Of a stretch of DNA of 43,127 bases, positions 1-43,127 are shown piece by piece. The stretch comes from a virus. The notes below the pieces were generated by a model. The model made no database searches and was not told the DNA's origin. It was given only the letters and a program-made list of their open reading frames with translations. Location: the IMG/VR virus record IMGVR_UViG_3300020032_000016, positions 1-43,127 of that record. The stretch is one strand, 5' to 3'. Position 1 is the first letter of the stretch. Each line of letters starts with the position of its first letter. The translations under genes and the position numbers were made by a program.

Positions 1-233
1 TATCTATATCAAAAAGGTTTAATGCCCTTTGAGCAAAGGATCTTGCCTTTGAAGTTACCAGGGCACATTTTATGTTGTTTTCCTTTAACATCTTTAAAAC
101 TTCAATTGAGCCGGGAAAAAGTTTTACATGGATGACGTCCTCCCCTCAATAAATGGAGCACTTCAGTTAGTGTTTCTTTAGTCATCATACCCGGCCTCGC
201 ATTATGGTGAGAATGTGTATTAGCTAAGGTCAT
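1..233 (-). pseudogene. HAD-family phosphatase fragment, frameshifted
   Basis: Reading leftward, one frame encodes HVKLFPGSIEVLKMLKEN followed by a CALVTSKARSF stretch. This matches the conserved FPG..VL..L...G...A.VTSK region of phosphoglycolate-phosphatase/PpaX-type HAD hydrolases. The upstream part, from an ATG at 233, is in another frame. Dropping one G from the G4 run near 145 would join the two frames, so the gene is either frameshifted or carries a homopolymer error. The N-terminal catalytic DxDxT motif is missing and the C-terminus runs off the window. It is probably host or flanking DNA at the phage boundary. The family call is fairly secure; activity is unlikely as read. Confidence 0.55.
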
Positions 234-235
234 TT

Positions 236-553
236 TTAATGCAATCCTTCAGTATTACTAATCTGTTTCATTAACTTTTTTGACTTTTCAAAATTAAAAT
301 AAACAGATTCTTTAGGAACTTTTATCATTTTGTTACACCATCTACACCATCTATCAGCATATTGACCTCCACAATAACCCCACTCTGTTCGTGAAAGTTC
401 ATGTCCTGTTAAACCACACATAAATTGAACAATTACTTGTAATTGCCGCGGCAATTTTACAACCAAATACCAAGTCTGTGGGTAATCTTTACCCCAATTA
501 CACGGAAACAACTTGGCAAATAACGATAATATCCTGCTCTTCGTTTCGTACAT
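236..553 (-). CDS. Phage hypothetical protein with Cys-rich motif
   Basis: This 105-aa basic protein has a central GLTGHELSRTEWGYCGG segment and a CRWC pair near residue 70, which suggests a metal-binding knuckle. It starts at an ATG preceded by a G-rich Shine-Dalgarno (SD) site (GGGGGCGTG). It is the last gene of the leftward operon and lies beside the phage boundary. Similar small GHE..RTEWGY..G proteins are common in Firmicutes prophages, but I know of no function. There is no signal peptide or membrane segment. Confidence 0.6.
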   Translation of the reverse strand: MYETKSRILSLFAKLFPCNWGKDYPQTWYLVVKLPRQLQVIVQFMCGLTGHELSRTEWGYCGGQYADRWCRWCNKMIKVPKESVYFNFEKSKKLMKQISNTEGLH

Positions 554-749
554 TATTCACGCCCCCTTTTATTCTATTATTAAGAACAGATAAACCTTAC
601 CAGTTTCCCTAGGTTAAAGTAATACACTCCACCGGCACCGGCGTTAAATGTTGCAAAAGCATGTCAGCATTGTCAATAATGAAGCCCTTTATATTCCTAC
701 TCAAATATCGATTGAGGGGGATTACTGCCCCTCGCGCTCCCCCACTTCT

Positions 750-1151
750 CTAAATTATTTTTAATACTTCTGCAATTGTTCTCACTGCCTGATGCTTCCA
801 GCGCCTGAATGTGCTATCGTCTATATTCATGTTCAAAATAATATCGTCTGTATATTCTCCATTGAAGTAAAATCTTTCAACTATTTCTTTTTGATTTTTC
901 TTTAGAGCTGTCAACGCTTCTTCTATTGCATGTGCTTTTTTAGCTGCTTCACTTATTTCTACTCTTTTTATTCCGTATTTTTCTGTAGTTCCTGCTGTAT
1001 CTCCACTTTTTACTACTTCATCATATACAGATACGCAAGAGGGAAATAATTCATCTAGTTTTTCTTTTTCTACTGCTGCTATTGCTCTCCATTTTGGATA
1101 TAGTTTCAGTTGTTGCTCAGTGATTTTTACCCATTCCGGCTTCTTTCCCAT
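750..1151 (-). CDS. ArpU/sigma-70 region 4-like late transcription regulator
   Basis: This 133-aa protein has a C-terminal half (about residues 75-133) with a sigma-region-4-like helix-turn-helix: LKKNQKEIVERFYFNGEY, then a recognition-helix-like DDSTFRRWKHQAVRTIAE segment. That length and layout fit the ArpU/RinA group of phage regulators, which switch on late genes. The N-terminal half is charged and probably helical. It lies near the distal end of the early leftward operon, the usual place for such a gene, so it may activate the rightward late promoter near 15.2 kb (inference). The SD (GGGGG) sits about 8 nt before ATG. Confidence 0.7.
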   Translation of the reverse strand: MGKKPEWVKITEQQLKLYPKWRAIAAVEKEKLDELFPSCVSVYDEVVKSGDTAGTTEKYGIKRVEISEAAKKAHAIEEALTALKKNQKEIVERFYFNGEYTDDIILNMNIDDSTFRRWKHQAVRTIAEVLKII

Positions 1152-1154
1152 ACG

Positions 1155-1298
1155 CTACCCCCTTTTCACTAATTCTCCATGCTCCCAATTCCACTCTTTT
1201 TCTGAAAATATTGCGTTGCAATGTTGACATCTTAGCCTGTCCACGTTATCACCAAAATACACAGAAAATAAATTACCATCACAGTATATGCATTTCAT
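1155..1298 (-). CDS. Small zinc-ribbon protein
   Basis: This 47-aa protein has two CxxC knuckles, CIYC at residues 3-6 and CQHC near 24-27, with aromatic residues between them: a minimal zinc ribbon. I placed the start at the ATG at 1298 because it overlaps the stop of the upstream small membrane gene (ATGA coupling). A longer open frame reaches 1400, but it overlaps that better-supported gene. It could bind nucleic acid or be a protein adaptor; the specific role is unknown. Confidence 0.6.
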   Translation of the reverse strand: MKCIYCDGNLFSVYFGDNVDRLRCQHCNAIFSEKEWNWEHGELVKRG

Positions 1299-1426
1299 TC
1301 TTCCCACTCTCTTAATACCTTTATTTCTGCAACTTTCAAAGTTGTTATAACACTTACTATGCTCGATAGAATTGCTATTGCTACACCGTAGAGTAGCCAT
1401 AATCCATATATTTTAAGTTCTATCAT
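1295..1426 (-). CDS. Small single-pass membrane protein
   Basis: This 43-aa frame begins MIELKIYGLWLLYGVAIAIL and continues hydrophobic to about residue 29, then ends in a charged tail (EIKVLREWEE). It has one transmembrane helix with the charged tail probably inside. A strong GGAGGT SD lies 8 nt before the ATG, and its stop overlaps the next start as ATGA. It was missed by a 60-aa cutoff. Function is unknown; phage proteins of this size include holin-like and exclusion peptides. Confidence 0.6.
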   Translation of the reverse strand: MIELKIYGLWLLYGVAIAILSSIVSVITTLKVAEIKVLREWEE

Positions 1427-1440
1427 TTTTTTAAACCTCC

Positions 1441-1587
1441 TTACCCCACTAATATAAACTTATTTTTCTTATGTTGTCCGTACCAGATAACTCTTTTTAC
1501 AAATCTATATTCTGCCCTTCCGCATATTGTGCAAATTTTTGCCGGTTCGTTTAAGTATGTGCCTTTTAACCAGTTATGTTGGCACAT
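1441..1587 (-). CDS. Small CxxC protein downstream of the repeat array
   Basis: This 48-aa protein reads MCQHNWLKGTYLNEPAKICT..., with a CTIC knuckle near residues 19-22 and a preceding C/H pair, followed by a basic tail. It is probably a small zinc-binding protein. A near-perfect AAAGGAGGT SD precedes the ATG, so the leftward mRNA must cross or restart after the repeat array at 1613-2112. No family is recognised. Confidence 0.6.
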   Translation of the reverse strand: MCQHNWLKGTYLNEPAKICTICGRAEYRFVKRVIWYGQHKKNKFILVG

Positions 1588-1612
1588 TTTTTTCTAACCT
1601 CCTTTTTTCGAA

Positions 1613-2112
1613 TTTCGCAAGAAGTATCAGGTAAAATTCAGCTCGCACCATTTTTAAGTTATCATTGCTACCATAGCTCGCACTTTATTATAGTTATCAT
1701 TATTTTCGAAGCTCGCAACTAATATTAGTTATCATTAATTTTTGAAGCTCGCAACTAATATTAGTTATCATTAATCTTTGAAGCTCGCATTACGTAACAG
1801 GTATCGTTATATTTCAGGCTCGCATTATGCAGTAGTTAACAAATACACTCCAGCTCGCTAATCATGAAAGTTATCAGTAAAATATTAGCTCGCAAATTAT
1901 GTTAGAGATCAAATAATTCGTAGCTCGCAATTAATTTTAGTTATCATATTTACCTTAGCTCGCAATATTTTATAGAAATCAATGTTTATTTGGCTCGCAA
2001 TTCACTTTAGATATCAAATTATTTTTAGCTCGCACAAAAGGCTAGTTATCATACACATCTTAGCTCGCACCCACTATAAAGCATCAGGGAAACCAAAGCT
2101 CGCATAGTATCA
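1613..2112 (-). repeat. TIGR-like tandem interspaced repeat array, about 14 units of 35-36 bp
   Basis: Read on the minus strand, each unit is box 1 (consensus TGCGAGCT), 10 variable nt (11 in two units), box 2 (consensus TGATAACT), 9 variable nt. On the plus strand the GCTCGCA form of box 1 starts at 1641, 1676, 1711, 1747, 1783, 1818, 1853, 1888, 1923, 1958, 1993, 2028, 2063 and 2098; the 1853 copy ends T, not A. Spacing is 35 nt, or 36 twice. GCGAGC is invariant in all 14 units. Box 2 is exact in seven and degenerate in the rest (TGAT in 12 of 14). Two adjacent units (boxes at 1747 and 1783) are near-identical, so the array grows by unit duplication. Both ends carry a degenerate box 2 directly against box 1. 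The period is not a multiple of 3 and no long frame crosses it. It lies immediately 3' of the IS110-C-terminal-like gene on the same strand. Two boxes with two short variable segments per about 36 nt is the known layout of TIGR arrays (dual-spacer tigRNAs). Confidence 0.85.
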
Positions 2113-2125
2113 AAACAACCTGAGC

Positions 2126-2827
2126 TTAACTAACTAACTTGTCAAATTTTTTCTTTCTTACTTCTTCTTTTGTCATAAAATCTTCTGGTCTAAATCTTGT
2201 TGTATGACCAAGATATTCAAATACATATTCTTTTCTTGTTGTATTTCCTAGTGCTTCATTCCATTTTTCCCAGACATGGGCAAGAAAGATTTTTTCCATT
2301 TTTCTAAGTGCAGCTAGATGAACATGCTTTGGAGTCCAATCCCTTTGTTCTGCATATTTTTCTTTATAATGATCATAAATTTCTCTATATGGACTATTGC
2401 TTTTAATAAATGAAGTTCCAATGTTATACATCAAAGCTTTGAATCTTGGATTATATCCCGCTGATTGTCCCTTGGTCATTTTTTGTGCTTTTCCATCTAT
2501 ACAGGCAAGTCCACTGTATTTCCATAGCTTAGAAGGCGTTGCAAAACGTTCTACATTATCAATAAATCCAATTAATTGAGCTGCTAAAGTTGGACCTATA
2601 CCTTTTACATGCTGCATAAATTCAGTCCATGCCGGGTGATATTTCAATTCATCTTTTGCAGTTTTTACTAATTTCTTTTCCATCTCTTCTAATTGATCTT
2701 GCATGTCTACATAAACTCGTGGTGTTGCATTACTTCTGCCGTTTTCAGCAGCCCAGTTTTTATTTGACAATTGTATTCTCAATTTCTGAATATCTTTATA
2801 TATCTTACTTATATCCTTTAAGCTCAT
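2126..2827 (-). CDS. Stand-alone IS110 C-terminal (Transposase_20)/Nop-like protein, candidate nuclease-less Tas
   Basis: This 233-aa protein has a charged, coiled-coil-like N-terminus (about residues 5-65), then VKGIGPTLAAQLIG (74-87), a helix-hairpin-helix, and WKYSGLACIDGKAQKMTKGQ (about 102-121). This is the order seen in the C-terminal domain of IS110 recombinases (GIG..TAA..L.EIG; L..Y.GL). The IS110 N-terminal DEDD RuvC-like domain is absent, and no HNH or RuvC motif is visible. The usual SG(K) motif around the catalytic serine is not clearly kept. The repeat array starts 14 nt after the stop. Tas proteins of TIGR-Tas systems are related to box C/D Nop proteins and IS110, and forms without a nuclease domain are known. 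That is the best reading of this pair; a domesticated IS110 remnant is the alternative. The SD GGAGG is 8 nt before ATG, overlapping the upstream gene by 23 nt. Confidence 0.7.
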   Translation of the reverse strand: MSLKDISKIYKDIQKLRIQLSNKNWAAENGRSNATPRVYVDMQDQLEEMEKKLVKTAKDELKYHPAWTEFMQHVKGIGPTLAAQLIGFIDNVERFATPSKLWKYSGLACIDGKAQKMTKGQSAGYNPRFKALMYNIGTSFIKSNSPYREIYDHYKEKYAEQRDWTPKHVHLAALRKMEKIFLAHVWEKWNEALGNTTRKEYVFEYLGHTTRFRPEDFMTKEEVRKKKFDKLVS

Positions 2828-3092
2828 TGTTTAATTCCTCCCGCTCTATTAAATAATCTCTATAAGCTTCTATTATGTGTTCAACCCTATCCGCTTTTCT
2901 TGAACCTTCGGGCCATTCTATTTTCCGGAAATATTCTATTATTTTCATGAAAGTTATTGCTCTGCTTCTCTGTTTCGGTGTTAATCTTGAATCCCAGGCA
3001 GGCTTTTCTTTACCTGCCTGGTAAGTTTCATCATCACTTGCATATATCTCTAAACCAGAGACGCCTAAGTCAAATTCAAGTTTTACATTCAT
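2805..3092 (-). CDS. Hypothetical phage protein
   Basis: This soluble protein of about 95 aa carries a TPKQRSRAITFMKIIEYFRKIEW helical region in its middle and a charged C-terminal helix. I place the start at the ATG at 3092 (MNVKLEF), 9 nt after a GGAG SD; a GTG two codons upstream (3098) is also possible. It overlaps genes on both sides by a few codons, so it is translationally coupled within the operon. The repeated Arg/Lys could mean nucleic-acid contact, but no family is recognised. Confidence 0.55.
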   Translation of the reverse strand: MNVKLEFDLGVSGLEIYASDDETYQAGKEKPAWDSRLTPKQRSRAITFMKIIEYFRKIEWPEGSRKADRVEHIIEAYRDYLIEREELNNELKGYK

Positions 3093-3360
3093 TTTCACAC
3101 ACTCCAGTGTAATATCCTCTTTCTATGTTTTTCATAATTACTTCTTCCTTAATAAAATCCATAGCTTTATTCAAATCTGGATCTTTTCGTATAATTCTCA
3201 AAGCTGTTTCTGCTGAATGAATTAAATCAAATAATTCTTCCGTCATATCATAATATGTCCCTGCTTTTTTTACTTCTTCAAGTTCACTTTCTAGATGCTT
3301 TAGTTGTTCTTCTAATGTATTTTCATCTGCAAATTTCGTTTTTGGAAACATAAAATTCAT
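3076..3360 (-). CDS. MazG-like all-alpha nucleotide pyrophosphohydrolase-like protein
   Basis: This 94-aa, entirely helical protein has LEEQLKHLESELEEVKKA near residues 15-32 and EELFDLIHSAETAL near 41-54. The spaced ExxE...EExxDxI acidic pattern is the metal-binding signature of MazG/dUTPase-type all-alpha NTP pyrophosphatases. Phages use these enzymes to hydrolyse (d)NTPs or lower ppGpp. The protein is short for the family, so activity is uncertain. The SD GGAGAG precedes ATG, and the end overlaps the next gene. Confidence 0.45.
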   Translation of the reverse strand: MNFMFPKTKFADENTLEEQLKHLESELEEVKKAGTYYDMTEELFDLIHSAETALRIIRKDPDLNKAMDFIKEEVIMKNIERGYYTGVCENECKT

Positions 3361-3363
3361 TGT

Positions 3364-3717
3364 TTATCTCTCCGTCCTCTCCAACTCTGCTTTCTGATAG
3401 CTTAACAATGTACGCAAAGTATCAATTTCCATTTTAAGCGTGCTCATAGCCTCTCTGTGAGCCTTAAACAACCCTTCTGCTATATCACTATTCAATTTTA
3501 ATTTTGCGGTCTCTATGGACGTTTTAGCGTCTAATTCGTTAATTGTCATTTTTGTATCTGAATTAGCTTTTATCTCTAGATATTTTTTTGAGTATTCTTT
3601 TTTGTACTCGTTTTGTTTGTTGATATAGTCTAGGTATAGGTCTTTATATTTTTCGTTCGCTGTAGCTAATTCGTTTAGTTTTTCTTCTAGTTTTTGTTGT
3701 AGTTCTGCCGGTGTCAT
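3364..3717 (-). CDS. Coiled-coil hypothetical protein
   Basis: This 117-aa protein is almost wholly charged helix: LQQKLEEKLNELATANEKYK at the start and LKMEIDTLRTLLSYQKAEL at the end, with heptad-like leucines, so a coiled coil is likely. Its ATG overlaps the stop of the upstream membrane gene (ATGA). Function is not recognisable; it may be a structural or adaptor protein of the early region. Confidence 0.55.
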   Translation of the reverse strand: MTPAELQQKLEEKLNELATANEKYKDLYLDYINKQNEYKKEYSKKYLEIKANSDTKMTINELDAKTSIETAKLKLNSDIAEGLFKAHREAMSTLKMEIDTLRTLLSYQKAELERTER

Positions 3718-3875
3718 TTGTTATCAACCTCTTTCTCTACTTCATAAAGTACTAGAAGCATTAGTAATAAGAAATTTACCAAGTCAAGATCAACGCTTCC
3801 TTTAGCTACTTTAACAATAACTGCCATAAGCAGCATGCCTAGGAATGCCATGATATACTTAATGATAAACGTCAT
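3714..3875 (-). CDS. Small two-helix membrane protein
   Basis: This 53-aa frame has two hydrophobic stretches, about residues 3-21 (FIIKYIMAFLGMLLMAVIV) and 32-44 (LVNFLLLMLLVLY), separated by a KVAKGSVDLD turn and ending in an acidic tail. It starts at an ATG overlapping the upstream stop (ATGA) and ends in the same way on the next ATG. The tight packing supports it as a real gene. Role unknown; possibly a holin-like or exclusion protein. Confidence 0.6.
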   Translation of the reverse strand: MTFIIKYIMAFLGMLLMAVIVKVAKGSVDLDLVNFLLLMLLVLYEVEKEVDNK

Positions 3876-4249
3876 TTGTTATCACTCCCTGATAACCAAA
3901 GGACCGCTTTGGCAACAGCATCTTCCCAAGTATCACCATGAAAATTACCAACACATTTAGGATGGTCCTTTCCATTATTCGTCCAGAGTATACATCCATA
4001 ATTTACTATGTTGCACACAACATCTGGTAAATACCCTTTATTCTCCAACCACTCTAGCAGATCAGAGAGGGTGGGGAGCCAGATATATGTCTCAGGATCT
4101 GACAAGCAATTGCATTCACTACAAAACAACAAAGGTTCTGGGTAAATATCTTCTTCAAAAACTATATGATACCAATCTCCTTCTTTCGGTTCCCACTTCA
4201 ACCCTGTTTCTTTCAGTTTCTTTGCCATTTCAAGCGATACGGTTTTCAT
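3872..4249 (-). CDS. Hypothetical phage protein (phage-typical DUF)
   Basis: This 125-aa soluble protein begins MKTVSLEMAKKLKETGLKW and has a tryptophan-rich centre (ETYIWLPTLSDLLEWLE) and C-terminus (WEDAVAKAVLWLS). Proteins with this N-terminal pattern and a LP(T/S)..LLEWL segment recur in Firmicutes prophage early regions, with no known function. A CSEC pair near residues 43-46 might bind metal. It overlaps both neighbours by 4 nt. Confidence 0.6.
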   Translation of the reverse strand: MKTVSLEMAKKLKETGLKWEPKEGDWYHIVFEEDIYPEPLLFCSECNCLSDPETYIWLPTLSDLLEWLENKGYLPDVVCNIVNYGCILWTNNGKDHPKCVGNFHGDTWEDAVAKAVLWLSGSDNK

Positions 4250-4737
4250 TTAATTTGCCCCTCCTCCGACAATAGTAATTTAAATTTACTTAACCGCATA
4301 CACACAATGGGTTCTTCTCGGTCCGGCACCAATACAACAGCATCAGGTTTTTCCCGTTCGTCATCTAACCACCTGCGGATTTCTTTCCAACTGTCTTTAC
4401 GGCTTTTTACTTCGAGCTTCCACCCTTTAGCAATCACATCATTTGAATATTTTCCACCAAGTGCGCCAGATAACGGTACTCGCTCACCATCTAACATTTG
4501 TGCCACCTTCTTTTCAGCTCTATATCCTTTCCTCTTTGCTCTTTTGCCTCGCCTGCTCGCTTCGCTCTGCTTCTTCCGCTTTTTATCTGCTTTGCGTTCT
4601 TCTCGCAGTCTTACCTGTCGTGGAGATAATATTCTTTTGTCTTCCGGTAGATAGAGGTTATAACTTTCGCAGCACCAGCATTTGTCTCCCGCTTGCAAAA
4701 AGTTTTTACAGTTTTCGCGTACCTCGCAATCTTGCAT
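4246..4737 (-). CDS. Holliday-junction-resolvase-like PD-(D/E)xK nuclease
   Basis: This 163-aa protein has a Cys-rich N-terminus (CEVRENC, CWCC), a very basic middle (about residues 44-70) and a C-terminal nuclease-like core: KGYRAEKKVAQML, RVPLSGALGG, SNDVI and KLEVKSRK. Together they resemble the E...D...ExK active site of archaeal-Hjc-like and phage RusA-replacement resolvases. It would cut branched DNA during replication and packaging. The context (methyltransferase, helicase, primase) fits. The exact subfamily is uncertain. Confidence 0.6.
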   Translation of the reverse strand: MQDCEVRENCKNFLQAGDKCWCCESYNLYLPEDKRILSPRQVRLREERKADKKRKKQSEASRRGKRAKRKGYRAEKKVAQMLDGERVPLSGALGGKYSNDVIAKGWKLEVKSRKDSWKEIRRWLDDEREKPDAVVLVPDREEPIVCMRLSKFKLLLSEEGQIK

Positions 4738-4741
4738 TTAA

Positions 4742-5644
4742 TCACCTCCCTACATCAAATAACGTTGGTTGTTCTGCCATCATTATTGCATTTTCAAGGT
4801 TTTTCACCGCTTGTCCATAATAACTTTCTTTAAGTTCTATTCCCACGAACCGTCTTTCCATTTGTAATGCAACATATCCCTCTGACCCTATCCCGGCAAA
4901 TGGACTTAATACTGTATCGCCTTCATTTGTCCATAGCCTCACCGCACGTCTAATTACTTCCAGCTGTAATGGGCATATGTGTTTTTCGTCTTTATGTTCT
5001 CTTGCGCTACTTTTTTGCAATGTATCACTTGGATTTATGTCCATCCATACAGGGCTAGCATACTTCTGCCAAACTTTAACCGGAAATGTCTCATTTGTGT
5101 TCGTTACTCTTTCTGGATTTTCGCCGGGCTTACGCATTGTAACTAAATAATCCGGTATTCCCTGTCTGCACATTGCAGCATCTTTTTTAATTTGTTTATG
5201 CAATAATCCAAGTGCTTTTGTTCTCTGCATAGCCGTTACGGGGTCCTTCCAAATTACTACTTCCGAATGATATATCCAACCAGCCTCGATAAATTCTCGT
5301 ATCAATTCGCCTCTGAAATCTCTTATACCAATGTATCCATGATGTTGTTTTGTTGTAGGTAAATTCATACAGTGGAAACTCAATAACCTTCCCGGCATTG
5401 TTACCCTGAAAAGCTCTTTCACAAGGAATCTAAAATGCTCAGTAAATTCATCATCATCTTTACAATTGCCCATATCCCTTTCACTGTTTGAATATGTGTA
5501 TAAACTTGCAAAAGGTGGAGAAAATATACTATAGTGAATTGAATTGTCAGGTATCCCTTTTATCACTTCCACACAGTCACCATGATATATGGCATATTTA
5601 TCATTAACAACTTGGTCTAAAACATTAACTTGCAAATTTATCAC
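4742..5644 (-). CDS. Site-specific DNA methyltransferase (N4-cytosine/N6-adenine type)
   Basis: This 300-aa protein shows catalytic motif IV as SPPF near residues 42-45 and the AdoMet-binding motif as LSPFAGIGSEG near the C-terminus. Motif IV before motif I marks the beta class of amino-methyltransferases. A target-recognition region lies between them. There is no cognate restriction gene, so this is a solitary phage enzyme, probably protecting phage DNA or marking replicated DNA. It overlaps the SNF2-type helicase gene by 20 nt, a pairing that suggests joint function. Whether the target is C or A cannot be read from SPPF alone. Confidence 0.85.
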   Translation of the reverse strand: MINLQVNVLDQVVNDKYAIYHGDCVEVIKGIPDNSIHYSIFSPPFASLYTYSNSERDMGNCKDDDEFTEHFRFLVKELFRVTMPGRLLSFHCMNLPTTKQHHGYIGIRDFRGELIREFIEAGWIYHSEVVIWKDPVTAMQRTKALGLLHKQIKKDAAMCRQGIPDYLVTMRKPGENPERVTNTNETFPVKVWQKYASPVWMDINPSDTLQKSSAREHKDEKHICPLQLEVIRRAVRLWTNEGDTVLSPFAGIGSEGYVALQMERRFVGIELKESYYGQAVKNLENAIMMAEQPTLFDVGR

Positions 5645-7019
5645 TCCTTAGCCACTCCGGAATTCTCATCTTTAAACTTGGATTATATTCTGTTATCTCT
5701 CTAGTAGTGCTTCTAATATTTCTTTTTGTAATTTCTTTTGTATACTGCACCATTTCATTTATCATTCTTGTTGCGTCTTGTTCTTTCCGCTCAATATTCT
5801 TCTTAACTTCTCCCTCGAGTTCGCTAATGATTATATAAACGTTTACTGGATTCTTTTGTCCAAACCTCCAACATCGTCTAACCGCCTGAAAATACTGCTC
5901 AAAACTATCCGATAGTCCTACAAAAGCCATGTTTCTACAATGCTGCCAATTCATTCCGAATCCTGCTATTGAAGGCTTAGTCACAAGAACTCTTATATTG
6001 CCTTCTGAGAAGTCTGTCATTGCCTTTTCTTTATGCTCGTTGCTATCACTGCCTTTTACTTCTACAGCTCCCGGTATAGCTTTTACTAATGCTTCGCTTT
6101 CGGCATTGAGATCACACCATACCAAGAATGGTTCATCTGTACTGTTTACAATTTCCGCACATCTTTCAACTCTTTCTTTGATAGTGCTTTTTCTTGCATT
6201 TCTTCTTTCTTGTAGTGTTTTTGCGGCTACGGGAAAAAGCATTCCTTCTGCCGGTTTTTCTGCTTTTATCACTTCTTCATGTATATGCAATGGAGGTAAT
6301 TCAAATAATCCATCATCATATCCTATATCAGAAGGCCTTGACAAAACAGCTGCCCAGCTGGCAACCCACTCCCAGAACTTATTTTCAGCATGCCCTTTTA
6401 ATCGCCATTTTGAAGTATCCCCTCCATCGTGTACAAAGAACATGCTTAACATTTCTGTTCTATTCATCACGCCCAAAAACTCGCTATGATTTCCTAACTC
6501 CATATAGTCATTTGGGGCTGGTGTTGCAGTACAAGCAAGCCTAAAAGGCGTATTTTTAAATGCTTCTATAATCTCGGTCCTTGTTTTCCCATCATATGCT
6601 TTGAGTATTGAGCTTTCGTCCAAGACTATACCTTCAAATTTCTCTGGGGTAAATTTATGAAGTATCTCGTAATTTGTTATGTTTATCCCTGTCTTTACAT
6701 CTTTTTGACTCCGACAAAGATTTATATCTAAATCAATTTTTTTCGCTTCTCGTACTGTTTGACTACTAACAGCTAATGGGGCTAAAATTAAAACATCACC
6801 GCCAGTTTGATTGTGTATTTGTTTTGCCCACTCGCACTGCATGAGAGTTTTTCCGGTCCCGGTCATGGTGAACAAGGCTGCCCGGCCTTTTTTAAGTGCC
6901 CACCATACCAGGTCCTTTTGAAAATCAAATAGCGTTTTGTGTAATTTCTGGCGGTCTATATCTATACCTTGTGAGTGGGCTATTATTTTTTTATTTTCAA
7001 GAAACTGTTTATAATCCAT
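5625..7019 (-). CDS. SNF2/DEAD-like helicase
   Basis: A superfamily 2 ATPase of about 464 aa. Motif I is TGTGKT near residues 53-58, motif II DESS near 134, then motif III-like CTATPAPN, and a second RecA lobe ending with QAVRRCWRFGQKNPV, the SNF2-type motif VI. It translocates on DNA in phage replication or recombination. I chose the ATG at 7019 because a GAGGAGG SD stands about 9 nt upstream; a GTG nine codons earlier is less likely. The SD lies in a hairpin of the 130-nt leader (see 7020-7151), so translation may be controlled. Confidence 0.85.
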   Translation of the reverse strand: MDYKQFLENKKIIAHSQGIDIDRQKLHKTLFDFQKDLVWWALKKGRAALFTMTGTGKTLMQCEWAKQIHNQTGGDVLILAPLAVSSQTVREAKKIDLDINLCRSQKDVKTGINITNYEILHKFTPEKFEGIVLDESSILKAYDGKTRTEIIEAFKNTPFRLACTATPAPNDYMELGNHSEFLGVMNRTEMLSMFFVHDGGDTSKWRLKGHAENKFWEWVASWAAVLSRPSDIGYDDGLFELPPLHIHEEVIKAEKPAEGMLFPVAAKTLQERRNARKSTIKERVERCAEIVNSTDEPFLVWCDLNAESEALVKAIPGAVEVKGSDSNEHKEKAMTDFSEGNIRVLVTKPSIAGFGMNWQHCRNMAFVGLSDSFEQYFQAVRRCWRFGQKNPVNVYIIISELEGEVKKNIERKEQDATRMINEMVQYTKEITKRNIRSTTREITEYNPSLKMRIPEWLRSDKFAS

Positions 7020-7151
7020 AACTTGACCCTCCTCGGGGCAAGCCACCGAGGATTCTTAGGCTGAGAGTGTACCCACTACTCATATCTCCTAAGCGTAACT
7101 TCCCGTTAGTCCAACGGTACATATCCTAAGTGGTACTTGCCTTAATTTTTA
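7020..7151 (-). promoter_or_regulatory. Structured 130-nt leader before the helicase gene
   Basis: Genes elsewhere in this operon overlap or nearly touch, but here about 130 nt separate two of them. Reading leftward it contains CCGTT/AACGG, and a CCTCGG...CCGAGG hairpin that ends in the helicase SD. Two related CTTAGGA(G)ATATG segments lie between. I see no frame with good start signals. It looks like a translational control leader or a small RNA; no known riboswitch class is recognised. Confidence 0.4.
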
Positions 7152-7370
7152 TCACTCCTTGAAGCCATTTAGCATTTCTTCACTACTCATTTTATAGCCA
7201 TGATCTTTTTCAAGTTTTATCCTTATTGCTTCAAGTCCATCAAGTATTTTTTTAAAGTTTGGTATTTGCTTGGATTTTTCTTCCCAACTTAAGTCTTTTC
7301 TCTCAAAGTATTCCTCTGCTTTCTTTTCTCTTTGAAGTAATTCATTGTATTTCTTTTTAAGCTTGTCCAT
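7152..7370 (-). CDS. Small charged helical protein
   Basis: This 72-aa, Lys/Glu-rich protein (MDKLKKKYNELLQREKKAEE at the start) is predicted to be all-helical. It lies between primase-helicase and the structured leader, 10 nt after the primase stop. A GGTGG SD precedes ATG. No family is recognised; it may be a replication accessory factor judged only by its place. Confidence 0.5.
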   Translation of the reverse strand: MDKLKKKYNELLQREKKAEEYFERKDLSWEEKSKQIPNFKKILDGLEAIRIKLEKDHGYKMSSEEMLNGFKE

Positions 7371-7380
7371 TTATACCACC

Positions 7381-9153
7381 TCAAAACGGGCAATCTTCGG
7401 GTATGTCTAAATCTTCTAAGTACTCCATATCCTGCCAACCGTACTTCTTAACTCTGTTTTCAGGTTGAGAGGGTTCATAAAACCTTCTGCTTTTTACGTC
7501 AAAGCAAAGTCCTATTGATTCTCCTATGTACCTGCCGTCTCCCCTTAGTTTTAAAACAGTTAACTCGGTATCATAATTTTCTTCTTCTGATACTTTTTTA
7601 ATTGCAAATACATTATCTGCTCTATTTGGTATATCACCAGTACCGGAAATACTATCATTGTCTAAATCATCTTTTGTCTTTTTAGGGTGAGCAACTAAAT
7701 GAACGTGTACGTTGAAACTTTTTGCGAATCTTACCAATTCACCAACAAATTCACTCTGTCGTCTGTAATAGTCTCTTTCATTTATCCCGTCAAACCTTGC
7801 TGTCATAAGATTATCTACTAAAAACAATCTGCAATCATATCTCTTTACTGCATATGTAAATACTTTGATTATTGAATTTTCTTCTGTATTTTCAAAATTT
7901 ATTGTATTGTCGTAGAGAAAGATTTTACCCCGATACCAGTTGCGTATTTTTTCGTGAATCTCTCGGCTTATTTTGGGATACTGTTTACCTGTCACCTTAT
8001 CTTCCACATACTCTATATTTTTTGGTCCTGCTGCCTGTAAATGTATCCAGTTCTGAAACCTTTGTGCGGTTAATTCTCCACTGTAAGCACAAACGGAATT
8101 GCCTTCATTTACTGCTTCTAATAAAACCTGTCCTAGAAAGGTTGACTTTCCTTCTCCTCGTTTGCCTGTCCACACACTAAGTTCGCCCATTATCCATCCG
8201 CCACAAAATTTATCAATCCATTTGATATTACTTTTAATTTTGGGTAGATCTGAATCGTTTACCGGTTTCACATCTGCTAAATCTATCAATCCTTCTAGCG
8301 GCACTGGTTTTGCGTTATTTACTGTCTCAATTACTGCGTCTTTACCTTCTCTATATAGCATTTCGTTTGCATCTTTATATTTTGTCTCAACTAAGAAACA
8401 TTTTTCTTCTCCGAGTTTAGGGATTAACTTCTTCACCATTTCCCTGCCGGGTTCGTCATTGTCTCCCCAGATGATTATTTTTTGTATATCCTGTAGCCAA
8501 TCCCAACAAGTGTCCACCCATGTAAAGTCTTTATTTCCGCTCGGTACTGATACGACATTTTTATACCCTGCTTCGTAAACTGCTAAAGCATCAAATTCAC
8601 CTTCTGTAATTACTAAAGGCTTATCCTTATCTATTAGCCACATTCCGTATAAGATAGGTTTGCCGTCTTTCTCTCTCCATGCCTTACGTTCACCTTTTTT
8701 GAGTTTCTTTGCAGGTCTATACTTTACAAAGACTAGCTCATTATTTTCATCAAAATATTTAAAAACAATGTTTTTGTTTTTTTCTTCAACTTTCCAATCT
8801 TTTAGGGTTTGTTGTGATATTTTTCTTTTACCTGCATATTCAATGGCTTTTTTAGAAAGTTTACTTGTTTCAATTTTAGGTTTTTTATATTGCTTTTTTG
8901 GCTTAGATGGGATTTCATATCCTCTCATTTCAGCTTCCTCCCCAAAATACCGGGCTAACTGTCTAAATGTGCCTTTCTCTCCACATTTCCCTCTATGGCA
9001 GATATAAGTTTCTTTCCTTACGTTGAAGCAAAAAGTATATTTATCTTTCCGCTGTCCACCTCCACAAAAAGGACAGTAGCGGGCGTATATTTCATCTCCA
9101 TTCTGACGGTAAGGTTTCAAATACCTGTCTGCTAACTCAAAAGATGTAATCAT
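7381..9153 (-). CDS. Bifunctional DNA primase-helicase (TOPRIM + DnaB-like)
   Basis: This 590-aa protein is organised like phage T7 gp4. A zinc-binding primase domain has cysteines at about 27, 30, 52 and 57. A TOPRIM fold follows, with EGEFDAL at 184-190 and GDND near 230-233. A RecA-like helicase comes next, with Walker A GKRGEGKS near 330-337, a Walker B-like LFLVDN and a VAHP segment. It primes lagging-strand synthesis and unwinds DNA at the fork. The ATG overlaps the initiator stop by 4 nt. No phage DNA polymerase gene is visible, so host polymerase is probably recruited. Confidence 0.9.
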   Translation of the reverse strand: MITSFELADRYLKPYRQNGDEIYARYCPFCGGGQRKDKYTFCFNVRKETYICHRGKCGEKGTFRQLARYFGEEAEMRGYEIPSKPKKQYKKPKIETSKLSKKAIEYAGKRKISQQTLKDWKVEEKNKNIVFKYFDENNELVFVKYRPAKKLKKGERKAWREKDGKPILYGMWLIDKDKPLVITEGEFDALAVYEAGYKNVVSVPSGNKDFTWVDTCWDWLQDIQKIIIWGDNDEPGREMVKKLIPKLGEEKCFLVETKYKDANEMLYREGKDAVIETVNNAKPVPLEGLIDLADVKPVNDSDLPKIKSNIKWIDKFCGGWIMGELSVWTGKRGEGKSTFLGQVLLEAVNEGNSVCAYSGELTAQRFQNWIHLQAAGPKNIEYVEDKVTGKQYPKISREIHEKIRNWYRGKIFLYDNTINFENTEENSIIKVFTYAVKRYDCRLFLVDNLMTARFDGINERDYYRRQSEFVGELVRFAKSFNVHVHLVAHPKKTKDDLDNDSISGTGDIPNRADNVFAIKKVSEEENYDTELTVLKLRGDGRYIGESIGLCFDVKSRRFYEPSQPENRVKKYGWQDMEYLEDLDIPEDCPF

Positions 9154-9899
9154 AATCTCACCTGTTTCTTCAGCTTTACCTTATTTTGTTTTTCCATCTG
9201 AAACTTCGGGAAATATTTCTTCACTGTGGATAAACTATCAATTTTATCTGACCAGTAATCATGTTTTAATCCCCACTGAATTGCTTCTCTTATTTCTGCC
9301 TCGGTAGTATGTTTCAACATACTATCTGCTACTGAATAATTTTTAATGTACCAATCTCTTGGAAAAACGGTAACGCCTTTTTCTTCTAATAACTGCCTAA
9401 ACCATTTAACTATTTCAGTGGCAGTTTTAGAAAATTTACTGGACTTGTCAGTATTTTTCTCTGTAGTAGTCTCTGTAGTAGTCTCTGTTAATGTTTCTTT
9501 AAATTTTAAAGATTCGTTTCTGTAAATTTTTAAGTTTCGTTTCTTTAAATTTTTAAGAAACGATTCTGAAAAACTGGCCTTTTTTATGCGGTAATGGACA
9601 GTTGGAACACCGTTTGCCTTCTTCACTTTTGTTTCGAGAATCCCTAGTTTTATCAATGCCTTGCTGGCTTTGCGTACTTTATATTCACTTAGTCCAATTT
9701 CGTTTTCCCATTCTGAGTAAGTCTTATATATCCACCCATCTTTATTACTTGCTCTGTCAGTCCAATAAACTAATTGTGATAGCAGTAAAGCTGTTTCAAT
9801 GTTTCCGGTGTAGTCAATAAATGATTTTGGTATAGTCAGGATATTATTAAACCCTACCAGTGAATTTATGGTTTGGAATACCTCATCACGATAGCCCAT
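9150..9899 (-). CDS. Replication initiator with winged-helix N-terminus
   Basis: This 249-aa protein has an N-terminal winged-helix (TALLLSQLVYWTDRASN, then WENEIGLSEYKVRKASKALI), as in phage replisome organisers of the DnaD/RepO type. A low-complexity TLTETTTETTTE linker follows, and a C-terminal helical domain ends with KKYFPKFQ. It would bind the origin and load helicase. The coding DNA contains three 23-bp direct repeats (9490-9557), as in lambda O where the origin lies inside the initiator gene. SD GAGGTG precedes ATG. Immediately upstream is an XRE gene. Confidence 0.7.
   Translation of the reverse strand: MGYRDEVFQTINSLVGFNNILTIPKSFIDYTGNIETALLLSQLVYWTDRASNKDGWIYKTYSEWENEIGLSEYKVRKASKALIKLGILETKVKKANGVPTVHYRIKKASFSESFLKNLKKRNLKIYRNESLKFKETLTETTTETTTEKNTDKSSKFSKTATEIVKWFRQLLEEKGVTVFPRDWYIKNYSVADSMLKHTTEAEIREAIQWGLKHDYWSDKIDSLSTVKKYFPKFQMEKQNKVKLKKQVRL
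9490..9557. repeat. Three iteron-like 23-bp direct repeats, candidate replication origin
   Basis: Copies begin near 9490, 9513 and 9536, exactly 23 bp apart, with core GTTTCTTTAAATTTTTAAG. Copies 2 and 3 differ at one base in 22, and copy 1 matches at about 18 of 20. The last copy leads into an 8-bp inverted repeat (CGTTTCTT/AAGAAACG, near 9538-9562). The block is very AT-rich. It lies inside the initiator gene, the arrangement of several phage origins. 23 is not a multiple of 3, so the repeats are not simply protein repeats. Confidence 0.5.
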
Positions 9900-9916
9900 A
9901 AAATCACCTCACCCCA

Positions 9917-10135
9917 CTACTTTTCAGGAAAGAAGAAATCTATAGCTTGTCCAGTTGCTTTGGCTATGAGGAAAATATGATATGCAGGTACTAATCTAAC
10001 TCCATTTTCGTATCTAGAAAGAGTTGTTGGACAGATTCCTATTTCCTCTGCAAGCGGTATTTGGTCTTTTTTAGCAATTACTCTCGCTCCTTTGATTTTT
10101 CGTCCTTGGTATTCCATGAATGACTGCTTGTCCAT
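9917..10135 (-). CDS. XRE-family helix-turn-helix regulator (Cro/antirepressor-like)
   Basis: This 72-aa protein shows the XRE fold: IPLAEEIGICPTTLSRYENG is the HTH, followed by VPAYHIFLIAKATGQ. It lies just upstream of the initiator in the same transcript and faces another HTH gene (10275) across a shared promoter region containing the inverted repeat GGATAG...CTATCC. The strong SD is AAGGAGGGG. It is probably the early-gene regulator (Cro-like) of the replication operon. Confidence 0.75.
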   Translation of the reverse strand: MDKQSFMEYQGRKIKGARVIAKKDQIPLAEEIGICPTTLSRYENGVRLVPAYHIFLIAKATGQAIDFFFPEK

Positions 10136-10174
10136 GTTTACCCCTCCTTAAACATAAAAAACCTCCAACATAGT

Positions 10175-10209
10175 GGATAGCCTGTCTATAATAATAACAT
10201 AGCCTATCC
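10175..10209. promoter_or_regulatory. Operator inverted repeat between divergent HTH genes
   Basis: GGATAG at 10175-10180 and CTATCC at 10204-10209 form an inverted pair around the leftward -10 box. Flanking bases (TAGCCT on both sides) extend the similarity. It is the natural binding site for one or both adjacent XRE proteins and would block the leftward promoter when occupied. Confidence 0.5.
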
Positions 10210-10219
10210 AAATGGTCAA
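10191..10219 (-). promoter_or_regulatory. Leftward promoter of the replication operon
   Basis: The -35 box is TTGACC (plus positions 10214-10219) and the -10 box TATTAT (10191-10196), 17 bp apart, a good sigma-A match. It points at the XRE gene at 10135 and the replication genes beyond, and overlaps the inverted repeat. Confidence 0.65.
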
Positions 10220-10225
10220 CCAATA

Positions 10226-10254
10226 TTTACTAAATTTCATTTAAAATTTATAAT
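10226..10254 (+). promoter_or_regulatory. Rightward promoter of the small HTH gene
   Basis: TTTACT at 10226-10231 and a perfect TATAAT at 10249-10254 are 17 bp apart. The transcript would start near 10261, just before the GAGGTGA SD of the gene at 10275. Confidence 0.55.
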
Positions 10255-10274
10255 ATTTTGTGAGGTGATTGAAA

Positions 10275-10481
10275 GTGATAAAATGCAACTTGTCTGTTTT
10301 AATGGGAAAGAAAAAGATTCTTTCTTTCCGTGATTTAGAGGAGGCCACCGGCATACATCGTTATCAATTAGCGAGGCTTTTTGATGATAAGTGGGAAAGG
10401 TTAGAGAAGTGGCAGTTAGATAAATTATGCGAATTCTTCAACTGCCAGCCCGGTGACCTTTTCGAGTACACCCCCGATTAG
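10275..10481 (+). CDS. Small XRE-type HTH protein (repressor-like)
   Basis: This 68-aa protein carries SFRDLEEATGIHRYQLARLF followed by LDKLCEFFNCQPGDLFEY, typical of compact XRE/YozG-like regulators. I chose the GTG at 10275, which is 6 nt after GAGGTGA; a TTG two codons upstream lies too close to that SD. It is the only rightward gene within the early region and stands divergent to the replication operon, the position of a lysogenic repressor. A hairpin terminator overlaps its stop. Confidence 0.7.
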   Translation: MIKCNLSVLMGKKKILSFRDLEEATGIHRYQLARLFDDKWERLEKWQLDKLCEFFNCQPGDLFEYTPD

Positions 10482-10495
10482 GGGGTTATTCTTTG
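10470..10495 (+). terminator. Terminator of the small HTH gene
   Basis: ACCCCC (10470-10475), loop GATTA, GGGGGT (10481-10486), followed by TTATTCTTTG. The U-tract is modest but the stem is GC-rich. Confidence 0.5.
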
Positions 10496-10574
10496 TTCAA
10501 AAACTCTACTAATTGTTTATACACTTTTTTCACTTCATCTTTAGTTTTTTCTGATTTCTTCTTTAGTTACCTCC

Positions 10575-10799
10575 TTAACTGGCTTGTTCATCACTTTGTA
10601 ATTCAATTAAATCCCCAATTTCGCAGTTAAGTGCAGTGCATAATTTTGCTACGGTTTTTAAGCTCAACCATTCTCTTTTGCCGTTTAGAATTTCAAGTAT
10701 AACTGTTTCAGATACTCCGGACCTCCTATGTAGTTCCTTGGCTTGTCTGATGTTGTTTTTCGCCATTTGTTCTAAAAGTTTGATATTTATTTTTGTCAT
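10575..10799 (-). CDS. XRE-family HTH regulator
   Basis: This 74-aa protein has HRRSGVSETVILEILNGKRE, the HTH, then LKTVAKLCTALNCEIGDLI, the standard XRE tail. The start at ATG 10799 follows GGGAGGG; six codons upstream (10817) are unlikely to be used. It has its own consensus promoter (10824-10852). It is related in type to the genes at 10275 and 14911, so the phage has at least four small XRE regulators. Confidence 0.75.
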   Translation of the reverse strand: MTKINIKLLEQMAKNNIRQAKELHRRSGVSETVILEILNGKREWLSLKTVAKLCTALNCEIGDLIELQSDEQAS

Positions 10800-10823
10800 A
10801 ATTAACCCTCCCTTCACATATAA

Positions 10824-10852
10824 TTATATTACTGCTTTGTGTGTTTGACAAC
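10824..10852 (-). promoter_or_regulatory. Leftward promoter of the XRE gene
   Basis: TTGTCA (plus 10847-10852) and perfect TATAAT (10824-10829), 17 bp apart. The ATATAATTATAT palindrome covers the -10 box, and ACACAAA direct repeats flank the -35 box. These are possible autoregulatory sites. Confidence 0.6.
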
Positions 10853-10908
10853 CATTTTTGTGTATTTTTTTCACTAAAAAATATACTTATATTGAATAAA
10901 GTATGGTT

Positions 10909-11691
10909 TCATGGCTTGTCCCTCCCCGTATTAAATAATCCCCCGTCATTAAGTTTTTGATTCCCGTAAATCCACCAATGCATTACATCTTCACCTGTTT
11001 TCCAATCACCTTTGTAGCCTTCTTCTTTACGTTTTTTTAGCATTTTCTCAAAAGTTCTGATATATTGCGCTCTATATTTTGGATAACGTTCAAAGTCTTT
11101 CTCCATTCCTTTGCTGCCCTTTTGTGGGCAGCCGATACAACCTAGTCTTGAATAACCTGGATTATCATACAAAGAACAATATGGTAAATTGTTTTTCTCA
11201 ATAAATTCCCATACATCTTGTTCTGTCCAGTCAATTATGGGACATAATATGTGTTTCTTTTGCTTTTTTACTTTGTTGTAAACTTTCCAAGTTTTCTTTC
11301 TTCTGACGCTTTCTTCCCATCTTACTCCTGTCACAACTACTCTCCCTATTCCTCCTCGTTCTTTCAAAACGTCACAACAATAACGAATTCTACGAGTAGG
11401 TGGCATTTTCTTCTTAACTATCAATCTCCACATTGTGGTTTCTGGCATTTCAATTTTTACATCTTTAAAAGTTTTGATAAATCTTACTAGCTCTGGGGGA
11501 TCGACTGTTGTTAAATTATAATGTGCGTCAAATTTAACTCCTGCCATTTTTGCTAAGTAATAAATGCAAATGCTATCTTTACCACCCGAGAAAGCTAAAT
11601 AATACCCTTCTTCCGGCTCATATTTTTTAAGACGACTAATCGCTTCTTCTACTTTGTTTTTAGTGCCAAACAAGTGGTAATCTATTAACAT
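10909..11691 (-). CDS. Phosphoadenosine-phosphosulfate-reductase-like PP-loop protein
   Basis: This 260-aa protein has the PP-loop SGGKDS near residue 35, RYCCDVLKE near 100, GVRWEES near 117 and a CIGCP motif near 185. It belongs to the adenylating PP-loop family that includes PAPS reductase and DndC. The Cys pairs could bind a 4Fe-4S cluster. In phages these proteins are common but their role is unsettled: sulfur metabolism, DNA or tRNA thiolation, or phosphorothioate-type modification. No other dnd-like genes are nearby. It overlaps the stop of the upstream gene. Confidence 0.75.
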   Translation of the reverse strand: MLIDYHLFGTKNKVEEAISRLKKYEPEEGYYLAFSGGKDSICIYYLAKMAGVKFDAHYNLTTVDPPELVRFIKTFKDVKIEMPETTMWRLIVKKKMPPTRRIRYCCDVLKERGGIGRVVVTGVRWEESVRRKKTWKVYNKVKKQKKHILCPIIDWTEQDVWEFIEKNNLPYCSLYDNPGYSRLGCIGCPQKGSKGMEKDFERYPKYRAQYIRTFEKMLKKRKEEGYKGDWKTGEDVMHWWIYGNQKLNDGGLFNTGRDKP

Positions 11692-12053
11692 TTCTCCACC
11701 GCCTTTGCTTTTTTAAGGGTTTCTTTAAGATATTTTAATTTATCTTCAAAATTATAAATACGTCCATTTGCATTCCATAAACGTTCTGAATAACCAATTG
11801 CTCTTTCAAGTGCTAGTGCTAGCTCACGATTTAGTGCTTGTAATTCTTTTATTTGCTGATAATATTTAAATACTTCCAATCTACAAGCCGATTCTCGTAG
11901 TTCCTGTTTTTCTAATAGCTCAGGTATTTTTTCATACTCATTAACTCTCCTTACTATTTCTTCTGCATCTTGCTTATCATAAATTCTACCTACAAAGTCG
12001 TCATTTTCGTTTATTAATTCATAATCATAAATATGAATTAATTCTAATTTCAT
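11685..12053 (-). CDS. Hypothetical coiled-coil protein
   Basis: This 122-aa protein begins MKLELIHIYDYELINENDDF and then runs as charged helix through YYQQIKELQALNRELALALE. A small N-terminal domain plus a coiled coil is likely. SD GAGGAG precedes ATG. It lies between SSB and the PP-loop gene. No family is recognised. Confidence 0.5.
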   Translation of the reverse strand: MKLELIHIYDYELINENDDFVGRIYDKQDAEEIVRRVNEYEKIPELLEKQELRESACRLEVFKYYQQIKELQALNRELALALERAIGYSERLWNANGRIYNFEDKLKYLKETLKKAKAVEKC

Positions 12054-12079
12054 TTTCTCTCCTCACTTTCTTTAATCAC

Positions 12080-12111
12080 GCCGGACGATCTAAAAAGGCG
12101 TATCGTCCGGC
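12080..12111 (-). promoter_or_regulatory. Perfect 10-bp hairpin spanning the ssb stop codon
   Basis: GCCGGACGAT (12080-12089) pairs with ATCGTCCGGC (12102-12111) around a 12-nt loop that holds the ssb stop. There is no U-tract, so it is probably an mRNA-stability, processing or coupling element rather than a terminator. Confidence 0.5.
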
Positions 12112-12452
12112 AATCCAATTTCTTCTTCTTTCTTAGGCCAATCTAGGTATACAACCTGTTTTGCAACTACCTCCGCTATTGACCTTTTTTTGCCTTCTTG
12201 ATTTTCGTATGTTCGCACTTGCAGTCTTCCGGAAGTCGCTACGAGTCTACCTTTGTATAAGTTTTGTGCTAAACTCTCTGCCATTTTCCCGAATGCTATG
12301 TGTCTTATAAAGTCAGTTTCTTTTTCTCCGTTTGCATTTTTAAAAGGACGGTCTACGGCAAGGGTGAAGGTACATATTGCCTTGCCGTTGGAAGAATAAC
12401 GACTTTCAGGATCAGCAGTGAGACGACCTGTGAGGGTTATTTTATTTAGCAT
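12090..12452 (-). CDS. ssb: Single-stranded DNA-binding protein
   Basis: This 120-aa OB-fold protein begins MLNKITLTGRLTADPESRYS and continues with TFTLAVDRPF, FIRHIAFGKMAE, GRLVATSGRLQ and a C-terminal acidic tip EIGLPDDTPF, the SSB-Ct that recruits partners. I chose ATG 12452 (SD AAAGGAG, 8 nt) over a longer open frame whose first 39 codons have no SSB similarity. It protects single strands during replication and works with ERF annealing. It is a little short for SSB, as is normal in phages. Confidence 0.93.
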   Translation of the reverse strand: MLNKITLTGRLTADPESRYSSNGKAICTFTLAVDRPFKNANGEKETDFIRHIAFGKMAESLAQNLYKGRLVATSGRLQVRTYENQEGKKRSIAEVVAKQVVYLDWPKKEEEIGLPDDTPF

Positions 12453-12465
12453 TGTTAGCACTCCT

Positions 12466-12696
12466 TTAAAATGGAAATTCATCCAAAGTTTTATCTTTGG
12501 GCCATTTATAATAATCTGGCCTGTGATCTTTTTCCCATTTCTTACAAGCTTTTTCACAGTAGCCGGCATGATCTGCGGCCACTGGTTCTCTGTATCTTTC
12601 TGATTTCTCGTTTCTGCAATAGTAGATACCTATTCCTGTACCTGCCATTCCTAAATCATCTTCTTTACTGTACCGGCAGGAAAGGCAACTATTCAT
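12466..12696 (-). CDS. Small Cys-rich protein between ssb and ERF
   Basis: This 76-aa protein has cysteines in CLSC (near 4-7), C27, C47 and C51, with an ADHAGYCEKACKKW stretch, so it is probably a zinc-binding domain. SD GGGAGTGG precedes ATG. Its place between ERF and SSB suggests a recombination accessory role, but this is only context. Confidence 0.55.
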   Translation of the reverse strand: MNSCLSCRYSKEDDLGMAGTGIGIYYCRNEKSERYREPVAADHAGYCEKACKKWEKDHRPDYYKWPKDKTLDEFPF

Positions 12697-13365
12697 TTAC
12701 TGCCACTCCCTTTCTGCTGCATTCTCGTAATTTTGCAGGTATTCAATAAACTGGCTTGCCTGGTCTTTGGTTAAACCTTTTGTACCTTCAACTCCATACT
12801 GTTCTTTAAGCAGCCCTTTTGCTGTTTCTTTATCTATGTTGTTATCGTTACAAAGTTTGAAAATTAGATTTAGTTGTTTTTGAGTTGCAGGTTTATTTTT
12901 AAAATCGTTTCTAACGTTGTTATTTTGCTTTGTGGAAGGAGAAATTTCTCCTTGGGTAGTATTACCCTTGCCGTGCGTATTTATGGCGTCAGAATCTTTT
13001 GTATCGTCTATACAGAATAATCCGTTTAATGCATATTTCCTTGCGTATGATGAAGCACTGCCGGTTATTTGGCTTGCGTCCATGCCTTTTTTATTTTCTT
13101 CTTCCCTGGCCAAAGCGCTGGTTTCTATTTTCTTACCAGTTTCAATGTCTACTAAAGTAGCAGTTGCTTTAATGTAATACCTATCGGTAATTTGTACAAT
13201 ATCATCAGCAATTGTTAATATTGTTTTGGTTTCAGCTAATAAAGGCTTTAATGCTTCAAGTATATCTTCGCAACTTCTGTAACTGTATTTCCCGAAAGCA
13301 TTATATTGGTTCTTCGGCGCTTTTAGTTGTGATTGAATTTTTCCTAACTTTTCATATATACTCAT
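12697..13365 (-). CDS. ERF-family single-strand annealing protein
   Basis: This 222-aa protein begins MSIYEKLGKIQSQLKAPKNQ and carries the ERF core: YRSCEDILEALKPLL, DRYYIKATATLVD, then QITGSASSYARKYALNGLF near residues 98-116, the diagnostic G(S/A)ASSYARRYAL. The C-terminal third is a linker followed by a helical domain (TQKQLNLIFKLCNDNNI). It anneals complementary single strands coated by SSB. It is adjacent to a Cas4-like nuclease, a pair equivalent to Red exonuclease and beta protein. Confidence 0.9.
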   Translation of the reverse strand: MSIYEKLGKIQSQLKAPKNQYNAFGKYSYRSCEDILEALKPLLAETKTILTIADDIVQITDRYYIKATATLVDIETGKKIETSALAREEENKKGMDASQITGSASSYARKYALNGLFCIDDTKDSDAINTHGKGNTTQGEISPSTKQNNNVRNDFKNKPATQKQLNLIFKLCNDNNIDKETAKGLLKEQYGVEGTKGLTKDQASQFIEYLQNYENAAEREWQ

Positions 13366-14180
13366 TATGCCACCTCGCTTTCTAATAAGTTTTTTACAAT
13401 TTCCTCTAATGCTTCATTGCCTTTGGTCATTTTCAAACTATCTGCAAGTTTAGCAACAATACCAAGGTTTCTGTATTCTGGCTTTAAAGCACCAGGACAT
13501 GATACGTCTTGATATTCGCAGTAATCGCATTGCCAGGGTTGATTTAAGTAAACGCTATCCGGTCCTTTATTTTTCTTGATGTTAAGTTTAGGTTTAAGTA
13601 TCTTAGGTGGAACATTACTATTAGCAATAGACTTAGTAAATTCGATTGCGTTTTTAACTGCTTCATCATTTCTTTCTACTTCAAACTGTACTGCTTGATT
13701 TTGCCCTTCTCTGTCAACATAAAGAATTAACCCATTATCTATGTTTGTTGCCATCATGTATGATTGAACTTGCAATACATGTGCTTCTTTTGGTCCTTCC
13801 ATGTATTGAAATGCTCTCCCTCGTAGCGTTTTGAAGTCAACTATTATTTCCTTTGGTCCTGTTAGTTTTAAGTCATATCTACCTGTAATTCCATCCAATT
13901 CAACCTTCTGTTCTACTCCTGCAACTTCCCAACTGTTTGGAAGGTTATGCTTTATTAAATCAACTAATCTTTCATGTATCCTGTTTCCATGGTCGAACAT
14001 TAACATTTGCCCTAGTGTTAATTGTTGTTTTTCTGCGCCTTTGAGTCTTAACCATAATTGCCTGGGGCATTTGTTGTCTTTCAAACTTACCGCTAGGTCT
14101 GATATATGAATTTTGTTTTCTTCCCAATTATCTTTTTGATTTCTTAACCCTTTATCTATAACGTCAATTAAATTAAGCAC
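13365..14180 (-). CDS. Cas4/RecB-like PD-(D/E)xK exonuclease with Fe-S cysteines
   Basis: This 271-aa protein has a C38 in KCPRQLWLRL, nuclease motifs GRYDLKL (D103) and IIVDFKTLRG (D115, K117), a QVQSY motif near 137-141, and C218-x2-C221-x6-C228 near the C-terminus. One N-terminal and three C-terminal cysteines around a RecB-type core is the Cas4/AddB 4Fe-4S arrangement. In this operon it probably resects DNA ends for ERF rather than acting in CRISPR adaptation. It starts with GTG after GAGGTG and overlaps the upstream gene. Confidence 0.8.
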   Translation of the reverse strand: MLNLIDVIDKGLRNQKDNWEENKIHISDLAVSLKDNKCPRQLWLRLKGAEKQQLTLGQMLMFDHGNRIHERLVDLIKHNLPNSWEVAGVEQKVELDGITGRYDLKLTGPKEIIVDFKTLRGRAFQYMEGPKEAHVLQVQSYMMATNIDNGLILYVDREGQNQAVQFEVERNDEAVKNAIEFTKSIANSNVPPKILKPKLNIKKNKGPDSVYLNQPWQCDYCEYQDVSCPGALKPEYRNLGIVAKLADSLKMTKGNEALEEIVKNLLESEVA

Positions 14181-14328
14181 TTGTTTTCACCTCACTTTCT
14201 ATGCTAAAATTTGAATTAATTAGGTATATGTCTGCACACAAACCAGAACAAGCTGTGAACTTGTTACTATTAAGGTCTGTGTATTTTTTTGTTGTTTCAA
14301 GGCCACAAGTTACGCATTTAGTTCTCAT
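14173..14328 (-). CDS. Small Cys-containing protein
   Basis: This 51-aa frame begins MRTKCVTCGLETTKKY, with CVTC at 5-8 and C28/C31, so it has two CxxC-like pairs and is probably a zinc knuckle. It lies in the tight leftward operon, overlapping both neighbours by a few nt. SD GGGGAG precedes ATG. Function unknown. Confidence 0.55.
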   Translation of the reverse strand: MRTKCVTCGLETTKKYTDLNSNKFTACSGLCADIYLINSNFSIESEVKTSA

Positions 14329-14497
14329 AATCTTCCCACTCCCCTACTAAAGCTTCAAAATTCTGTAAAATGACCTTAAATGCTTTATAAGGTGGACACC
14401 AGTACGCTTTTGATACACATCCCTCTCGCATTTCGCACTGTTGGCAAAACTTTTTAATTAAGGCATATTGACTAATCTTATGTTCACTCCTTGCCAT
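14318..14497 (-). CDS. Small Cys-rich protein
   Basis: This 59-aa frame begins MARSEHKISQYALIKKFCQQ, with C18, C21, C27 and C34 grouped in CQQC...GC...WC. It is a probable metal-binding mini-protein. Its ATG overlaps the stop region of the upstream zinc ribbon and uses an SD within that gene (AAGAAAATGGC is A-rich, so coupling is likely). No family is recognised. Confidence 0.5.
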   Translation of the reverse strand: MARSEHKISQYALIKKFCQQCEMREGCVSKAYWCPPYKAFKVILQNFEALVGEWEDYEN

Positions 14498-14612
14498 TTT
14501 CTTTTGCCTCCTTCTTTACCTCCGTTCCGCAGTTTGGGCATATCCAAACTTTTTCTTCTTCTGCTGCACTGTGTATGTTCTTTTTACAGTTAGGACAGGT
14601 TCTAGTTTGCAT
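14484..14612 (-). CDS. Small zinc-ribbon protein
   Basis: This 42-aa protein reads MQTRTCPNCKKNIHSAAEEE, followed by WICPNCGTEVKK: two perfect CPNC knuckles 20 residues apart, a classic zinc ribbon. A strong AAAGGAG SD precedes ATG. It is likely a nucleic-acid or protein adaptor of the early operon. Confidence 0.65.
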   Translation of the reverse strand: MQTRTCPNCKKNIHSAAEEEKVWICPNCGTEVKKEAKENGKE

Positions 14613-14712
14613 TAGATTCACTCCTTTCTTGTTGTACTAACTGAATTAACTCTATAATCCCATCTACTACGCTCTCCTTATCTTCTTTTGTGCATTTGCG
14701 AATAATTTCCAT
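14602..14712 (-). CDS. Short acidic/helical peptide, first downstream gene after XRE
   Basis: This 36-aa frame begins MEIIRKCTKEDKESVVDGII. It has one of the best SDs in the window (GAGGAGGTG, 5 nt before ATG) and overlaps the zinc-ribbon start. It is helical and mostly charged. Function unknown; it is called because of the SD and coupling. Confidence 0.5.
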   Translation of the reverse strand: MEIIRKCTKEDKESVVDGIIELIQLVQQERSESNAN

Positions 14713-14713
14713 A

Positions 14714-14911
14714 TTACACCTCCTCGAAAAAGTCTTTTACTTCGCAATTATAAGCTTTTGCAAGTCTCTCTAGGGTTTTCATGGTAGGGTTGGCAGTACC
14801 CCGTTCTGTATCAGCTATAATGCTTTTAGATACACCAGATCGTCTCTCTGCTTCCCTCAAACTCCATCCCAATTTTTCTCTTATTACTTGGAGTTTCTTG
14901 CCGTTGAACAT
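14714..14911 (-). CDS. XRE-family repressor of the early operon
   Basis: This 65-aa protein begins MFNGKKLQVIREKLGWSLRE, followed by AERRSGVSKSIIADTERGTA, a textbook XRE HTH, and MKTLERLAKAYNCEVKDFFE. The start at 14911 follows GAGGTGG; an upstream in-frame ATG at 14941 lacks an SD. It sits directly behind a perfect-consensus promoter whose spacer is occupied by a 16-bp operator, with a second perfect palindromic operator between promoter and gene. Autoregulation is therefore very likely. Confidence 0.8.
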   Translation of the reverse strand: MFNGKKLQVIREKLGWSLREAERRSGVSKSIIADTERGTANPTMKTLERLAKAYNCEVKDFFEEV

Positions 14912-14960
14912 ATAACCACCTCGCTTCGTTATATAAATCAACCTTTAAGTCAATATGCCT

Positions 14961-14976
14961 GGTTGATATATCAACC
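14961..14976. promoter_or_regulatory. Perfect 16-bp palindromic operator
   Basis: GGTTGATATATCAACC is a perfect palindrome. It recurs with 14 of 16 bases at 15015-15030, and a half-site (ATCAACC) lies near 14938-14944. It is the probable binding site of the adjacent XRE repressor. Confidence 0.7.
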
Positions 14977-15008
14977 ATCAATGGTAAAAAAATATTTCTT
15001 TTGTCTAT

Positions 15009-15037
15009 ATTATAGGTTGATTTATCTACCATGTCAA
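15009..15037 (-). promoter_or_regulatory. Consensus early promoter with operator in its spacer
   Basis: Perfect TTGACA (plus 15032-15037) and perfect TATAAT (15009-15014) are 17 bp apart. The spacer contains GGTTGATTTATCTACC (15015-15030), the second operator. Occupation would directly block polymerase. It drives the leftward operon from the XRE gene onward. Confidence 0.8.
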
Positions 15038-15265
15038 GAGTTTTTTAAAATATAATTAGAAATATCTACCGTTTTATCAAAAAGATCTTCCCGATTTTTA
15101 TATTCTTTTTTAAATTGCGCGTTTTTTGCACGCTTTCTGCCTTTATTTTCAATGTTTTAGGGTTTATAATGGTAGCGTGTAAAAAAGTAAAAAAAAGTAA
15201 ATATGAATTATGCTGATTTTAGCCATGAGCCAGTTGAACCAAATATAAACAAAAATTGAGGAACA
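15038..15265. other. Intergenic turn-around region between early and late operons
   Basis: AT-rich spacer with no convincing gene. A TATAAT near 15164 lacks a clear -35 partner, which would suit an activator-dependent late promoter. A further operator-like half-site (TATCTACC) lies near 15063-15070. Short GCGCG/CACGC elements near 15118-15133 are unexplained. Confidence 0.35.
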
Positions 15266-15317
15266 AAAACTCTTATGAGTTTTTATCAGGGTGGTGCCTG
15301 CACTATCCTGATTTTTT
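15266..15317 (+). terminator. Tandem hairpins with U-tract in the late leader
   Basis: The first hairpin is AAAACTC/GAGTTTT (15266-15283). A second, longer stem runs from ATCAGG to CCTGAT (15285-15312) with continuous pairing allowing G-U pairs, followed by TTTTTT. It looks like a strong intrinsic terminator placed before the first late gene, as expected if late expression needs antitermination. Confidence 0.6.
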
Positions 15318-15342
15318 ATGTCCCAATGAAAGGGGATTCATT

Positions 15343-15681
15343 ATGAAAAAAATATTTGTAAGTCATCCATTTACTGGCAATGAAAAAGAAAATAGAGAAA
15401 AAGCAACCAAAGTATGTGAATATATATTAAGGCTTGGACATTTGCCATTAAGCCCGGTACATTGGTGGCCTTTTCTTGAAAAAGACGGCAAATATAGAAA
15501 AGACATAATGGAAGTATGCTATCACATGATAGAGATAGCAGATGAAATTTGGATACATGGGAAATCACCAGGATGTAGAGCGGAAGAAAAATATGCGGAG
15601 AAATTAGGAAAACCGATCCTGAGAAATTATGAAAAAATTAATTTTAAAAAAATGATGGAAGAACCGCCAAGAAAGAGCTGA
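15343..15681 (+). CDS. DUF4406/nucleoside 2-deoxyribosyltransferase-like protein
   Basis: This 112-aa Rossmann-like protein begins MKKIFVSHPFTGNEKENREK and continues LRLGHLPLSPVHWWPFL and EIADEIWIHGKSPGCRAEEK. The order SHPF..N...A, P.SP, and D..W..G.S.G...E matches the DUF4406/deoxyribosyltransferase-like fold. It may cleave or sense nucleoside derivatives. ATG 15343 has SD AAAGGGG; the frame is open further upstream but crosses the terminator hairpins. Confidence 0.65.
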   Translation: MKKIFVSHPFTGNEKENREKATKVCEYILRLGHLPLSPVHWWPFLEKDGKYRKDIMEVCYHMIEIADEIWIHGKSPGCRAEEKYAEKLGKPILRNYEKINFKKMMEEPPRKS

Positions 15682-15690
15682 GGCAATAAT

Positions 15691-15789
15691 ATGAAAGTGA
15701 GAATCTGGATAGAAGAAAACAAAATAAAATGCTGTAGTCAAATGTGTTTAGATAAAACAGAAGGAGGTGGCAATAATGGTAATTACTAA
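15691..15789 (+). CDS. Possible 32-aa peptide before terminase small subunit
   Basis: ATG at 15691 follows GAGGCAATAAT and reads MKVRIWIEENKIKCCSQMCL. It ends 14 nt inside the terminase small gene. The SD is fair and the overlap suits coupling. It is short, so the call is tentative. Confidence 0.35.
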   Translation: MKVRIWIEENKIKCCSQMCLDKTEGGGNNGNY

Positions 15790-16171
15790 AAAAGATAAAA
15801 AAGAAAAATTTCTTGAAGCATTTCGTCAAACCGGCAATGTAACAGAAGCAGCAGAAAAAGCCGGGATAAATCGAGCCACCCCATATAAATGGATGAAAAA
15901 AGATCCTGAATTTGCAAAAGCCTGGGAAGGAGCGCGACAGGAAGCAGCAGATAGGTTAGAAAGAGAAGCTTGGAGAAGAGCTGTAGAAGGAGTAGAAGAA
16001 CCGGTTTATTATAAAGGGAAGCAAATAGATTCTATTAGGAAGTATTCAGATACATTATTAATCTTTTTGCTGAAGGGCAATCGGCCGGAGAAATATGCAG
16101 ATAGGATGAAGCAGGAAATATCCGGTCCAGATGGCGGCCCAATAAAAGTTAAACTGGAAGATTATTTTTAA
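15776..16171 (+). CDS. terS: Terminase small subunit
   Basis: This 131-aa protein has an N-terminal HTH (KEKFLEAFRQTGNVTEAAEK, then GINRATPYKWMKKDP), a DNA-binding domain common to phage TerS. A RREAV-like middle (RAVEGVEEPVYYKGKQ) and LLIFLLKGNRPEKYADR follow, which are characteristic of the family. It would recognise the packaging site and form an oligomer that feeds DNA to TerL. Start ATG 15776 follows GGAGGTGG; the in-frame GTG at 15767 lies within that SD. Confidence 0.88.
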   Translation: MVITKKDKKEKFLEAFRQTGNVTEAAEKAGINRATPYKWMKKDPEFAKAWEGARQEAADRLEREAWRRAVEGVEEPVYYKGKQIDSIRKYSDTLLIFLLKGNRPEKYADRMKQEISGPDGGPIKVKLEDYF

Positions 16172-16285
16172 AATGTCCACGGTACACAAACAAAATGCCA
16201 AAAAATAACAGGAAAATGCGAAAATATACGGGGAAATACTTTAGTGTGCTAAAGCATTGTCCATAGTGGGTGGACAGGTGATAAA
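16172..16285 (+). promoter_or_regulatory. Inverted repeats between terS and terL, possible packaging site
   Basis: CTTTAG/CTAAAG with a TGTG loop (16239-16254) and TGTCCA/TGGACA (16258-16276) are perfect inverted repeats; a further TGTCCA lies near 16174. They have no U-tracts. Their place between terminase genes suggests a pac/cos recognition site or an mRNA structure. Confidence 0.4.
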
Positions 16286-18142
16286 ATGAAGGGGAAAAAG
16301 CAAATCACAGCAGTAGAAATAATAGAAAAAAGGAAAGAACTCTGGCAAAAACATAAAAACATAGAAAAAGACAGGGAATTTATAGAAGCAGTTGCGGATT
16401 TTTTAGTTAGCGAGCGAGGCGAGAAAGTCAGAAAAGAGATACAGGAAAAGCCGGAACTGCTAATTGAATTGTGCTTCGTGATAGTAGATAAGGATAAGAA
16501 TACAGTCCCCTTTTTTCTGAATGAAGTACAAAGAGATTTTGTAAACAGACTTAACAAAGCAAAAGAAGAGTATGAGCAAGGGAAAAGGGTTAGCATAAAA
16601 TTTTTAGTTCTAAAAGGCAGGCAGCAGGGCTTCACGAGTTTTATAACTGCTTACCAATTAGCTTGCACAATAACAAGAAAAAACTTTGAAGGATTTACAG
16701 CTGCAGATGAAGATACAAATACAGCTGCTATATTCGAAAACAAGGCAAAATTCCCTTATGCTAATTTGCCGGAAAAGATAAAACCAACGGAGAAATATAA
16801 CAACAGAAAGCAGCTATTATTTGAAAAACTGCACAGCAGCTGGGAAGTAAAGACTGCTACAAAAAATATGGGCCGGAGTAGAACAATCAACTTTTTTCAT
16901 GGCTCTGAAGTGGCGTTCTGGAAAGATGGGATCAGCGGAGTCCAGGCAGGACTTGGCGAAGCACTTACGAAAGACGCTATACAGATCTTTGAAAGCACAG
17001 CGAATGGATACAACGAATATAAAGACTTGTGGGATTCTGGACAATGGGAAAATTGCTTTTATGAATGGTGGCTTACAAAAGAGTACCAGATTGATTTTGA
17101 AAGTAAAAACAAAGAAAACTGGTTCAAAGAAAAGGTAAAAACTTCAAGTGATTGGATATTCCAACGTTGTAAGTGGCTTTTAGAGGAAAAAGGGTTGTCC
17201 TGGAGGCAAATATATTGGTATTACAATAAGTATAAAGGGTATATTAATAAAGACTTAATCAAACAGGAATACCCCTGCACTCCAGATGAAGCTTTCCTTG
17301 CTTCCGGTAGTTGCGTATTCGACCAGGATATTATCATTCGCCGGAAGGAACACCTCAAAAGGAAATACGAAGAAAATCCTCCCAAGCGGGGATTTTTTCT
17401 TTTTGAGTGGCAGAACCCGGAGGCAAGGGATAGAATCAAAGATGCTTCAATTCGTTTCGTAGAGGACAAGAACGGATATATCACCATATACGAAGAACCA
17501 GAGAAAGGCTATCCATACGTCATAGGTGGAGATACAAAAGGAGAGGGAAGCGACTTCTTCGCTGCAACCGTAATAAACAACGTAACAGGAAAGAGGGTTG
17601 CCACACTTCACGGAAACATGGACCCGGATACGTACACACATCAAGTATATTGTCTAGGCAGATATTACAACGAGGCACTTATCGGGATAGAGATTAACTT
17701 TGACCTTTATCCGGTGAAAGAGTTAGAGAGACTGCGTTATCACAGGCAGTATGTTAGACAGCATTACGACAGTATGACGAATCAGTATCAAAAGAAATTC
17801 GGTTGGAAAACAGACGGTAATACACGGCCAATGATAATTTCAAAAGAGATTACCCTTATTCGGGACAATATAGACCTTTTCACAGATATAGCTTTCCTAG
17901 ACGAATGTTTGAGTTTTGTATATGACGAAAAAGGCAGGCCAGACGCAGAAGCAGGAAAACATGATGATATTCTTTTCTCGGACATGATTGCAGAGGCAAT
18001 TAGAGAGCAACAAACGAGAGAAATAGGACCAGAGCAAATAGAAATTCCTGATGATTTACCAGAAGATGTAAAAGAAGATTTAATGAATGATCCTCGCGCA
18101 TTAGAGTTATTCCTCAAACAACAGAGGGGTGAAATATTATGA
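16286..18142 (+). CDS. terL: Terminase large subunit
   Basis: This 618-aa packaging motor has an ATPase domain with a Walker-A-like KGRQQGFTS near 110-118 and IFESTANGYNEY near 232-243. The C-terminal RNase H-like nuclease begins VIGGDTKGEGSDFFA near 410 and ends with the GKHDDILFSDMIAEA acidic motif. It translocates DNA into the prohead and cuts it. It has full family length and overlaps the portal start by 4 nt. Confidence 0.9.
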   Translation: MKGKKQITAVEIIEKRKELWQKHKNIEKDREFIEAVADFLVSERGEKVRKEIQEKPELLIELCFVIVDKDKNTVPFFLNEVQRDFVNRLNKAKEEYEQGKRVSIKFLVLKGRQQGFTSFITAYQLACTITRKNFEGFTAADEDTNTAAIFENKAKFPYANLPEKIKPTEKYNNRKQLLFEKLHSSWEVKTATKNMGRSRTINFFHGSEVAFWKDGISGVQAGLGEALTKDAIQIFESTANGYNEYKDLWDSGQWENCFYEWWLTKEYQIDFESKNKENWFKEKVKTSSDWIFQRCKWLLEEKGLSWRQIYWYYNKYKGYINKDLIKQEYPCTPDEAFLASGSCVFDQDIIIRRKEHLKRKYEENPPKRGFFLFEWQNPEARDRIKDASIRFVEDKNGYITIYEEPEKGYPYVIGGDTKGEGSDFFAATVINNVTGKRVATLHGNMDPDTYTHQVYCLGRYYNEALIGIEINFDLYPVKELERLRYHRQYVRQHYDSMTNQYQKKFGWKTDGNTRPMIISKEITLIRDNIDLFTDIAFLDECLSFVYDEKGRPDAEAGKHDDILFSDMIAEAIREQQTREIGPEQIEIPDDLPEDVKEDLMNDPRALELFLKQQRGEIL

Positions 18143-20079
18143 GTGTGATGCAGAAAATCAGAGAGAAATTTAACGAATACAAAGAGGAAAAAACTGAACA
18201 AAGAGAACAAGAAGAAAAACTTTTCAAATGGAAAAAGAAACTTGAAAATGCTTTAAGTGAGCATTCGACTTTCAGGGCAAATGTTGACGAGTGGGACGCA
18301 CTTTATCATGGCACACATGGAGTTAGCAATTTGCCAACAACTGCAATGAGCGATCGAACGGACAAGGGAACAGCGCAAGACGCAAGGCAAGTAGTAAATA
18401 TAGTTTTGCAGCTCATAGAAAGCCAAATAGACTTGGATATTCCACAGCCAAACATATTACCTATGGAGTCAGATGATGAACCGGCAGCAGACACAATAGA
18501 AGGAATGTTAAGATATAAAATTAATAACTCTGACATAGAGCGAATAAATGATGAAAACGAACGAATTGTCAAAAAGGCTTCGATATGTTGGTATAAAGTA
18601 TCCTGGAACCCAAACATTGAGAAGCATACATTCACTGGAGATATTGAAATAACTAATCCACACCCGAAAAACGTAATACCGCAACCGGGAGTATACAAAG
18701 TTCAAGACATGGACTATATATTCCATATAGAAAACAGAACGGTTGAATATGTTGCAAGAGAATACGGAAAAGAATATGCCGACATATTGAGAGAAGAAGA
18801 AGCAGAATATGAATTCTTAGAACATGCCGGAGAAAACGAATATAGAGATTACACACGAGACAACGAGACAAACAAAGTTTCAGTTGTTGAATGCTGGTAT
18901 AAAGATGATGAAGGCGATGTTGGACTTTTTGTATGGGCTAATGATGTGATATTAAGAGACGAGCCTAAATTTTTTTATAAACGTATTGAAGCAACAGACG
19001 AAAAAGGCAATGTGAAACAAGAAATGATATTTGAAGAAGAAATGACAATTGTAGATGAAGAAGGAATTGAAAAAACGATCAAAATACCTGCTTACATTCC
19101 TAAGCGTTTTCCTTTTGTTATTCAATACAATATACCGAAAGACAAGTCGATTTACGGGAAATCGGATCCGGAGATTATAAAAGATCAGCAAGAAGCAATC
19201 AAGAAAGTATTAAGTATCCAGGAAGAAAAAATTATAAAGGGAACGACTAAAATATTTACTAATAATCCATGCATAAAAAGTAAAATTACCAATGCGATAA
19301 CAGAAGTGATTTATGATAAAGATTATAAGTCAGGTGTTACTGTAGACGTATTTGACCTAAAAACTTCTGACAATGATTATTTACAATACTTTGAAAGAAT
19401 GCTGCAAAGTGCAAAAGATGTGCTTGGAATACAAGACGCATGGGTTGGCAAGGCTCCAAGCGACATCAGAAGCGGAAAGGCACTTCAACAGTTGGCACAA
19501 AACGCAGCCAATAGAATTTCAACTAAAGTAAATGGTAAACGAATTGCATATAAAGAGCTATATTCAATCATGGTTGATTTTATGCTTGCATTTTATGAAG
19601 AAAAAAGGCCATTTAGAATACTTGGAGACAATAACAAGTATGTCTATGGTATTTTCGACAGAAGTCAGTTGATAAGACAAGACGCTGCCGGAGATTATTT
19701 CTTCCCTGAATTTGATATCACAATAGACACAAGCGAAAAAATGCCGCATGACAAGATGTATCTAATGGACCAGGCTATTCAAATGTTCGAGCGGGGAGCA
19801 ATTGAAGCAATAGACCTCTGGAGCATATTGGAAGATATAGGCTACCCGAAAGCGGGAGAGATAAAAGAAAGATTAATTACAGCCCAACAACAACCAATGC
19901 AAACACAGGACCCAAGGCAGATGTTGGAGCAATTAATAAGTCAGTTTCCGCCTGAACAGCAAGGACAAGTTATAGAATTAATTCAAAGTATGAATGATGA
20001 TACTTTGACAGAGTTAATACAAGCGCCGCCTGAACAACAAGTAAAAATGCTAATGGAGGAATTTAACAGAACTCGATGA
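18139..20079 (+). CDS. Portal protein
   Basis: This 646-aa protein follows TerL directly (ATGA overlap). It has a helical N-terminus, a beta-rich middle (FPFVIQYNIPKDKSIYGKSD), the segment LGIQDAWVGKAPSDIRSGKA, and a long Gln-rich C-terminal tail (from about residue 590). Size, position and the GKA..Q.L segment identify the ring through which DNA enters and leaves the capsid. It is larger than siphophage portals, consistent with a podovirus-type vertex. Confidence 0.85.
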   Translation: MSVMQKIREKFNEYKEEKTEQREQEEKLFKWKKKLENALSEHSTFRANVDEWDALYHGTHGVSNLPTTAMSDRTDKGTAQDARQVVNIVLQLIESQIDLDIPQPNILPMESDDEPAADTIEGMLRYKINNSDIERINDENERIVKKASICWYKVSWNPNIEKHTFTGDIEITNPHPKNVIPQPGVYKVQDMDYIFHIENRTVEYVAREYGKEYADILREEEAEYEFLEHAGENEYRDYTRDNETNKVSVVECWYKDDEGDVGLFVWANDVILRDEPKFFYKRIEATDEKGNVKQEMIFEEEMTIVDEEGIEKTIKIPAYIPKRFPFVIQYNIPKDKSIYGKSDPEIIKDQQEAIKKVLSIQEEKIIKGTTKIFTNNPCIKSKITNAITEVIYDKDYKSGVTVDVFDLKTSDNDYLQYFERMLQSAKDVLGIQDAWVGKAPSDIRSGKALQQLAQNAANRISTKVNGKRIAYKELYSIMVDFMLAFYEEKRPFRILGDNNKYVYGIFDRSQLIRQDAAGDYFFPEFDITIDTSEKMPHDKMYLMDQAIQMFERGAIEAIDLWSILEDIGYPKAGEIKERLITAQQQPMQTQDPRQMLEQLISQFPPEQQGQVIELIQSMNDDTLTELIQAPPEQQVKMLMEEFNRTR

Positions 20080-20259
20080 ACAAGGAAGGAAACATAAACT
20101 TTATAGGGTTTTTAAAAACTTTATAAAGTTTAGTAAGTTTTCTGTAACGGTACTAGGTTAATACTAAAGCTAAACAGTAATTAGATATTTTAAACATAAG
20201 AAATAACGCCTTTTAATGGCGTTTTTATATTTCCAGCACCTTTAAAGGAGGTGAACATC
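20080..20259 (+). terminator. Intergenic region with palindrome and intrinsic terminator
   Basis: A 16-bp perfect palindrome AAACTTTATAAAGTTT lies at 20116-20131. A terminator AACGCC/GGCGTT with U-tract lies at 20205-20226. No gene is seen. The hairpin probably reduces transcription after the packaging genes. Confidence 0.6.
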
Positions 20260-20400
20260 ATGGCTAAGAAGCAAATGCCTATTAAAAAGAAGCAAATGCC
20301 TATTAAAGGGGTATATTCTTACGGAACCCCTACAGGTCAACCTCAAAGCACAAGCAAAATCAAGTATGGTAGTGATTTAAGAGATGGCAAGAAGAAGTAA
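20260..20400 (+). CDS. Small basic protein with internal 7-residue repeat
   Basis: This 46-aa frame begins MAKKQMPIKKKQMPIKGVYS; the KKQMPIK unit comes from a 21-bp tandem duplication. It has an excellent AAAGGAGGTG SD. Very basic, with a Ser/Gly-rich tail. It lies between portal and scaffold, where small head proteins occur. Function unknown. Confidence 0.55.
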   Translation: MAKKQMPIKKKQMPIKGVYSYGTPTGQPQSTSKIKYGSDLRDGKKK

Positions 20401-20468
20401 ATCTTGTCTGACACACCGGAAAGACGGTGTATTACGCTGACGAGCGAAAACGTAAGGAGGAAAATACA

Positions 20469-21308
20469 ATGAAAGATTTGTTAAAAATAAATTTACAATT
20501 ACATGCTGATGAAAACTTAGGCGAAACAGGGGAAGTCGCCGATCCCCAAGACACTGAAACTGACGACGATATCGGAGGCGAAACCGACACTTTAGAAGGT
20601 GGTGGAGAGGTCGCTGGCTCCACAGAAGGAGAAGAAAGAACAAGCAAACAGGACCCTAAAATTGACAGGGCTTTTGCACAGTTGAGAAGAGAAAAAGAAG
20701 AATATGAAAAACAACTAAAAGCAAGAGATGAATGGGTTAAAAATACTTTTGGTGAATATGGCATTGAAACATGGGACGATTATCAAAAGGCAGTTGAACA
20801 GCAACTACAAGCAATGCAAGAGCAATATAGACAACAAAGAGAACAAGAACTAGTGAACATGGGAATAGACCCACAAGTAATAAGAGAAATACTTAAAAAC
20901 GATCCTGAATTTCAGCAACTCAAACAACAAAATGAAATACTAAAACAGCAGAATGAGCAAAGGGAACTTCAACAGCAAGTTCGACAGGAATTTAATGAAT
21001 TAAAAGAAGCATACCCAGAATTAATTAAATCACCTGCCGATATTGATGACGCTACTAAAGAGCGTTGGGAAAAAGGCGGAGTAACTTTGCTCGAAGCATT
21101 TGAATTAAGCAATAGAGCTAAAATCAAAGAATCTGCGCAGCAAAAAGCTAGAAATCAAATGAAAAACCGCAGCCACTTAAAAACTGAAACAGATGGCGCA
21201 GGAGACATTGCAGATGTAAATATTCCGCCCGAAACACTTCAAATGTATAAGGATATAGGCATGACAAAAGAACAAGCTATGAAACATTATAAAAAACTTT
21301 ATAAATAA
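20469..21308 (+). CDS. Capsid scaffolding protein
   Basis: This 279-aa, acidic and highly helical protein has a disordered N-terminus (GETGEVADPQDTETDDDIGG), then long Gln/Glu-rich coiled coil (about 60-190) and a basic C-terminal end (MKHYKKLYK). This composition and its place between portal and major capsid gene are typical of scaffolding. ATG 20469 follows AAGGAGG. An ACACCG/CGGTGT hairpin just upstream (20412-20430) may act on translation. No protease gene is seen. Confidence 0.8.
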   Translation: MKDLLKINLQLHADENLGETGEVADPQDTETDDDIGGETDTLEGGGEVAGSTEGEERTSKQDPKIDRAFAQLRREKEEYEKQLKARDEWVKNTFGEYGIETWDDYQKAVEQQLQAMQEQYRQQREQELVNMGIDPQVIREILKNDPEFQQLKQQNEILKQQNEQRELQQQVRQEFNELKEAYPELIKSPADIDDATKERWEKGGVTLLEAFELSNRAKIKESAQQKARNQMKNRSHLKTETDGAGDIADVNIPPETLQMYKDIGMTKEQAMKHYKKLYK

Positions 21309-21323
21309 AGGAGTGAACTAGAT

Positions 21324-21725
21324 ATGGCTTTTATTTTAGAAAGTACCTATGATGGCGCAGGTACTATTATAGAAAATGAACTTATGATGACTGATAGTGA
21401 AGCTGGTGTTAAAGGTGAAGCGGTTAAAGCAGTATCAGGTAGACTTACCAAGGCTGCTACAACTGATGCGCCGGAGTTTATTCTGGCAAAAACCACTGCT
21501 GCTGGAACTGATGTTGAAACTGAATATATAAGAGTACGTAGAGACCAAGTATTCCTTGCCGATGTAGTAGGAACTATCGCCAATATTGCAGAGGGAGACA
21601 ATGCAGTCGAAATTTCTGATGACGGCCTCTTTGTAAATGCTGATGGCGCTAATACTGCTGGAAGAATAATTATCCATAGCATTGATACAGTAAATAACAA
21701 AGCAAGAGTGTCATTTAATGTATAA
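21324..21725 (+). CDS. Capsid decoration protein (lambda gpD-like)
   Basis: This 133-aa, beta-rich, Ala/Thr-rich protein begins MAFILESTYDGAGTIIENEL. Its length, lack of Cys, and place between scaffold and capsid match head decoration proteins that stabilise the shell. SD AAAGGAG. The family assignment rests on context and composition. Confidence 0.65.
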   Translation: MAFILESTYDGAGTIIENELMMTDSEAGVKGEAVKAVSGRLTKAATTDAPEFILAKTTAAGTDVETEYIRVRRDQVFLADVVGTIANIAEGDNAVEISDDGLFVNADGANTAGRIIIHSIDTVNNKARVSFNV

Positions 21726-21760
21726 CATTTTTAATTTTGCTTAAAAAGGAGTGAGAATAA

Positions 21761-22702
21761 ATGATTATTACTGAAACTAGCGGTAAATTAGATGCTGCAA
21801 TAGGTAAATTTGAAGGTCCAATTTTAGCATATATGGAACAGGAAGAATCCGATTTTGCAAAAGATAGTTTGAAAAAAGTTTTATACAATGTAAAGACCTC
21901 TAAGCATTATTCTGAAAGTATTACCGGATTAACTGGTATTGGCGACTTTGTTGCAACAAATGGGGCAGTACCTTACGATGAATTTGAGGAAGGTTATGCA
22001 AAAACCTTTATTCATCAGGTATTTAAAAAGGGTATTGAAATTGAAAGGGAACTTATTGACGATGCAAGAATTATCGACATGGAAAATAGGGCTGGTGTAT
22101 TAACTAACGCTGCAAACAGAACCATGGAGAAGTTTGTTCATGCTCCATTTAACAATGCTGCTTCTTCAAGTTTTACTCTTGCAGGTAAAGCATTTACTAA
22201 CGTAGGAGCAGACGGTAAACCACTTGCAGACGCAGCTCACCCATCCAAGACAGGGAAGGGGTCAGACCAGTCTAATGTAACTACAAATACATTAACACTT
22301 GCTAATGTTAAGTATGCAGAAGATATGATGAAAAACTTTACTGATGACATAGGAGAAAAAGCTAATGTTAAGCCTGACATGCTTTTCGTACCTTATGAGT
22401 TAAGGAATGAAGCATGGGAAATTGTAAACTCTATTGGTATGCCTGATACTGCCGATAACAATGCTAACCCTTACCAAAATAAATTTAAAGTTGTTGTATC
22501 AGATTGGTTAACAGATACAGATGCTTGGTTTATGATTGATTCACGATATATGAAGAAGTGTTTATATTGGATCGACAGAGTGCCTCTTGAAATTGCTTCT
22601 AAGAAAGATTTCAATACCGATAACTGGCTGATTAAAGGTTACATGAGGTACTCTTTAGGATTCTCTGACTGGCGTTGGTGTGTAGCTAATATTCCTGCAT
22701 AA
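21761..22702 (+). CDS. Major capsid protein (HK97 fold)
   Basis: This 313-aa protein contains FVATNGAVPYDEFEEGYAKT near residues 65-84 and FKKGIEIERELIDD near 90, the E-loop/strand pattern of HK97-type capsids such as those of P22-like and Mu-like phages. A P-domain-like DMLFVPYELRNEAWEIVNS and ending LKGY-like segment (LIKGYMRYSLGFSDWRW) follow. It forms the icosahedral shell. SD AAAGGAG. Confidence 0.85.
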   Translation: MIITETSGKLDAAIGKFEGPILAYMEQEESDFAKDSLKKVLYNVKTSKHYSESITGLTGIGDFVATNGAVPYDEFEEGYAKTFIHQVFKKGIEIERELIDDARIIDMENRAGVLTNAANRTMEKFVHAPFNNAASSSFTLAGKAFTNVGADGKPLADAAHPSKTGKGSDQSNVTTNTLTLANVKYAEDMMKNFTDDIGEKANVKPDMLFVPYELRNEAWEIVNSIGMPDTADNNANPYQNKFKVVVSDWLTDTDAWFMIDSRYMKKCLYWIDRVPLEIASKKDFNTDNWLIKGYMRYSLGFSDWRWCVANIPA

Positions 22703-22749
22703 TCAGGGGCTTTATCTAGCCACTTTTCCTTTGTTTGGAGGTGAAAAAT

Positions 22750-23625
22750 ATGGGTAAAACGCATTTTAGTGGCCCTGTGTATGTTAAAAATAACAAAGTT
22801 TGGCATGCCGGCAATACCCACAAATCCACCCATGCCACAGGCGGAAGCGATGAACTTACGCCTGGAGACATCGGCGCAGAAACCCCCGCAGGCGCGCAGG
22901 CGAAGGTGGATGCTCATAATCAAACACGGAAAGCTCACGGTATAGGATATGCTGCTAGTATAACTGATGCAGGCTGGTATAGGATAGCAAGCAACGGTCC
23001 TGTAGCTGATGGAGAAACTGGTGGGAATAGAGCATTTGCGAAGTTTACAGTTCAGGACAAAACCGCCAATCAGCACAAGGCGATAGTATTCTATGCAGGT
23101 TACCATTACGGCAACCAGCCAACAATAGTACTGCTTGGTAACTCTAAGTACAGTCGCACTGGTCGAATTGCAAAAATAAGACTTATAGAAGGTTCGGCTT
23201 TTGAGGGCGCGGCTGTGGAAGTGTACATCGATGGTAGTGCTACCGTAGAGTTCCAGATTACCGAAAATTTTCAAGACTATGGATGGAATGCGGTAAACTG
23301 GGAAGCTGGTTCTGTCCCAACCGGTTTCACTGTTACGCAGTTAGACTTGGATACGATAGGCGACCCCGTTTTTGCAATTGCCTGCGATAATCAAAATAAC
23401 ATGTTTTATATAGCACGCAACGGAGAGATTGTTGTAAATGGCAAGCAACTTACTGATAATACAGGAATTACAGATGTTTCCTTGCCGGCAGTAACAGGGG
23501 TTGATGGAACCGGCAGTAATGCCGCTTCAAAAGCAGATGTAGATGCTAGATTAACGACAATTGAAACCAAAATTAATGAAATTATTACTGCACTAGAAAA
23601 CGCAGGTATAATTCAAGTAAGTTAA
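22750..23625 (+). CDS. Head-fibre-like structural protein
   Basis: This 291-aa protein has an N-terminal THATGGSDELTPGDIGAE linker, a beta-rich middle and a coiled C-terminal end TTIETKINEIITALENAGI. The C-terminal piece resembles head fibre proteins. The HKSTHA(T/S)GGSDELTP linker recurs in the tail fibre at 28499, so the two share modules. ATG 22750 follows GGAGGTG. It is followed by a terminator and the IscB insertion. Confidence 0.65.
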   Translation: MGKTHFSGPVYVKNNKVWHAGNTHKSTHATGGSDELTPGDIGAETPAGAQAKVDAHNQTRKAHGIGYAASITDAGWYRIASNGPVADGETGGNRAFAKFTVQDKTANQHKAIVFYAGYHYGNQPTIVLLGNSKYSRTGRIAKIRLIEGSAFEGAAVEVYIDGSATVEFQITENFQDYGWNAVNWEAGSVPTGFTVTQLDLDTIGDPVFAIACDNQNNMFYIARNGEIVVNGKQLTDNTGITDVSLPAVTGVDGTGSNAASKADVDARLTTIETKINEIITALENAGIIQVS

Positions 23626-23646
23626 GGGGCATATTTAGCCCCTTTT
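23624..23646 (+). terminator. Terminator after the head-fibre gene
   Basis: AAGGGGC, loop ATATTTA, GCCCCTT then TTC. It lies just upstream of the IscB element. Confidence 0.65.
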
Positions 23647-23660
23647 CTTAATATTTGAGG

Positions 23661-23912
23661 TCAACAACCCAGTCAACAACCCAATGACTAAAGTCATGGG
23701 CTTGTAAGCCCCATGTTGACCAGACCAAGGCTTGAAACAGAGCCTACGTTATAGATGTCATGACACGTTCGGGTGCTTCTCCAGCCCGTTCCTCTGTCGT
23801 GCAAGGTTAAACAAGCGTGGTGGGTAGCGCTAGTGTCTTGCACATAACAAGCATCTATAACATGGTCGAGGAGAATATGACCTGCTTTATGCAGAGGAAA
23901 GGGGAGAACCCT
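23661..23912 (+). ncRNA. Omega RNA (HEARO RNA) of IscB
   Basis: About 250 nt of non-coding, highly structured sequence precedes iscB. Visible stems: ATGACT/AGTCAT within CCC...GGG (near 23683-23700); GGGCTT/AAGCCC (near 23698-23711); GTCAAC pairing with GTTGAC (to about 23720); GTTATAGATG (23748-23757) with CATCTATAAC (23852-23861), a perfect 10-bp long-range stem; GTGCAAG (23799-23805) with CTTGCAC (23837-23843). This position and layout match the known HEARO/omega RNA, whose 5' end carries a guide of about 16 nt taken from the upstream flank. Confidence 0.85.
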
Positions 23913-25193
23913 ATGGTTTTTGTGTTAGACACAAACAAACGTCCGCTTGCTCCTTGTCACGAAGCAGTTGCAAGAAAGCTGTTGAAACAAGGGAAGGCGG
24001 CGATTTACAGGCGATTTCCATTTACCATTATCTTGAAAAAATCAGTGGACGAATCAGAAAATGAAACAACATATCGGCTAAAAATCGACTATGGAAGCAG
24101 ACATACAGGATTAGCGATTTTGCGAGGACAAGAAGTGGTATGGTTAGGGCAACTTGACCATCGTACAGACATCAAGGAAAGAATAGATAAAAGGCGTGCT
24201 TTTCGTCGAGCAAGACGAAATCGAAAAACAAGATACAGAAAACCACGCTTTCTGAACCGCAAGCGAAAGGAGGGGTGGTTGCCGTCATCACTAGAGAGTC
24301 GTGTGCAAAATATCCAAACATGGGTTAACCGCCTAAAGAAGTTATGCCCCATTGGGTATATATCATACGAAAATGCCAAATTCGACACGCAACTCATGCG
24401 AAATCCTGAAATCAATGGTGTAGAGTATCAACAAGGCACGCTACAAGGATATGAAGTACGGGAGTATTTGCTTGAAAAGTTTGGGCGGAAGTGTTGTTAT
24501 TGCGGAAAAGAAAATGTTCCACTTGAAGTGGAGCATATCATTCCAAAATCGAGAGGTGGAACAGACCGAGTGGATAACCTATGTCTTGCCTGTCATGACT
24601 GTAATCAGCGCAAAGGAAGTAAGACAGCAGAAGAATTCGGGTATTCACATATTCAAGAAATGGTCAAAAAAACGCTAAAAGACGCAAGTATAGTGAATGC
24701 CACTCGATGGAAAGTGTATGAAGTGTTAAAGCAGACAGGATTAGATGTCGAGTGTGGAACAGGTGCACGAACAAAAATGAATCGTATTCGTTTAGACTTG
24801 CCGAAAACACATTATTTTGACGCTTGTTGTGTAGGCGAAAGCACAACAAATCACTTATATTTCAAAACAAAAGAAGTGTTATTTATCAAGGCAAAAGGGC
24901 GTGGTAGTCGCTCTCGTACAAACCTAGATAGATATGGCTTCCCAAGAGGTTATCTTGCAAGACAAAAATTCTTCTTTGGTTTTCAAACAGGGGACATGGT
25001 TAAGGCTGTTGTCCCAAGAGGGAAATATCAAGGCGTTTGGTTTGGCGAAGTCGCATGTAGAAAGACTGGAAGTTTCGATATTAAAGGCAAGGACGGAAAG
25101 CGTATCGCACAAGGAATAAATTATAGATATGTCCAAGTCATTCAGCGATTTGACGGATATGCTTATGGAAAGGAGGTGGCGGAACTTGCGTAA
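23913..25193 (+). CDS. iscB: IscB, omega-RNA-guided DNA endonuclease
   Basis: This 426-aa protein has all IscB domains: a PLMP-type N-terminus (RPLAPCHEAVARKLLKQGKA), RuvC-I with D59 in LKIDYGSRHTG, an Arg-rich bridge helix (about 94-112), RuvC-II with E153 in YENAKF, HNH (VEHIIPKSRGG, H208, N222, with zinc pairs C194/C197 and C227/C230), and RuvC-III with H300 and D303 in HYFDA. All catalytic residues are present, so it is likely active. IscB is the ancestor of Cas9 and cuts DNA matching the omega-RNA guide beside a target-adjacent motif. Start ATG 23913 follows GGGGAG; the frame is open to 23817 but crosses the RNA. Its neighbours are virion genes. Confidence 0.93.
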   Translation: MVFVLDTNKRPLAPCHEAVARKLLKQGKAAIYRRFPFTIILKKSVDESENETTYRLKIDYGSRHTGLAILRGQEVVWLGQLDHRTDIKERIDKRRAFRRARRNRKTRYRKPRFLNRKRKEGWLPSSLESRVQNIQTWVNRLKKLCPIGYISYENAKFDTQLMRNPEINGVEYQQGTLQGYEVREYLLEKFGRKCCYCGKENVPLEVEHIIPKSRGGTDRVDNLCLACHDCNQRKGSKTAEEFGYSHIQEMVKKTLKDASIVNATRWKVYEVLKQTGLDVECGTGARTKMNRIRLDLPKTHYFDACCVGESTTNHLYFKTKEVLFIKAKGRGSRSRTNLDRYGFPRGYLARQKFFFGFQTGDMVKAVVPRGKYQGVWFGEVACRKTGSFDIKGKDGKRIAQGINYRYVQVIQRFDGYAYGKEVAELA

Positions 25194-25252
25194 GGTGCAA
25201 TTCCTCCCCGTGCCTAAAGGCAGGGGCTTCCTTGCGTAAGTTTCGTGAAATA

Positions 25253-25483
25253 ATGTTTGATATAAAAGAAGAACAATGCAATACAAAGACAGATAGGCTT
25301 TTATACAACATTTGGCAGGAACTTAAAAAAATGAATGAGCCAAAAGATAAGTATTCTAAAATGAATAGGCGTGAATTGATTGCAGAAATTAAAAACACGA
25401 TTGATAATCCACCAAAAAGATGGACAAGGTTTTCTAATGAACAAATGATTGCGTTATTAAGGGGTGAGAGTAATGCAAGTTAA
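25253..25483 (+). CDS. Hypothetical phage protein beside the IscB right end
   Basis: This 76-aa soluble, helical protein begins MFDIKEEQCNTKTDRLLYNI and has a C-terminal PPKRWTRFSNEQMIALLRG. The likely ATG at 25253 has no SD; the open frame continues seven codons into the IscB element (from TTG 25232). The insertion probably separated it from its SD (a TTTGAGG lies at the left side of the element, near 23653-23659). Expression may be reduced. No family is recognised. Confidence 0.5.
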   Translation: MFDIKEEQCNTKTDRLLYNIWQELKKMNEPKDKYSKMNRRELIAEIKNTIDNPPKRWTRFSNEQMIALLRGESNAS

Positions 25484-25754
25484 GCAATACCCTTATAAAG
25501 TAAAAGAAATTATTGGTAATTTTAGTGTTGCAGATACAGCAATCTCAGAGGCAGTAAATGGTAGAGGTATATTAATCCAAAATACAGGAACAGAGAACTT
25601 ATATTTTAACACTTCTACAACTGCAACTGCTGCTAATGGTTATTTAGTACCACCTAATTCTATATTTCCTATTATTATTACTTGTGATGGGAATATATCT
25701 TTAATCTCAACTTCAACAGGCACAACCGCACAACTTCTCTTTGTTGACGTATAG
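25473..25754 (+). CDS. Small structural protein
   Basis: This 93-aa, beta-rich protein contains GRGILIQNTGTENLYFNTST and ends with TTAQLLFVDV. Such small proteins with an IQN.GT..L.. core occur in phage head-tail regions. SD GGGGTGAG precedes ATG 25473. A head- or tail-associated role is inferred from place. Confidence 0.5.
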   Translation: MQVKQYPYKVKEIIGNFSVADTAISEAVNGRGILIQNTGTENLYFNTSTTATAANGYLVPPNSIFPIIITCDGNISLISTSTGTTAQLLFVDV

Positions 25755-25766
25755 GAGGGGGTTTAA

Positions 25767-26681
25767 GTGAACCTTGAGGAAATAAAAGACTATGCCTTAC
25801 AGCTCATAGACGAATATTCTTCAAACGGAGAAATAATATCCGAACTAGACAATGCAGACGAATTAAATAAAATGACTAACCTTGCCAATGACGCATTAAC
25901 GCAGTTAGCAAGGTATGACAGAATACCTGCTGTATACAGAATAAGCAACAACCCTCCTGACAATCTTTTAGGAAAATACGATAGTTTCGATATGGTACAG
26001 TATGACGGTACGGATTTAACTTATAGTGCCACAGGGGCAAAGTCTTACTATTTTCAAGTAGACATGCCCTGTACCGTCTATGTTGAAGAAGAAACCTCTG
26101 CGGATAATTGGGCAATTCTTAAAACAATAATAGTACCTGACGGCACTGCAACCTATACGGAATACAGAGGAAATATCACTCCCTCTGATAGCAGTAACAG
26201 TGTAAGATTAAGGTTCACGGGAGAATACCCTTTTACTACAAGGTTTAGAGCATTATATAAATACTCCTACCCTACAGATGACGATGTACCTAGTTATGAA
26301 CCTTATATTTACAGAGACCTACCCTCTGACTTTTGGAAACTTAACAAAATAATCTATCAATCAGATACTCGTACGCATGATATATTCATGGATTACTATA
26401 TTCAAAATAAGCAAATAGCACTTAACCGTTTCTATGACGGTAGTTTTGAGATTTATTACTGGAAAATACCTGACAAACTTTCTGATAATGCAGACGTGCC
26501 GGAGATTCAAGAAATAAACCACTACGGAATAGCTGAATACATTGCAGGAAAAGTCCTTATATCCCGTGGAGAGGTAGGAAAAGGCACTCTCCTTATAAAC
26601 ATGTTTGAAGCAAGAAAACAAGAAATACAGGGAGTAGAGGACGGAGAGTACACTACGATAGCAAATATGTTGGGGTGGTAA
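25767..26681 (+). CDS. Head-tail adaptor (tail tubular A-like) protein
   Basis: This 304-aa protein begins with a helical segment (LEEIKDYALQLIDEYSSNGE) and ends with HYGIAEYIAGKVLISRGEVG and an amphipathic helix. A beta-rich insertion fills the middle. N- and C-terminal helices bracketing beta structure, and place before the nozzle gene, fit podoviral gp11/gp4-type adaptors attached to the portal. GTG start after GGAGGGGG. Confidence 0.6.
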   Translation: MNLEEIKDYALQLIDEYSSNGEIISELDNADELNKMTNLANDALTQLARYDRIPAVYRISNNPPDNLLGKYDSFDMVQYDGTDLTYSATGAKSYYFQVDMPCTVYVEEETSADNWAILKTIIVPDGTATYTEYRGNITPSDSSNSVRLRFTGEYPFTTRFRALYKYSYPTDDDVPSYEPYIYRDLPSDFWKLNKIIYQSDTRTHDIFMDYYIQNKQIALNRFYDGSFEIYYWKIPDKLSDNADVPEIQEINHYGIAEYIAGKVLISRGEVGKGTLLINMFEARKQEIQGVEDGEYTTIANMLGW

Positions 26682-26682
26682 T

Positions 26683-28497
26683 ATGGTACAATTTCAGATA
26701 CCTACAGACGAGCCTTTGAAAGAATTAAGGCTTCCTAACTTCATAGGCGGGTTAAACGTACAGACCATAGCCAGCCAGTTAAAACCTACAGAATCCCCCG
26801 ACATGCTTAATATTAACTATGATGAGAGGGGTGCGATACAGAAAAGATACGGCTATAAGAGAGTGTATGACACCTCTCTTGGCACAGGACAGATAAACGC
26901 CTTATATGACTATTACAAAATCGGGCAGAGCGACCCGATTTTTTTAGTTAATCACGGAACTAAAGTTTATAAAGATGTTAACGGCACTCTAAGCGAGATA
27001 TACAGCGGACTGACAGACGCAAAGATGAAATACTTTACCTTCAATGATGTTTGTTATGGGTTAAACGGCAGTGAATTTGTGCAGTATGACGGCACTACTT
27101 ATAAAGATGTAGAACCTTATATTCCAACTATTACACTCGGCAGAACCCCTGACGGTACGGCTTATACCGACAATGAAGAAATAAACCTGCTTACAGACGC
27201 TTTTACAGATAGTTTTAGCGGTGATGGAACTGCTACCGAATACTATCTAAGCTATCAAAACCTTACCTCCCGTGAAGTTGTTGCGGTAGTAGACGGTAAC
27301 ACTCTAACAGAAGATGTTGACTTCATGGTGGATAGGACAGCAGGGAAAGTAACATTCGATACTCCCCCTAGCGACAATACCGACAATGTAAAAATAACAG
27401 CAGGGAGACCGAATGCAGACCCGACAATAGTAACTAAATGCACTCTTGCGGAAAATTACGGAGGAAAAAACGATACAAGGACATTCTACGCAGGACACAG
27501 CGAGATACCTAACCTTCTTCTGCACAGTGGGTTGTTTGACCCTACCTACATACCCGAAAGCGGTTATATCCTCGTAGGTTCAGACGCAGAGAAGATTACT
27601 AATCTAGTGCAGTTTTATGACTATCTAGTTATATTGAAGGAACGCTCTATTTGGGTACTGCAAGGTGCAACTCCTAACGAATACCGCATGAACCCTATTA
27701 ACGACAAATACGGCTGCATTGCTCCTGACAGCGTGCAGTTGATAGAAAATAATGTTGTCTTTCTCTCAGAATCCGGTGTTTGTCTGCTCGGTTACTCAAC
27801 AGTAAGAGAATATATCAATGTCGTTGAGGTAAGCGACAATATAGATAAAGGCTCAAGACCTGGATTGTTAAATGAAAGCAACTTAGAAGATGCAGTATCA
27901 GTGGACTATGATAGTAAATACTGGCTATGCTTGCCTAACGGCACAGTGTATTTATGGGACTATGTACTCACAAGACAGGCAAGGGATTATATCTGGCTGA
28001 AATACGACAATTACAAAATGAGCGTATTCCTTCCTAAAGACGGAACCTTGTATATGGGTAGCAGTGAAAACGGGCTAGTGTTTAAAGAACCTACGACTAC
28101 ACCAGACAGAGAAGAATATTCAGATGATGGAGAAGCAATTAACGCATATTGGACAACTAAACTCTTTTACTTTGACCGCAGGGAATGGGAAAAGTACATT
28201 CATTACCTGTATTTCAGCGTGAAGATAAACAAAACAATCGGAGTGGATATATACTATCAAACCGACAACGGAAACGCAGAACTTGTAAAGAGTTTGGAGT
28301 TTAACACTTTCTCTTACGATAATTTTTCTTATGATAATTTTCAGTATTCCTCCCTTATCTTCCCGCCTACTAACCGTGTAAGGGTAAGGAAGAAGGGAGA
28401 ATACTTTCAGGTGAAGTTTTCTAACAACACTCTCGGAGAAGGATTATCACTTTTAGATATGGTTATCATCTACGAGTTAAGAAGGCAGGTGAAGTAA
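26683..28497 (+). CDS. Tail nozzle/stabilisation protein (tail tubular B-like)
   Basis: This 604-aa, mostly beta protein begins MVQFQIPTDEPLKELRLPNF and has the opening GGLNVQTIASQLKPTESPDMLNINYD, typical of phage proteins at the tail tip (few helices; repeated VDG, DGT and LPNGT turns). It follows the adaptor by one nucleotide. It would form the short tail tube that contacts the cell envelope. No enzymatic motif is seen. Confidence 0.6.
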   Translation: MVQFQIPTDEPLKELRLPNFIGGLNVQTIASQLKPTESPDMLNINYDERGAIQKRYGYKRVYDTSLGTGQINALYDYYKIGQSDPIFLVNHGTKVYKDVNGTLSEIYSGLTDAKMKYFTFNDVCYGLNGSEFVQYDGTTYKDVEPYIPTITLGRTPDGTAYTDNEEINLLTDAFTDSFSGDGTATEYYLSYQNLTSREVVAVVDGNTLTEDVDFMVDRTAGKVTFDTPPSDNTDNVKITAGRPNADPTIVTKCTLAENYGGKNDTRTFYAGHSEIPNLLLHSGLFDPTYIPESGYILVGSDAEKITNLVQFYDYLVILKERSIWVLQGATPNEYRMNPINDKYGCIAPDSVQLIENNVVFLSESGVCLLGYSTVREYINVVEVSDNIDKGSRPGLLNESNLEDAVSVDYDSKYWLCLPNGTVYLWDYVLTRQARDYIWLKYDNYKMSVFLPKDGTLYMGSSENGLVFKEPTTTPDREEYSDDGEAINAYWTTKLFYFDRREWEKYIHYLYFSVKINKTIGVDIYYQTDNGNAELVKSLEFNTFSYDNFSYDNFQYSSLIFPPTNRVRVRKKGEYFQVKFSNNTLGEGLSLLDMVIIYELRRQVK

Positions 28498-28498
28498 A

Positions 28499-30238
28499 GT
28501 GGGTATTACCAAAAAGTCAGATTATACCTTTAAGCATGTAAATCAAGATACAAAACCTAATTGGAGTGCCGCACAAACGAAAGAAAAGTTTGATTCACAG
28601 GCTAATGAATTAAGAACCTATATCAACGATACCTTAATTCCCGAACTTGCAAAAGGCAATTACCAATACGCAACTTCCTCTACCGGCACTGACGCTTACG
28701 CAGTAACAATTGATGATGTAGACGCTTACACGGCAGGAATGGTAGTAAGGTTTAAAGCAGACGTAGCAAACACAGGAGCATGTACTTTAGACGTAAATTC
28801 ACTCGGAGCAAAAGCAATAAAACTTGATGACGGAAGCGACCCGGAAGATGGATATATACAAGCAGGTGCAATAGTAACAGTAGTATATAATGGCACTAAT
28901 TTCGTACTTTCTACACCTGGGCTTGTTGCGCATAAGGCCGATACTGCGAACCCACACAATGTTACGCCAGCGGATATTGGAGCTGTAGGTGACAAGGGCG
29001 GCGTTCCAACGATTCAGGCAGGTCTTGATGCTGACAAACCTGCTGCAGGTACAAGCGGAAGAGTATATATTGCAACTGACACAAAAATAATTTACCAGGA
29101 CAGCGGCGCTGCATGGGAAAAACGTGGGGTGGTAAACTGGAATGATGTTGATGGGAAGCCTTCTTCCTTCCCTCCAAGCGCACACAAATCCACCCATGCA
29201 AGCGGCGGAAGCGATGAACTTACGCCAAGCGACATAGGGTTAGGCAATGTAATAAATAGCTTGCAAGCAGTTTCAAAAAGATTAACAGCATCAGAATTAA
29301 ACAATAATACCACATTGGAAAGTGGAATATATACAAACGGCGGAGATGGTTTGCTTGATGAAACAGGAAGTCAAGCTTCTTTTGCTCCATCTGGAACTTG
29401 GTGGCATATAATTCATATGCATCATTATCACAATAACGGATATGATGCACAAATAGCAGTAAGATTAAATGGTGGCGTAGAAACATACTGGCGGAATTCA
29501 TCCAGTGGTACTTGGAGTGCATGGAGAAAAATTTGGACAGAAGCTAACGACGGCGCAGGGAGCGGGCTGGATGCGGATTTAGTGAAAGGAAAAGACGGTG
29601 TATGGGAACTACAATCCGGTGAGGTAGATTCTCAATTTGCAAGTCCATCGACTTATCCACGAGGACTTACTTGGGATGGTACAAACCTCTGGAATGCTGA
29701 CCCAGACACAGACAAGATATACGAACTGAACACATCAGGCACCATTCTCAATCAATTTGCAAGTCCATCGACTTATCCAACTGGACTTGCTTGGGATGGA
29801 GCAAATCTTTGGCATGCTGATTCTAACGCAGACAAAATATATGAACTCAATACATCAGGCACCATTCTCAGTCAATTTGCAAGTCCAGGGTCTTACCCTG
29901 AAGGACTCGCTTGGGATGGAGCAAATCTTTGGCATGCTGACTCAGTCGCAGAGAAGATATACGAACTGAACACAGAAGGCTCTATTCTCAGTGAATTTGC
30001 AAGTCCATCGACTAATCCACGAGGACTTACTTGGGATGGTACAAACCTCTGGAATGCTGACCCAGACACAGACAAGATATACGAACTGAACACATCAGGC
30101 ACCATTCTCAATCAATTTGCAAGTCCAGGGTCTTACCCTGAAGGACTCGCTTGGGACGGTACAAACCTCTGGCATGCTGATAATGGCGCAGACAAGATAT
30201 ATAGAATTACACTTAAATATTATTTAGTTGCCCACTAA
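28499..30238 (+). CDS. Tail fibre/receptor-binding protein with 40-residue propeller-like repeats
   Basis: This 579-aa protein has an N-terminal fibre part, a HASGGSDELTPSDIG linker shared with the head fibre, then five tandem repeats of 40 residues (about 380-575), each with YP.GL.WDG.NLW.AD...DKIYELN. Such YWTD/NHL-like repeats form beta-propellers that bind sugars or proteins. The middle (YTNGGDGLLDETGSQASFAP) resembles fibre tip modules. It is likely the host-recognition protein. GTG start. Confidence 0.75.
   Translation: MGITKKSDYTFKHVNQDTKPNWSAAQTKEKFDSQANELRTYINDTLIPELAKGNYQYATSSTGTDAYAVTIDDVDAYTAGMVVRFKADVANTGACTLDVNSLGAKAIKLDDGSDPEDGYIQAGAIVTVVYNGTNFVLSTPGLVAHKADTANPHNVTPADIGAVGDKGGVPTIQAGLDADKPAAGTSGRVYIATDTKIIYQDSGAAWEKRGVVNWNDVDGKPSSFPPSAHKSTHASGGSDELTPSDIGLGNVINSLQAVSKRLTASELNNNTTLESGIYTNGGDGLLDETGSQASFAPSGTWWHIIHMHHYHNNGYDAQIAVRLNGGVETYWRNSSSGTWSAWRKIWTEANDGAGSGLDADLVKGKDGVWELQSGEVDSQFASPSTYPRGLTWDGTNLWNADPDTDKIYELNTSGTILNQFASPSTYPTGLAWDGANLWHADSNADKIYELNTSGTILSQFASPGSYPEGLAWDGANLWHADSVAEKIYELNTEGSILSEFASPSTNPRGLTWDGTNLWNADPDTDKIYELNTSGTILNQFASPGSYPEGLAWDGTNLWHADNGADKIYRITLKYYLVAH
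29633..30220 (+). repeat. Five tandem 120-bp coding repeats
   Basis: Units begin near 29633, 29753, 29873, 29993 and 30113. Units 1 and 4 are nearly identical over 120 bp, whereas unit 2 differs more, which suggests recent recombination or duplication. The last unit is shortened. Confidence 0.85.
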
Positions 30239-30260
30239 ACTATCAAAGGAGAGATGTTTT

Positions 30261-30713
30261 ATGTATTACAGACTTCAGATTTCAATGGAAGGGAGTAATT
30301 TTGTCTATCCTGTTCCAGATGTTAATAAGATTAAAGGCGCAAAATACCGTAAGGACATGAAAGAATGTGTTTGCTATTATCCCGAGGACATCTCGGCCAA
30401 TCCCGGCGTAGAGCAGATAACCGAAGCCGAGTATGAACAGTACCCGCATTGCAGAGTTAACCTGGACAAGCAGCAGCTTCAATCTGATGGCATTGATACC
30501 GTTACAGTGACCGTTTCTTTGCCAGATGCCCTTGCTAGCGAGCAAGTAAATCTCTATGTAGATGGTGCATTGGTTGATTTTGCTATCACGGACACCAGTC
30601 AGGCAGTTTTTCAGCTGACGGCAGACAGCTCAATGGCGGGAGATATACTTGAAGTTACAGCAGAAAGCACTCACTGGCAGATAAGTGAAAAGAAATTACT
30701 GGAGGTGGTATAA
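30261..30713 (+). CDS. Small virion-associated Ig-like protein
   Basis: This 150-aa protein begins MYYRLQISMEGSNFVYPVPD. Its C-terminal half (TVTVTVSLPDALASEQVNLY, then FQLTADSSMAGDILEVTAE) is a beta-sandwich Ig-like domain of the kind found on phage virions. SD AAAGGAGAG before ATG 30261. It follows the tail fibre, so a fibre chaperone or surface-binding part is possible. Confidence 0.5.
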   Translation: MYYRLQISMEGSNFVYPVPDVNKIKGAKYRKDMKECVCYYPEDISANPGVEQITEAEYEQYPHCRVNLDKQQLQSDGIDTVTVTVSLPDALASEQVNLYVDGALVDFAITDTSQAVFQLTADSSMAGDILEVTAESTHWQISEKKLLEVV

Positions 30714-30881
30714 GTGGCGAAAAAGCTGAAGCGGATTAAACAGAAAGGAAAGGTAAAACTGTCAAAGGACGTAAGCATAGAGAAAGCTGTTGCTGAACTG
30801 CAGGAATTGGAAGCACAGCGCAACACACAATGGAAGCCAAAACATGATTTGCGAAAACTTGATTACTCAGGCAGAATATGA
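30714..30881 (+). CDS. Small basic protein
   Basis: This 55-aa frame starts with GTG (MAKKLKRIKQKGKVKLSKDV) after GGAGGTGG and ends YSGRI. It is strongly basic, then helical. Spacing (immediately after the previous stop) supports it as a gene. Function unknown. Confidence 0.55.
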   Translation: MAKKLKRIKQKGKVKLSKDVSIEKAVAELQELEAQRNTQWKPKHDLRKLDYSGRI

Positions 30882-30901
30882 TGAAATAACAAGTACAGTT
30901 T

Positions 30902-30926
30902 AAACACCTAAAGGAGGTGTTTTTTT
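30902..30926 (+). terminator. Terminator overlapping an SD
   Basis: AAACACC, loop, GGTGTTT, then a U-tract. The right arm contains AGGAGGTG, the SD of the gene at 30928, so the hairpin may both limit transcription and mask translation. Confidence 0.55.
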
Positions 30927-30927
30927 A

Positions 30928-31731
30928 ATGGCAACAGTTAATAAAGAGCAACTTGTTAGAAAAGGGCGACCTGCTAGAAGAGGGAAAAGTCCAAAGTATG
31001 ACCAAAAAAAACGTTCTGTTACTAACAACCGCACTAATCTTGATGAGTTAACCAACATAGCAAGAAAAACTCCACAATATAACAGGGAGAGAAACTTTTC
31101 TAAGTTAGACACACTTAATCAGATAGCACAAACTAGACGTCAACAAATGAATTCACAAATACAAGAACAAAAAAGACAAACTAGCCAACAGTATGAAAAT
31201 CTTGGAAGAAGAATAAAAGAAGAAGCAGCAAATTTAGGCATGCTAAGAAGCGGAAGAACTATGAATAAATTGTTACCAGAAGTTGGTCGTGACAGAATAC
31301 GTGCTTTAAATCAAATTGAACAAAACGCAATGCAACAGGCATATTCCCAGGCATTACCGGTAGCAGAATTCGGATTAGATGAACAAAGATATTTAGATGC
31401 ATTAAAAAACCAACAAGCTCAAAGGCAATTTACTAATCTTTTAGATTTATATAACATAGGGCAGACACAAAGTAATTGGCAACAGCAATTTGATTTAGAG
31501 AAGGCTTTACAAGAAGCAAGTTTAACAGGTAGATACGGCGGAGAAGATACTTTGCAGCGAATAGCATTAGAAAATGAGCTTGAAAGACTAAAACGAGACC
31601 AAAGACTAAGAGCATTACAAGCATTAATGGATTATAACCTTGGAGTTGGTTCTATTACCGATGATTTACCAATGCCTAATAAATTTTATTATGGAGATAC
31701 AATGGTTGACTTATTAAATAACCTCTATTAA
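30928..31731 (+). CDS. Internal virion/ejection-type protein 1
   Basis: This 267-aa, Gln/Arg-rich helical protein (about residues 60-240) has a basic N-terminus (RKGRPARRGKSPKYD) and no membrane segment. Its composition, length and location after the tail genes and before the large protein fit podoviral internal (ejection) proteins that exit with DNA. The family is not recognised by sequence alone. Confidence 0.5.
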   Translation: MATVNKEQLVRKGRPARRGKSPKYDQKKRSVTNNRTNLDELTNIARKTPQYNRERNFSKLDTLNQIAQTRRQQMNSQIQEQKRQTSQQYENLGRRIKEEAANLGMLRSGRTMNKLLPEVGRDRIRALNQIEQNAMQQAYSQALPVAEFGLDEQRYLDALKNQQAQRQFTNLLDLYNIGQTQSNWQQQFDLEKALQEASLTGRYGGEDTLQRIALENELERLKRDQRLRALQALMDYNLGVGSITDDLPMPNKFYYGDTMVDLLNNLY

Positions 31732-31744
31732 AGGAGGTGAACAA

Positions 31745-33040
31745 ATGGGTTATTTAGACAAATACGGTGGTAAAGAAGCGTATGCTTCTAGTCAAAGAAA
31801 AAGATATAAAAAAGCTAAGAAAAAAGGCGATAAGGATTTAATGGATAGATTAGAAAGAGATGCGAAACGAGTCGGTTATAGTCTGAGCAGTGGTTCTAGT
31901 AAAAAAAGTTCTAGTAAAAGTAATTCTAGTAAAAGTAGTAGTGATTCAACTTTTGATAGATACGGTGGTAAAGAAGCGTATGTTTCTAGTCAAAGAAAAA
32001 GATACAAAAAAGCTAAGAAAAAAGGCGATAAGGATTTAATAAAAAGATTAGAAGAAGATGCAGCGCGAGTCGGTTATAACCTAACGCATGACTATTTAGC
32101 CCCTTTTGGCGGTAGAGATGCATATATTACAAGTCAACAAAAAAGATATAATCAAGCCGTACAAGAAGGGAATCAAGAATTAATTAATCGACTTTTAGCA
32201 GATGCCGAACGTGTTGGTTATACATTGCAAGAACCAGAAATATTACCACAAATACCAAAGCCAAAAGATGCAAAAACACATACAGTTATACCTCCGCTTT
32301 ACCCGCAATTCCAAGGTATGGAAAATTTTCAATATAAACAACCAAACTACAGCATTACTAGAAATCCTAATGATACTAGTTTTGTTCCTACAGCTCGAGC
32401 TAAAGATAGGTACCTAACAAATCAGATAAATCAATACAATGCAGGAGTACAAGCATATAACACTTTAATGAAACAAGCGCAAAATGCTTATAATGCAGGA
32501 ATACCTTTAAATCCAATTCAGGCAGCTACATTAGGCTTAAAGGAAGGTATGACTGATCCTATAACTAGCTTGAAAAATAAATATTTGCAAGGCGAGGAGT
32601 TAACAGCAGAACAAAAGGCGATTTTAGGAATTGATGAGCCAAGTGCCGAAGAACAATTAAAAAATAGGATTGCTTTGAAAATAATGAACGGAGAACCATT
32701 AAGTATATTTGAGCAAAAATATGCAGGATTATATACTCCACCAAAAACACCTAAGCCTATTAACTACGAAAACAAAGTAGAACAAAGAATATGGCAAAAG
32801 TTTTATAATGGCGAAGAATTAACGCCTGATGAAAGAGAGATTATTGGTTTAAATGTTCAAACTGAAACATCCGATACGGATATCAGACAACAAGCAATTC
32901 AACTTGCACAAAAAGACCTTGACTGGACAACGTTAACTCCTGAAGAAAAACAACAAAGAATTAATGATTATATAAATTTATTAACTGGTGAAACTGGAAC
33001 CAACATAACTGACGAAGAATTACTAGAGTACCTAAAGTAA
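31745..33040 (+). CDS. Internal virion/ejection-type protein 2 with N-terminal repeats
   Basis: This 431-aa protein has three N-terminal repeats starting near residues 4, 73 and 116, each with (F/Y)GG(K/R)(E/D)AY.(S/T)SQ.KRY..A and ending in (E/D)A.RVGY.L. Basic and Ser-rich linkers (SSKKSSSKSN) separate the first two. The rest is helical and Gln-rich. The repeats look like DNA- or polymer-binding units. SD AAAGGAGG. Role inferred from place. Confidence 0.5.
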   Translation: MGYLDKYGGKEAYASSQRKRYKKAKKKGDKDLMDRLERDAKRVGYSLSSGSSKKSSSKSNSSKSSSDSTFDRYGGKEAYVSSQRKRYKKAKKKGDKDLIKRLEEDAARVGYNLTHDYLAPFGGRDAYITSQQKRYNQAVQEGNQELINRLLADAERVGYTLQEPEILPQIPKPKDAKTHTVIPPLYPQFQGMENFQYKQPNYSITRNPNDTSFVPTARAKDRYLTNQINQYNAGVQAYNTLMKQAQNAYNAGIPLNPIQAATLGLKEGMTDPITSLKNKYLQGEELTAEQKAILGIDEPSAEEQLKNRIALKIMNGEPLSIFEQKYAGLYTPPKTPKPINYENKVEQRIWQKFYNGEELTPDEREIIGLNVQTETSDTDIRQQAIQLAQKDLDWTTLTPEEKQQRINDYINLLTGETGTNITDEELLEYLK

Positions 33041-33052
33041 TGGGGTGATTAT

Positions 33053-36000
33053 ATGTCTGTAGAAAAACTGTATATGGCAGTTAAAACAGGCCAAATTAAA
33101 GTAGAAGATTTAAACGAAAAAGGCAAAAAAGCTTTAAGGGAATATATACAGGCAAAAAAATCACCCTTGCCAGATTACAAAGCACAAGAAGATAAAAAAT
33201 GGTACGAAAAAATATTTTCACTTGCTGAACCTACGCCTAAAGGTAAATTTAACTTACCAGAAAGACAAAGAGAAAAAGTATTGCGTGAGCAACCTTATAG
33301 CACTGGTGACGCATTCCTTGGCGGTTTAATGTCAGGTATTATGTTTGGAGCAGGTAGCGACAAGTTAAGGGAAGAAATGCCGGAACATAAAACAGCAGTA
33401 ACAGTTGGAGAATTAGCAGGTTCTTTGGTTCCTTTTGGTGGCGCTTATAAAGTTGCATCTAAATTAACTAAGCCTGCTTTTAAAGTTACATCTAAATTAA
33501 CTAAGCCTATTGTAAGCAAAATAGGGCGTAAAGTTGCATCTAAATTAACTAAGCCTATTGTAAGCAAAATAGGGCGTACTGCGGCAACAGGAGCATTAGC
33601 AGGTGCGCAAGTAGGAGCAGGAAAAGCCGTATTAGAAGGCAAAGACGAAAAAGAAATTGCAAAAGAGGCTTTGCTTTATGCAGGAACGGGTGCTATAGGT
33701 GATGCAGCCTTAGAAGGAGCAATATTACCTATTGCTAAGAAAACAATAGGAAGGCTAATTCAAAAAGGCGTTAAGGCTTATAACTTACAAAACGCAGAAA
33801 GAGAGATAGCCAAAGATATTGGAGTTAACTTTGATAGCCTTAATGCTAAACAAAAAGCTAAAATAAGAGAGATTGCTGAAAGAGCATTAGAAGGACCAAC
33901 AATTTCACAAGAAAGGTTAAATGCCCCACAAAACTTTACTTTTAGAGATTTAACAACAGAAGAGATAGTAAGTAAAGTTGTGCCCAAAAGACCGTTAGCA
34001 TTGCCAGAACCAACACAAAATTTTATTTTAAATGAGATACCTCATAAAGTCCGTAATAAATCATATGGTACATTAAAACGCTCAAAATCTGAATTAGAAA
34101 AAGCTGAGCAAGCACTCAAAGAAGGAATAGAAACTGCTCAAAACTATGTAAAACATCAAGATATATTAGCGGCTTATCCACCAGGAACAACAATTGAAGA
34201 AGCATATGCCGATATTCAAAAAAATACAGGAGTTAATCTATTTGATTTAGTAAGCAATTATGAGAAAGCATTACAAAAATATTCTACACCATTAAGAGAT
34301 TTGCCTAAAATTGGTGCAGAAAAAATACGCTTAGCGCATATTGCAGGAATTAAAGAACCGTCAATATTAACAAAATACGAAAAACCTCTAGAATTTAAAA
34401 AATTAATCCCAAAACCCCTTGAACAATTTAATCCATTAGTTACAAAAGAGCCACAACTTGAACCGTTAAGATTTAAGAAAACCATAGAAGTACCCAGGAC
34501 AACAGCAAAACAAGTAGCAGTAACTAAAGAACCTATAAAAATCGAAAAGATCGAGACTATAAATAAGCCTGGTAAATCAGAAATTAAATTCAAAGGGGAA
34601 TTAAGGGATATAAGCGGATGGGAAGGTTATTCTACTGATGTATATAGAAACTTTAGAAAAGTATTCGGTAAAGGATACGATAAAATTAAAAAGACTATAT
34701 TAGACCCATTTGACAAAGCAAAAGAAGCAAATGTAGATATGCAAAAATACTGGACAGACAAACTTAAAAAAGAAGTAGTAGACAAACTAGGAATTAAAAA
34801 AGGCTCAGAAAAATCTAAATTAGTACAAAGATACGGCGAAGGTAATATGAGCCTTGAAGAATTAAAGAAGCTAAGGCCTGATGATTGGAAAGATATAGTT
34901 GAAGCAGATAAATGGTTTAGAAAAGCATACGATCAATTATTAGATGAAGTAAACGAAATAAGAAAGAAAATATATCCAAACAACCCTGAAAAAATAGTAC
35001 CTAAACGTAAAAACTATTACAGGCACTTTAGAGAAATGTCAGACACAATTGAAGGAGTTAAAAACCTATTTGATACACCGGCAGCAATTGACCCTAGTCT
35101 AGAAGGTATTTCGCCATATACTAAGCCTAAAACAAGATTTGCAAGTTTTATGCAGAAACGAGGTTTAGGACCATATAAAGAAGATGCTGTTGGAGGATTT
35201 TTAAATTATATTCCTGCTGCCAGTTATGCCAAGCATATTGACCCTCATATTGGCGCATTTAGAAACTTGGCAAACGAATTAGCAGAAAGCACAAAAGCTG
35301 GAGAATTGAATAACTTTATCCGATTCTTAAATAATTTCGCTAATGATTTAGCAGGAAAAACTAATCCTGCTGATAGGTTTATACAAGAGGCATTCCCAGA
35401 TATTAAGCTAGGTAAACTTAAAATTGATGGCAGGACCGGATTTAGATTATTAAATAAACTTAATAGTAGAATCAAAGCGAATGTGATCTTAGGTAATGTA
35501 GGATCTGCATTATCTCAGCTAAGTAACATTCCCCAGGGTATCGCATTTGCTAAACAAGACAGTATTCCAGGCTTATACAAAACGTTGAGAACAATAGCAA
35601 CAGATAAAAGCGCCTCTAACATTTCACCATTTTTAAAAGAAAGATTCAGCAGTAAACTATATAGGCAATTTGATAATAAGACTTTAGAAAATGCTAAAAA
35701 CCTTGCTGTAGCATTACTAGAGACTGTTGACCGAATAGGTTCGGAATTCATCTGGAATTCAGCATATCAAAGAGCAGTAAGACAAGGAATAGATAATCCC
35801 ATAAAATATGCTGATGATGTTACTAGAAGATTAGTAGCCGGTAGAGGTATTGGAGAAGTGCCTCTCTTACAAAAGTCAAAAATGACTCAATTGATTATGC
35901 CTTTTACGTTAGAAGTATCTAACCTATGGAAAGTACAAAAAGACTTTTTAAAAGAAAAAGATTTTGGAGCATTAATTACTCTTTATATGGCAGCTTATAT

Positions 36001-36787
36001 GTTTAATAAGGCCATGGAAGCAACAAGGGGTACTGGTGTTGTATTTGACCCTATAGACGCCATAATTGATGCTTTTAGTGATGAAGAAAAAACACCTTTA
36101 GAAAAAGCCGGTAGACTTGCAGGAGAAGTGTTATCAAACGTACCATTAGGGCAAGCAGCAGCAAGTATATATCCGCAATATGGATTTGATTTTTACGGAT
36201 ATAAAATGCCAACTCGAAAAGATTTCTTTGGTGAAGAAGATCCTACTAGATATGGTACCGGTGTACTTGGAGTATTTGGAAAAGGATTGCAGGACCCCGT
36301 TACTAAAATGCTATTGCCATTTGGTGGTTTACAAGTAGGAAAGACATTAAAATCTGCTGATGTAATTAAAAATAAAGGAGCATATACTGACAGAGGAATT
36401 ACAGGAGTATTTAAGCCATTAACTGATGAAAATAAGTTAAAATATCCCATTCAAGTTACACCACGTAATGTATTACAAGGAATGTTATTTGGACCTTCCG
36501 GTTTTAAAGAAACTCAAAATTATTACAATAATGAACGTAGGCCATTAAGCGAAAAACAAACTAAGAAATGGAAAGTATTATCCGACAAAGGCTTAAATAG
36601 TGACTTGTTTTATGAGTTAACAATGAAGAAAAGAGAACTTAATACACTTGAAAAACAGGCAAAAGACATAATTAAAAATAAAAAACTAACTAAAGAAGAA
36701 AAACAAAAGGAACTTGAAAAATTACGAATCAAAAAGTTAAAAATAATTCAGGAATTACGGAAAATTAAACAGCAATCACAAAAATAA
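33053..36787 (+). CDS. Large internal/ejection protein, 1244 aa
   Basis: The longest gene. The N-terminal third has a Gly/Ala-rich, mildly hydrophobic region (about 180-240) behind a near-perfect repeated VASKLTKPIVSKIGR, encoded by a 48-bp duplication near 33480-33577. The rest is long helical regions, charged, ending in a Lys/Glu coiled coil. Podoviruses carry one very large internal protein that forms a channel across the envelope, and this is the likely role. No lysozyme or protease motif is obvious. GTG-free ATG start. Confidence 0.55.
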   Translation: MSVEKLYMAVKTGQIKVEDLNEKGKKALREYIQAKKSPLPDYKAQEDKKWYEKIFSLAEPTPKGKFNLPERQREKVLREQPYSTGDAFLGGLMSGIMFGAGSDKLREEMPEHKTAVTVGELAGSLVPFGGAYKVASKLTKPAFKVTSKLTKPIVSKIGRKVASKLTKPIVSKIGRTAATGALAGAQVGAGKAVLEGKDEKEIAKEALLYAGTGAIGDAALEGAILPIAKKTIGRLIQKGVKAYNLQNAEREIAKDIGVNFDSLNAKQKAKIREIAERALEGPTISQERLNAPQNFTFRDLTTEEIVSKVVPKRPLALPEPTQNFILNEIPHKVRNKSYGTLKRSKSELEKAEQALKEGIETAQNYVKHQDILAAYPPGTTIEEAYADIQKNTGVNLFDLVSNYEKALQKYSTPLRDLPKIGAEKIRLAHIAGIKEPSILTKYEKPLEFKKLIPKPLEQFNPLVTKEPQLEPLRFKKTIEVPRTTAKQVAVTKEPIKIEKIETINKPGKSEIKFKGELRDISGWEGYSTDVYRNFRKVFGKGYDKIKKTILDPFDKAKEANVDMQKYWTDKLKKEVVDKLGIKKGSEKSKLVQRYGEGNMSLEELKKLRPDDWKDIVEADKWFRKAYDQLLDEVNEIRKKIYPNNPEKIVPKRKNYYRHFREMSDTIEGVKNLFDTPAAIDPSLEGISPYTKPKTRFASFMQKRGLGPYKEDAVGGFLNYIPAASYAKHIDPHIGAFRNLANELAESTKAGELNNFIRFLNNFANDLAGKTNPADRFIQEAFPDIKLGKLKIDGRTGFRLLNKLNSRIKANVILGNVGSALSQLSNIPQGIAFAKQDSIPGLYKTLRTIATDKSASNISPFLKERFSSKLYRQFDNKTLENAKNLAVALLETVDRIGSEFIWNSAYQRAVRQGIDNPIKYADDVTRRLVAGRGIGEVPLLQKSKMTQLIMPFTLEVSNLWKVQKDFLKEKDFGALITLYMAAYMFNKAMEATRGTGVVFDPIDAIIDAFSDEEKTPLEKAGRLAGEVLSNVPLGQAAASIYPQYGFDFYGYKMPTRKDFFGEEDPTRYGTGVLGVFGKGLQDPVTKMLLPFGGLQVGKTLKSADVIKNKGAYTDRGITGVFKPLTDENKLKYPIQVTPRNVLQGMLFGPSGFKETQNYYNNERRPLSEKQTKKWKVLSDKGLNSDLFYELTMKKRELNTLEKQAKDIIKNKKLTKEEKQKELEKLRIKKLKIIQELRKIKQQSQK

Positions 36788-36810
36788 AGGGGCTTAATAA
36801 GCCCCTTTAT
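36784..36810. terminator. Bidirectional terminator
   Basis: ATAAAGGGGCTTA and its near-exact reverse complement (centre near 36797) form a hairpin with A- and T-tracts on opposite sides. It serves the late operon from the left and the leftward moron gene from the right. Confidence 0.75.
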
Positions 36811-37004
36811 CACATGTAATCAATAAAATCACTTCTAATATTACTGTTGTTGTCGTCATCATCAGGGTTGGCAGGGTACGGAGTTTTGAAGATTTGATAT
36901 AAAGCTTTTGGCAAGTCATAGAATATAGTTTTAATACCAAAGATAATGTATATTACACCAATTGTGTATATTATAATATTCATCAATATTTCTAACATGT
37001 TCAT
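36810..37004 (-). CDS. Leftward small membrane protein (moron-like)
   Basis: This 64-aa protein begins MNMLEILMNIIIYTIGVIYI, a transmembrane helix (about 5-25), then a short loop and an acidic tail (PDDDDNNSN). It is the only leftward gene inside the late region and has its own promoter (37025-37054) and terminator (36784-36810). This is the pattern of a prophage moron, expressed in lysogeny; superinfection exclusion is a common role (inference). ATG 37004 follows GAAAGGA. Confidence 0.6.
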   Translation of the reverse strand: MNMLEILMNIIIYTIGVIYIIFGIKTIFYDLPKALYQIFKTPYPANPDDDDNNSNIRSDFIDYM

Positions 37005-37024
37005 TATCCTTTCTTTTTCTTTTA

Positions 37025-37054
37025 ACAATAACCAATTACTGCCTGTCCTGTCAA
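37025..37054 (-). promoter_or_regulatory. Promoter of the leftward membrane gene
   Basis: TTGACA (plus 37049-37054) and TATTGT (37025-37030) with 18-bp spacing. The -35 box is perfect. Confidence 0.55.
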
Positions 37055-37072
37055 TAGAAAGGAAGTGGATTA

Positions 37073-37276
37073 ATGTATGAAGAAATAATTAAACTTGCTT
37101 CTAATCAAGGTATATGGGCTTTGTTGTTTGTTTTTCTTTTACTTTATGTATTGCGTGAAACATCTAGAAGAGAAAAGAATTACCAGGCTATAATAAATAA
37201 ACTTAGCGATAAATTAGATATAGTAGAATTTATTAAAAAAGACGTAGAAGAAATAAAAGACTGGATAAGTAGGTGA
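37073..37276 (+). CDS. BhlA/UviB-type holin-like protein
   Basis: This 67-aa protein begins MYEEIIKLASNQGIWALLFV, has one hydrophobic helix (about 13-30), the RETSRREKNYQ turn and a C-terminal amphipathic helix ending DWISR. This matches the BhlA/UviB family that makes membrane pores for endolysin or bacteriocin release. SD GGAAG. It starts the lysis cassette. Confidence 0.8.
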   Translation: MYEEIIKLASNQGIWALLFVFLLLYVLRETSRREKNYQAIINKLSDKLDIVEFIKKDVEEIKDWISR

Positions 37277-37280
37277 GAGC

Positions 37281-37482
37281 ATGAAAGTAGAAGCGAAGCC
37301 TCAAGATGCAAAGCTTTTGTATTTTGAAAAACCTACAGACTTAAAGAGTATCAAGTCCGGCATTGTAATAAATGGCGGATTTTTTATGGAAATAAAACAG
37401 TATCTTTAGTAATAATCACTGGATTATGGGTGTATTAGCTACCAGTCTGATTACCTTAGCTACTTTAATGCTAAAGGGGTGA
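37281..37482 (+). pseudogene. Degenerate membrane (holin-like) gene
   Basis: ATG 37281 encodes MKVEAKPQDAKLLYFEKPTD, then stops at 37409 after 42 aa. Membrane-protein sequence continues in other frames: GNKTVSLVIITGLW and WIMGVLATSLITLATLMLKG, ending with TGA at 37480. Two frameshifts separate the parts. An intact ancestor would be a 65-70-aa one- or two-helix holin-like protein. Confidence 0.5.
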
Positions 37483-37486
37483 TTGA

Positions 37487-38764
37487 GTGAGGTTATGCGT
37501 ATATGATACCCCTATACCTGATATGGAAGGTGTTACAAAGGTAGGAGACCATTCTATAGATAAGGGTATCCACGGCTATGTTGTCAATTACATAGCACGT
37601 CAGAAACATAAGGGAGAGCAGTTCGCTTATTCTGACTATAACAGCGGTGGTTTTGAAGCCTGTCTAGAATGGTGTATTGAAAATAATATAGACGTACTCA
37701 ATATAAGCAAAAATATGTTTAAGGTTAAAAGTAGAGATGAAGCACTACAAAAAGCACTAGACAAAGGAATTATCATAGTAGCAGCAGCAGGGAATAACAG
37801 TCAAGAAGATGTTGTATGGCCGGCAGAGGATGAAAGGGTAATAGCAGTAGGAGCATATAATCCTGAAACAAACGAAATAGCAGGCTATTCAAACTATGGA
37901 AAAGAGATAATTACCGTAGCAAAAGGTGAATGGTCTATCTCTACTGTAAGTGGTACTCCTTATCATGGTTACGGAACTAGTTACGCCAGTCCTGTTATAG
38001 CAGGATACTTGACTGAATGGAAAAGGATAACCGGTGGAACAAGAGAAGAAGCAGTCGAATTTATCAAACGCAACTGTAAAGATATAATGCTACCGGGAAA
38101 GGACAAATACAGTGGTTACGGCCTTTTTCAGTGGAAAGGGGTTGATGTTTTGAATAGACCTGAAAAGATTATTATTCACCATTCATTCACCGAAGATACT
38201 TTACTCAAAGACTACAACGCAATTAAGCGATATCATACAGAAGTAAAGGGTTGGAGCGATATAGGTTATCACTGGGTACTAGAAAATGTTGCAGGTAGGT
38301 TGCACTGGATACCCGGCAGAGATGAGAAAAGAGAAGGAGCACACACTATAGGAATGAATGATAAATCTATTGGTATTTGTGTTGTAGGTAACTTCGATAA
38401 AGAAGTGCCTTCTGATGAAATATATAAAGAAGTAGCAAAGAAGTGTAAAAAATTAATGCAGAAATACAACCTTTCAGTAGATGATATAGAACCGCATAGA
38501 AAGTATGCTGGTTATAAAACTTGTCCGGGTAAAAACTTCGATATAGACAAGGTAAAAGAATATATACAGTATAAAACAATCAAAACTGATGTTGCTCCTT
38601 TCATCAAAGATGGACGCACCTTTTTACCAGTGCGTTTTTTTATTGAAGCTTTCGGCGGAAGGGTAGATTGGAAAAGTGATACGCAGGAAGTAATTTGTTA
38701 CCTAAGCGGTAAGAAAGTAACTATGCAAATTGGAAGTAAGGAAATAAGAATCGAGGAGGTCTAA
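37487..38764 (+). CDS. Endolysin: subtilisin-like protease + amidase + copper-amine-oxidase-like domain
   Basis: This 425-aa protein has three parts. Residues 1-215 are subtilase-like: D7, H29 in GIHGYVVN, AAAGNNS near 100-105 and S165 in GTSYASPVIAG. Residues about 220-365 are an amidase_2 (N-acetylmuramoyl-L-alanine amidase): IIIHHS, GWSDIGYHW, IEPHRKYAGYKTCPG with H337 and C346. Residues about 370-425 form a copper-amine-oxidase-like N-domain (FIKDGRTFLPVRFFIEAFGG), seen in clostridial cell-surface proteins. The amidase cuts peptidoglycan; the role of the protease is unclear. GTG start after GGGGTGA. Confidence 0.85.
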   Translation: MRLCVYDTPIPDMEGVTKVGDHSIDKGIHGYVVNYIARQKHKGEQFAYSDYNSGGFEACLEWCIENNIDVLNISKNMFKVKSRDEALQKALDKGIIIVAAAGNNSQEDVVWPAEDERVIAVGAYNPETNEIAGYSNYGKEIITVAKGEWSISTVSGTPYHGYGTSYASPVIAGYLTEWKRITGGTREEAVEFIKRNCKDIMLPGKDKYSGYGLFQWKGVDVLNRPEKIIIHHSFTEDTLLKDYNAIKRYHTEVKGWSDIGYHWVLENVAGRLHWIPGRDEKREGAHTIGMNDKSIGICVVGNFDKEVPSDEIYKEVAKKCKKLMQKYNLSVDDIEPHRKYAGYKTCPGKNFDIDKVKEYIQYKTIKTDVAPFIKDGRTFLPVRFFIEAFGGRVDWKSDTQEVICYLSGKKVTMQIGSKEIRIEEV

Positions 38765-38767
38765 AAC

Positions 38768-39103
38768 ATGCTTGACGGACTTGCTGCAACCTTAGTTACG
38801 CTTTTTATTTTAGCGGGAGTAGCTGAAATCCTTGTTGAAGTAATAAAAGGCTGGCTGGGAAAGTTGAAGCCTCTGACAAAAGAGGTTAAGACATACATCG
38901 CCCTGGTTGTTTCTATCACTATCGGTGTTTTGTATGCAGTGCAAACAGGTACCAGCTTATTAATATTACTAGGTTTTTCTGTGAAATGGCCAATAGTTGA
39001 TATTATTATGACCGGTTTGTTTGTAGCAGCTGGAAGTAAGACTATTTATAAATTATTTGATTTGTTAACTGGATGGAAAGATTTGATAGATAAACGGACA
39101 TAA
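38768..39103 (+). CDS. Three-helix membrane protein, probable holin
   Basis: This 111-aa protein has hydrophobic helices near 5-27, 44-62 and 65-90, with KPLTKEVKTYIALVVSITIG and DIIMTGLFVAAGSKTIYKLF. It directly follows the endolysin and ends in a basic tail. It fits class I holins. Together with the UviB-like protein it would form the lysis pore. SD GGAGG. Confidence 0.7.
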   Translation: MLDGLAATLVTLFILAGVAEILVEVIKGWLGKLKPLTKEVKTYIALVVSITIGVLYAVQTGTSLLILLGFSVKWPIVDIIMTGLFVAAGSKTIYKLFDLLTGWKDLIDKRT

Positions 39104-39512
39104 TAAAAATACAAATACCCGATACACTTTTAAAGCACTCTGGTTATTATATTGAAAAAAAGTAGTAAAAGGCATAAAGATAATAAGATACCCACAAAAA
39201 ATCAGGTTGGACGTGAAATACCAGGATATTCTCTGAATAAAAAAGGATAAAAGTTTTATAAATCAATTACGAACAGCCAAATTACCGGTCATGAAATGGT
39301 TGCTTAATGATACAAATGCTCTTCGAAAACTAAAGATATTAATCTTAACCGACCCTTAAGTTTTTCTAATCAGGCTACCTTAGGTGGTGTCAAGGGTGCG
39401 AAGCAGGCGTTAGCTCTTGCTCTTGACACCATAAGAAATAAGGCAAAAATAAAAAGCCCTCACCGGGCTTAAAATATTTTTTTATATAAATTTATTCTAA
39501 TTTGATTTAAAA
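39104..39512. other. 400-bp intergenic region with inverted repeat and terminator
   Basis: No coding frame is convincing. GGTGTCAAG (39386-39394) and CTTGACACC (39422-39430) form a perfect 9-bp inverted repeat around GC-richer sequence unlike the rest, possibly an IS or MITE remnant or an attachment-type site. AAGCCC/GGGCTT (39454-39470) with a U-tract on the minus strand terminates the accessory operon. Between 39104 and 39380 the sequence looks like degraded coding DNA. Confidence 0.45.
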
Positions 39513-39929
39513 TTATATATTTCTTATCATTTCTTCTCTATAATAAGCATAATCTGCTAATTCATTATAATTATACTCTGGATCATCATCCCACGCTCTT
39601 TTGTACCTGGGATTTTCATAACTACTATCATCATCTAAAATGCTGACAGCAAAACATTCCCAGCGAGGCAACCCTCGTCCACCGCAATATTTAATTGTTA
39701 CTATATCACCTATGCTAGCATGATAAATTGTAGTTGCGCTATGGTTAGCTTTAACAGTTAATTTAGGTTTTGAAAAGGTATCTTTTTCATGATTATATTT
39801 TCTTACATATACTTCACAATACAGTGGTTGTGGTGGCGTTATAGTTAGCCTCGCTTGCTCGCCAAAATATTTTTTGTCCAAATCAATCAAAAATTTTTCT
39901 TGTAATTCTTTCATTCTTTCTTTTTTCAT
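39513..39929 (-). CDS. Hypothetical accessory protein
   Basis: This 138-aa protein begins MKKERMKELQEKFLIDLDKK, has a beta-rich middle (YCEVYVRKY, HASIGDIVTIKYCGGRG) and a very acidic Tyr-rich tail (DDDPEYNYNELADYAYYREE). Such an acidic tail can mimic DNA. SD GGAGG. It is the last gene of the accessory operon, followed by a terminator. No family is recognised. Confidence 0.5.
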   Translation of the reverse strand: MKKERMKELQEKFLIDLDKKYFGEQARLTITPPQPLYCEVYVRKYNHEKDTFSKPKLTVKANHSATTIYHASIGDIVTIKYCGGRGLPRWECFAVSILDDDSSYENPRYKRAWDDDPEYNYNELADYAYYREEMIRNI

Positions 39930-40014
39930 TTTAAATCCTCCTTAAAATATTTTTTTATTTGCCGAGCTAGGAACCCGGCGAGGTTAGAATATTGGAATAT
40001 ATTCTCCATCCTCG
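39930..40014 (-). repeat. Copy A of an 80-bp duplicated intergenic cassette
   Basis: About 80 bp here match 41159-41242 with few changes. Reading leftward: the gene end ...EDGEYIP.F, stop, hairpin (near GCCGGG/CCCGGC), A/T-rich stretch, AAGGAGG SD for the next gene. In copy A the gene end is an orphan (EDGEYIPIF without its gene), so this is a cassette left by gene loss or exchange. The other frame also encodes a similar short peptide in both copies (LAGFLARQIKK). Confidence 0.7.
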
Positions 40015-40035
40015 CAGCAGGGATAAAGCCCTGCT

Positions 40036-40230
40036 TTAAAAATTATAACCAAATTTTTGGTTGAATTCGTTAATATCAAAGTTGGTAGGAAGAAGACTGT
40101 TGACTTCTGCAAGATTTTCACTGTCATTTTCTGTTGTGTTATCGGGATCAACAAATATAAATTTATCTTGATCCCATTCTGTCTCTGGTAATTCTTCAAG
40201 AAGTGAATTAATTTGATTATATAATGTCAT
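40036..40230 (-). CDS. Small acidic accessory protein
   Basis: This 64-aa protein begins MTLYNQINSLLEELPETEWD and is rich in Asp, Glu and Asn (FIFVDPDNTTENDSEN). ATG 40230 follows AAGGAGGG; the longer upstream frame lacks an SD. Acidic mini-proteins of this kind occur among anti-restriction and anti-CRISPR genes, but this is only a suggestion. Confidence 0.5.
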   Translation of the reverse strand: MTLYNQINSLLEELPETEWDQDKFIFVDPDNTTENDSENLAEVNSLLPTNFDINEFNQKFGYNF

Positions 40231-40317
40231 TTTATCCCTCCTTTCTTGTCTTTTTCCTTCTTCCTTCCTCCTCACCTATTGAAGATGAAGAGGAAGCAGG
40301 AAGGAAACTCCTGCTTG

Positions 40318-40500
40318 TTATTCGACTGTAATTTTAAAAAATTCGGGTTTGTAAATATTCTGCATTGTATTTGCGAATACATTTGCATTACTTTGGCTTC
40401 TAATAGTTCCTAATAATGTTTTGTCTCCTTTTCTACAAGTTAAACTTGCATTTTCTTTTATGCATTCGGCAAATACTTTATAATTGATTTTTTTTGGCAT
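40318..40500 (-). CDS. Small basic accessory protein
   Basis: This 60-aa protein begins MPKKINYKVFAECIKENASL and is compact, with a CRKGDKTLLGTIRSQ segment. GGAGGT SD. No family is recognised. It is part of a run of five or six small genes, each with its own SD. Confidence 0.45.
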   Translation of the reverse strand: MPKKINYKVFAECIKENASLTCRKGDKTLLGTIRSQSNANVFANTMQNIYKPEFFKITVE

Positions 40501-40520
40501 GTGATAACCTCCTATTAAAT

Positions 40521-40823
40521 TTAAATTATTTCTCGCAAAATAGAATTTAAATCACTTTTTAAGTTATATAAAACTCTATCAAGTTTATTGTCTAGCTGTT
40601 TTTTAGTCAATTTATTATAATCAAGTTCGGTTGCTAGTTTGTATTCTTTTAGAGTATAATAATTTTCTGGATCAAATAAATAAGGATTAATGTTATAAAT
40701 ATTGTTGTAAATAAAATCTTTAAGTTGGTTAACTTTAGTTTTATGCATTGCTTTTATTCTTGTGGTTTTAGGAAATTTTTTCAGTTTGTTAATTGCTATT
40801 TGAATTTCGTTATAGTCGTACAT
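40521..40823 (-). CDS. Small Asn/Tyr-rich accessory protein
   Basis: This 100-aa, helical protein begins MYDYNEIQIAINKLKKFPKT and has the Asn/Tyr-rich IYNNIYNINPYLFDPENYY region typical of AT-rich codon drift. SD AAAGGAGGG. Function unknown. Confidence 0.45.
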   Translation of the reverse strand: MYDYNEIQIAINKLKKFPKTTRIKAMHKTKVNQLKDFIYNNIYNINPYLFDPENYYTLKEYKLATELDYNKLTKKQLDNKLDRVLYNLKSDLNSILREII

Positions 40824-40892
40824 TTTATCCCTCCTTTTGAAAAATCAGTAATGACTGTTATTACTGTCTTATAGCAGGTCATGAAAATAGAA

Positions 40893-41105
40893 TTATTCAA
40901 AGCGACCATATTTAATGTAATTATCAATCGCTCGCTTAGCATCTTGATTGATTATTTCAATTTTGTCGGCTTTATCCCAATTCCAGTATGCATTTCGTAT
41001 GGCATCTTCCTTATCTTTTCCTCTTATTTCATCATAGTATGTTTCTTCCGGCAATACACCATCAGCAGGAAAATGCACTTTTACTTTATACCACTTTATA
41101 GACAT
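40893..41105 (-). CDS. Small accessory protein
   Basis: This 70-aa protein begins MSIKWYKVKVHFPADGVLPE and continues TYYDEIRGKDKEDAIRNAYW; the KED(A)I..A pattern is like short phage beta-alpha proteins. The SD (GGAAGG) lies inside a tiny upstream frame (41096-41152), which may couple its translation. Function unknown. Confidence 0.5.
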   Translation of the reverse strand: MSIKWYKVKVHFPADGVLPEETYYDEIRGKDKEDAIRNAYWNWDKADKIEIINQDAKRAIDNYIKYGRFE

Positions 41106-41152
41106 TTACAGTCACCTTCCTTTTGCCAAATTTCAAATTTTTTATACAACAT
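41096..41152 (-). CDS. Possible 18-aa leader peptide
   Basis: ATG 41152 follows a strong AGGAGG and reads MLYKKFEIWQKEGDCKCL, ending 10 nt past the next ATG. It may be a real micro-protein or a translation-coupling leader. Confidence 0.35.
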   Translation of the reverse strand: MLYKKFEIWQKEGDCKCL

Positions 41153-41158
41153 ATTATT

Positions 41159-41242
41159 ATCCTCCTTAAAATATTTTTTTTATTTGCCGGGCTAGGAACC
41201 CGGCGAGACTAGAATTCTGGAATGTATTCTCCATCCTCATTT
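41159..41242 (-). repeat. Copy B of the duplicated intergenic cassette
   Basis: This copy keeps the gene end (NEDGEYIPEF) in place at the 3' end of the RHH gene, so it is probably the original; copy A lies at 39930-40014. Confidence 0.7.
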
Positions 41243-41544
41243 TTATAGATACGGAGAGAATCGTTGAAAGCAAAATATTTTTCCTCTTCTTGCTCATCCT
41301 GGAACCATTCAGTCCAGTAGGCGGCAGCCAACTGATGATCTCCAATTATGTGAGCAAATTCTTGGAAATTTTTAATTTCAATCATGTTATTATCTTCCTC
41401 CTTTAAATAATTTTTTAAATAATTTTCAAGAGCTCTGATAACAATTTCTTGCTGCGCAATCTCAGTTTTCTTTGCTAATTCTTCTAGCTCCTGAGCGAGT
41501 GCCCAGGGAAGCCGGAAATTTTTTTGGGCAAGTGGTTCGGCCAT
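41209..41544 (-). CDS. RHH-domain regulator-like protein, first gene of the accessory operon
   Basis: This 111-aa protein has an N-terminal ribbon-helix-helix-like segment: LAQKNFRLPWALAQELEELA, then TEIAQQEIVIRALENYLKNY, as in CopG/Arc repressors. An acidic C-terminal part begins MIEIKNFQEFAHIIGDHQLA. A good AAAGGAGG SD precedes that internal ATG, so the second half may also be made alone. It lies directly behind a consensus promoter and may repress its own operon. SD AGGAGGTG. Confidence 0.55.
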   Translation of the reverse strand: MAEPLAQKNFRLPWALAQELEELAKKTEIAQQEIVIRALENYLKNYLKEEDNNMIEIKNFQEFAHIIGDHQLAAAYWTEWFQDEQEEEKYFAFNDSLRIYKNEDGEYIPEF

Positions 41545-41613
41545 AAAAATCACCTCCTTAGTATTTTTTTAAGAGTTTGTGGAGTTCTTTTTCCTCCTTG
41601 ATTTGTTGATTTT

Positions 41614-41642
41614 ATTATAACAAGCCAGCTAGCAAGTGTCAA
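41614..41642 (-). promoter_or_regulatory. Consensus promoter of the accessory operon
   Basis: Perfect TTGACA (plus 41637-41642) and perfect TATAAT (41614-41619), 17 bp apart. The spacer contains GCTAGC, a possible operator half for the RHH protein. Strong expression is expected right after infection or during lysogeny. Confidence 0.8.
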
Positions 41643-41767
41643 GGTTTTTTAGAAAAAAATTTAAAAAAAATAAAATTCCGCTATCCATTGCGAGAGAAGG
41701 GAAAGAGCGGATGGAGAGAAAAAAGAGAGAAAAAATTTAAAAAAAATTTGGAAGGAGGAGGGCAACA

Positions 41768-42990
41768 ATGGCAACTACTAAAAAAGAAGCATTATGCTAG
41801 AGCCTTTGATTGGAGAGGGATAGAGCTTAGTAAAGTCATTAGTTTTCGAACAGACAAAAGAGGTTTTAGGCAGTTTAGAGAATGGGCAGAAAAGATTGCC
41901 AGGGACGAAGGCAAGAATAAAATCATCGTAGGTATGGAGCCAACAGGGCATTACTGGTTCACTTTTGCGGCGGATATAAATAATAATGGCATGATGGTGG
42001 TGCAAGTAAATCCGTATCACGTCAAGCAATCTAAAGAATTGGACGATAACACACCCAGCAAAAATGACCGCAAGGATCCAAGAACCATAGCGATGCTTGT
42101 AAAAGATGGAAGATACTTAATTCCATACTTTCCAGAAGGTAAATATGCTGAAATAAGAAAAGCCTATGAAATTAGAGAAAGCCAGCTTAAGAAAATTTGG
42201 GCCGTAAAAAATCGAGTCCAAAGATGGCTTGATATTTACTTTCCAGAGTTTACACAAGTTTTTAAAAGCTGGGAAGGAAAGACAGCACTAATGACACTTG
42301 AGAAATTTCCCACTCCGATAAAGATACTAGAACTTGGCGCAGAAAAGATATTGACTATTTGGAGAGAAAAAGTAAAGCGTGGAGTAGGCATTAAAAAAGC
42401 CCAAGCGCTTGTGAAAAAAGCAGAAGAATCCGTAGGGATACAGACCGGGCTTGAAATGGCAGAATATGAGCTTAAGTGTATACTTCAAGAATATCATGCA
42501 ATACGTAACGTATTGGAAAAAACAGAACAGAAACTAAAGACAATAGCAGTATTAATTCCCGGAATAGATAAAATCTTGAGCATAAAAGGGATAGGAATAA
42601 TTACTGCTGCAGGTTTTATTGCAGAAGTTGGTGATTTATCACGTTTTAGTCATCCAAAGCAGATTATAAAACTTGCAGGACTTAATGTACGGGAAAATAG
42701 TTCCGGAAAGCATAAGGGACAAACCACAATAAGCAAACGTGGTAGAAAGCGCTTAAGAGCACTACTATTTAGGGCAATATTGCCGTTAGTAGCGAAGAAT
42801 GAAGTGTTCAAACAATTGCATGAGTACAATACTACAAGGCCAGTAAACCCGTTAAAAAAAATGCAATCACTTATCGCATTATGCGGAAACTGATCAGAAT
42901 AATATATGCACTGATGACTAAAGATGGTGAGGACTTATTTTTGGAATGGAGAAATTCTAAGAATAAGAGAGAAAAACAAAGAATATTAAA
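41768..42990 (+). pseudogene. IS110-family transposase, frameshifted at both ends
   Basis: The main frame encodes FDWRGIELSKVISF, GMEPTGHYWF, VNPYHVKQSKELDDNTPSKN (DEDD domain), then IKGIGIITAAGFIAEVGDLS and LAGLNVRENSSGKHKGQ with the catalytic Ser region (Transposase_20 domain). The natural ATG (41768, SD GGAGGAGGG) is in another frame. Removing one A of the A6 run near 41781 restores MATTKKKHYARAFDWRG. At the end, one missing A near 42888 separates LIALC from GKLIRIIYALMTK. Either the gene is dead or these are homopolymer errors. The 41643-41767 leader could hold a bridge RNA. The IS ends are not defined. Confidence 0.75.
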
Positions 42991-43012
42991 GATTATAGAG
43001 GGAGTTGTTTTC

Positions 43013-43127
43013 ATGGGTGGAGAAAAGGTAAAAGTATATACTACTCCAACATGACCGCACTGTACAACGGTGAAAGAGTTTCTTTCTAAAAAAGGTATTG
43101 AATATCAAGAATTTGATGTTGCGAAAG
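43013..43127 (+). CDS. Glutaredoxin-like protein, candidate selenoprotein (partial)
   Basis: From ATG 43013 (SD GAGGGAG) the frame reads MGGEKVKVYTTPT-UGA-PHCTTVKEFLSKKG, continuing to the window end. In NrdH/glutaredoxin-like proteins this position is CPxC; here the first cysteine is a TGA codon (43052-43054), so it may be selenocysteine (UxxC). Sequence before and after the UGA fits the family without a shift. A hairpin CACTGT/ACGGTG (43058-43072) lies 3 nt beyond the UGA, where bacterial SECIS elements occur. The alternative is a nonsense mutation. The C-terminus is off the window. Confidence 0.65.
43058..43072 (+). promoter_or_regulatory. Candidate bacterial SECIS hairpin
   Basis: CACTGT pairs with ACGGTG (one G-U pair) around a 3-nt loop, just after the in-frame UGA. 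An alternative ACCG/CGGT stem (43054-43057 with 43068-43071) also exists. Bacterial SECIS elements are variable, so this is suggestive only. Confidence 0.4.

What the first reader, a model, noticed from the sequence alone, without database searches (positions are those of the whole stretch)
1613..2827. TIGR-like dual-spacer guide array beside a nuclease-less IS110/Nop-like protein in a phage
A 35-36-bp unit is repeated about 14 times with two conserved boxes (TGCGAGCT, TGATAACT) separated by variable 10- and 9-nt segments. That is far too short for CRISPR and its regularity is too strict for random repeats. It directly follows, on the same strand, the gene for a 233-aa protein with the IS110 C-terminal/HhH order but no DEDD, HNH or RuvC domain. 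TIGR-Tas systems, as I recall them, have exactly this: about 36-nt tigRNAs with two short spacers and loop/edge repeats, and Tas proteins related to Nop and IS110. Some Tas proteins lack nucleases. A nuclease-free version in a phage could silence rather than cut genes of rivals or of the host.
Basis: partly seen in the sequence, partly recalled or inferred. Interest (0 to 1): 0.96.

Follow-up and report, generated by a model that had tools for sequence, protein, structure and literature searches.

The report
Phage TIGR-TasA guide-RNA array
A phage of an unidentified (probably Bacillota) host carries a nuclease-free member of the recently described TIGR-Tas family, a small RNA-guided DNA-binding protein with its own array of 13 complete two-part guides; it is a genuine new example of a known kind of system, but what it is aimed at remains unknown.

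Summary
On the minus strand, directly behind the 233-aa gene (2126-2827), lies a dual-repeat array (1614-2126): 14 edge repeats TGCGAGCY, about 14 loop repeats TGATNNCT, 9-11-nt spacers, period 35-36; 0 of 100 shuffles matched it. The protein passes NCBIfam's TIGR-Tas model (185.5 bits, cut-off 100) and fails the IS110 one (35.5, cut-off 140). Its best solved relatives by sequence and by predicted fold are TasR and TasH. It splits from IS110 transposases by a 100/100 branch. At least a dozen other viral Tas loci carry the same kind of array. It is a solo-Nop TasA without nuclease, as Faure et al. 2025 (PMC12045711) described in phages, so this is a new member of a known kind. Modest differences: mostly 35-nt units, box C 'CU' instead of 'CCA', and a small overlapping upstream gene shared only with the nearest TasA locus, in an otherwise unrelated phage. 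Silencing of rivals is untested. 153 guide pairs from 16 phages show no near-exact target in their own genomes, and no excess of matches in 2.1 Mb of mostly phage and prophage DNA. The phage also encodes IscB with its omegaRNA and an IS110 transposase.

The parts
2126..2827 (-). tasA: 233-aa solo Nop-domain Tas protein (no nuclease)
   Evidence: NCBIfam NF052498 TIGR_Tas_endo 185.5 bits, cut-off 100; PDB 9mty TasR E 3e-36, TasH E 6.5e-19; AF2 pLDDT 89.5, Foldseek best hit 9mty TM 0.75
1614..2126 (-). TIGR dual-repeat array: 13 complete units plus truncated units at both ends, period 35-36, on the same strand and 3' of tasA
2123..2126 (-). 5'-truncated edge repeat (AGCT) overlapping the tasA stop codon; the first unit is about 9 nt short
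   Evidence: sequence
2097..2104 (-). edge repeat 1 TGCGAGCT; spacer A TTGGTTTCCC, loop TGATGCTT (2079-2086), spacer B TATAGTGGG
2062..2069 (-). edge repeat 2; spacer A AAGATGTGTA, loop TGATAACT (2044-2051), spacer B AGCCTTTTG
2027..2034 (-). edge repeat 3; loop 2009-2016
1992..1999 (-). edge repeat 4 (TGCGAGCC); loop 1974-1981
1957..1964 (-). edge repeat 5; loop 1939-1946
1922..1929 (-). edge repeat 6; loop 1904-1911
1887..1894 (-). edge repeat 7; loop 1869-1876
1852..1859 (-). edge repeat 8 (AGCGAGCT); loop TGTTAACT 1834-1841
1817..1824 (-). edge repeat 9 (TGCGAGCC); loop CGATACCT 1799-1806
1782..1789 (-). edge repeat 10; 36-nt unit, near-duplicate of the next (one substitution in spacer A)
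1746..1753 (-). edge repeat 11; 36-nt unit, duplicate partner
1710..1717 (-). edge repeat 12; loop 1692-1699
1675..1682 (-). edge repeat 13; loop 1657-1664
1640..1647 (-). edge repeat 14; degenerate last unit with loop TGATACTT (1622-1629)
1614..1619 (-). 3'-truncated edge repeat (TGCGAA)
2805..3098 (-). 97-aa ORF overlapping the tasA start; conserved in the same place in the nearest TasA locus (L011), candidate partner
   Evidence: blastp 34%, E 4e-9; no Pfam match, no significant PHROG match; found in no other contig of the viral collection

Best explanation
A complete TIGR-TasA system carried as accessory cargo by a tailed phage. The tasA-array transcript would be cut inside the edge repeats, probably by a host RNase, into tigRNAs of about 35 nt (5'-AGCY-spacer A-loop-spacer B-TGCG-3'). 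A TasA dimer would hold each one through the symmetric UG (box D) and CU (box C) motifs of edge and loop. Spacer A pairs with one strand and spacer B with the other strand of a target of about 18-19 bp (top strand 5'-A-rc(B)-3'), unwinding and bending the DNA without cutting it. Bound TasA then blocks transcription or replication of the target, most likely in another mobile element and less likely in the host. Shown here: family, anatomy, box symmetry, guide diversity, sporadic phage distribution, no evident self-targets. Inferred from TasR, TasH and FpTasA: RNA processing, dual-strand DNA binding. Inferred and, as far as the papers held here show, untested for TasA: the biological effect. The confidence given is for TIGR-TasA identity with RNA-guided, non-cutting DNA binding; for the role against other mobile elements alone it is about 0.5.
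For: NCBIfam TIGR_Tas_endo 185.5 bits (cut-off 100), IS110 model only 35.5 bits (cut-off 140). phmmer and profile hits to solved TasR and TasH. AF2 model pLDDT 89.5 whose nearest PDB folds are TasR, TasH, then IS621. IS110 transposases separated from Tas by a 100/100 branch; nearest is L011, 99/98 (one row labelled IS110, L116, was a wrongly picked ORF and fell elsewhere). Array statistics. Box D and box C motifs agree between edge and loop within most arrays and change together between arrays (TG/TG or AG/AG is commonest in most of the 16 parsed arrays; CT/CT in this one). About 14 other Tas loci have adjacent arrays of the same type, and L011 has the same edge repeat but different spacers. 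None of the 36 searched terminase-related phage records carries Tas. Targeting geometry and FpTasA pull-down of 36-nt tigRNAs from PMC12045711.
Against: No target could be shown: no near-exact self-target in 16 phages with 153 guide pairs; 5 observed against 5.15 expected near-exact matches in 2.1 Mb of mostly phage and prophage DNA; no exact match for two pairs in all viral contigs or for their ungapped forms in the phage collection. No expression data. No terminator is recognisable behind the array; it sits inside a run of minus-strand genes. The host is not identified. Functional effects of TasA are undemonstrated in the literature held here.
Confidence: 0.85

Rival explanations
1. The same TIGR-TasA machine, but used to regulate the phage's own genes, for example by guide-directed repression of phage promoters.
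For: TasA lacks a nuclease, so targeting its own genome would not be lethal; the array lies among minus-strand genes of the non-structural block.
Against: Best own-genome matches of the 13 pairs score 189 in total against 187 for re-paired controls. Across 16 phages 0 of 153 pairs reach 17/18 in their own genome, with fewer 16/18 matches than re-paired controls (2 against 7.5).
Confidence: 0.05
2. The same machine aimed at host genes, for example to repress host defence or metabolism.
For: Faure et al. list counter-defence and gene regulation among possible roles. One pair (2069) has an exact match with a 2-nt gap in argS of three closely similar Clostridia genomes.
Against: The argS match is one independent event; a rough estimate is about 0.1 expected for the search space. 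The second pair tested had none in the same 391 genomes. The true host is unknown, so this is barely tested.
Confidence: 0.25
3. A remnant IS110 transposase that lost its DEDD domain, next to unrelated tandem repeats that bind some other protein.
For: Pfam labels it Transposase_20, PHROGs 'transposase'.
Against: The NCBIfam cut-off is met for TIGR-Tas and far missed for IS110. The tree separates it from IS110. The nearest folds are TasR and TasH. The repeats show the TIGR unit and recur next to many Tas genes.
Confidence: 0.02
4. A decaying, non-functional TIGR array: outermost units are degenerate and loop repeats vary.
For: First and last units truncated, variable loop positions 5-6, some box substitutions.
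Against: Truncated ends are normal for TIGR arrays (PMC12045711). The tasA reading frame is intact. G and C of the box pair are kept in 13/13 edges, and G in 13/13 and C in 12/13 loops. L011 keeps the same edge repeat with TasA diverged to about 50%.
Confidence: 0.05

Closest known systems
TIGR-TasA dual-repeat systems (Flavonifractor plautii FpTasA; Faure et al. 2025, PMC12045711)
   Same: Solo Nop-domain protein, adjacent array of edge-spacer A-loop-spacer B units, 5-15 units typical, truncated edge repeats at both ends, phage or provirus setting, box D/box C symmetric between edge and loop
   Different: Units mostly 35 nt rather than 36; spacer A 10-11 and B 9 nt counted from a 2-nt box C; box C is CU with no fixed third base instead of CCA; no predicted terminator behind the array; overlapping 97-aa ORF upstream
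TaTasR (PDB 9mty) and TasH (PDB 21kl and others; SpTasH of Salicola phage CGphi29 in the paper)
   Same: Nop and coiled-coil region aligns over nearly the whole 233 aa; same array logic
   Different: No RuvC or HNH domain here, so DNA cutting is not expected
IS110/IS621 bridge-RNA transposases
   Same: Shared Nop/Transposase_20 fold
   Different: No DEDD domain, guide array instead of a bridge RNA, separate clade
TasA locus of IMGVR_UViG_3300034524_000079 (L011)
   Same: TasA about 50% identical by tblastn (59% in the MAFFT alignment), same edge repeat TGCGAGCY, 35-nt period, same small upstream ORF
   Different: Different spacers, looser loop repeat; rest of the phage unrelated apart from a 31% match of the amidase-bearing ORF 37487-38764

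Membership tests
TIGR-Tas (TasA type) | Protein with the Tas Nop domain above the curated family threshold | tested here: met
   NF052498 185.5 bits, cut-off 100; PDB TasR/TasH
TIGR-Tas (TasA type) | Nop fold like TasR/TasH with coiled-coil region | tested here: met
   AF2 pLDDT 89.5, Foldseek 9mty TM 0.75, E 2e-12
TIGR-Tas (TasA type) | No RuvC/HNH nuclease domain | tested here: met
   Pfam, NCBIfam and PADLOC find none; the residues before the conserved domain are helical
TIGR-Tas (TasA type) | Adjacent array of two alternating 8-12-nt repeats with two ~9-nt variable spacers (up to 12), about 36-nt unit | tested here: met
   8-nt repeats, spacers 10-11 and 9 nt, unit 35-36 nt
TIGR-Tas (TasA type) | Box D and box C motifs shared by edge and loop, forming a G-C pair | tested here: met
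   TG and CT in both repeats; G 13/13 and C 13/13 in edges, G 13/13 and C 12/13 in loops
TIGR-Tas (TasA type) | Truncated edge repeats at both array ends (typical) | tested here: met
   AGCT at 2123-2126 and TGCGAA at 1614-1619
TIGR-Tas (TasA type) | Rho-independent terminator behind the array (described as typical, not as defining) | tested here: not met
   None found; the array lies inside a run of minus-strand genes
TIGR-Tas (TasA type) | Processing into ~36-nt tigRNAs bound by the protein | not testable with these tools
   needs small-RNA sequencing
TIGR-Tas (TasA type) | tigRNA-guided binding of both DNA strands | not testable with these tools
   needs biochemistry; the target search gave no natural target
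IS110 family transposase | DEDD N-terminal domain and curated score | tested here: not met
   No PF01548; 35.5 bits against cut-off 140; different clade
CRISPR array | Repeats of 25-36 nt with spacers of similar length and cas genes | tested here: not met
   8-nt repeats, two short spacers per unit; no Cas protein among the products searched apart from the HNH-domain similarity of IscB

The most novel reading that the evidence does not exclude
The 97-aa protein whose gene overlaps the start of tasA is a dedicated, undescribed partner of this TasA subgroup, giving the nuclease-free complex its effect. Two otherwise unrelated phages share exactly this ORF, tasA and an array with the same edge repeat, and almost nothing else.
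Probability: 0.25. Interest if true: 0.6.

Novelty: new member of a known kind. Interest (0 to 1): 0.45.

Why it matters
TIGR-Tas was described only in 2025, and the purpose and natural targets of its nuclease-free form are open (PMC12045711). This locus adds a clear phage example with a diverged repeat set (35-nt units, CU box C) and a candidate partner gene, in a phage that also carries IscB with its omegaRNA and an IS110 transposase. The negative target tests are useful: guides of 16 viral TIGR loci do not match their own genomes, which argues against self-regulation as the general role.

Tried and rejected
Self-targets: rejected. Targets among terminase-related phages and other TIGR phages: no excess over re-paired controls. 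One 17/18 match, pair 2069 to the terminase gene of related phage L007, is within chance (0.68 expected) and the site is not kept in other terminases. Exact scans of viral contigs for pairs 2104 and 2069: none. Short-query BLAST of the phage collection for the same pairs, ungapped: none; two mycobacteriophage guide pairs tried for comparison gave only 16-nt chance-level matches or none. Clostridia genomes: pair 2069 matches argS in three closely similar genomes with a 2-nt gap, counted as one event; pair 2104 none. Host identification by IS110 copies in genomes: nothing; terminase relatives point only to Paenibacillus and Clostridia. Tas in 391 Clostridia and 350 Paenibacillus-order genomes: none at E 1e-20, though no positive control rang in those searches. 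Single-sequence search of viral contigs with TasA found nothing; the alignment search found 58 loci. Structure of the 97-aa protein: low confidence, not interpreted. Three predicted tigRNA units do not fold more stably than shuffles, consistent with the published two-pair edge.

Full report
Observation. On the minus strand, 14 copies of TGCGAGCY (one with A at position 1) follow each other every 35 nt (twice 36). Between them lie loop repeats TGATNNCT, with 10-11 nt before and 9 nt after. In the whole window the edge word occurs 13 times, all here, against 1.25 expected; the edge-N10-loop pattern occurs 12 times against 0.35. A 5'-truncated edge (AGCT) overlaps the stop codon of the 233-aa gene, and a 3'-truncated edge ends the array at 1614. 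Spacers vary, except that units 1789 and 1753 are a near-identical duplication.

Protein. Pfam calls it Transposase_20, but more specific tests place it elsewhere. NCBIfam's TIGR-Tas model scores 185.5 bits (cut-off 100) and the IS110 model 35.5 (cut-off 140). The best solved relatives by sequence are 9mty (E 3e-36; identified as TIGR-TasR by the fold search) and TasH (E 6.5e-19), together covering residues 8-222. An AlphaFold2 model from 22 aligned sequences (pLDDT 89.5) matches TasR first, then TasH, then IS621. A tree of 33 rows puts the IS110 transposases on a separate 100/100 branch and the window protein beside L011 at 99/98. One row labelled IS110 (L116) was a wrongly picked ORF and should be ignored. 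No nuclease domain is present.

Related loci. An alignment-based search of viral contigs returned 58 Tas relatives. In most of those nearest to the query a dual-repeat array with a period of about 36 nt lies next to the gene, usually just behind it. In most arrays edge and loop start with the same two letters, TG in some and AG in others, and both end in the same box C, mostly CCA but CU here. This is the covariation Faure et al. describe for a symmetric dimer (PMC12045711). L011 (TasA 50% identical by tblastn) carries the same edge repeat and 35-nt period with different spacers. Its phage lacks a relative of this phage's terminase and shares, besides a 31% match of the amidase-bearing ORF, only tasA and a 90-97-aa ORF overlapping the tasA start. 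That ORF is a candidate partner; it was found in no further viral contig and has no recognised family.

Distribution. The window is a virus record. Its terminase relatives are prophages and phages, those with named hosts in Paenibacillus and Clostridia; none of 36 such records searched carries Tas, so the system behaves as sporadic cargo.

Mechanism. Shown: family membership, array anatomy, box symmetry, guide diversity. [quoted passage not shown] The target orientation 5'-A-rc(B)-3' was derived here from the published 8-nt 3' overhangs. Inferred: without a nuclease the complex blocks transcription or replication where it binds.

Targets. With that geometry no natural target could be shown. 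Own-genome matches of the 13 pairs equal re-paired controls. Over 16 TIGR phages with 153 guide pairs, none has a match of 17/18 or better in its own genome. In 2.1 Mb of mostly phage and prophage DNA there are 5 such matches against 5.15 expected. Exact scans of all viral contigs for two pairs found nothing. A gapped match of pair 2069 in argS of three closely similar Clostridia genomes is one event and not convincing. Self-regulation is therefore disfavoured; rivals or host remain open.

Array evolution, seen in passing. Within several arrays, half-spacers recur with different partners (L020, L014), besides whole-unit duplications (L020, L014, this window); the near-identical phage fragments L014 and L015 differ chiefly at one spacer B. 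This suggests growth by duplication and recombination at both repeats; it was not tested further.

Verdict. A real, well-formed TIGR-TasA locus; new member of a known kind, with small differences in unit length, box C and a possible partner gene.

Noticed in passing
window 23672-25193 (+): Complete IscB OMEGA system: Rfam HEARO (omegaRNA) at 23672-23881, 163.7 bits, directly in front of and overlapping the listed start of an IscB gene (NCBIfam 450 bits).
   Followed up: partly
window 41688-42893 (+): Full-length IS110 transposase (DEDD plus Transposase_20), nearest plasmid relative 56% in Sporomusa; the phage thus carries three RNA-guided protein families.
   Followed up: partly
L010:2523-2830 and L036-L047 at about 2520-2830: Mycobacteriophages of the Arlo type carry, just upstream of their Tas gene (76 Mycobacterium phage records have a Tas match), about four to five palindrome-flanked two-spacer units with conserved stems and variable spacers, resembling stem-type tigRNAs; no target found for two guides.
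   Followed up: partly
L030, L051, L052, L055, L058, L061-L068, upstream of the Tas-like gene: Several of these Tas-like loci share a conserved upstream gene (LVRE...DCT.DL.FAA type), adjacent to or overlapping tas; not related by eye to the 97-aa ORF of this window.
   Followed up: no
L009:3711-4010: The isolated Microcystis phage Mvi-JY20 (PP438412) has a Tas gene with an 8-unit dual-repeat array; annotated only as hypothetical.
   Followed up: partly
L020:3600-4640; L014/L015:3640-4080: Half-spacers A or B recur with different partners within one array, and two near-identical phage fragments differ chiefly at a single spacer B: a hint at how TIGR arrays change.
   Followed up: partly
window 29632-30201: 120-bp tandem repeat, 4.8 copies, inside a 579-aa ORF in the structural-gene region.
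   Followed up: no
window 10909-11691 (-): PAPS-reductase/DndC/BrxP-like protein in the minus-strand gene block.
   Followed up: no
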